In this document: in pieces, positions 1 through 33,215 of the stretch
How positions within the stretch are numbered: position 1 is the stretch's first letter
Layout: the number at the start of each line of letters is the position of its first letter
NCBI RefSeq assembly: GCF_017743935.1
Contig: NZ_JAGHRE010000023.1
Coordinates: 1-33,215, forward strand
DNA length: 33,215 nt
Source of the DNA: Tropicibacter sp. R16_0
GTDB taxonomy: Bacteria > Pseudomonadota > Alphaproteobacteria > Rhodobacterales > Rhodobacteraceae
Reading direction: 5' to 3'
Made by a program: the position numbers and the translations under genes
Notes under the pieces: model-generated
Told to the model about the DNA's origin: nothing
Seen by the model: the letters and a program-made list of their open reading frames with translations, nothing else
The model's database searches: none

Positions 1-184
1 CTCCGACAACCCCGGTCTGACCAACTCCGCTGACAACCTCGTCGCAACCAAAGCTGCTCAGAAGATCGGCCACCTTGGCCGCCGTGCGATGTTCCTGGAA
101 CCGCAGTTCGGGATGGGCGTGAAAGTCCCGCCGCCATCCAGTGATTTCGTCATGCAGTTCGGCAAAGCGGTTTCGTGCTGGCAT
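1..184 (-). CDS. M20-family amidohydrolase, N-terminal part (cut by window edge)
   Basis: Reading leftward from an ATG at 184, 61 codons stay open to the window edge. The protein has WRRDFHAHPELRFQE near residues 17-31 followed by a T-x(7)-L segment and GVGQTGVVG. This is the N-terminal signature of M20D metallopeptidases (hippurate hydrolase, N-acyl amino acid amidohydrolases). The family hydrolyses amide bonds of N-acyl or N-carbamoyl amino acids using two metal ions; the metal ligands lie beyond the edge and cannot be checked. An AGGAA ribosome site sits a few bases before the ATG. The gene diverges from a hydantoinase-family gene at 373, so it may supply the second hydrolysis, an N-carbamoylase-like step, after ring opening. 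The family call is firm; the substrate is inferred from context only. Confidence 0.85.
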   Translation of the reverse strand, partial: MPARNRFAELHDEITGWRRDFHAHPELRFQEHRTAAKVADLLSSFGCDEVVSGVGQTGVVG

Positions 185-372
185 GGGCGGTTCCTGTTTC
201 GATCCGTAAGTCCAAACTATGGTTACGCGTCGCTATGACCGCAACAAAATTTGCATACACAGCCGGATGCGGAGCCATCTTTGGAAGCGATTTGACACTG
301 TCTGCGGCGCTTTGCAGCTCCGGAGATTTGGTGCATGCTGCCCTATAGGTGTTGGTAAAATGGCAGGAATTG
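185..372. promoter_or_regulatory. Divergent intergenic region of the amidohydrolase/hydantoinase cluster
   Basis: These 188 bases separate two divergent catabolic genes and must hold both promoters. On the plus strand a TTGACA hexamer at 292-297 is a candidate -35, but I see no convincing -10 at 16-18 bases. No regulator gene for the cluster lies in the window. Confidence 0.4.
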
Positions 373-1797
373 ATGTCCCACGGCATAGACCTTGTGATTC
401 ACGATGGTCGACTGGTCACTCCTGACGGGGTGATCGAGGGCGACTTGGCCGTGGCGGATGGGGAGATTGTGTCAGTCGGAAAGCCCGTTTTGGACGCCAA
501 GACCCACGTCTCGGCCAAAGGCAAACTGGTATTGCCTGGCGGCGTCGATCCGCACGCGCATATCGAGCAGATGTCCGGCATGGGCCAATGGAACGCGGAC
601 ACTTTTGAAACCGCAACCAGATCAGCGGCCATGGGGGGGACAACCAGTGTCATTTCCTTTGCCGCCCAAGCCAGCGGACAGGCCTTGGCCGAAACGGTCG
701 AGGATTACGCAGCCCGCGCCGCACGGGGTGCGATGATTGACTATGCCTTTCACATCACTCTGACCGATCCCTCGGTTCCAAAGTTCGGACGTGATCTTGC
801 CGATCTGATCGGCACAGGCCATCGGTCGCTGAAAGTGTTCACCACCTACAATATCCAGCTGCATGACGCCGAGCTCTTGAACATTTTTCAACAGGCGCGC
901 GAGGCTGGTGCGCTGGTTTGCGTTCATGCCGAAAACGACGCGATCATAACGCAGGCCAAAGAGGCGCTGATACGTGCGGGTCATACCACCCCGCGCGATC
1001 ACGCCCGGTCGAGGCCCAGAATGGCCGAAATCGAGGCGGTGGAACGAATTTGCCGTTTTGCCGAATACCTTGATCAACCGGTGATGCTGTTTCACATCTC
1101 GACCAGCGAAGGCGCCCAGGCCGTGCGCGCAGCAAAGGAGCGTGGCGTCCCCGTCTGGGCCGAAACCTGCCCGCACTATCTGTTCATGACAGACGATGTG
1201 CTGGATCGCCCCGGATTGGACGGCGCCAAGTGGATGTGCTCGCCCCCACAACGTGGTGTCCCGGATCAAAAGGCACTTTGGCATGCCCTTCAGGACGGGA
1301 CACTGGCCCTCGTGTCTTCGGATCATGCCCCCTATCGTTTTGACGAAACCGGCAAGCTGGCCGCTGGACCCAAGGCAGGGTTCCATCAGATCGCAAACGG
1401 ATTGCCAGGGTTGGAAACACGGCTGCCCCTGATGTTCGACGCCATGGTTTCCAATGGCCGCGGCGGGCCTGAAGGTTTTGCCGAGCTCACCTCGCACGCG
1501 CCTGCTCGGCTATATGGCCTGCAAAGAAAAGGCCGCATCGCAGAGGGTATGGATGCCGATATCGTGATATGGGACCCGGACAAGACCGTCACTTATGGCG
1601 AGAACGATCTGCATGACAACGTGGGTTACAACCCTTGGGCAGGCTGCAGCGTCAAAGGCTGGCCCGATCAGGTCATTCTGCGCGGACGAACCCTTGTGAA
1701 AGACGGTGAATTCTTTGGCACCCCAGGAAGCGGGCAATGGATCGACCGGCCAGTCCTTTCCACGCAACCGACCAACCAAACAGGCGTCCCCGAATGA
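373..1797 (+). CDS. Dihydropyrimidinase/hydantoinase-family cyclic amidohydrolase
   Basis: This 474-residue protein belongs to the amidohydrolase superfamily that opens cyclic amide rings (hydantoins, dihydropyrimidines, allantoin). Visible metal-site residues are H61-A-H63 in GGVDPHAHIE, the lysine that is normally carboxylated (K154 in SLKVFTTY), H185 in VHAEN, H241 in FHISTSEG and D317 in SSDHAPY. Length and C-terminal layout (ADIVIWDP near residue 400) fit dihydropyrimidinase. The ETCPHYL segment and SDHAP motif also occur in allantoinases and dihydroorotase-like proteins, so the exact substrate is open. The ATG at 373 is preferred over an in-frame GTG at 349 because CAGGAA lies just upstream and the sequence from 373 starts at the family's usual N-terminus. 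The stop overlaps the next ATG (ATGA), so translation is coupled. It heads a four-gene unit with a racemase, which favours a chiral cyclic ureide or imide substrate. Confidence 0.88.
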   Translation: MSHGIDLVIHDGRLVTPDGVIEGDLAVADGEIVSVGKPVLDAKTHVSAKGKLVLPGGVDPHAHIEQMSGMGQWNADTFETATRSAAMGGTTSVISFAAQASGQALAETVEDYAARAARGAMIDYAFHITLTDPSVPKFGRDLADLIGTGHRSLKVFTTYNIQLHDAELLNIFQQAREAGALVCVHAENDAIITQAKEALIRAGHTTPRDHARSRPRMAEIEAVERICRFAEYLDQPVMLFHISTSEGAQAVRAAKERGVPVWAETCPHYLFMTDDVLDRPGLDGAKWMCSPPQRGVPDQKALWHALQDGTLALVSSDHAPYRFDETGKLAAGPKAGFHQIANGLPGLETRLPLMFDAMVSNGRGGPEGFAELTSHAPARLYGLQRKGRIAEGMDADIVIWDPDKTVTYGENDLHDNVGYNPWAGCSVKGWPDQVILRGRTLVKDGEFFGTPGSGQWIDRPVLSTQPTNQTGVPE

Positions 1798-2183
1798 GCC
1801 GGCCAGATACCGCCAATCAATTGGCGATCACATTCTTTTATTACCGTGATTTGCCTGCAGCGATGCGGTTTTACGAGGACGTCTTGGGCCTGCCGCTGGC
1901 GATCGATCAAGGTTGGTGCAAGATCTATCAAATCTGTCCGGGCGCCCATGTCGGACTGGTGGATGAGGCCAAGGGAATGAACAAATGGTCCGCAGTCAAA
2001 CCCGTACAGCTGTGTATTCGGGTGCCCGATGTGGACGAGTGGTATGACTATGCCCACGCCAAGAAGCTGGACAACCTGTCAAAGCTGTTCGTCAATGACG
2101 AGATCGGCATACGTGCGTTCGTGTTCAACGACCCCGGGGGCTATCAGATCGAAATCCAGTCAGCGACCCGGCCCGGCGCATGA
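1794..2183 (+). CDS. VOC (glyoxalase/dioxygenase-fold) family protein
   Basis: A 129-residue protein with the paired beta-alpha-beta layout of the vicinal oxygen chelate fold. The first module begins ITFFYYRDLPAAMRFYEDVLG (residues about 11-31, the D-x(2)-A-x(2)-FY-x(3)-LG signature). The second begins VQLCIRVPDVDEWY and ends with DPGGYQIEIQ, which supplies the usual C-terminal glutamate ligand. The first-strand histidine of typical metalloenzymes appears to be replaced, since the strand reads AITFFY, so metal binding is uncertain. It overlaps the hydantoinase stop and the racemase start by ATGA junctions, which implies a tightly coupled role in the same pathway. The family covers isomerases, lyases, dioxygenases and binding proteins; I cannot assign the reaction. 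Confidence 0.8.
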   Translation: MSRPDTANQLAITFFYYRDLPAAMRFYEDVLGLPLAIDQGWCKIYQICPGAHVGLVDEAKGMNKWSAVKPVQLCIRVPDVDEWYDYAHAKKLDNLSKLFVNDEIGIRAFVFNDPGGYQIEIQSATRPGA

Positions 2184-2860
2184 GCACGCTCATCGTCATA
2201 AACCCCAATTCTTCCCAGACCGTCACGGACGGGATCGACGTGGCCATCACCCCGCTGCGCAGTTTTGGCATCCCCATTCGTTGCCTGACCCTCGCCGAGG
2301 GGCCACCGGGCATCGAAAGCCAGCGCCAGGCGGATTTGACCATCGCGCCGATGCTGGAACTTGCCGCGGCGCAAACCGATGCCGCCGGATATGTGATCGC
2401 CTGTTTTGGTGATCCCGGGCTGCATGCCCTCCGCGATCAAACAGACCTGCCGGTTGTCGGTATTCAGGAAGCGGCAGTCATGACCGCACTGACCCTTGGG
2501 CAACGGTTCGGGGTGATCGCCATTCTGCCGCCCTCCATACCACGGCACCTCAGGGCTTTTGGTGCAATGGGCGTTCTGGATCGGCTGGCAGGGGATCGTG
2601 CGCTGGGACTTGGCGTGGCGGACCTTGCCAACCCTCGCACAAGCCTTGATGCGATGATTGCCACAGGTAGACGGCTACGCGACGAAGATGGCGCAAACGT
2701 CCTGATCATGGGATGCGCAGGCATGGCCAATTATCGCGAACCACTTCAGGACGCGACCGGCCTGCCCGTTGTCGAACCCACCCAGGCCGCCGTGAGCATG
2801 GCCTTGGGACAAATCCAATCGAACCTTTCTCATAAACTGCAGAGCACCGATCATGCTTGA
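2180..2860 (+). CDS. Asp/Glu/hydantoin racemase family protein
   Basis: A 226-residue cofactor-independent racemase of the Asp/Glu/hydantoin superfamily, which uses two cysteines as acid and base on either face of the chiral carbon. Both are present: C75 in IACFGDPG and C179 in MGCAGMA. The N-terminus LIVINPNSSQTVT is typical of the hydantoin racemase/maleate isomerase branch. Next to a hydantoinase-type ring opener, the simplest role is to interconvert enantiomers of the cyclic substrate so that a stereoselective hydrolase can use all of it. A maleate-isomerase-like or decarboxylase activity is possible in the same superfamily. The start is set by the ATGA overlap with the VOC gene; the end overlaps the next gene by 8 bases. 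Confidence 0.85.
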   Translation: MSTLIVINPNSSQTVTDGIDVAITPLRSFGIPIRCLTLAEGPPGIESQRQADLTIAPMLELAAAQTDAAGYVIACFGDPGLHALRDQTDLPVVGIQEAAVMTALTLGQRFGVIAILPPSIPRHLRAFGAMGVLDRLAGDRALGLGVADLANPRTSLDAMIATGRRLRDEDGANVLIMGCAGMANYREPLQDATGLPVVEPTQAAVSMALGQIQSNLSHKLQSTDHA

Positions 2861-3770
2861 TGAAACCACAAATGGCGTCTTTACGATCGCCGCCACCCCG
2901 TTTCTGCCGAACGGCGCGCTGGATTTCGACAGTATCGACCGGATGGTCGACACCTACATCGAAAAGGGCGCCAACGGCCTGACAATCCTTGGCATGATGG
3001 GTGAGGCAGGCAAACTGTCCGCCGAGGAATCCGTAGCTGTCGTTCGACGTGTCACCGCACGTTGCCAGGTGCCGGTGATCGTTGGGGTGTCGTCGTCTGG
3101 CTTTGCAGCGATGACGGCACTGAGCAACGAGGCAATGGAAGCCGGGGCACAGGGGGTAATGGTCGCTCCGCCAATGGGGCTCCAGACGGATGCGCAAATT
3201 ACAAGCTATTTCCACAATACCGCGGATGCATTGGGCGATATCCCGTTTGTTCTGCAGGATTTCCCACTGGCGACTGGTGTTCAAATTTCGCCTTCCGTGA
3301 TCCTTCGGATCGTCGAAGACTGCCCGACTTGCGTCATGCTCAAACACGAGGACTGGCCCGGTTTGGAAAAGATCAGCGCGCTTCGAAAAGCTTCTGACGC
3401 TGGCGCGCGCCGCATTTCAATCCTGTGTGGGAACGGCGGGATGTTCCTGCTCGAAGAAATGCTCCGAGGCGCGGATGGCGCGATGACGGGATTTGGATAC
3501 CCCGAAATGATGCGCCAGGTGCTTGACGCATTTCTTGCGGACAACCTTGACCGTGCAAGAGACATCTTTGATGCCTACATGCCGATGATCCGGTATGAAT
3601 CTCAGCCCGGCATGGGGCTTGCTATCCGGAAATATTCCTTGGCACGCCAGGGGGTTATCGCACATCCGACGCTGCGCAAACCAGGGGCAGCACTGACGGC
3701 CGCGGCGATACGCGAAATCGATGCCCTCACCGCGCGTCAGGAAAAACGCCTGGCAGAACTTGGATTGTAG
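2853..3770 (+). CDS. DapA-fold lyase-like protein lacking the DHDPS catalytic triad
   Basis: A 305-residue member of the dihydrodipicolinate synthase/N-acetylneuraminate lyase superfamily (TIM barrel, class I aldolase chemistry). The Schiff-base lysine is K164 in VMLKHEDWPG. The residues around it have changed. The usual GTTGES motif reads GMMGEA (48-49 are Met-Met in place of Thr-Thr). The YNVP tyrosine position is Q135 in VLQDFP. The YYNRP segment reads PPMGLQ. The Thr-Tyr-Tyr proton relay and the pyruvate-carboxylate contact are therefore absent. It is unlikely to be DapA; an aldolase, lyase or hydratase acting on a product of the ring-opening genes upstream is the likelier role. It is the last gene of the overlapping unit. 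Confidence 0.82.
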   Translation: MLDETTNGVFTIAATPFLPNGALDFDSIDRMVDTYIEKGANGLTILGMMGEAGKLSAEESVAVVRRVTARCQVPVIVGVSSSGFAAMTALSNEAMEAGAQGVMVAPPMGLQTDAQITSYFHNTADALGDIPFVLQDFPLATGVQISPSVILRIVEDCPTCVMLKHEDWPGLEKISALRKASDAGARRISILCGNGGMFLLEEMLRGADGAMTGFGYPEMMRQVLDAFLADNLDRARDIFDAYMPMIRYESQPGMGLAIRKYSLARQGVIAHPTLRKPGAALTAAAIREIDALTARQEKRLAELGL

Positions 3771-3786
3771 TACGGGGCTCAGAAAA

Positions 3787-3853
3787 ACCTTTGCAATACA
3801 GGTGCAGCAAATAGTCCATGGGATCTCGCCAGATCACATCACTTTGCAAAGGT
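3787..3853. repeat. Inverted repeat in convergent intergenic region
   Basis: ACCTTTGCAA at 3787-3796 is the exact reverse complement of TTGCAAAGGT at 3844-3853. It lies between the convergent ends of the DapA-like gene and the hemolysin-III gene. The 47-base gap makes a simple terminator doubtful; it could be a protein-binding pair or chance. Confidence 0.3.
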
Positions 3854-3933
3854 CACTATCTGCTCAAATGAGGCGCTCTAAGCAGCAAACTCAACTTGCT
3901 GATTGCGGAACAGTTTTCCCTGCGGCCGCAACT

Positions 3934-4581
3934 CTACCATTGAGCCGATAGGGCTATCCATATGCCTGCAAACATCAACGCTCCGCCGACGTTCACCCAC
4001 GCGTGCCAGACGGCATACCGGTAAGGCATGGTTTTTCGGGCGTAAAATACCGTTCCAATGACGTATGCGGCGGATCCGGCCAAGATGCACCACAAGGCCG
4101 TGATGGGGACATTCGTGAGGTCAGGCAGCGCACTTAGCCCAATTGCCCCCAGTCCAAGGTAGGATGCTGTGGACCATCGTGACTTGACCGTTTCGTTCGT
4201 GATCTTGTTCCAGACGGCTACAGCCGTAAGCCCCCAGCATATCCACAGCAAGGCCAGCGTCCATGTCGTTCCTGCCAACACAAAAAAGGGTGTGAAAGTA
4301 CCCGAGATGCTGGAGTAGATCGCGGCGTGATCAATCCGCCGCAAGAGTTTGCGCCTGGGGTGCCATCTGGAAAAGTGATAGGCGGCGGAGGCCAGATTGG
4401 AGGTCAGCGCGCAAATGACGTAAACCACAACCGCAAGAACCAGTTTGGGCTCGAGACCGGTGATTGATTTGGAAACAAGCAATCCACCGGCTGCCAGGAT
4501 CGCCATCAGCCCAATAGCATGGACCGCAACATCCGCTTGGCGGTGCGATGGAATAGGGCTTGGGTATGTCGTTTCCGTCAT
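3934..4581 (-). CDS. Hemolysin III / PAQR-type integral membrane protein
   Basis: A 215-residue polytopic protein of the HlyIII (YqfA/TrhA, PAQR) family with about seven hydrophobic segments. Family landmarks are SAAYHFSRWHP near residue 68, LRRIDHAAIY near 83, and a C-terminal WHAWVNVGG. These carry the Ser/His/Asp residues thought to form a membrane metal site. In the last motif the usual outer histidine (HxxWH) is a tyrosine (YAVWH). Bacterial relatives affect membrane-lipid homeostasis; haemolysis is mostly a historical label. The start at 4581 gives the normal family length and has GGAA upstream. An in-frame extension to 4704 lacks family features. It appears monocistronic. Confidence 0.85.
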   Translation of the reverse strand: MTETTYPSPIPSHRQADVAVHAIGLMAILAAGGLLVSKSITGLEPKLVLAVVVYVICALTSNLASAAYHFSRWHPRRKLLRRIDHAAIYSSISGTFTPFFVLAGTTWTLALLWICWGLTAVAVWNKITNETVKSRWSTASYLGLGAIGLSALPDLTNVPITALWCILAGSAAYVIGTVFYARKTMPYRYAVWHAWVNVGGALMFAGIWIALSAQW

Positions 4582-4957
4582 CTTGGTTCCGCGCAAAGGT
4601 TTGTCTGGCGCTACAGTCAGACACGCGGAGTGTCCATGTTTCCGGTGCGTCAATGGGATGACCGCGCAAAGACTCGCGCTGCTGTTTGCCAAGGTGTCCA
4701 ACAAGACCTGTTTTCCAGACAGCCAAACTACCGCACCTCGCCCTTCGCAACCCAGACTTCGGATTTCATCCCCTGCCCACAGTCAACATCAGTTCAATTC
4801 CCTCTAGAGACAATTTTTAATCCGTAGCGGACCTTGCCATCCCCCTTAAGGAGCGCCCGACATGCGGGACAAATCGGTCATTCGGTTCAATACACCCAAT
4901 GGCGGGAGCACCCCTCAAACCGGACATTCGCCACAGACGTAGGATTACAGGAGCATC
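4582..4957. other. Intergenic, no gene seen
   Basis: These 376 bases lie upstream of the hemolysin-III gene and downstream of the araC-type gene. I find no supported gene. A CGGACAT word at 4921-4927 resembles words in the repeated segments at 7005-7104 and 12464-12472 and may be a worn copy of the same intergenic repeat family. Confidence 0.4.
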
Positions 4958-5848
4958 TTAGCTCAATCGTTGAGGCACCTGCGCCGCGTTGCTCCATTCC
5001 CGTGGCGACTGACCGTACATTCGCTTAAACTCGCGGCTGAATTGAGAGGAGCTTTGATAGCCTACATCACGGGCTGACTCAGACACGGTCTTTCCTTCCG
5101 CGATTTTCATGGCGGCGTTGTTCAGCCGCATGGATTTCACGAACTGGATCGGAGACATGGTCGTTGCTTCCTTGAACCGCCGATGGAATACCGCCCGGCT
5201 CATGCCGACGAGGTCGGCCATATCGTCGATGGTGACCTGTTCGTTCATATGATTTGAGAGGTAGTCGATGGCGCGCGCGATTTCGTTGCCGACGCCAAAG
5301 GCCCGTCTTGCAGCGGCCCCGGCCTCGCCCATGAGCACCGCGTAACACAACTCGCGCATTCGACCCTGCCCGAGCACCTCCAGATCAACCGGATTGTCGA
5401 GCAGATCGAGAAGCCGCAGCAGTGCCTGCGTGAAACCAACATCCCAGGAAGCCAATGTCAAAGCCGATGGGGCGCCACCCCGCGCTTGTCTGGTTCCGCC
5501 AGCGGCGGTCTCAATTTCCAACGCGAGCTCGCGCATCACTCGTGGATTCAAAGTGATTACGACGCCAAGCAGTGGGTCCGCTTTGGACGCCCGTGGAGTA
5601 CCTGCCTCCACCGGTAACGTCATGGGGCACAGCAAGTATTTGTCGCTGCCATAAACGTGGTGCTCACCGTCCAGAACAGCTTCCTTGGTGCCACTTAGAA
5701 TAGCCACCACCGTAGGCTCATAGACAGCAGGCATGCAGGGCATGGCCTCGATCACCCGGAACAGCCGGACACCGTCCAGCGGGGTATCGACGAGGCCCGC
5801 CTCTGGCAGACGGCGCTCGATAAGACCTTTGATCTGTTCTTTACTCAT
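4958..5848 (-). CDS. AraC-family transcriptional regulator (AraC_N + HTH)
   Basis: A 296-residue regulator. Residues about 20-165 match the AraC-type N-terminal sensing domain of the group that often sits beside oxidoreductases (RLFRVIEAMPCMPAVYEPTV, then LLCPMTLPVEAGTPRAS). The C-terminal 100 residues carry two helix-turn-helix motifs: VTIDDMADLVGMSRAVFHRRF, and VSESARDVGYQSSSQFSREF followed by GQSPREW. The ATG at 5848 is favoured over an upstream in-frame TTG at 5905 because it begins where relatives begin, although its ribosome site is weak. It diverges from the SDR gene at 6010, which is probably its target. The ligand is unknown; the group often senses aldehydes or aromatic compounds, but nothing here proves it. 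Confidence 0.88.
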   Translation of the reverse strand: MSKEQIKGLIERRLPEAGLVDTPLDGVRLFRVIEAMPCMPAVYEPTVVAILSGTKEAVLDGEHHVYGSDKYLLCPMTLPVEAGTPRASKADPLLGVVITLNPRVMRELALEIETAAGGTRQARGGAPSALTLASWDVGFTQALLRLLDLLDNPVDLEVLGQGRMRELCYAVLMGEAGAAARRAFGVGNEIARAIDYLSNHMNEQVTIDDMADLVGMSRAVFHRRFKEATTMSPIQFVKSMRLNNAAMKIAEGKTVSESARDVGYQSSSQFSREFKRMYGQSPREWSNAAQVPQRLS

Positions 5849-5894
5849 GCACTTTAGCTGGCAGAGGACCGCCCACTTTACAATAGAATTGAGA

Positions 5895-5928
5895 CGATTA
5901 GGCAAATAATCGATAGGATATCGCCTAT
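5895..5928. promoter_or_regulatory. Paired palindromes in the araC/SDR divergent promoter region
   Basis: Two adjacent dyads lie between the divergent starts: CGATTA-6-TAATCG (5895-5912) and ATAGG-6-CCTAT (5913-5928). Together with an ATTAGG word near 5942 they form an AT-rich operator-like block. They are plausible sites for the AraC-type protein or another regulator; binding is inferred. Confidence 0.45.
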
Positions 5929-6009
5929 TTCGGTGCCCAATTAGGTTTTATCTGTGTCTTCAAGCAACGGCACCTCGAGCCACCAGTTTGAGCTGGCAGG
6001 AGACAGAAA

Positions 6010-6963
6010 ATGGCGGATACGACTTTCGGACCCAAAGGCTGGACACCCGAGCGCCTCGGCGATCAGTCAGGCAAGACCTACATCATCACCGGCGCCAATG
6101 CTGGCGCAGGCTTTCAAGCCGCGCGCATCCTTCTGAAGAAGAACGCCAAGGTGGTGATGTTGAACCGCTCGGCCGAGAAGTCGGAGGCAGCCATCGCGGA
6201 CCTGAAACAGGAGTTTGGCGGACAGGCCGAGGTGAGCTTCGTGCGCATGGACCTGTCCGTTTTGGACAGCGTGCGCGCGGCTGCCGAAGAAGTTCTGAAG
6301 ACGGAGCCGCGCATCGACGCGCTGATCAACAACGCGGCCATTGCGCAGGTGCCGACGCGCAAGTTGACCGTTGATGGGTTCGAAAGCCAGCTTGGCACCA
6401 ACCACTACGGGCACTTTCTGCTCAATGGTCTGCTCTTTGACCGCATCGCCGAAGGCAAAGGCCGGATCGTCGTCGTCGCGAGCCTTGGCTACAACCTTGG
6501 CCTCAAGACCATCAAGTTCAACGACATGAACTGGGATGAAGGCTACGGAGCGAACGCCGCCTATTCGCAAAGCAAGCTGGCCCAGATGATGTTCGCCTAC
6601 GAACTGCAGGACCGTCTGGCCGAGGCGCGACGCAAAGATGTCGAAGTCTTCGTCTGCCATCCGGGCTCGTCGGCCACATCGCTGATAACCACCAGCGGAA
6701 GCCGCACGATGCGTTTCATCTGGTGGCTGATGACCAAGACGCCGATGGTCCAGACTGCGGAACAAGGCTCATACCCCGAGGTCATGTGCGCGACCGAAGA
6801 GACCCTGACCGAGCAACGCGCCCTCTATGGTCCGACGGGCCGCATGGAAGCGGTCGGCCCGGTCGGCAAAGGCACACTCAATGCTCATGCCCATGACAAA
6901 GCTGTCATGTCGCGTCTCTGGGATGTGTCCGAAAGAGCCGTGGGGTTTGAGTGGAAACTCTGA
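6010..6963 (+). CDS. Short-chain dehydrogenase/reductase (retinol dehydrogenase-like)
   Basis: A 317-residue classical SDR. The nucleotide-binding TGANAGAG (T27-G34), the NNAA motif near residue 101, S158 in VVVAS and the catalytic pair Y185-x-x-x-K189 (YSQSK) are all intact. An Arg after beta-2 (MLNRSAEK) suggests NADP(H) preference. Length and C-terminal insert resemble the retinol dehydrogenase/protochlorophyllide reductase-like branch, which acts on aldehydes, ketones or alcohols. An AGGAG site lies 8 bases before the ATG. Divergence from an araC-type gene suggests inducible expression. Substrate unknown. Confidence 0.88.
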   Translation: MADTTFGPKGWTPERLGDQSGKTYIITGANAGAGFQAARILLKKNAKVVMLNRSAEKSEAAIADLKQEFGGQAEVSFVRMDLSVLDSVRAAAEEVLKTEPRIDALINNAAIAQVPTRKLTVDGFESQLGTNHYGHFLLNGLLFDRIAEGKGRIVVVASLGYNLGLKTIKFNDMNWDEGYGANAAYSQSKLAQMMFAYELQDRLAEARRKDVEVFVCHPGSSATSLITTSGSRTMRFIWWLMTKTPMVQTAEQGSYPEVMCATEETLTEQRALYGPTGRMEAVGPVGKGTLNAHAHDKAVMSRLWDVSERAVGFEWKL

Positions 6964-7047
6964 CCAATTGCGAGAAGTCGGCGACCTTTGCACCTGTCCA
7001 GAGAGCGGACATTGGTCCCCTGTGCGGCATTCGGGAGGTTTGAGCTC

Positions 7048-7104
7048 GAAACAGTCGTTCGTTACGTCAAACCTGGGTGGCTTCTGGCAGCCCAGAGCGG
7101 ACAT
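7048..7104 (+). repeat. 57-bp direct repeat, left copy
   Basis: The segment matches 12416-12472 at 53 of 57 positions in the same orientation, with no gaps. A weaker match continues downstream (AATGCCG..ACCG..AAC..TGCCG at 7132-7150 versus 12485-12509). The two copies bracket the copper module. It looks like a member of an intergenic repeat family. Confidence 0.85.
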
Positions 7105-7370
7105 CGGCATCCGCCACACACAAACGGCGGCAATGCCGACCGAACTGCCGTTGGCGTTTCCAACCTCAATGGCCGTTCTGCGCAGAGACCGGTCGCCCGC
7201 TTCGAGTCTCAGCCCAAAGCAGACACGGTCATGTGACAGATCGCTCCAGGCAATCTGGGAAACAAGTCAAAAGACCAACTTTTGTTGACCGAAACACTGC
7301 TAAACAACCGCAAAACTCACTCGATGGCTTCGGAAGAAAAACCATCCATCTGGGAATTTCTTGCGGGATG

Positions 7371-7395
7371 GCTGCGCACCATTACGGCGCGCAGC
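7371..7395 (-). terminator. Weak hairpin 3' of the copper operon
   Basis: GCTGCGC (7371-7377) pairs with GCGCAGC (7389-7395) around an 11-base loop, 10 bases past the cupredoxin stop. No T-run follows on the minus strand, so intrinsic termination is doubtful. Confidence 0.3.
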
Positions 7396-7404
7396 TCATC
7401 TTGA

Positions 7405-7917
7405 TCAGCTGACGCTGGCGGTTCCGAACATGCCGGATTCATAGTGGCCCAAGATCAGGCAGGCGAATTCGAACTCGCCAGCATTTGAGAAGGTCCAGAC
7501 GATTTCGCCTTTCTCGCCCGGTTGCAGAGTGATCGCATTGGGCATCTGGTGGGCGTTTTCATCCGGACGTTTCGCCATCAGTTCCTTGTGGATCTGATTG
7601 TTCTCACGGGTGTCCAGCACAAACTCGTGTTCAAGTTCACCTCGGTTCGAGATCTTGATGCGGACCGTTTCTCCTTTCTTCACGTTAAAGCTGTTAGGGG
7701 TGAAGATCATTTCACCATCGTCGGTTTCCTTCATTTTGACGCGAATGGCCCGACGGGCTTCAGCTTTGTTTCCGGGCATGCCTGCGGTCATCATCGCCGA
7801 ATGGTCCATACCATGACCCGCTCCATGATCCGAGCCATGGCTGCCGCCAGATGGCCCCGATATCGCTGGAATGGACATGGCAAAAACCATTGCTGCGCCG
7901 ACAAATACTGCTCTCAT
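7405..7917 (-). CDS. copI: CopI-like periplasmic cupredoxin
   Basis: A 170-residue exported copper protein. Residues 1-20 form a signal peptide. A His/Met-rich stretch (about 26-47, HGSDHGAGHGMDHSAMM) follows, then a cupredoxin domain. The type-1 copper ligands are visible: H97 in LEHEFVLD, C153 in FACLILGH, H158 and M163. The EHEFVLD motif and the metal-rich N-terminus match CopI-type cupredoxins linked to copper tolerance in proteobacteria, where they bind or oxidise periplasmic copper. It is the last gene of the copA-copB-copI unit, 66 bases after copB with a GC-rich hairpin between. AGAAAGGA precedes the ATG. The symbol is given by similarity of layout. Confidence 0.85.
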   Translation of the reverse strand: MRAVFVGAAMVFAMSIPAISGPSGGSHGSDHGAGHGMDHSAMMTAGMPGNKAEARRAIRVKMKETDDGEMIFTPNSFNVKKGETVRIKISNRGELEHEFVLDTRENNQIHKELMAKRPDENAHQMPNAITLQPGEKGEIVWTFSNAGEFEFACLILGHYESGMFGTASVS

Positions 7918-7953
7918 TGAACTATCCTTTCTAAGGTTGGAGAGACTGAAGAA

Positions 7954-7976
7954 GCGCGGCGGTTGCCCCGCCGCGC
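7954..7976 (-). other. GC-rich hairpin between copB and the cupredoxin gene
   Basis: GCGCGGCGG (7954-7962) pairs perfectly with CCGCCGCGC (7968-7976) around 5 bases. On the minus strand it is followed by TTCTTC rather than a T-run. It could partly terminate or stabilise the copA-copB message and so set cupredoxin level separately. Confidence 0.5.
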
Positions 7977-7983
7977 GGGGTTT

Positions 7984-8706
7984 TCAGAACATCAAGCGGA
8001 CACCGGCCACGACCGAGAATTCGTCATCTTCCTCACCGGCAGCCCGCATCAGATCGGCGGTACCGCCGAACGATTTTTCATAGTTGACGCCGACGTAAGG
8101 AGCGACCGATCGGTCGATGAGGTCGTAGCTAAGGCGCGCGCCAATCTCGACCGTGGCCCCGCCTGCGGCTTGCAGGTAAGCAGGATCATCCTGCACAGGC
8201 AGGTTGACCTCCAACGACGGCGTCAGGATCAGCCGGTTGGTCAGCAGAGCCTCATATTCCCCTTCAAACCGCAGGAAGGATCGGTCTGACAGATAGAGGT
8301 CCGCGTCGATTTCAAACCACTGTGGAGCGAGGCCTTTGACGCCAAAAACAGCTGCGTATCGGTCGGGCAATTGATCTGGCGTTTGTGCGTATACACCGAC
8401 GACCGCGTCGAAGAACCTGGAGATGGGCATCTGCAATCGCAGTTGGTTTTCCAGGCTTTCAATGTCGCCCGAGCCTTCCGCGACTTCGCCTTCGCTGCGC
8501 CACACGAATTTCAACTCGTCGGTGCCGATCAACGCATCGAAATCCCAGACATAGGCCCCGCCGCCATCGATCGAACGATATTCCAGTTGTTCGACCTGAA
8601 TGCCGTAGGTGAGAGCCTCGGCACTTGCCTCTTGCGCGGCACCTACCATCGCAATCGACAGCACCGAAGCTGTCAGTGTTTGGTTGAGTGATCGTCGCGC
8701 CATCAT
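7984..8706 (-). CDS. copB: Copper resistance outer-membrane protein CopB
   Basis: A 240-residue CopB/PcoB-family protein. A signal peptide (about residues 1-29, ending in an ASA-like site) precedes a beta-rich domain. Typical segments are QLEYRSIDGGGAYVWDFDA, KFVWRSEGE and a C-terminal strand ending in phenylalanine (FSVVAGVRLMF), the outer-membrane barrel signature. The His/Met-rich N-terminal region seen in many CopB proteins is missing, so this is the short form. The ATG at 8706 (or the adjacent one at 8703) overlaps the copA stop and has GGGAG upstream. A long in-frame extension to 8895 lies inside copA and is not used. Confidence 0.9.
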   Translation of the reverse strand: MMARRSLNQTLTASVLSIAMVGAAQEASAEALTYGIQVEQLEYRSIDGGGAYVWDFDALIGTDELKFVWRSEGEVAEGSGDIESLENQLRLQMPISRFFDAVVGVYAQTPDQLPDRYAAVFGVKGLAPQWFEIDADLYLSDRSFLRFEGEYEALLTNRLILTPSLEVNLPVQDDPAYLQAAGGATVEIGARLSYDLIDRSVAPYVGVNYEKSFGGTADLMRAAGEEDDEFSVVAGVRLMF

Positions 8707-10583
8707 GCCGGTGCTCCCTTGATCACAACTTTGCGGAACATGCCTGCATCGGCGTGGTAGGACAGGTGACAGTGAAAGGCCCACTGCCCTGTCACATCGA
8801 CCTCTGTTTCGGTGTAGACGGTTGTACCGGGGTTGACGTTGATGGTGTGCTTGATCGGGTCCTTGCGGCCTTTGCCGGTATCCAGGATTGACCACATGCC
8901 ATGCAGATGCATGGGATGCGCCATCATGGTTTCGTTGACGAATTTGAAGCGCACCCGCTCGCCATAGTAGAGCACCAGCGGCTCGGCCTCAGAGAGCTTC
9001 TTACCGTTGATCGACCAGATGTAGCGTTCCATGTTTCCGGTCAGTCGCAGCTCGATCTCGCGCGTTGCCGGACGATCCGGGTAGAGCGGCTTTGCGGCCG
9101 ACAGGTCCTGGTATGACAGGAATTTGCCGCCATTCGCCGCCTCGGGGATCAACCCGCTGCCATCGGCAAAAAAGGGTGCCGAGGCCCCTTTCCCTGCCCC
9201 GTGACCCATTTGCGCGTGTGACATGCCGCTCATCGCATCGGGTGCCTGCCCGTGACCGGCATGGGCGGGCTTTGCGCTGGTCTTGGATGGTTCACCATGC
9301 CCCATGGCGGCGTGATCTATCTGATCATTACCCATCTGGCCGTGCCCCATGGCGGCATGATCCATCTGATCACCGCTCATTTGGCCATGATCCATAGCCC
9401 CATGATCCATCTGGCTGTGGTCCATCTCGCCCGGTTTCATCTTTTTGGCAGGGGCGGCTGGTGTCATGTCCATCGCGGAATGATCCGCCTGCATCACGTG
9501 ACCTTCCATGTGCATGCCACCCATCATGCCGCTCATGTCGGCCATTGTGAGCAGCGGAGGCATGCGCCGTTGGTACATCGGACCCACCATGCCGTCAGCA
9601 GGAGCAAGCGTTCCGCGCACCACTGCGCTGCGTCCCATGGATTCCGCAAAGATGCTGTAGGCTTGCGCTTTGCGCGGTTGAACGATCACGTCATAGGTCT
9701 CGGCCACGGCGATACGAAGCTCGTCAACCACCACCGGTTTCACATCGTTTCCGTCCGCCTGAACAACCGTCATCTTCAGGCCGGGAATGCGCACGTCGAA
9801 ATAGGTCATGGCCGACGAATTGACCAAGCGGAGACGGACTTTCTCACCAGGTTTGAACAGCCCGGTCCAATTCTGACTGGTCGTCGCCCCGTTGATCATC
9901 GCGGCAAAGCCCTGAACGTCCTCGACATCGGTACGCATCATCCGCATGCGCCCCCACATCTTTCGCTCTTCCATGGCTTGCTTGAACCCGTCGGCACGAG
10001 AGTCCCGAACAAGGTCAGCAACTGTGCGCTGCGTTCTGTTGTAGTAATCCGCCGACATTTTCAGGTTGCGCATGATGCGCTGCCCCTGATGCGGATGCGT
10101 GTCGGTCAGTTGCACCACATAATCGCGATCCGCGCGGATCTTCTCACCACCCTTTGGTTCGATCACGATGGCACCATAGGCCCCATCGGGTTCCTGAAAG
10201 CCGGAATGACTGTGGAACCAGTAGGTTCCCGCCTGCTCGATGGGGAATTGATAGGTGAAGGTTTCACCCGGTTTGATCCCGGCAAAACTGATCCCCGGAA
10301 CACCATCCTGATCATAAGGCAGGATCAGCCCGTGCCAGTGGATCGAGGTCGACTGTCGCAGGTTGTTCTTGACCCGGATGGTGACTTCCTCGCCTTCCTT
10401 GAAGCGAAGAACCTTGGGCGTCTGGCTGCCATTGTAGCCGATGCCCTTCTTTTTGAATGTGCCCGCATCAATACGGATGCGGTCCACGGTGATATCGTAC
10501 ACGTCGGCAAGCGCACTTGTTGTCCCGGTGATCCCGACGACAAAACAAGTCGCAGCCGCACGCATGAATTGCGTTGCTGTCAT
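8703..10583 (-). CDS. copA: CopA-type periplasmic multicopper oxidase
   Basis: A 626-residue copper-resistance multicopper oxidase. Copper motifs are all present: HWHG (H82, H84), FHSHSG (H124, H126), HPMHLHG near residue 556 and HCHLSYHADAGM near 607. Between cupredoxin domains 2 and 3 (about residues 340-466) is a Met/His-rich insert with repeated MDHxxMxHGQM units, likely a copper store. Family members oxidise Cu(I) to Cu(II) in the periplasm. The ATG at 10583 gives an N-terminal export signal (FMRAAATCFVVGITG..ALA). I see no twin-arginine motif, unusual because most CopA proteins leave folded by the Tat route. The stop is shared with the copB start, so the two are coupled. Confidence 0.93.
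   Translation of the reverse strand: MTATQFMRAAATCFVVGITGTTSALADVYDITVDRIRIDAGTFKKKGIGYNGSQTPKVLRFKEGEEVTIRVKNNLRQSTSIHWHGLILPYDQDGVPGISFAGIKPGETFTYQFPIEQAGTYWFHSHSGFQEPDGAYGAIVIEPKGGEKIRADRDYVVQLTDTHPHQGQRIMRNLKMSADYYNRTQRTVADLVRDSRADGFKQAMEERKMWGRMRMMRTDVEDVQGFAAMINGATTSQNWTGLFKPGEKVRLRLVNSSAMTYFDVRIPGLKMTVVQADGNDVKPVVVDELRIAVAETYDVIVQPRKAQAYSIFAESMGRSAVVRGTLAPADGMVGPMYQRRMPPLLTMADMSGMMGGMHMEGHVMQADHSAMDMTPAAPAKKMKPGEMDHSQMDHGAMDHGQMSGDQMDHAAMGHGQMGNDQIDHAAMGHGEPSKTSAKPAHAGHGQAPDAMSGMSHAQMGHGAGKGASAPFFADGSGLIPEAANGGKFLSYQDLSAAKPLYPDRPATREIELRLTGNMERYIWSINGKKLSEAEPLVLYYGERVRFKFVNETMMAHPMHLHGMWSILDTGKGRKDPIKHTINVNPGTTVYTETEVDVTGQWAFHCHLSYHADAGMFRKVVIKGAPA
9300..9389. repeat. 45-bp tandem repeat inside copA
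   Basis: Two in-frame 45-base units (9300-9344 and 9345-9389, 37 of 45 identical) encode a duplicated 15-residue block of the type QMxxDQxDHAAMGHG. Most differences are silent or conservative, so the duplication appears maintained at protein level. It enlarges the Met/His-rich copper-binding insert. Confidence 0.8.
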
Positions 10584-10695
10584 TGGTATTCTCAAGTTTG
10601 GAGTGACGTCAGCATCGCCGCAGGACGCGTTGATCGCCAACGAAATTGGGGGAACGATAAAGTCAGCCGGACTCGGTCAGGCGAACAGGACGTTC

Positions 10696-11028
10696 CTACG
10701 CGCGCGGAGGCGGCGTTTTAGTCAGCAGCAAGGCTGACGGATGCACGAGATCGTAAAGGGACAGAGCCATCGCCTGGGACAAAGGCAATGCGATCGCCAA
10801 GTTCGGCTGAACTGACATCGCGGCAAGACTGCAGGCGACATGCACCAGGCAGGTCTCTGAATGCGTGCCCTGCACCGGATTGGGGCCGTGGTCCATTTGG
10901 ACATGTTCACTGCCCACAAGCTCAGCCTGCGATACGTGCTCATGCGATGAGGAAAACGCGACAAACACCAAAAGCCCGATCGTCACAACGATCTGGAACA
11001 TCTTCAGGGCTGTACGTTTGATGCTCAT
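10696..11028 (-). CDS. Small unknown membrane/exported protein of the copper operon
   Basis: A 110-residue protein I do not recognise. An N-terminal hydrophobic helix (about residues 9-26, MFQIVVTIGLLVFVAFSS) is followed by a short His-containing region (HEH, EHVQMDHG, GTHSE), a C-x-VHVAC pair of cysteines, and a second hydrophobic stretch (about 68-102) ending in KTPPPRA. The His, Cys and Met residues and the position directly behind a CueR-type promoter suggest a periplasm-facing copper-binding or accessory role. It is the first gene of the copA-copB-copI unit, 112 bases ahead of copA. It could belong to one of the small DUF families that accompany copper genes. Coding status is supported by location between promoter and copA rather than by homology. 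Confidence 0.6.
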   Translation of the reverse strand: MSIKRTALKMFQIVVTIGLLVFVAFSSSHEHVSQAELVGSEHVQMDHGPNPVQGTHSETCLVHVACSLAAMSVQPNLAIALPLSQAMALSLYDLVHPSALLLTKTPPPRA

Positions 11029-11067
11029 GGGCTTGGACTTGGTGACTCTTCTGCTCGACTTTCGCGT

Positions 11068-11098
11068 TAGATACGGCTTCCAGCAGGTGGAGGGTCAA
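11068..11098 (-). promoter_or_regulatory. CueR-type copper promoter upstream of the copA unit
   Basis: On the minus strand TTGACC (11098-11093) and TATCTA (11073-11068) are separated by exactly 19 bases, the overlong spacer typical of MerR-family promoters. The spacer region holds a dyad (11076-11096) with arms GACCCTCC and GGAAGC around a TGCTGG core, close to known CueR operators. Transcription would start about 35 bases before the small membrane protein at 11028. Copper induction by a CueR homologue encoded elsewhere is inferred. Confidence 0.78.
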
Positions 11099-11151
11099 GC
11101 ACGTTTTTCAATTTTTTTGAGCGGCTTTAGGAAAAGCCAGATTTCTGCGGT

Positions 11152-11613
11152 TTACTGATGTGGAGGATTACGGCTCGCTTGTATCTTCTGCACACGCTCA
11201 GGCCAGGTTGATCTGATGAACGCCAGAATGTTCCAGACCTCGTCGTCAGAGAGGATGTCATCGAATGCGGGCATCCCGCTGACAAAGTCCTGCACTCCGA
11301 TTGCAGCAAGTGCTCGGCTACCACCCAGTTTGGTGTAGTCAAAGAGGAGTTGGTTATCGTGGTGCCACGTGTGCCCCGTTTCGTCATGCGGGGGCGCTGG
11401 TAGGGTGCCGTCGCTGTTGGGCGAACGCCAATCATCCTGCCCTTCAAGATTGCTCCCGTGGCAAGAGGCGCAATACTCTTGGTACAGCGCCTGTCCATCC
11501 TTGAGGTCACGGTCAAGAAGTTCATGATCCGCCACTGATGGGGACGCAAGCAATATGGACGTGGCAATCCAGCTTGTCGTCGCGATCATGCGTTTTCTGG
11601 CCAACACACGCAT
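11152..11613 (-). CDS. Periplasmic c-type cytochrome (copper cluster, second)
   Basis: A 153-residue exported mono-heme cytochrome c. A signal peptide (about residues 1-28, ending SVA) precedes a class I fold with heme motif C48-A-S-C51-H52. The likely axial methionine lies in VSGMPAFDD and the C-terminal helix in DEVWNILAFIRSTWP. It begins 2 bases after the stop of the other cytochrome gene, so the two are one unit. The ATG at 11613 is chosen because it gives a positively charged signal-peptide start; an ATG at 11589 is possible. It probably carries electrons in the periplasm. A link to copper oxidation by CopA is inferred from location. Confidence 0.85.
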   Translation of the reverse strand: MRVLARKRMIATTSWIATSILLASPSVADHELLDRDLKDGQALYQEYCASCHGSNLEGQDDWRSPNSDGTLPAPPHDETGHTWHHDNQLLFDYTKLGGSRALAAIGVQDFVSGMPAFDDILSDDEVWNILAFIRSTWPERVQKIQASRNPPHQ

Positions 11614-11615
11614 GA

Positions 11616-12050
11616 TCAGTTGATGCCATTGGCGCGCTGCAGCTCGCGCACATACTGCGTGATCATCGTGACATCTGGGCGCGCCAAACCGTCGATTGGA
11701 GGCATGTTGCCAAAGGGCCAGTGATGGGCTCTGACGCCCTGCGCAACGGCGCGTTGAAAGCTCTCATCGCCGTGGTGGCCTGGTTCATAGATGACATGCA
11801 CCAACGGCGGAGCGACGCCTTGCTTCCCAACCGCGTTCAATCCGTGACAGGCCGCGCAATTCGCGTCGAAACCCCGCTTGCCGATCTGGGCATTCGTAGA
11901 CAGGTTTTCTGGCAGAACGATCTCAACCAGCGCCGCGCCCTGATCTGTGATCCGATTTGCCGTTGATTGATCGGATTTGGGACCCGGCCAGAAAAGGTAA
12001 CCCAGGGTGCCTGCGGCCGCGACTGCTGAAATCAGGATGGTCTTCTTCAT
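11616..12050 (-). CDS. Membrane-anchored c-type cytochrome (copper cluster, first)
   Basis: A 144-residue cytochrome c with an N-terminal hydrophobic segment (about residues 4-21, possibly an uncleaved anchor) and one heme site C65-A-A-C68-H69. A likely axial methionine is in FGNMPPI, followed by a C-terminal helix TMITQYVRELQ. TGGGA lies just before the ATG at 12050; an in-frame extension to 12140 would run through the promoter and is rejected. It is first in the unit behind the CueR-type promoter at 12080-12110. This makes the two cytochromes probable members of the copper regulon. Confidence 0.85.
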   Translation of the reverse strand: MKKTILISAVAAAGTLGYLFWPGPKSDQSTANRITDQGAALVEIVLPENLSTNAQIGKRGFDANCAACHGLNAVGKQGVAPPLVHVIYEPGHHGDESFQRAVAQGVRAHHWPFGNMPPIDGLARPDVTMITQYVRELQRANGIN

Positions 12051-12079
12051 GGTCCCACATCGTTGATTGATTTTTCTTG

Positions 12080-12110
12080 GGCCTACAGCTTCCAGCAAGA
12101 GGAAGGTCAA
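12080..12110 (-). promoter_or_regulatory. CueR-type copper promoter upstream of the cytochrome pair
   Basis: Minus-strand TTGACC (12110-12105) and TAGGCC (12085-12080) again have a 19-base spacer. The dyad at 12088-12108 has arms GACCTTCC and GGAAGC with CTTGCTGG between, nearly the textbook CueR site. It matches the second site at 11076-11096 in spacing and core. The start codon at 12050 lies about 30 bases downstream. Confidence 0.8.
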
Positions 12111-12415
12111 ACTGTTTTTTGCACCAAGCTTAGCGAGCATTCAGACGGCAATGCCGATCATCATCTGTTTCTCAGCCGGTCACATATCTCCGAGCCTTGG
12201 ATTGCTGTTGTCGCGAACGAAGATGCATTTGATCCAGGGCGCGGAACAAATGTCCGATTGGGTTAAACTGCCCAGCAGCGTGATTGGATGAGATGAATGC
12301 TCGTTTTGGACCTATAGCGCAAAGTGTTTGCTAGATTGCGCACAGATTTTGCAACGGTTGCTATCTGCGCATAGCTGAATTTCGCAACTGGTGCAAAACT
12401 TGACACTCTGGGTTA

Positions 12416-12472
12416 GAAACAGTCGTTCGTCACGTCAAACCTGGGTGGCTGCTGGCAGCCCTAAGCGGACAT
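12416..12472 (+). repeat. 57-bp direct repeat, right copy
   Basis: Partner of 7048-7104 (four substitutions in 57 bases, same orientation). The copies are 5.4 kb apart and enclose exactly the copper genes. Confidence 0.85.
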
Positions 12473-12483
12473 GAGAAATCCTC

Positions 12484-12552
12484 GAATGCCGCGACCGCCG
12501 AACTTGCCGGTCTAAGCAGGAAGTCGACGTTCGCTGCGGTCGCGGAGCATTC
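12484..12552. repeat. Imperfect inverted repeat beside the right repeat copy
   Basis: GAATGC-CGCGACCGC-CGAAC (12484-12503) pairs with 12529-12552 (GTTCG..GCGGTCGCGG..GCATTC), leaving a loop of about 25 bases and a few bulges. It may be the folded distal part of the same intergenic repeat family. Confidence 0.5.
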
Positions 12553-12713
12553 TGGAGAGGAAAAGGGATTGAACTCAGATTGTTGGAAATCCCGGTCCAC
12601 TATTGCATTTCGGCTTCAAAATCCAAGCATCCTCACTGCAAGCGATTGGCCATGCAAATGCTCTCACAGGTAACATGAAGACGCGCGTTTATTCCTTCAA
12701 AAATGCTGTAGAC

Positions 12714-13646
12714 TCAGTCCATCACTTCTGACGCCCAAGGTGGGTTGGCACCCTGCCGAGAGACCGAGATTGCCGCGACCTTTGATGCAAATGCCAACGC
12801 CTGCTCTAACCTGTCAGGATCGAGCTCAAGCAGCGTGTGAATATCCAAACAATCAAGCGCATTGAGTTTGCATAAAAACCCCGCATTGAAGGTGTCGCCA
12901 GCCCCGACCGTATCCACGACATCGACCTGCTCGGCCGCAACGGTGACCTCAGATCCGTCTTTCAGGAAACCGACCACCCCGGCAGAACCGCGGGTCATAA
13001 CAACGAGTTTTAGCCCACGCTTCATCAACATGGCGATTTTTTTCGCATATGGCATGGATTGCGGGATCAGCCAGTCCAAGTCTTCGTCCGAGACCTTCAG
13101 GATATCGGTCTTTGCCAGCATCCGCTCCAGTCGCGCGCGGTATCGCTTCTGATCGGGAATGAACTGCGGGCGGATATTCGGATCCAGCATCACGACACGG
13201 TCGCGCCGTTCCTGATCCAACAGGGTGGCATAGGCTTCGGCCCCAGGTTCCGTGGCCAGGCTGATACCGCCAAAGAACAGCACCGATACATCCTCGGGCA
13301 CTTTGGGCAGATCCGAGATGCTCAGCATGCGACCGGCAGAGTTCTCATCCAGAAAACTGTAGCTGGCCCGACCTGCCACAAACTGCACAAACGCAAGGGT
13401 CGACGGACGGCTTGAGGTCACCACAAACGAAAGATCCACATTTGACGCGCGAAGATGCGCATCCAGCTGTTGGCCGAACATGTCATCTGACAGCCCGGTA
13501 AACAGTCCAGTCGGCACACCCAAACGCCCCAATGCAACGGCCGTGTTCATAACCGCACCACCACAATGCGGGACAAAACCCTCGGTTCCCCTAATGGTCT
13601 GCTCTGGGATCATGTCGATGAGAGCCTCGCCACAACACAGGATCAT
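12714..13646 (-). CDS. PfkB-family sugar kinase (probable fructokinase)
   Basis: A 310-residue ribokinase/PfkB kinase. The N-terminal GEALIDMIP, the GGAVMNTAVALGRLG segment (about 29-43) and the C-terminal DTVGAGDTFNAGF signature near residue 245 with its catalytic aspartate are intact. It transfers phosphate from ATP to a sugar. As the last gene of a mannitol/sorbitol operon, fructose produced by the MtlK-type dehydrogenase is the likely substrate, giving fructose 6-phosphate. The ATG at 13646 overlaps the mtlK stop (ATGA) and has GAGG upstream; a TTG two codons earlier is less likely. Other ketoses cannot be excluded. Confidence 0.88.
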   Translation of the reverse strand: MILCCGEALIDMIPEQTIRGTEGFVPHCGGAVMNTAVALGRLGVPTGLFTGLSDDMFGQQLDAHLRASNVDLSFVVTSSRPSTLAFVQFVAGRASYSFLDENSAGRMLSISDLPKVPEDVSVLFFGGISLATEPGAEAYATLLDQERRDRVVMLDPNIRPQFIPDQKRYRARLERMLAKTDILKVSDEDLDWLIPQSMPYAKKIAMLMKRGLKLVVMTRGSAGVVGFLKDGSEVTVAAEQVDVVDTVGAGDTFNAGFLCKLNALDCLDIHTLLELDPDRLEQALAFASKVAAISVSRQGANPPWASEVMD

Positions 13647-15169
13647 TTCCAAGCCTCTGTTTCCGTGTCTTGCTCTTGTTCCAGGTATGAATGCAGAGAG
13701 GCGAGACTGCCTTCTGACCAGATCATGCGGAGCCAGCGACAGAATGCTGGTGCGAAAACAGGATCATCGGCCAGGTCGCCATAGATGTGCTGCTGTTCCA
13801 GCCATGCGGTGGGTCGTTGAGCACTCTGCCGCGCGACCTTGGACAGTCGCGGCCAGTCTGGGTCGTTCTCTTCAATGGTGGTTCCGTCATCGCGGACCCC
13901 GGCGCACATTCGGGCCCACAACGCTTCGACCAGAGCCAGCCCTTGGATGGAACCGCCGCTGTTCAGGGCATCTCGGACGATCGGCAAGATAAACTGCGGG
14001 TGTCGCGAAGATCCGTCAAAGGCAACGCGACGGGTGGTGTCCCGAATTTCCGGGTTTGAAAATCTTTGTGCGACCAGACCAACATATTCCGTTGGTGTCA
14101 TGCCCGGCACCGGGGAAACATAGGGCGCGATTTCCTTATGTTCGATCGTGTGGAAGAACCGCGAAATCATGGGGTGCGCCATGCATTCCGCTATGGTCTC
14201 TACCGACAAAAGCTCACCGACATTTGCCAGGACCTGATGGCCTGCATTCAGGATGCGGATTTTCATGGCCTCGTAGGCGTGAACATCTCGCGCAACGATT
14301 ACCCCTACTTTTTCAAGTTCAGGTCGGCCTGCACAGAAGTCATCCTCGATAACCCATTGCCGATAGCTTTCATGGGTGACCGGAGCCGCATCTTCGACAC
14401 CGAAATCTCGCGCCAAAGCGAGCTCATTCGGGCCGGTCGCCGGAACGATGCAATCCACCATGGAATTTGGGAAACTGCAGTTGTCTTCAATCCATTCTGC
14501 AAGCGCGGGATCGATGTGGTGAGCCAGCGAAGTGATCGCCTGGCGCGCGATCGAACCATTTCCACGGAGGTTATCGCAACTGAGCACCGTGAATGGCCCG
14601 ACTCCAGACGCTCTGCGTGCAGCAAGTGCCGCGACCATAGCGCCAAAAACCGTTCGCGGATGTTCGGGGTGGCGAATATCATGTTGAATGTCGGGATGGG
14701 CAATGTCGAAACCATCCTCGGTCGGAGATATGAAATACCCGCCCTCAGTGATCGTGAGGGATACGATCCGAATGGCGGGGGCGGCCATCTGTCGGATCAG
14801 CGCCGCGTTTCCATCCTCTATCGGCAGGTAGTCAATCATCGAGCCGATAATCTCGGCTGACTTCCCTTGGGGCGACAATTCAACCAGTGTCGTCAGATAA
14901 TCCTGGGGCTGAAGGCGGGCGCGCATGATTTTGTCTTGGGGGCGAACACCTGCTCCGATGATGGCCCAATCCTGGGCCATTCCCTGCTGCATCAGCCGAT
15001 GGATGTACCAGGCCTGATGCGCCCGGTGGAAGTTGCCCAAACCGATATGCACTATGCCGGGACGAAGCTTGGCCCGATCATAGTTTGGGCGGGCCACAGC
15101 CTCGGAAAGCTGGGGCAGCACTGCGTCCGACAGTGCCAGTCCCTTGGTATGGAGCGAAGCGGCCGCCAT
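13643..15169 (-). CDS. mtlK: Mannitol 2-dehydrogenase family polyol dehydrogenase
   Basis: A 508-residue NAD-dependent long-chain polyol dehydrogenase, normal length for the family (about 490-510). The N-terminal Rossmann segment reads GIVHIGLGNFHRAH. The active-site pattern K303-x4-N308-x2-H311 (in MKIRILNAGHQ) has the spacing of the catalytic Lys, Asn and His of mannitol 2-dehydrogenase. It oxidises mannitol to fructose; D-arabinitol or sorbitol activity is common in relatives. The ATG at 15169 shares a base with the transporter ATPase stop (TGATG), so translation is coupled. It feeds the sugar kinase downstream. Confidence 0.9.
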   Translation of the reverse strand: MAAASLHTKGLALSDAVLPQLSEAVARPNYDRAKLRPGIVHIGLGNFHRAHQAWYIHRLMQQGMAQDWAIIGAGVRPQDKIMRARLQPQDYLTTLVELSPQGKSAEIIGSMIDYLPIEDGNAALIRQMAAPAIRIVSLTITEGGYFISPTEDGFDIAHPDIQHDIRHPEHPRTVFGAMVAALAARRASGVGPFTVLSCDNLRGNGSIARQAITSLAHHIDPALAEWIEDNCSFPNSMVDCIVPATGPNELALARDFGVEDAAPVTHESYRQWVIEDDFCAGRPELEKVGVIVARDVHAYEAMKIRILNAGHQVLANVGELLSVETIAECMAHPMISRFFHTIEHKEIAPYVSPVPGMTPTEYVGLVAQRFSNPEIRDTTRRVAFDGSSRHPQFILPIVRDALNSGGSIQGLALVEALWARMCAGVRDDGTTIEENDPDWPRLSKVARQSAQRPTAWLEQQHIYGDLADDPVFAPAFCRWLRMIWSEGSLASLHSYLEQEQDTETEAWK

Positions 15170-16170
15170 CAAATTCGTATTCCTTGCGCGTCGAATTTGT
15201 GGATCTGGTCCGCCTGCGGCGTCAGGTAGATGGTGTCGCCATGTTTGACCGAGATATCGCCATTCACACGCACCGTCAGCATGTCGGCCAGGCCCGTGTC
15301 ATGGACGTGAATGAAGGTGTCAGAGCCCAAGTGTTCTGCAACGCCAACCCGACCCTTCCAGGCACCATCCGTCATGCTCACGTCAGTGTGTTCCGGACGA
15401 ATTCCAATGGTTGCGGCGCCATGTTTCTCGGCCTCGGCCCCCTTCACAAGGTTCATCTTCGGCGACCCGATGAAGCCTGCCACAAACTCGTTCTGAGGTT
15501 TGTGGTAGAGTTCAAGCGGCGAGCCGACTTGTTCGATCACCCCGGCGCGCAGCACGACAATCTTGTTCGCCATGGTCATCGCTTCGACCTGGTCATGTGT
15601 CACATAGATCATGGTGGTCTTCAGGCGTTCATGCAGCTCGCCGATTTCCAAACGCATCCCCACGCGAAGTGCTGCGTCCAGGTTCGACAGTGGTTCGTCA
15701 AACAGGAAAGCAGCAGGTTCGCGGACAATGGCGCGACCGATGGCGACACGCTGGCGCTGACCGCCCGAAAGGTCTGCCGGTTTGCGATCCAGATAATCCA
15801 TCAGATTCAGCGACTTGGCCGCGGTTTCAACGCGTTGATCGATTTCTGCCTGAGCCATCTTTGCCATGCGCAGGGGAAAACCGATGTTCTTGCGCACGGT
15901 CATATGCGGGTAGAGCGCATAAGACTGAAAAACCATGGCCAAACCGCGCTGTGATGGCGGCACCTGGGTCGCGACGTCACCGTCGATCTCGATCTCGCCA
16001 GACGTCAGATCTTCAAGACCTGCGATCATCCGCAACAGGGTGGATTTCCCGCACCCGGACGGCCCGACAAACACTGCGAACTCGCCGTCCTCGATGGTCA
16101 AATCCAACGGTGGGATGACCTGCACGTTGCCAAAGCTTTTGGTCACGTTTTTGAGTTGAATACGTCCCAT
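15169..16170 (-). CDS. smoK: Polyol ABC transporter ATP-binding protein
   Basis: A 333-residue MalK/UgpC-type ATPase that powers carbohydrate import. Walker [10 protein letters not shown] (36-44), signature LSGGQ (134-138), Walker B FLFDEP (155-160), switch histidine in YVTHDQ near 192, and a C-terminal OB-type regulatory domain (about 235-333, with [10 protein letters not shown]) are present. AAGGAA precedes the ATG at 16170. It lies 9 bases after the inner permease gene and is coupled to mtlK. The name follows the smoEFGK order known from Rhodobacter. Confidence 0.9.
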
Positions 16171-16179
16171 TGTCGTTCC

Positions 16180-17013
16180 TTATTTCACGGCGCCAAAGGT
16201 CAGGCCTTGGACAAGTTGTTTCTGGCAGAACCATCCCAGGACAACGATCGGTCCGACGGCGGCTGCCGAGACTGCAGAGAGGCGGCCAAAGAACAGGCCT
16301 TCGGGGGCGCGGTTGCCTTCGATGAGTTTGGAGAGCGTGGCTGCGTCCGTCGTGGTCAGGCGCACGGTCCAATAGGCCTCGTTCCAGCAGAAGATGAAGC
16401 AGAGCAATGCGGTGGAGGCGATGCCGCCCCAGGCAAGTGGAATGAGGATTTCCTTGATCTCACCCCAGGTGCTGACCCCGTCCATCTGACCGGCTTCGAT
16501 GATGTCTTTGGGTATCTCTTTGAAATAGGTGAAGAGCATCCAGATGACGATGGGCATATTGATCAGGCTGAGCACCATGATGATCAGGAAATGCGTATCA
16601 AACAGGCCCGCAGATTTGGTGATGAAGGTCATCGGATAAAGCACCGCCGCAGCCGGAAGCATCTTGGTCGACAGCATCCACATCAGCACGTCCTTGGTGG
16701 CGCGACTTGGGTTGAACGCCATGGCATAGGCGCAGGGGATGCCGACAAACAGGGTGAATACGGTGGCGAAAACGGCGGTGATGACCGAGTTCCTGGCAAA
16801 GCGCCAATAGTCGTAGTTCTCGGTCATGTTGAGGTAGTTTTCGAGCGTTGGTGTGAACCAGATCAGATGCTCGGGCTTCACCGCGTCCGCATCGGTCTTG
16901 AAGCTTGTGACCACCATCCAGAAGATCGGGAAGAAGAAGAGCAACCCAACGACCCAAGCCAATGTCGGCCGACCGTATTTTGCGAATTTCGAGGATTTTG
17001 CAACAATAGCCAT
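16180..17013 (-). CDS. smoG: Polyol ABC transporter permease (MalG type)
   Basis: A 277-residue inner-membrane permease with about six membrane helices. The coupling EAA motif reads EAGQMDGVSTWGEIKEILIPL (about 189-209), the site that contacts the ATPase. The C-terminus FGAVK is typical of MalG-type subunits. AAGGGG lies before the ATG, and the gene starts 12 bases after the smoF stop. With SmoF it forms the translocation channel for a hexitol. Confidence 0.9.
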   Translation of the reverse strand: MAIVAKSSKFAKYGRPTLAWVVGLLFFFPIFWMVVTSFKTDADAVKPEHLIWFTPTLENYLNMTENYDYWRFARNSVITAVFATVFTLFVGIPCAYAMAFNPSRATKDVLMWMLSTKMLPAAAVLYPMTFITKSAGLFDTHFLIIMVLSLINMPIVIWMLFTYFKEIPKDIIEAGQMDGVSTWGEIKEILIPLAWGGIASTALLCFIFCWNEAYWTVRLTTTDAATLSKLIEGNRAPEGLFFGRLSAVSAAAVGPIVVLGWFCQKQLVQGLTFGAVK

Positions 17014-17025
17014 GGTTGGGTCCCC

Positions 17026-17964
17026 TTATTCCATCAGTGTCTTGCCAATCATGCGCAGCAGGAAAAAGGCGACGATGTTGGCAAGGATGACTGCGAAGAT
17101 GCCTGTGGCGCTGGCTGCGCCGATGTTGTTGTTGGCAAATTCACCGATCAGATACGGCAGGTTCTTGTTCCCGTTGCCGCGGCTGACGATTTCGATTTCC
17201 GCGTAAAGCGACAGGTGAAAGATCGCCTGGATCATGACCACGATCGCAATTGGGCGCGCCAGGTGAGGCAGGGTGAGAAAGCGGAACTGAGACCAGGTGC
17301 TTGCGCCATCCAACACGGCTGCTTCTTTCTGCTGCTGGTCTTCGGATTGCAGCGACGTCATGAAGATCAGCACCGCGAAAGGTGTCCACTGCCATGTCAC
17401 CATGATGATGACCGCATAAGCCGAAGTTTGCGTGGCCCGGAATGAGATGGGTTCGAGTTCAGGCCAAAGCGAAAAGAACCACCCGACCAAAGGGGCATTG
17501 CGCAACGTATCCAGCATGTCGTTGATGCTGCCGATGGCGATGCCCTGCAGGCCCAACACCGGATCCAGGATCATGTTGATCCAAAGAACCGCGTTCACGG
17601 CGGGCATCACAAAAAACGGCGAGATCAAAAGCACGCGAACAATGCCCTGGCCTGGGAAGGCCTTGTTGATCAGAACGGCAATCAGGACACCCAGAACAAC
17701 CGTCAAAATCAGGATGCTGCACACAATCAGAAGGCTGTTCTGAATGGCGAACAGGAAATCCTTGGAGTTCAGAACAAATTCGTAGTTCCCGAAGCCGCGC
17801 CAGTTGCTGAGACTGGGTGTGGTCCACTCTGGGCGGCGCAGGTTGTTCAATACATAGCGAATGAAAGAAAAGTAGAGTGTCATCCCCAGCGGGATCAGCA
17901 TCCAGACCAAAAGCAGTATGACTGCCGGGCTTTGAAGAAGGCGGGGGAGCTTTCTGTCAGACAT
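17026..17964 (-). CDS. smoF: Polyol ABC transporter permease (MalF type)
   Basis: A 312-residue permease with about six membrane helices and an EAA loop reading EAAVLDGASTWSQFRFLTLPHL (about 208-229). It pairs with the MalG-type subunit. The ATG at 17964 (MSDRKLPRLL) has AGAGGATAGG upstream; an in-frame extension to 18054 runs into the intercistronic region and lacks family similarity. It is separated from the binding-protein gene by about 150 bases holding a strong hairpin, so it may be expressed at a lower level. Confidence 0.9.
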   Translation of the reverse strand: MSDRKLPRLLQSPAVILLLVWMLIPLGMTLYFSFIRYVLNNLRRPEWTTPSLSNWRGFGNYEFVLNSKDFLFAIQNSLLIVCSILILTVVLGVLIAVLINKAFPGQGIVRVLLISPFFVMPAVNAVLWINMILDPVLGLQGIAIGSINDMLDTLRNAPLVGWFFSLWPELEPISFRATQTSAYAVIIMVTWQWTPFAVLIFMTSLQSEDQQQKEAAVLDGASTWSQFRFLTLPHLARPIAIVVMIQAIFHLSLYAEIEIVSRGNGNKNLPYLIGEFANNNIGAASATGIFAVILANIVAFFLLRMIGKTLME

Positions 17965-18080
17965 GAGCCTATCCTCTTGGCAAAACGCGCATCGCGTCCT
18001 GCCTGTGAAAAAAGTTGCGAATGTTGTGACGTTACGCGTCGCAGAGGCTTGCAAGCAAATCTGACGACTTGGGGTGCCAT

Positions 18081-18106
18081 GAGGGCCCAGGCAGACCTGG
18101 GCCCTC
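18081..18106 (-). other. Strong intercistronic hairpin between smoE and smoF
   Basis: GAGGGCCCAGG (18081-18091) pairs perfectly with CCTGGGCCCTC (18096-18106) around a 4-base loop, 9 bases past the smoE stop. There is no T-run on the transcribed side, so it more likely protects the binding-protein message or causes partial read-through, a known device giving excess binding protein over permeases. Confidence 0.75.
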
Positions 18107-18115
18107 GACGGTGGG

Positions 18116-19402
18116 TTAGTCGTAGTAGCCCGCTTCTTTCATGATCGAGTCAGCCGCCTTCTGGGATGCCGCCAAAGCGTCTTCGACCGACTTTGCGCCA
18201 GACAGTGCTGCCGCCATTTCCTGAGCAACCGCAGATCCGACTTCCGGGAACTCGGGGATTGCTGCGAACTGAACGCCGACATAGGGCTTCAGATCGGTTG
18301 CCTCGGGTGCTGCGCTGTCGATCGCCGCAAGCTCAGCTGCTGCGAAACCCGCTGCCGCCTGGAACTCGGGGATCGCATAAGTCGATGCACGTTGGCCTGT
18401 GGGCACTGCGCCCCAGCCAAAGTCGGGATGGTTGCCAACCGCTTGGACATAGTCCTTGGATGTTGCCCACTCGATGAACTTGCTGGCCGCTTCTGCATTC
18501 GGGGATCCGGCAGGGATTGCCATGGCCCAGGCCCACAGCCAGTTTGCGCCAACAGGGTTTCCTGCGTTCGGCGACTGCGCGTAGGCCACGCCATCCACTT
18601 CCAGGAAGGACGCCGCGATGGTGGCATCAATCCACATGCCGCATTTGCCTTCATTGTAGAGCGCCAGGATTTCGTTGAAGGAATTGCCTTCCGAGCCCGG
18701 AGGGCCGTAGTTGCTGAGCAGATCCACGTAAAAGTTGATTGCTGCGTTCCATTCTGGGCTGTCCAGAACCGGGCGATAGTCTGCGTCGAACCATGCGCCG
18801 CCGTATGAGTTCACGACGGTGGTGATGAACGCCATATTGTCGCCCCAGCCCGGTTTACCGCGCAGGCAGGCCCCGTAGACGCCATTGTCCGGATCGTGGA
18901 TTGCAGCGGCGGCCGCCTTGACATTGTCCCAGCTGTCATTGTCCGCGATGGAAACGCCTGCCGCGTCGGTCAGATCCTTGCGATACATGACCATCGACGA
19001 TTCACCGTAAAATGGCGCGGCATACAGCTGCCCCTCATGCGACAACCCATTGCGCATTGCCGGGAGGATGTCGTCCAGATCATAGCTTTCCGAGAAGTTC
19101 AGCGGTTCGATCCAGCCTGCAGCCCCCCAGATCGGAGCTTCTTGCATACCGATGTTGATGATGTCGTACTGCCCGCCACCGGTTGCGGTGTCCGAGGTAA
19201 CCTGCTCCCTCAGAACGCCTTCTTCGAGCGAAACCCAATTCAGCTCGACCCCGGTTTCTGCAGTGTAAGCTTCTGCAACCTTTTGCATGTTGATCATGTG
19301 ACCGTTGTTCACGATCGCAATCGTTAGTGTTTCGGCAGAAACGCCACCCGCCGCTAAGAGCGTAATGGCCGTGGCTGCACGAAGCGCGCCTTTCCTAAAC
19401 AT
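18116..19402 (-). CDS. smoE: Polyol ABC transporter periplasmic binding protein
   Basis: A 428-residue solute-binding protein of the family 1 (MalE-like) type. A signal peptide ends near ALRAATAITLLAAGGVSA (residues about 7-23); the mature protein starts ETLTIAIVNNGHM. Aromatic residues and patterns such as WGAAGWIEPL, YAAPFYGESSMVMYRKDL and GKCGMWIDATIAASFL fit the sorbitol/mannitol-binding group. GGGAGGA is an excellent ribosome site before the ATG at 19402, as expected for an abundant protein. It is first in the smoEFGK-mtlK-pfkB unit, behind a palindromic operator at 19472-19485. Confidence 0.9.
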   Translation of the reverse strand: MFRKGALRAATAITLLAAGGVSAETLTIAIVNNGHMINMQKVAEAYTAETGVELNWVSLEEGVLREQVTSDTATGGGQYDIINIGMQEAPIWGAAGWIEPLNFSESYDLDDILPAMRNGLSHEGQLYAAPFYGESSMVMYRKDLTDAAGVSIADNDSWDNVKAAAAAIHDPDNGVYGACLRGKPGWGDNMAFITTVVNSYGGAWFDADYRPVLDSPEWNAAINFYVDLLSNYGPPGSEGNSFNEILALYNEGKCGMWIDATIAASFLEVDGVAYAQSPNAGNPVGANWLWAWAMAIPAGSPNAEAASKFIEWATSKDYVQAVGNHPDFGWGAVPTGQRASTYAIPEFQAAAGFAAAELAAIDSAAPEATDLKPYVGVQFAAIPEFPEVGSAVAQEMAAALSGAKSVEDALAASQKAADSIMKEAGYYD

Positions 19403-19471
19403 CGTCGTCCTCCCAAATTAGATGCTTGCCACGAGGGTAACGCCTAGCGGTAACTTGCGTCAATTTATTTC

Positions 19472-19485
19472 TTTACGCGCGTAAA
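19472..19485. promoter_or_regulatory. LacI-type palindromic operator upstream of smoE
   Basis: TTTACGCGCGTAAA is a perfect 14-base palindrome with the central CG usual for LacI-family operators. A TTGACG hexamer (minus strand, 19463-19458) lies just downstream and may be the smoE -35. A near copy precedes lacI at 20605-20618, so the LacI-type protein between them probably binds both. Confidence 0.75.
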
Positions 19486-19514
19486 ATTTATGAATGAAGA
19501 GCAATCTCAAACCT

Positions 19515-20546
19515 TTAGGCGGATGATCTCATGATCAATCGCCCGTCAAACAGGGTTTCCTGCCGCGAATCGGCGGTCTTTTCAGACTCGATCCGTTCCA
19601 GCAGGACCGCTGCGCTCTTCTTGGCTATCGCCTCATAGTCTTGCGAAACCGTGGTAAGGGTCGGACAGGTGTATCGCGAAAACGGATGATCATCATGGCC
19701 CGCAACCCTCAGATCACAGTCGTCGCCGATGCCGACACGCAAACCGGCTTCGAAAGCAGCGGACAACAACCCGATGGCCAGGCGATCATTGCTGCACAGA
19801 AGGGTATTCGTGGGCAGGTTTCGATCGCGCACGACCCGCATGCCTTCGCGAAATCCGATTTCCTCGAATTCCCAACCTTTACCCTCAGCCTGGATGAGGT
19901 TGGGACTGTGGCCCAGCTTTTCCATCGCTGCGATATAGGCGTTCCGACGCTTGAATGCGTTTGGGTTGGTCGGTGACTTCATCTCGAAAAAGCTGGGCGG
20001 TTCGCCCGTCCGGCAGAGGTAATCGACAATCAAGCCAATACTCTGTTCGTTATCAGAGCCCACAAAGGCTTCGCCGATCGCATCAATGTTGGCGTCGAAC
20101 AGGACGGTGGGGACGTCTTGGCAGAATGCTTCGATTTTCGCACGGTCGGATGCCCGTCCCAATGGTGCCAAAAGAACGCCCGCTGGTTTCAAGCTGCGCA
20201 GGTTTTCTAAGTTTGCAATTTCCATAACAGGGCTGCCATGAGAGCCAAGCAGAACCGGACGGAAACCGGTCTCGATGATGTGCTCTTCAATGGTGCGCGC
20301 GATCTTGGCAAAGAACGGGTCGGCCAAATTGGGTACCACAACCCCGATATTCTTGGTCAGACGGCGGTTTTGATTCACGGCATAAAGATTGGGCTGATAG
20401 TCGTACTGCTCTAAAGCTGCCTCAATCCGCTTCCGAGTGGATGCACGAACGCTGCTGGGATCGTTGAAAAACTTGGACAGAGTGGGGCGCGAGATGCCGC
20501 TGACCGTAGCGAACTCTTCCATGTTTTTGATCTTTGTGCCTGCCAT
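19515..20546 (-). CDS. LacI-family repressor of the polyol operon
   Basis: A 343-residue LacI/GalR regulator. The N-terminal helix-turn-helix and hinge (about residues 9-50, with MEEFATVSGISRPTLSKFFN) are followed by a periplasmic-binding-protein-like effector domain (NIGVVVPNLADPFFAKIA near 64, then GHDDHPFSRYTCPTLTTVSQD in the last quarter). It is 112 bases upstream of smoE in the same direction, with palindromes ahead of both genes, so it likely represses the transport operon and itself until a polyol or its product binds. The ATG at 20546 is chosen over an upstream in-frame start at 20573 because the DNA-binding domain begins there. Confidence 0.9.
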   Translation of the reverse strand: MAGTKIKNMEEFATVSGISRPTLSKFFNDPSSVRASTRKRIEAALEQYDYQPNLYAVNQNRRLTKNIGVVVPNLADPFFAKIARTIEEHIIETGFRPVLLGSHGSPVMEIANLENLRSLKPAGVLLAPLGRASDRAKIEAFCQDVPTVLFDANIDAIGEAFVGSDNEQSIGLIVDYLCRTGEPPSFFEMKSPTNPNAFKRRNAYIAAMEKLGHSPNLIQAEGKGWEFEEIGFREGMRVVRDRNLPTNTLLCSNDRLAIGLLSAAFEAGLRVGIGDDCDLRVAGHDDHPFSRYTCPTLTTVSQDYEAIAKKSAAVLLERIESEKTADSRQETLFDGRLIMRSSA

Positions 20547-20604
20547 GGGTGCCCGCCGTAGAACTTGCCACATCTGTGGATGGAGATTTTGGCACCATAA
20601 TTAC

Positions 20605-20618
20605 TTTACGCGCGAAAA
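20605..20618. promoter_or_regulatory. Operator-like half-palindrome upstream of lacI
   Basis: TTTACGCGCGAAAA shares its first 10 bases and core with the perfect operator at 19472-19485. It is 59 bases before the lacI start and suggests autoregulation. Confidence 0.6.
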
Positions 20619-20844
20619 CATAGCCCTGCAGCGACGAGCAGTGCACTAGATGGATTTTGAACTCTTAGTTGTGACAAACCTAGTCATAGTATTTAGCGAG
20701 AGAACACGAACCGCATTGGAAACCAGGTGACCTGAGCCGCAGGATTTCTCTGCCTTACGGAGATTCCTCCCTATCCCAATCAACTTTTCAACCGTCTTGG
20801 AGAAAACACCCCGAAGCCCTCGCTATATTCTGTCAGACAAATGA

Positions 20845-21108
20845 GGGGCCCAATTAAGCTACGACCGCCTGCAAAGGACCATAATGCACGAACGAAAGCG
20901 GCTTGGTTTGATTAAGCACACCCTGCACGGTCTGTGGTACAGCGCTGCTAGTGAATTGGCGGAAGCTGGATGCAAGGATCATCAGATCGCTGCGATTACA
21001 GGGCACAAAAGTCTATCGATGGTACAAAAATACAGCAAAGGGGCCTATCAAAAGCGCCTGGCGAAACAGGCTCACCACCTGCGAGAACAGAGCGCAAACA
21101 AAGCGTGA
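20845..21108 (+). pseudogene. Remnant of a tyrosine integrase, C-terminal part only
   Basis: From the ATG at 20884 a 74-residue frame matches the catalytic C-terminus of tyrosine recombinases: KHTLHGLWYSAASELAEAG, then ITGHKSLSMVQKYS. The box-2 HxxR arginine is a tryptophan (HGLW, residue 18), while the later histidine (H41) and the nucleophile tyrosine (Y50) remain. Upstream in the same frame, similar-looking sequence runs back to a stop at 20842-20844. The N-terminal domains and the first catalytic arginine are absent, so it cannot recombine. It lies about 80 bases from the 3' end of tRNA-Ser, the usual site for such phage or island integrases, and marks a lost element. Confidence 0.82.
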
Positions 21109-21186
21109 AGATGGGAAACTTTTTGGGAAACGCAAAATTTGCTTTTATGAGGAGCAGTTCTCAGAAGGCGCTAACCTATTGATAAG

Positions 21187-21276
21187 TGGCGGGGAGACAG
21201 GGATTCGAACCCTGGGGACGCTCTCACGCCCAACGGTTTTCAAGACCGCCGCATTCGACCACTCTGCCACCTCCCC
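21187..21276 (-). tRNA. tRNA-Ser (anticodon UGA)
   Basis: The minus strand folds as a 90-base class II tRNA. The acceptor GGGGAGG pairs with TCTCCCC, the D-arm contains GCAGAGTGGTCGAATGC, the anticodon TGA sits at 21242-21240 within CTTGAAA, a long variable arm GGGCGTGAGAGCGTCC follows, and the T-arm reads GGGTTCGAATCCC. Discriminator G and CCA are encoded. It reads UCA and other UCN serine codons. Its 3' end faces the integrase remnant. Confidence 0.96.
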
Positions 21277-21482
21277 GCGTGCGACGTGATTTAGGGCGTC
21301 CACTTGGGCGACGCAAGCTGAAAAAGGGGAAAACTTGCCGACCGATGCGCTGCGGACTTTCAATGAAAAGCCTCACGCGTTATGATCCGGGCAAACAAGC
21401 TTAGGGCTTGATACGCGGGCAAACGACCGGACAACCGGCGCATGGGGTGCAAAAGACGCCCAAAACAGGCAAGGAACACGAC

Positions 21483-22379
21483 ATGACCTACGGGGTTGAA
21501 GGACGGACAGAACCACGCAAGTTGCCGAAACGACTTGTTTTGTTTGCGGCGACACTGGGCATTTTGGCCGGCTGCGAAGAAGGGCCGAACATGTCCTTCT
21601 TGCAACCCAAGGACAAGGACACAACGACCGAAGCCAGCGGACAAAGCACCCAGCTGATCGAACGCGACGTCGAAGCGCCCGAGGTTTTCGAAGTGACCGA
21701 AGCCGGTCTTTGGGACGGTCGCCCGTCGCTCGGCGGTGTCTGGGTTGCCCATTCTGACGTGACCGAGCCCGAGCGCGTCATCATCCGCAACAACGCAAAC
21801 GGCAAGTTCGTGATCGGGGCCCTGTTCCGCCGCGAACGTGAAATCCCCGGCCCGCGCATTCAGGCCTCGTCTGATGCGGCTGCCGCGCTTGGCATGTTGG
21901 CCGGCGCCCCGGTTGAGCTACACGTGACCGCACTGCGCCGTGAAACCGTCGAGGAAACACCAGAGGTCGAGCCGACCGAAGTGGCCGCTGTCGAACCTGA
22001 AGCCGAGATTACCGAAACAACGCTGGACCCGATCGCCGGGGCCGCTGCCGCGATTGATGCCACGGCCCCTGCCGCGGTAGACTCCCCTGTGGTCGCAGCC
22101 TCGGCCGCTGCCACAGCACCTGCGCCGAAACCCCAATCGTCGTTTTTGTCCAAACCCTACATTCAGATCGGCATCTTCAGCGTCGAGGCCAACGCCAATC
22201 GCACTGCAGACCAGATGCGCAATGCGGGCATGGTGCCGACCGTGCGCGCGCAGAAACTGAACGGCAAGCCCTTCTGGCGGGTTGTCGTGGGACCAGCGCA
22301 AACCAAATCAGAACGGACCGCCCTGCTCAAGCAGGTCAAGGAAACCGGATTCTCTGACGCCTATGCCGTCACCAACTGA
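21483..22379 (+). CDS. RlpA-like lipoprotein with degenerate barrel and SPOR domain
   Basis: A 298-residue envelope protein. A signal sequence with lipobox LAGC (cysteine 31) suggests a lipoprotein. Residues about 75-152 resemble the double-psi barrel of RlpA (RVIIRNNANGKFVIGALF, then SSDAAAALGM), but the catalytic segment NDRGPF reads FRREREIPG, so the lytic transglycosylase aspartate is missing. An Ala/Glu/Pro-rich linker (about 153-220) leads to a C-terminal SPOR domain (about 224-298, YIQIGIFSVEANANRTADQM), which binds denuded septal peptidoglycan. It is followed 14 bases later by a D,D-carboxypeptidase gene, supporting a cell-wall role. AAGGAA precedes the ATG at 21483. Confidence 0.85.
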   Translation: MTYGVEGRTEPRKLPKRLVLFAATLGILAGCEEGPNMSFLQPKDKDTTTEASGQSTQLIERDVEAPEVFEVTEAGLWDGRPSLGGVWVAHSDVTEPERVIIRNNANGKFVIGALFRREREIPGPRIQASSDAAAALGMLAGAPVELHVTALRRETVEETPEVEPTEVAAVEPEAEITETTLDPIAGAAAAIDATAPAAVDSPVVAASAAATAPAPKPQSSFLSKPYIQIGIFSVEANANRTADQMRNAGMVPTVRAQKLNGKPFWRVVVGPAQTKSERTALLKQVKETGFSDAYAVTN

Positions 22380-22393
22380 GGAGAGCTGAACCC

Positions 22394-23560
22394 GTGCTGT
22401 CGTCGCTCCGCACAACTGCTGCTGCCTTTGCCCTGGCGCTTGCGGCTCTACCGGCCCATGCCTTTGATACCCAGGCCACGGCGGCCTACGTCCTGGATCA
22501 AAGCACTGGCACGGTTCTGCTGGCCAAAAACGCCGAAGAGCCCCTGCCGCCTGCCTCCATGTCCAAGCTGATGACGCTCTATGTGGCGTTCGAAGCCCTG
22601 AGCGACGGGCGGCTGACGTTGGACGAACGCCTGCCAGTGTCGCAACACGCGATGAATTATGGCGGCTCGACCATGTTCCTGAACACCCAGGACCGGGTTC
22701 GGGTCGAGGATCTGATCCGCGGTATCATCGTGCTCAGCGGCAATGATGCCTGCGCCGTGATCGCCGAGGCGCTCAGCCCTGATGGGTCCGAGGCCGGGTT
22801 TGCCCGCTACATGACGCAGCGGGCCAAGCAACTGGGCATGATGAACTCGACCTTTGCCAATTCCAACGGCTGGCCTGCGGCTGGCCACCGGATGTCGGTG
22901 CAGGACTTGGCCATTCTGGCCAACCGTCTGATCACCGATTTCCCGCAGTACTACCCCCTATTTGCTGAAACCGAGTTCGAGTTCGACGGGCGCGCGCCCT
23001 CGAACACCCGCAACCGCAACCCGTTGTTGCGACTGGGGATCGGCGCGGATGGTCTGAAAACCGGCCACACGCAAGAGGCAGGTTATGGCCTTGTGGGCTC
23101 GGCCAAACAGGCGGACCGCCGCGTGATCTTTGTGGTGTCGGGCCTCGACAGCACGGCGCAACGCGCAGAGGAGGCGGAAGCCATTGTTAACTGGTCGTTT
23201 CGCCACTTTAGCCAAAAGACCATCGCCAAAGCCGACACCCCCGTCGCGCAAGCCCAAGTCTGGATGGGAAGCCAACAATCGGTAGGGCTGGTCCCGGCCG
23301 AGGATCTGAGCCTGTTGTTGCCGGTTCTGGGCGGCAAAGAGGTTCAAGCCGAAGTGGTTTATGACGGGCCGCTCAATGCCCCCATCGCCAAGGGTCAGCA
23401 ACTGGCCGAACTGGTGATCAAACCCGACGGTCTGCCCGAAATGCGCCGTCCGTTGGTGGCCGCACAAGACGTGCCACTTGGCGGGTTTGTCGTGCGCATG
23501 AAAACGGCGGCGAGCCTGCTGCTCAAACAATTCACCGACGGTCCTGCGGGGGCAATGTGA
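22394..23560 (+). CDS. dacC: D-alanyl-D-alanine carboxypeptidase (PBP5/6 type)
   Basis: A 388-residue penicillin-binding protein that trims the terminal D-Ala from peptidoglycan stem peptides in the periplasm. After a signal peptide (about 1-23, AHA) come S55-M-S-K58 with the nucleophile serine, S115-G-N117 and K222-T-G224. The C-terminal beta domain (about 270-365) and a final amphipathic helix (TAASLLLKQFTD) for membrane association are present. The start is a GTG at 22394 behind GAGGAGAG. Its stop overlaps the tmk GTG start (GTGA). Confidence 0.92.
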   Translation: MLSSLRTTAAAFALALAALPAHAFDTQATAAYVLDQSTGTVLLAKNAEEPLPPASMSKLMTLYVAFEALSDGRLTLDERLPVSQHAMNYGGSTMFLNTQDRVRVEDLIRGIIVLSGNDACAVIAEALSPDGSEAGFARYMTQRAKQLGMMNSTFANSNGWPAAGHRMSVQDLAILANRLITDFPQYYPLFAETEFEFDGRAPSNTRNRNPLLRLGIGADGLKTGHTQEAGYGLVGSAKQADRRVIFVVSGLDSTAQRAEEAEAIVNWSFRHFSQKTIAKADTPVAQAQVWMGSQQSVGLVPAEDLSLLLPVLGGKEVQAEVVYDGPLNAPIAKGQQLAELVIKPDGLPEMRRPLVAAQDVPLGGFVVRMKTAASLLLKQFTDGPAGAM

Positions 23561-24186
23561 CAACACCCAAAGGTCTGTTCCTGACGTTCGAGGGCATCGA
23601 CGGATCAGGAAAATCCACCCAAGCGCGCCGTTTGGCCGAACATCTGCGGGCGCAGGGACGTGATGTCGTTCTGACGCGCGAACCCGGCGGCTCGCCCGGG
23701 GCCGAAGAAATCCGTCGTCTGGTGTTGGAGGGCGACCCGGATCGCTGGTCCGCCGAAACCGAAATTCTTCTCTTCACCGCCGCACGCCGCGATCATTTGG
23801 AACGCACGATCCTGCCCGCATTGGAGGCAGGCCAAGTCGTGATCTGCGACCGGTTCGCAGACAGCACCCGGATGTATCAGGGCCTGTCGCGCGGCGATCT
23901 GCGCGCGCTGGTCGACCAGTTGCATGGGCTGATGATCGGGCGCGAGCCCGACCTGACGATCCTGGTGGATATGGACCCCGAAACGGGTCTCAGCCGGGCC
24001 AAGGGCCGCCAGGGCACCGAGGAAAGGTTCGAAGATTTCGGACCCGAGCTGCAGCGCAAGATGCGCGCCGGGTTTCTTGGGCTGGCCGAGGAATTTGCCG
24101 ACCGTTTCCGTGTAATTGACGGCAATCGGGACATGGATGCCGTGGCGCGCGATATTGCGGGCGTTGTGGAACAGGCTCTGGTATAG
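23557..24186 (+). CDS. tmk: Thymidylate kinase
   Basis: A 209-residue enzyme that phosphorylates dTMP to dTDP. P-loop GIDGSGKST (13-21), TREPGGSPGAEEIR (about 40-53), the DRF motif in VICDRFADSTRMYQG, and a LID region with GRQGTEERFED are present. The start is a GTG at 23557 overlapping the dacC stop, so translation is probably coupled. The tmk-holB order is conserved in many bacteria. Confidence 0.95.
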   Translation: MTTPKGLFLTFEGIDGSGKSTQARRLAEHLRAQGRDVVLTREPGGSPGAEEIRRLVLEGDPDRWSAETEILLFTAARRDHLERTILPALEAGQVVICDRFADSTRMYQGLSRGDLRALVDQLHGLMIGREPDLTILVDMDPETGLSRAKGRQGTEERFEDFGPELQRKMRAGFLGLAEEFADRFRVIDGNRDMDAVARDIAGVVEQALV

Positions 24187-24193
24187 AGCGGAC

Positions 24194-25315
24194 ATGAGTG
24201 ACGACCTCCCCTCTCCGGATCAGGCGCCCGGTGCGCCCCACCCGCGTGAAACCGCCCAGCTGTTTGGTCAGGACGCGGCGCAGGCGGCGTTTCTGGATGC
24301 CTTCAACTCGGACCGCCTGCACCACGGCTGGCTGCTGACCGGCCCGCAGGGTGTGGGCAAGGCAACACTGGCCTGGCGCATCGCGCGGTTCCTGCTGGCC
24401 ACACCACCAGCGGACGACGGTGGGCTGTTTGGCGCCCCTCCTCCGCCCGCCTCGCTGGATATTGACCCGGATCACCCGGTCTCACATCGTATTCTGGCCG
24501 GAGCGGAACCTGGGCTGGCATCGATCACCCGCTCGTTGAATGACAATGGCAAGGTTCGGTCCGAAATCGTGGTGGATGATATCCGCAAACTGGGACGGTT
24601 CTTTGGCCTGTCATCCGCCGATGGTGGCCGCCGCGTCGTGATTGTCGACAGTGCCGACGAGATGAACACCAGCGCCGCCAACGCATTGCTCAAGATGCTC
24701 GAAGAGCCGCCCGCACGTACCACGTTGTTGCTGATTTCGCACCAGCCCTCACGCCTCTTGCCTACGATCCGCTCACGCTGCCGCACTCTGCGACTGTCGC
24801 CGCTAGAGGCGGGCGACATGCAGGCCGCCCTTGCGCAAACCGGGACCGAGCCGCCCGCCAACTCCGATCATTTGGCTGCATTGGCTGCTGGGTCTGTTGG
24901 CGCAGCACTTAGGCTGATCAATCTGGGTGGGTTGCAGATCTATTCCGAACTGATCGGCATTCTGGGCACGATGCCCCGTCTGGATCGTTCCCGCGCGTTG
25001 AAACTGGCCGAGGCTGCGGCACAGCGTGGGGCTGCCGAGAAATTTGAATTGCTCCTCAACCTCATCGATATCTCATTGGCCCGATTGGCGCGCACCGGGG
25101 CCACCGGCCAAGCGCCCGAACCGCAAGCGGCACCGGCAGAGGCAGAGGTGCTACTGAAACTGGCCTCGGATCCACATCGAGGCCGCAAATGGGCGGAAAT
25201 TGCCGCAACGATCACGGCCCGCGCACGTCATGGTCAGGCGGTGAACCTTGACCCCGCTGCACTTGTCCTAGATACGGTTTTCAAGATGCAGGAAACCGCC
25301 AGTTGGGGCCAATGA
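24194..25315 (+). CDS. holB: DNA polymerase III subunit delta-prime
   Basis: A 373-residue clamp-loader subunit of the AAA+ type. Walker A-like GPQGVGKAT (50-58), sensor region VVIVDSADEMNTSAANALLKMLEEPP (about 150-175) and LLISHQPSRLLPTIRSRC are typical. The four zinc-binding cysteines of the E. coli protein are absent in the corresponding segment (about 70-105), as is usual in Alphaproteobacteria. The ATG at 24194 is chosen because an earlier in-frame start lies inside tmk. The stop overlaps the tatD start (ATGA). Confidence 0.92.
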   Translation: MSDDLPSPDQAPGAPHPRETAQLFGQDAAQAAFLDAFNSDRLHHGWLLTGPQGVGKATLAWRIARFLLATPPADDGGLFGAPPPPASLDIDPDHPVSHRILAGAEPGLASITRSLNDNGKVRSEIVVDDIRKLGRFFGLSSADGGRRVVIVDSADEMNTSAANALLKMLEEPPARTTLLLISHQPSRLLPTIRSRCRTLRLSPLEAGDMQAALAQTGTEPPANSDHLAALAAGSVGAALRLINLGGLQIYSELIGILGTMPRLDRSRALKLAEAAAQRGAAEKFELLLNLIDISLARLARTGATGQAPEPQAAPAEAEVLLKLASDPHRGRKWAEIAATITARARHGQAVNLDPAALVLDTVFKMQETASWGQ

Positions 25316-26127
25316 GCGACCACCAGACCACACCGGACATCACCGATAGCCATTGCCACCTCGATTTTCCCGATTTCGAGGGTCAGTTGGACACGATCAT
25401 CGCCAACGCGGCTGCGGCTGGTGTCACCCGTATGGTGACCATCTGCACCCGCCTGCGCAACGAACCATCGGTGCGTGCCATTGCCGAGGCACACGCGCCG
25501 GTGTTCTACGCCGCTGGTACACACCCGATGAGCGCCGCCGACGAGCCGATGGCCACTGTCGATCAGCTTATTGCACTGTCAGCGCATCCGAAATTTGTGG
25601 GCATCGGTGAAACGGGCCTCGATTATCACTATACGGCTGAAAGCGCCGAGGTACAGAAGCAGAGCCTGCGCATCCATATCGAGGCCGCGCAGCGCACCGG
25701 CCTGCCGCTGATCATCCACGCCCGCGCCGCCGATGACGACATGGCCCGCATTCTGGCCGAGGAACACCGCAACGCGCCCTATTCCTGTGTGATGCATTGC
25801 TTCTCGTCCTCTGCCGAGCTGGGCAAGGCGGCCCTTGATCTGGGGTTCTACCTGTCGATGTCGGGCATTGCTGCCTTCCCCAAAAGCCAGGAGTTGCGCG
25901 ACATCTTCGCAATGGCCCCTGTCGATCGCATTCTGGTGGAAACCGACGCGCCCTATCTGGCACCCCCACCCTATCGCGGCAAGCGAAACGAGCCAGCCTA
26001 TACCGCCCATACCGCCCGCAAAGGGGCCGAGGTTTTTGGAATGGACTACGCAGATTTCGCAGCACAAACGCAGGCAAATTTCGACCGGCTGTTCACCAAA
26101 GCCGCCAACCACAAGGCTGCCGCATGA
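25312..26127 (+). CDS. tatD: TatD-family metal-dependent DNase
   Basis: A 271-residue TIM-barrel hydrolase. Metal ligands are visible: H14-C-H16 in SHCHLDF, E100 in GIGETGLDYH, H136 in IIHARAADD, H162 in MHCFSSS and D212 in ETDAPYL. The family has 3'-5' exonuclease activity on DNA and some members act in D-aminoacyl-tRNA or DNA repair. It starts on an ATGA overlap with holB and ends on another with the MBL gene, so it is part of the same housekeeping transcript. Confidence 0.93.
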   Translation: MSDHQTTPDITDSHCHLDFPDFEGQLDTIIANAAAAGVTRMVTICTRLRNEPSVRAIAEAHAPVFYAAGTHPMSAADEPMATVDQLIALSAHPKFVGIGETGLDYHYTAESAEVQKQSLRIHIEAAQRTGLPLIIHARAADDDMARILAEEHRNAPYSCVMHCFSSSAELGKAALDLGFYLSMSGIAAFPKSQELRDIFAMAPVDRILVETDAPYLAPPPYRGKRNEPAYTAHTARKGAEVFGMDYADFAAQTQANFDRLFTKAANHKAAA

Positions 26128-26924
26128 CGGGCGAGTTGCGTTTCACCATTCTGGGCTGCGGCTCGTCCGGCGGCGTACCGCGCCTTGGCGGCCATTGGGG
26201 TGACTGCGACCCCACGAATCCGCGCAATGTGCGTCGCCGCTGCTCGATGTTGGTCGAGCGCGACGGACCAGACGGCACCACAACAGTTCTGATCGACACC
26301 ACGCCCGACATGCGCAGCCAGTTGCTCGATGCGGGCACCGGGCGGCTTGATGGCGTCGTTTACACGCACTCCCACGCAGACCATGTGCACGGCATCGATG
26401 ATTTGCGCATGATCGTCTTTAACATGCGCGCCCGTGTGCCGGTTTGGGCCGACGGGGACACGCAGAACGCCCTGCTGTCACGCTTTGGCTATGCCTTCAT
26501 CCAGCCCGAAGGTTCGCCCTATCCGCCAATTCTGGACCTCAAGACCATCGACGGTGCGTTTGAAATCAACGGCCCCGGCGGTCCAATCTCGTTCCGGCCC
26601 TTCACCGTTGGCCACGGCTCAATCGACAGCCTGGGCTTTCGCATCGGCGACCTGGCTTATCTGCCGGATGTGGCGGAGATTTATGACGACGCCTGGGCCG
26701 AGCTTGAAGGGCTGGATTGCTGGATTCTGGACGCCCTGCGCCGCGCCCCGCATCCCACCCACGTGCATCTGGACCGTGCCTTGGAATGGATCGAGAAGAT
26801 GGCGCCAAAACGCGCCGTGCTGACCAACATGCACATCGACCTGGACTATGCCACGGTCGAGGCCGAAACCCCCGACCACATCACGCCGGCCTATGACGGC
26901 ATGGTGATCCGCTACAGTTTGTAA
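26124..26924 (+). CDS. MBL-fold metallohydrolase (PhnP-like)
   Basis: A 266-residue metallo-beta-lactamase-fold protein. The metal motif is H82-S-H84-A-D86-H87 (THSHADHVHGIDD), with GCGSSGGVPRLGG at the N-terminus and CDPTNPRNVRRRCS marking the PhnP-type branch (phosphodiesterases). A later histidine in FTVGHG and the LTNMHIDLDY segment complete the site. It is translationally coupled to tatD. The tatD-MBL pair is common in Alphaproteobacteria; the physiological substrate, probably a cyclic phosphodiester, is not known from sequence. Confidence 0.88.
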   Translation: MTGELRFTILGCGSSGGVPRLGGHWGDCDPTNPRNVRRRCSMLVERDGPDGTTTVLIDTTPDMRSQLLDAGTGRLDGVVYTHSHADHVHGIDDLRMIVFNMRARVPVWADGDTQNALLSRFGYAFIQPEGSPYPPILDLKTIDGAFEINGPGGPISFRPFTVGHGSIDSLGFRIGDLAYLPDVAEIYDDAWAELEGLDCWILDALRRAPHPTHVHLDRALEWIEKMAPKRAVLTNMHIDLDYATVEAETPDHITPAYDGMVIRYSL

Positions 26925-26951
26925 CCTGAACCGCAAAAGACGTCGCATCCC

Positions 26952-27884
26952 ATGTTCCAAAGCCTGATCGACGTCATCCTGCCGGTTTTCCTGGTCATCG
27001 GCGCGGGCTATTCGGTCACCCGCGCCGGGTTCTTCAACCAAAGCCACATCGACGGGCTGATGCGGTTCACGCAAAGCTTTGCGATCCCTTGCCTGCTGTT
27101 TCGCGCCATCGCCTCGCTGGACCTGCAAGCCAGCTTTGATCCCCGCCTGCTGGCCAGTTTCTACACCGGGGCTGCGCTTTGTTTCATTGCGGGCATGGCC
27201 GGGGCGCGTCTGATCTTCAAACGCGACTGGGAAGATGCGGTCGTCATCGGCTTTTGCTGCCTGTTTTCAAATTCGGTCCTGCTGGGTCTGCCGATCACCG
27301 AACGCGCCTACGGGGCCGATAACCTGACCGGCAACTATGCGATCATCGCCTTTCATTCGCCCTTTTGCTACGGCGTCGGCATCACAGTGATGGAGGTGAT
27401 CCGCAATCGTGGCAACGGCGGCACCAAGATGGTGGGCTCGGTCCTGTCGGCCATGTTCAAGAACGTGCTGATCCTTGGCATCGCCTTGGGGTTCATCGCC
27501 AACCTGACCGGGCTGGTGATGCCGAAAGTGGTGGATGACGCGCTGGACCTGGTAATCCGCGCCGCCCTGCCCGGCGCACTCTTTGCGCTTGGCGGCGTGC
27601 TGGTGCAATACAGGCCCGAGGGCGACATGCGCACCATTCTCTACGTCTGCTGCATCTCGCTAATGGTACATCCAACGCTGGTTTGGCTCTTCGGTAAGAC
27701 GCTGGCACTGCCGCAGGATCTGTTCCGCTCGGCGGTGCTCAACGCCTCGATGGCCCCGGGGTTCAATGCGTACATCTTTGCCAACATGTACGGCCGCGCC
27801 AAGCGGGTGGCGGCGTCGTCGGTCTTGATGGCCACGGGGGCCTCGATCCTGTCGGTCTGGCTCTGGCTCACTGTGTTGGGCTAG
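26952..27884 (+). CDS. AEC-family (auxin efflux carrier type) transporter
   Basis: A 310-residue inner-membrane carrier with two hydrophobic halves of about five helices each. Typical features are the N-terminal ILPVFLVIGAGYSVTRAGFF and the FSNSVLLGLPI segment near residue 107, with ALPGALFALGG and MAPGFNAYIFA in the second half. Bacterial AEC members move carboxylates such as malonate or malate. The gene starts 27 bases after the MBL gene with a weak ribosome site. Direction and substrate cannot be told from sequence. Confidence 0.86.
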   Translation: MFQSLIDVILPVFLVIGAGYSVTRAGFFNQSHIDGLMRFTQSFAIPCLLFRAIASLDLQASFDPRLLASFYTGAALCFIAGMAGARLIFKRDWEDAVVIGFCCLFSNSVLLGLPITERAYGADNLTGNYAIIAFHSPFCYGVGITVMEVIRNRGNGGTKMVGSVLSAMFKNVLILGIALGFIANLTGLVMPKVVDDALDLVIRAALPGALFALGGVLVQYRPEGDMRTILYVCCISLMVHPTLVWLFGKTLALPQDLFRSAVLNASMAPGFNAYIFANMYGRAKRVAASSVLMATGASILSVWLWLTVLG

Positions 27885-27903
27885 GTCTGCGATCCGCGAT
27901 ACC

Positions 27904-27978
27904 GCGCCTCGCCGCAGGCGAGGCGCCCGGCCCAACGGGAGGATGTGTCCCGCAAGGGGCATAGACGACGGGCGGGAG
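27904..27978. repeat. Structured intergenic repeat, copy 1
   Basis: It has a variable hairpin and a conserved module. GCGCCTCGCC (27904-27913) pairs with GGCGAGGCGC (27917-27926) over a 3-base loop. Next is a segment shared with copy 2: GGCCCAACGGGAGG, a second hairpin with a GCAA loop between TCCC and GGGG, then GACGACGGGCGGGAG. On the minus strand it begins 20 bases past the HupE stop, and on the plus strand 19 bases past the AEC stop. Confidence 0.85.
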
Positions 27979-27998
27979 CCCCCCGGCTCTGGGGCCGA

Positions 27999-29006
27999 TC
28001 AGAACCCGGCAACCCGCTCGGCCAGCCAATAGGTGGCCACGCCTCCAATCGCGTAACCCATCACCAGCGTTCCGGCTGAGGTCGGATCGCGCAATACGGC
28101 AGTGACCCGCGGAGCCACCCAGCGGAGCACAGCAAACGTCACCAAGATGACCGCGACAAAGGCCAACTGCCCCGCCTCAACACCAACGTTGAACGCCAGA
28201 AGCGCCAAGGGGATATCCCCTTGCGGCAGGCCGATCTCGGCCAGAGCACCAGCAAACCCCAGCCCATGCAACAGGCCGAACCCAAATGACAAGAGCCAGG
28301 GGTAGCGCTCGGTCAGTTGGTCACCACCCTGTCTGCGGCGCAGGATCTCGACCGCCAGCAACACGATGGACAGGGCAATCACCGCTTCGACCGGGGGCGA
28401 CGGCACCCGGATCAGGTCCAGCGTCGCCAGCGCCAGCGTGATCGAATGCGCCACGGTAAAGGCCGTGATGGCCCCAACCAGCCGCCACGGGTGCCGGATC
28501 AGAACCAACAAGGCAAAGACAAAGAGCAGATGGTCGAGCCCTTCCAGGATATGATCGAACCCCAGCGCCACGTAACTGCTGAAAACCGCCCACCCGGTCA
28601 TCTCGATGGGCACTGTGAACCCGGTCTGGTCTGCCGTCAGCCGCTTCGACAGGGCCTGCCCCTCTGGTCCCGACAGGCGCACCAGAACATCTGTCCGCGT
28701 CGCCTCCAGCCCTTCGATCACGATAGTCTGCCCCGCCAGCCCACCGGGGCAGAGCGCCACCCATTGCGACACCCAGGCTGCGCCATCAAACTGCGGATCC
28801 CCTTCGGCCCGCGCAGGTGCGCAATTGGGCGGCAGCACCGCATCAATCGCCATCGGCTCACCCTGAACTGTCGGCTTTCGCCAGAACACTTGCCAGGCGC
28901 CGTTGTTCAGATGTTGCAATTGCAGATATCCGGGGTCCAACGCATGCGCTTGCGCCATTCCTGTCCAGACCCATAGGGCCACAAGGGCCACCAGCACCCG
29001 TTTCAT
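27999..29006 (-). CDS. HupE/UreJ-family membrane protein
   Basis: A 335-residue protein of the longer HupE/UreJ type. A signal peptide (1-20, AQA) leaves a mature N-terminal histidine (HALDPGY). A periplasmic domain of about 120 residues follows, then a membrane domain with about six to seven helices. The metal-transport signature GFDHILEGLDHLLF holds H152 and H159; further motifs are VAHSITLA, FGLLHGLGFAG and FNVGVEAGQL. Shorter family members carry nickel or cobalt. No urease or hydrogenase genes are visible here. The start overlaps the PpiC-like stop by 4 bases, so the two work together. Confidence 0.87.
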   Translation of the reverse strand: MKRVLVALVALWVWTGMAQAHALDPGYLQLQHLNNGAWQVFWRKPTVQGEPMAIDAVLPPNCAPARAEGDPQFDGAAWVSQWVALCPGGLAGQTIVIEGLEATRTDVLVRLSGPEGQALSKRLTADQTGFTVPIEMTGWAVFSSYVALGFDHILEGLDHLLFVFALLVLIRHPWRLVGAITAFTVAHSITLALATLDLIRVPSPPVEAVIALSIVLLAVEILRRRQGGDQLTERYPWLLSFGFGLLHGLGFAGALAEIGLPQGDIPLALLAFNVGVEAGQLAFVAVILVTFAVLRWVAPRVTAVLRDPTSAGTLVMGYAIGGVATYWLAERVAGF

Positions 29007-29848
29007 TGCGCCACCAGCGCGTTCAGCTCATCCTCTGACGGCGTTTCAACCGCATAGGCCGTCAACAGCGCCTTGACCTGCGCCTCAGACAGGGCCGAGG
29101 CCTGTTGTCGGCGCCAATCAAACAGAACCTTGTCTTCCACTTCAGCCAGATCGGGGAGCCGGGGTGGCTCTGCTTCAGTCACTCGGATCAAGTGAATGCC
29201 AAAACCGGACCGAACGGGGCCGCCCCACTCGCCCTGCGGCAAACTCGACAGCGCCGCCGCAAACCCGCGCCCAAATCCCCCATCAATCTGAACTGGAGCC
29301 GAAGCCGGGACCTGAGGCGGCAGCATCGATGCCTGCCCCAGCGACAAGGGATCAGCGCCCCCTTGCAGCGCGCTCAGGGCCACGTCCACCGCCTGAGCCG
29401 TCGGGTTTTCGCCCAGAAACACCTGGTCAAACGCCAACGTTCCGGGCTGCTCGAACAGATCGGCGTTGGCCTCTAGATGCGCCTGCAAAACGGCAGGCTC
29501 CGGTGACAGGGCCTGTGCCGCGCTGTCCGTCAGGAACTGCATCTTTTGACGCAGACGATTGCGGATCACCGCGTCGCCGCGCTCCAACCCAAGCACCTGA
29601 GCCTCGCGCACCAGAACCTCTTCGCGGATGAGGGTCTGGATCAACCCATCCAGCTCCTCCCGCGTGGGTGGTCTGCGCCAGGCTTGCGTGTATTGCTCGA
29701 CAAGCAAGGTTGCATCGGCGATCGACACTTCGATCACGCCATCATCGATCGCTTCGGGTTCGGGCTCGGCCACCGCCTGAAAATAGACAAACAGGGCAAT
29801 CGCCAAAAGTCCAAAATGAACAATGGGTTCGCGCAATATCCGAGGCAT
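29003..29848 (-). CDS. Membrane-anchored PpiC/SurA-like peptidyl-prolyl isomerase
   Basis: A 281-residue periplasmic foldase. One N-terminal membrane helix (about residues 10-26) is followed by a SurA-N-like helical region (EELDGLIQTLIREEVLVREA) and a parvulin-like domain (about 140-245, including PVQIDGGFGRGFAAALSSLPQGEW then GFGIHLIRV). The ATG at 29848 is favoured over an upstream GTG because GGAG is at a usable distance. Tight coupling to the HupE-like gene suggests it folds or stabilises that protein's periplasmic part. Confidence 0.85.
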   Translation of the reverse strand: MPRILREPIVHFGLLAIALFVYFQAVAEPEPEAIDDGVIEVSIADATLLVEQYTQAWRRPPTREELDGLIQTLIREEVLVREAQVLGLERGDAVIRNRLRQKMQFLTDSAAQALSPEPAVLQAHLEANADLFEQPGTLAFDQVFLGENPTAQAVDVALSALQGGADPLSLGQASMLPPQVPASAPVQIDGGFGRGFAAALSSLPQGEWGGPVRSGFGIHLIRVTEAEPPRLPDLAEVEDKVLFDWRRQQASALSEAQVKALLTAYAVETPSEDELNALVAQ

Positions 29849-29985
29849 GAAATCGATCACTCCAACGTCGCTTTGATCCTAGTTTTGCCGCTTGCGTCGA
29901 GACACGCAACAGGTGCGGCCACGCAACATTGACAAGTGGGCCGTGCAGGACATTTATGGCACATCGCCAGTTGGAGAAGTCGAAC

Positions 29986-30705
29986 ATGTCCCCTTTGCCG
30001 CCGCAGGCCCTGATTGTCTCGCATGGCCAACCCTCCGAACCGGCCCCGGCCGAAGCCGCGTTGAAAGGGCTGGCGTCAAAGGTCACCGCGCATCTGCCGG
30101 GCTGGGACGTGCAATCGGCCACGCTTGCGGCCGAGGGTCGCCTGGAAGAAGCCTTGGACACACTCTCACATGGCGCGTTGATCTATCCCATGTTCATGGC
30201 CAAAGGGTGGTTCGTAACCTCCGCCCTGCCAAAACGGCTTGGACAGGCCCCTGTCACAGTTGTCGACCCCCTGGGCGTGGATCCTGCCCTCCCCGATTTG
30301 GCGGCGCAGACCCTTGAAACCGCAGCGCAGGATGCAGGCTGGTCGCTCGGGCAGACAACCGTTCTGCTGGCCGCCCACGGATCGGGACGCAGCCGGAAAC
30401 CCGCCCAGATGGCGCAGGGATTTGCGGACGCCATCGCCGCTCGGCTGAAGGTCGCAGACATTCGCGTTGGATTTGTCGAAGAGGCCCCTTTTGTCGACCA
30501 GGCCGCACTGGGATGTGATGCCAAATCGATTTGCATGCCGCTGTTTGCCTGCCCTGGGTTCCACACCACGCAAGACGTCCCCGAGGCGTTGGTAAAGGCC
30601 GAATTTCCTGGCCTCCTCCTTCCCGTCCTGGGCGAGGCTCCTGGCGTTCCGCAGCTCATCGCGGACAGGCTGAAAGATCATCGCAGCCTGTCGGACCCCC
30701 GCTAA
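29986..30705 (+). CDS. CbiX/sirohydrochlorin chelatase-like protein
   Basis: A 239-residue protein with two halves of the CbiX type. The first begins ALIVSHGQPSEPAP (residues 8-21, with the metal-site histidine). The second begins VLLAAHGSGRSRKPAQM (about 125-141) and ends with a FFACPGFHTTQDVPE-like segment. Family members insert cobalt or iron into sirohydrochlorin for B12 or siroheme. No tetrapyrrole genes lie beside it, so a general metal-chelatase role cannot be excluded. GGAGAAG precedes the ATG at 29986. It diverges from the PpiC/HupE pair, which may import a metal, a suggestive but unproven link. Confidence 0.8.
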   Translation: MSPLPPQALIVSHGQPSEPAPAEAALKGLASKVTAHLPGWDVQSATLAAEGRLEEALDTLSHGALIYPMFMAKGWFVTSALPKRLGQAPVTVVDPLGVDPALPDLAAQTLETAAQDAGWSLGQTTVLLAAHGSGRSRKPAQMAQGFADAIAARLKVADIRVGFVEEAPFVDQAALGCDAKSICMPLFACPGFHTTQDVPEALVKAEFPGLLLPVLGEAPGVPQLIADRLKDHRSLSDPR

Positions 30706-30708
30706 GGC

Positions 30709-32004
30709 TCAGTTGCCCGACGGAACGGTCGGAAAGACAGGGAGTGCGGCCGTGCCGGTCTGTGCCGGAACACCCGTCAACGCAGCGGACAAGACCGCAA
30801 TCCGATCAGGCGTTTGCCCCAATACCGTTGCCCCGCTTTGGGCGGCGTTCAGGGCCAGCCGCATCCAATCGCCTGCCACATTGCCTTGCCCCTTGGCCGC
30901 GCCAAATCCTTCGCGCAGGTGGTGGCTGACGATCTCGCCGTATCCAAGCTGCCCGGCGGAGGCCAACAGAACACCCGAGGCCATCGCCATTTCGGCGTCA
31001 TCGGTGCGATAGCCAACGCCCAGACACACCTTGCCGCCCGACACCAGCTGATCCATCGGCCTTCCTGAATTTCGCAGGAAAGACGAGCCATCGGCAATCA
31101 CCTGACTGGGCGAATTGCTGTCAATCCCGCCCATGTGCGGTGTCATGGCCTGGGTCAGCCCTTTGCATTGGGCTTCGATCTGGGGACCTGACATGTTGGG
31201 AATTGTTGCCTCGATCCGCGAGCTTTCGGCCATCGCCTGCGTGCGGGCCAGGCAGAATTGCTCGTTCAGCGCGAACTCGGCATCTGTCACGTTGCCGCCC
31301 GAACTCAGGCCACCATTGGCTGCAGTCAGAACGTTGATCTCGTTACAGTGTTCGTTGGCCGAACGGGCCTGTGCACCAAAGGTGAAATCCGGCAAAGCAC
31401 CGGTGTTGGCGCGTGCAGGAACCGTGTTCTGGGTCGGCGCAGGCGCTGTGGCCTGCTGGACCTGCGGCTGCTGCACCTGTGGCGTCGGTATACCCAGCTG
31501 TTCGTTGCGGTAGGTCCGTAGCAGGCCCTGCTGCCCCTGGCTGGCCAGGATCTGATTGTAGGGCGCGACATGGGCACTGGCCAAAGCCCGTTGATGGCTG
31601 TTGAGCAGGAAACTGCGTTCGGTATCGTCCAGACGTCCATCAATGGCATAGCCCATGTCGGACTGGTAATTCGAGATGCCCGCACGTGTCTTGCGCCCGA
31701 TCGAGCCGTCGACGGCGCCAACGTTGTAGCCAAAGTAGTTCAGGGCGGATTGCACGTTGCGGTTCTGCTCGCGCTGCGCGGCCGAAATCCCGGAGGACCG
31801 CGAGGACGTCCGTGCGCGCGTTTGCTGCTGTTGCTGTTGCTGCTGGCGCTGCCGGGCCTTGTTCTTGTTGACTTCGTTGATGATGATACCGCCCAGAATG
31901 GCGCCACCGATCAGGGCCGCGGCTTCATCTGCCCGCGCCTCTTTCGCCGGGACAAGAACCAGGCTGGTTGCCACAAGGGTGGCACAAACGCTTTTGGTAA
32001 ACAT
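30709..32004 (-). CDS. Exported peptidoglycan-binding-domain protein with polyQ tract
   Basis: A 431-residue exported protein. A signal peptide (about 1-25, ARA) precedes a glycine-rich hydrophobic stretch (29-43, ALIGGAILGGIIINE) that could be a glycine-zipper. Then comes a run of eight glutamines (54-61) and a PG_binding_1 domain (about 83-135, NVQSALNYFGYNVGAVDGSIG). A Gln/Pro/Thr-rich linker (about 170-200) leads to a C-terminal domain of about 220 residues that I do not recognise, with four cysteines (HCNEIN, EQFCLAR, EAQCKGL, GKVCLGVG). It probably sits on the cell wall. GAGG precedes the ATG. It converges with the CbiX-like gene, 3 bases apart. Confidence 0.8.
   Translation of the reverse strand: MFTKSVCATLVATSLVLVPAKEARADEAAALIGGAILGGIIINEVNKNKARQRQQQQQQQQTRARTSSRSSGISAAQREQNRNVQSALNYFGYNVGAVDGSIGRKTRAGISNYQSDMGYAIDGRLDDTERSFLLNSHQRALASAHVAPYNQILASQGQQGLLRTYRNEQLGIPTPQVQQPQVQQATAPAPTQNTVPARANTGALPDFTFGAQARSANEHCNEINVLTAANGGLSSGGNVTDAEFALNEQFCLARTQAMAESSRIEATIPNMSGPQIEAQCKGLTQAMTPHMGGIDSNSPSQVIADGSSFLRNSGRPMDQLVSGGKVCLGVGYRTDDAEMAMASGVLLASAGQLGYGEIVSHHLREGFGAAKGQGNVAGDWMRLALNAAQSGATVLGQTPDRIAVLSAALTGVPAQTGTAALPVFPTVPSGN
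31822..31845. repeat. CAG/CAA polyglutamine tract
   Basis: Eight in-frame CAG or CAA codons encode glutamines 54-61 of the peptidoglycan-binding protein. Alternating CAG and CAA lowers slippage, yet the tract may still vary in length between strains. Confidence 0.8.
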
Positions 32005-32312
32005 AACAATAACCTCGTGGATCCCGACGGCGCTCGCGCATTGGCTGAACCTCTGGGGATCTTTGCTAATGGAATTTGAACCCTTGATACAACAAGCCGA
32101 ACAAACAGCCCCCTTATTGTCAAGGTTGAGACCTGCCCAAACCCCGATTTCACCGCAATTGTGAACATATCGCGGCTTTCAGTACAAGGTTATGAGATCA
32201 CTCTTGGCCAATTCTCGCAACGCGATCAGCAGAAGAGCGCCGATCACGCTCTTGGCGTACAACCTGCGCGGCCTGTCGGCCTTGCGTCCTGCGGACGGCA
32301 CGTAGAGGGGGC
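32005..32312. other. Upstream region of the polyQ gene, no gene seen
   Basis: These 308 bases must contain the promoter of the leftward gene at 32004. A minus-strand TTGACA near 32116-32121 is a possible -35, but the nearest TTGTAT is too far for a standard spacer. No other feature is supported before the structured repeat at 32313. Confidence 0.4.
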
Positions 32313-32398
32313 GGGCCAGGCTCATGCGGGCGTTGCCCGCATGAGCCTGGCCCAACGGGAGGAGATGCCCCGCCAGGGGCGTCGACGACGGGCGGGAG
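32313..32398. repeat. Structured intergenic repeat, copy 2
   Basis: The hairpin arms 32313-32331 and 32335-32353 pair perfectly over 19 bases with a 3-base loop. Their sequence is unlike copy 1 (GGCTCATGCGGGC against GCGCCTCGCC), yet the next 45 bases match copy 1: CCCAACGGGAGG, a stem GATGCCCC/GGGGCGTC with GCCA loop, then GACGACGGGCGGGAG. On the minus strand it starts 21 bases past the stop of the gene ending at 32420. Confidence 0.88.
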
Positions 32399-32419
32399 TG
32401 CTTGGCCTGATGGAACGTG

Positions 32420-33215
32420 TCAGGGTCGCGTCAAGGTGAGGTTCAGAAGGTCGGAGGCCTCCATGTCTGGCCGGGCCGCATATTGATCCAAGGTATCGGC
32501 AAACCGATCCAACCCGTCTCTCAGCCCGCTTTGCCCCGACAGGGTCAATTCTTCCTCCAACACGCTCAAGGCCATCTGTCGGGCCTCAGCCCCGATATCA
32601 GTCACCAAAGTGTCGAGCGCCGTGCGGTATGACAGCAGATAGACCTGCTGCTGGCGCCGCATCTCGGCAATCTCGGTCACATGCTTTTGCACCTGCCGGT
32701 CGAACACTTCACTCTTGCGTCCGGCCCGTTGCAGCGACACCAGCATCCGGATGTTGGCGGCCTTGTTATCGATCGCGCGTGCATTCTGAGCCAGGGCTTC
32801 GGCAAAGACCGTCCCCGCCAGCAAAGTAGATCGCGCTGTCTGTTGCAATGCGATCTGGACCTGATCCCGGTTCCGGCGCAGATCCAGCTGCAGGTCCGCC
32901 AGCGCGCTGCGTCTGCGCAGGTCGGGCTCGGCCTCGATCAGGTCCGAGAGCACTTTGCCGGGATCAACCCCTCCCTCCTCCTGAGCGCCCTCGGCCCGCG
33001 CAACCCAGCGGTCGCGAATGTCGTTCAGCCGTGCCTCGGACGTCGCTATGTAGGTCGCGATGACAAACCGCGCACCAAAACTGTCGCCGCGCAGGGGTCG
33101 CCCCGTGCGCACATCGAACGGCGGGTACTCGGTGCGCTGCGCGGAATAGATTTGATCCGCGCTCGACAGCACCGACCCGCCCCGCGTGACAACGCCCCCC
33201 ACCTGCCCATGCGCC
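32420..33215 (-). CDS. Unknown helical protein, C-terminal 265 residues (cut by window edge)
   Basis: The frame is open from the right edge to the stop at 32420; a GTG at 33202 is not needed as a start because codons continue to the edge. I do not recognise the family. An early segment reads LSSADQIYSAQRTEYPPFDVRTG; most of the rest is predicted helical and rich in Arg, Gln, Glu and Ala (for example RRSALADLQLDLRRNRDQVQ and VLEEELTLSGQSGLRDGLDR), suggesting coiled coils or a helical bundle. There are no cysteines and no membrane segments in the visible part. The signal peptide, if any, is outside the window. Confidence 0.7.
   Translation of the reverse strand, partial: AHGQVGGVVTRGGSVLSSADQIYSAQRTEYPPFDVRTGRPLRGDSFGARFVIATYIATSEARLNDIRDRWVARAEGAQEEGGVDPGKVLSDLIEAEPDLRRRSALADLQLDLRRNRDQVQIALQQTARSTLLAGTVFAEALAQNARAIDNKAANIRMLVSLQRAGRKSEVFDRQVQKHVTEIAEMRRQQQVYLLSYRTALDTLVTDIGAEARQMALSVLEEELTLSGQSGLRDGLDRFADTLDQYAARPDMEASDLLNLTLTRP

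Follow-up and report, generated by a model that had tools for sequence, protein, structure and literature searches.

The window, a stretch of 33,215 nucleotides from Tropicibacter sp. R16_0, carries two copies of a structured repeat, and the locus raises the question of what this element is and what it does beside genes. An earlier note had reported the two copies together with their hairpins, loops and distances to stop codons, and these observations were borne out by the sequence, RNA folding and gene calls. The features of the two copies and their neighbouring genes are as follows.

26952..27884, + strand: gene entering element 1 from the left (Pfam Mem_trans)
27887..27987, + strand: element 1, full repeat unit of class C (approximate ends, taken from how far blastn matches to other copies reach)
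27904..27926, + strand: element 1 P1, a 10-bp hairpin with a 3-base loop (sequence and RNA fold)
27929..27942, + strand: element 1 left core, GGCCCAACGGGAGG (sequence and alignment)
27944..27963, + strand: element 1 P2, 8 bp (27944-27951 / 27956-27963) with a 4-base loop (RNA fold and covariation)
27966..27978, + strand: element 1 right core, CGACGGGCGGGAG (sequence and alignment)
27973..27985, + strand: element 1 possible P3, CGGG-AGCCC-CCCG (sequence and P3 frequency in copies; absent from the predicted RNA fold)
27999..29006, - strand: gene entering element 1 from the right (Pfam HupE_UreJ_2)
30709..32004, - strand: gene flanking element 2 on the left (Pfam PG_binding_1)
32263..32403, + strand: element 2, full repeat unit of class A (approximate ends, taken from how far blastn matches to other copies reach)
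32270..32296, + strand: element 2, two small upstream hairpins typical of class A, GGCC-TGTC-GGCC (32270-32281) and GTCC-TGC-GGAC (32286-32296) (by eye)
32313..32353, + strand: element 2 P1, a 19-bp hairpin with a 3-base loop (sequence and RNA fold; two-sided changes at the orthologous site)
32349..32362, + strand: element 2 left core (sequence and alignment)
32364..32383, + strand: element 2 P2, 8 bp (32364-32371 / 32376-32383) with a 4-base loop (sequence, RNA fold and covariation)
32386..32398, + strand: element 2 right core (sequence and alignment)
32420..33202, - strand: gene whose stop lies 21 bases from element 2 (without a Pfam family)

The 50-base modules of the two copies occupy 27929-27978 and 32349-32398, and in copy 2 the final P1 bases double as the first bases of the module. 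Element 1 lies between convergent genes, as stops are found on both sides, each 20 bases off: its P1 (27904) begins 20 bases past the + strand stop at 27884, and its module ends 20 bases from the minus-strand stop at 27999. Element 2 lies between two minus-strand genes in tandem, with 21 bases from the module to 32420. The upstream hairpins of class A occur in GGCC/GGCC and GACC/GGTC versions among the copies.

Searches with the module showed that the earlier observation is correct and that the family is far larger than two copies. The 12-base seed CCCAACGGGAGG, with at most one mismatch, matched 146 times in the 5.24-Mb genome, compared with 32 matches for a reversed control. The covariance model R1, built from 32 copies of the 50-base module and used with a cut-off of E 0.01 or better, returned at least 137 matches, a lower bound since only 150 candidates were scored (one further copy was found later). 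Among these genome-wide matches are elements 1 and 2 at E-values of 1.9e-13 and 4.6e-13, both copies being part of the model's 32, and the claim that the copies exceed chance is upheld. For further analysis, 136 of the 137 copies were retrieved with their flanks.

Many more copies are present in related genomes. Among 61 relatives, ten carry the element: the four genomes of the genus (the Tropicibacter genome and three sister species), with at least 98 matches each (all 98 scored candidates matched), and six of other genera, with 2 to 41 matches each. In a sample of the Rhodobacteraceae, with 15 candidates scored per genome, the element was present in 54 of 394 genomes and 53 of 393 genera, and at this depth it was not detected in the other 340 genera. 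A class-wide sample of 289 genomes gave matches in the Tropicibacter genome and in none of the 288 others, at least three of which belong to the same family. When named genomes were searched with the exact core pattern, at least 94 stretches matched; the 80 loci among the matches listed come from Ruegeria, Leisingera, Phaeobacter, Pseudophaeobacter, Tropicimonas, Tritonibacter, Shimia, Mangrovicoccus, Pararhodobacter, Rubricella, Aliiruegeria and others, and the remaining titles name Rhodobacteraceae, Rhodobacterales or, in one case, Alphaproteobacteria bacteria. The element family was seen here only in Rhodobacteraceae. A plasmid collection searched with the 141-base unit gave no match.

The earlier note knew of no named family for the repeat, and this agrees with Rfam 15, where nothing on the element reached gathering thresholds: the sole match in the window is a tRNA gene (21190-21276, minus strand), and 12 loci of other genera gave three matches, none of them on the element. 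A permissive search of 27700-32600 returned two microRNA families far below threshold. The cuckoo/CcsR RNA was dropped as a candidate because of the copy number, the free stems and the lack of an Rfam match. In the listed titles and opening parts of abstracts from searches of an open-access library, we found no description matching the element.

Comparison of the copies revealed a common architecture. The constant core consists of a left half, GGCCCAAC-NN-GAGG, and a right half, CGA-NN-GGCGGGAG, where NN stands for the variable positions x1x2 and y1y2. Between the halves lies P2, which is nearly free in sequence and occurs in several quite different types, most commonly with an 8-bp stem and a 4-base loop, next to shorter and longer forms. 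The core is preceded by P1, a variable and unrelated hairpin that mostly ends at either of two offsets from the core, and types of both P1 and P2 are common to different sites. With a cut-off score of 6, P1 was detected in 87 of the 136 copies from the Tropicibacter genome, compared with 8.7% of 680 shuffles, and among named genomes in 72 of 84 copies, compared with 11.7% of 420 shuffles (two of 86 were dropped for short flanks); stems with two G.A mismatches, which are common in class B, score below this cut-off. A small P3 of four pairs, G-T allowed, is found in 89 of 136 copies in the former set (shuffled 10.7%) and 38 of 86 in the latter (shuffled 11.2%). As the comparison shows, one strand can fold into a P1 hairpin, core, P2 stem, core and, often, a P3 hairpin.

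The proposed selection on structure is supported by two-sided pair changes in the alignments. In the single-strand working alignment A2 (32 copies, 30 distinct), six of eight P2 pairs show such changes, and in an alignment of 118 copies (98 distinct), whose underlying model contained P2 and none of the core pairs, they are seen in 12 of the 14 pairs of a longer helix. Two-sided cells number 198 in this alignment, compared with 50 in shuffles, which ignore relatedness, and at most 56 in slid versions. Three of the 14 positions are mostly non-standard, namely 9-44 (G.G), 14-39 (G.A) and 15-38 (A.G). Pair 9-44 reads GG in 106 copies, CG in 7, AT in 3, GC in 1 and CT in 1; 10-43 reads GC in 108, AT in 8 and other combinations in 2; and 14.39 reads G.A in 92, GC in 13, GT in 7 and others in 6. 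Tandem G.A pairs are formed by 11.42 (G.A in 114 of 118) and 12.41 (A.G in 117 of 118). In 92 copies from other genera, pair 13-40 reads GC 84 times, AT 4 times, TA 3 times and CG once; about half of these copies were picked by the exact core pattern, which fixes positions 13 and 40, and a few rows duplicate copies. Since core positions covary with each other, P2 is only the end of a helix that reaches further and includes tandem G.A pairs; the strong covariation extends through these pairs into the core.

Two further features were observed at individual loci. In some copies (L300, minus strand, near 3791-3840; also L254, L280 and L291), P1 is extended, with TTGGGCC upstream as a mirror image of the left core GGCCCAACGGG; L300 goes further and has CCCGTTGGGCC there. 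This longer palindrome may be an older form of the element. A second repeated motif, CCCCGCCGGAGGC, follows an AT-rich stretch and occurs 10 times in the retrieved loci of other genera (L066, L075, L084, L154, L228, L258, L266, L267 and L310); it stands directly before P1 in 4 of 86 named-genome copies and in the left flank of none of the 136 Tropicibacter copies.

The placement after stop codons that the earlier note had described for two copies holds for the family, both in the Tropicibacter genome and in other genera, as the tabulated stop distances and gene orientations show. Gene calls from a simple purpose-made caller place 134 of the 136 copies between two called genes, 93 of them convergent, 40 tandem and 1 divergent; of the remaining two, one lies inside a doubtful called gene and one has no left gene. 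Median distances are 27 bases between the 3' end of the module and the opposing stop (115 copies) and 151 bases between the 5' side and its stop (112 copies). In continuous 800-kb stretches of each of the sister species G002 and G003, the element is present in 34 of 82 gaps of 100 bases or more between convergent genes, compared with 21 of 269 such gaps between tandem genes and 2 of 172 between divergent ones (Fisher p 1.5e-11 versus tandem and 2.6e-17 versus divergent). Two slightly overlapping sets from other genera, leaving out 10 and 5 edge or in-gene cases, have 34 of 57 and 15 of 38 copies between convergent genes and 4 and 2 between divergent ones. By this comparison, the element sits after stop codons, chiefly between convergent genes. 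Opposed module pairs lie close together, like REP dimers, at L137 1863-2049, L228 1362-1547, L239 1501-1866, L248 5178-5350 and L273 7278-7629.

Known REPs also favour gaps between convergent and tandem genes, according to the text of PMC3733652, so that placement alone is no proof of function, and an old selfish repeat of REP/MITE type stays a strong rival and is the main one. Such a repeat would have spread as single-stranded DNA by a transposase that is now lost or acts from elsewhere, would have no host function, would survive only where it is harmless, after genes, and would exchange stems between copies by recombination. High copy number, the patchy distribution over 54 of 394 genomes, REP-like placement, P1 and P2 types common to several sites and some opposed pairs fit this explanation, as does a strand-specific fold regardless of transcription (see below). 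The stability of its sites and the near-constant core speak against it, and we regard it as possible but on balance doubtful.

In all four species of the genus, both window copies occupy the same site, at 78-91% DNA identity, and their orthologues show two-sided changes in P1 and P2. Those of element 1 have the same P1 in G003 and G001, while the copy in G002 lacks P1 and has another paired P2. Overall, site and orientation are kept in 48 of 55 comparisons: 19 of the 25 copies (out of 136) placeable on the G002 stretches keep the module in the same orientation, and 29 of the 30 placeable on those of G003 keep it. The seven misses comprise one locus without P1 and module that retains the upstream part of the unit, for which deletion is the better explanation and an empty site less likely, one reduced element, one short bare gap, one element in the other orientation and three longer gaps without module. 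No clear empty site was found in the 55 comparisons, one case being ambiguous, and there is no sign of recent movement. Core identity between orthologues is 95.7% and 96.4%, figures bounded by a search pattern that permits only two changes per half. P2 is identical or differs by up to four changes in 22 of 29 G003 pairs, compared with 7 of 19 G002 pairs. That entire stems are replaced while the site is kept suggests that copies exchange them. The comparison shows an old element, which has remained in place as the species diverged, with its core retained and its stems changing.

A Y1/RAYT-type transposase (Y1_Tnp, PF01797) is absent from all four genomes of the genus; it is present in two other element-bearing genomes, G010 and G018, and no module was found beside 12 scanned Y1 loci, two of which come from these genomes (one of five G018 matches was examined). 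On the evidence of these genomes and loci, Y1/RAYT was rejected as the mobiliser. The G002 stretches show no replication orientation bias (14 versus 15), which also counts against a selfish repeat. Of the earlier suggestion of a mobile REP-like sequence, the REP-like placement and copy number stand, and mobility is unsupported.

Gene ends with the element also differ in their terminators. In G002 and G003 together, U-tract terminators are present at 13 of 70 convergent ends with the element and 53 of 126 without it (p 0.0009); by genome, the counts are 11 of 42 versus 29 of 74 in G002 and 2 of 28 versus 24 of 52 in G003. In the Tropicibacter genome, a U-tract terminator lies between stop and module at 11 of 93 convergent ends on each side, and, again on each side, 7 of the 93 convergent copies have a U-tract within or just after the element. 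This deficit is a correlation, and insertion into terminators could be an alternative cause. At three sites of this genome (C32:222455, C32:54843 and C35:145924), the class B hairpin and the core are separated by T-rich sequence like GATTTCTTTC, which has a terminator-like look.

From the covariation in 12 of 14 pairs, the convergent enrichment in the genus and in other genera, the kept sites and the scarcity of U-tract terminators at convergent ends, we tentatively favour, with a confidence just short of even, structured gene-end elements that mark and protect transcript ends from both sides and probably derive from an old REP-type repeat kept for this use. The lack of orientation preference in tandem pairs (21 versus 19) is as expected of an element working from both sides; it ill suits a one-way transcribed signal. 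The 3'-UTR or processing signal proposed earlier is possible. Against a role at gene ends, tandem ends with the element are not poorer in U-tract terminators (6 of 21 versus 90 of 409 without it), and absence from 340 of 393 family genera means that the element is dispensable there.

Transcription of the folded strand bears on the same question. P2 cells of 127 readable copies comprise 701 Watson-Crick, 139 G-T, 29 A-C and 129 other combinations, and the excess of G-T over A-C identifies the + strand of the module, and not the reverse one, as the folded strand. In 20 copies neither neighbour transcribes the + strand, and the bias persists there (22 G-T versus 4 A-C). In all, 21 of 134 copies have no neighbour transcribing the + strand, and these show no core decay (16 of 21 perfect, p 0.96). 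Upkeep of the fold thus seems independent of one neighbour's transcription, which is odd for an element acting as that neighbour's RNA and counts against a role at gene ends. Exchange between copies could also cause a strand bias without transcription.

The same independence from transcription would be compatible with a DNA-level site, to which gyrase or another DNA protein would bind and remove the positive supercoils that arise between convergent genes, a role discussed for the REPs of E. coli. Convergent enrichment and the discussion of gyrase on REPs in the text of PMC3733652 agree with this idea; P2, however, varies freely in length and sequence, which is hardly compatible with a duplex-reading protein, and we consider such a site improbable. 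Precursors of small RNAs released from 3'-UTRs would account for a defined multi-hairpin fold, and UTR-derived sRNAs are known in Rhodobacter, as indicated in PMC8625941. More than 100 copies with free stems, the 21 of 134 copies without a neighbour transcribing the + strand and the lack of an Rfam match make this explanation highly improbable.

If the elements do serve gene ends from both sides, a polymerase entering from either side would make an RNA ending in strong hairpins, which would help it to stop, probably with Rho, and would block 3'-5' nucleases and so protect the transcript. Converging genes would then not read into each other, and the constant G.A helix may be the docking site of a candidate cognate factor. 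The origin would probably be an old REP-type repeat, retained for use at gene ends. A more specific and rather unlikely version is a family-specific two-sided insulator of gene ends, whose tandem-G.A helix is read by one cognate factor, whose stems are swapped between sites like cassettes, and which replaces U-tract terminators at about four in ten longer convergent junctions.

Some marine Rhodobacteraceae thus carry more than 100 copies per genome of an element that has no Rfam family, a core constant across genera and almost free stems. A role in ending or protecting transcripts would explain how converging genes are separated with few U-tract terminators, and each copy-rich genome offers more than 100 natural variants for testing function. 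Should it be no more than a repeat, the stability of its sites in a genus that lacks a RAYT-type transposase is informative about the persistence of REP-type repeats.

Among known systems, bidirectional intrinsic terminators share GC-rich hairpins between convergent genes and close to stops; unlike them, most copies of the element lack a U-tract, and terminators lack a constant core. The CGTC-tagged REPs, possible kin of the element that were compared by the text descriptions in PMC3733652, are likewise alphaproteobacterial, have no dedicated transposase known, and lie between convergent genes at no more than about 20 bases from stops. Their stem of 8-9 bp and loop of 4-5 bases fit the commonest form of P2, with its 8-bp stem and 4-base loop, and CGTC occurs in the constant CCCGTCG of the minus strand near P2, the bases between CGTC and P2 being variable. 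In contrast to the AT pairs at their first two stem positions, 69 of 98 distinct rows have GC or GU as the outer pair of P2; their CCA tail has no counterpart in the constant left core after P2 on the minus strand, and the element has a long constant core and P1. With the GTAG-tagged, RAYT-associated REPs and BIMEs, the element shares high copy number, extragenic location, GC-rich hairpins with G-T in the stems, and a position near gene 3' ends that is rare between divergent genes. It differs from them in having no GTAG in its constant core and no RAYT in the genus, in combining a long constant core with two free stems where REPs have a constant stem, and in consisting of about 75-141 bases, mostly as single copies at sites kept between species. 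The element lacks some defining features of GTAG and CGTC REPs, the latter judged from text descriptions, and is REP-like in placement and number.
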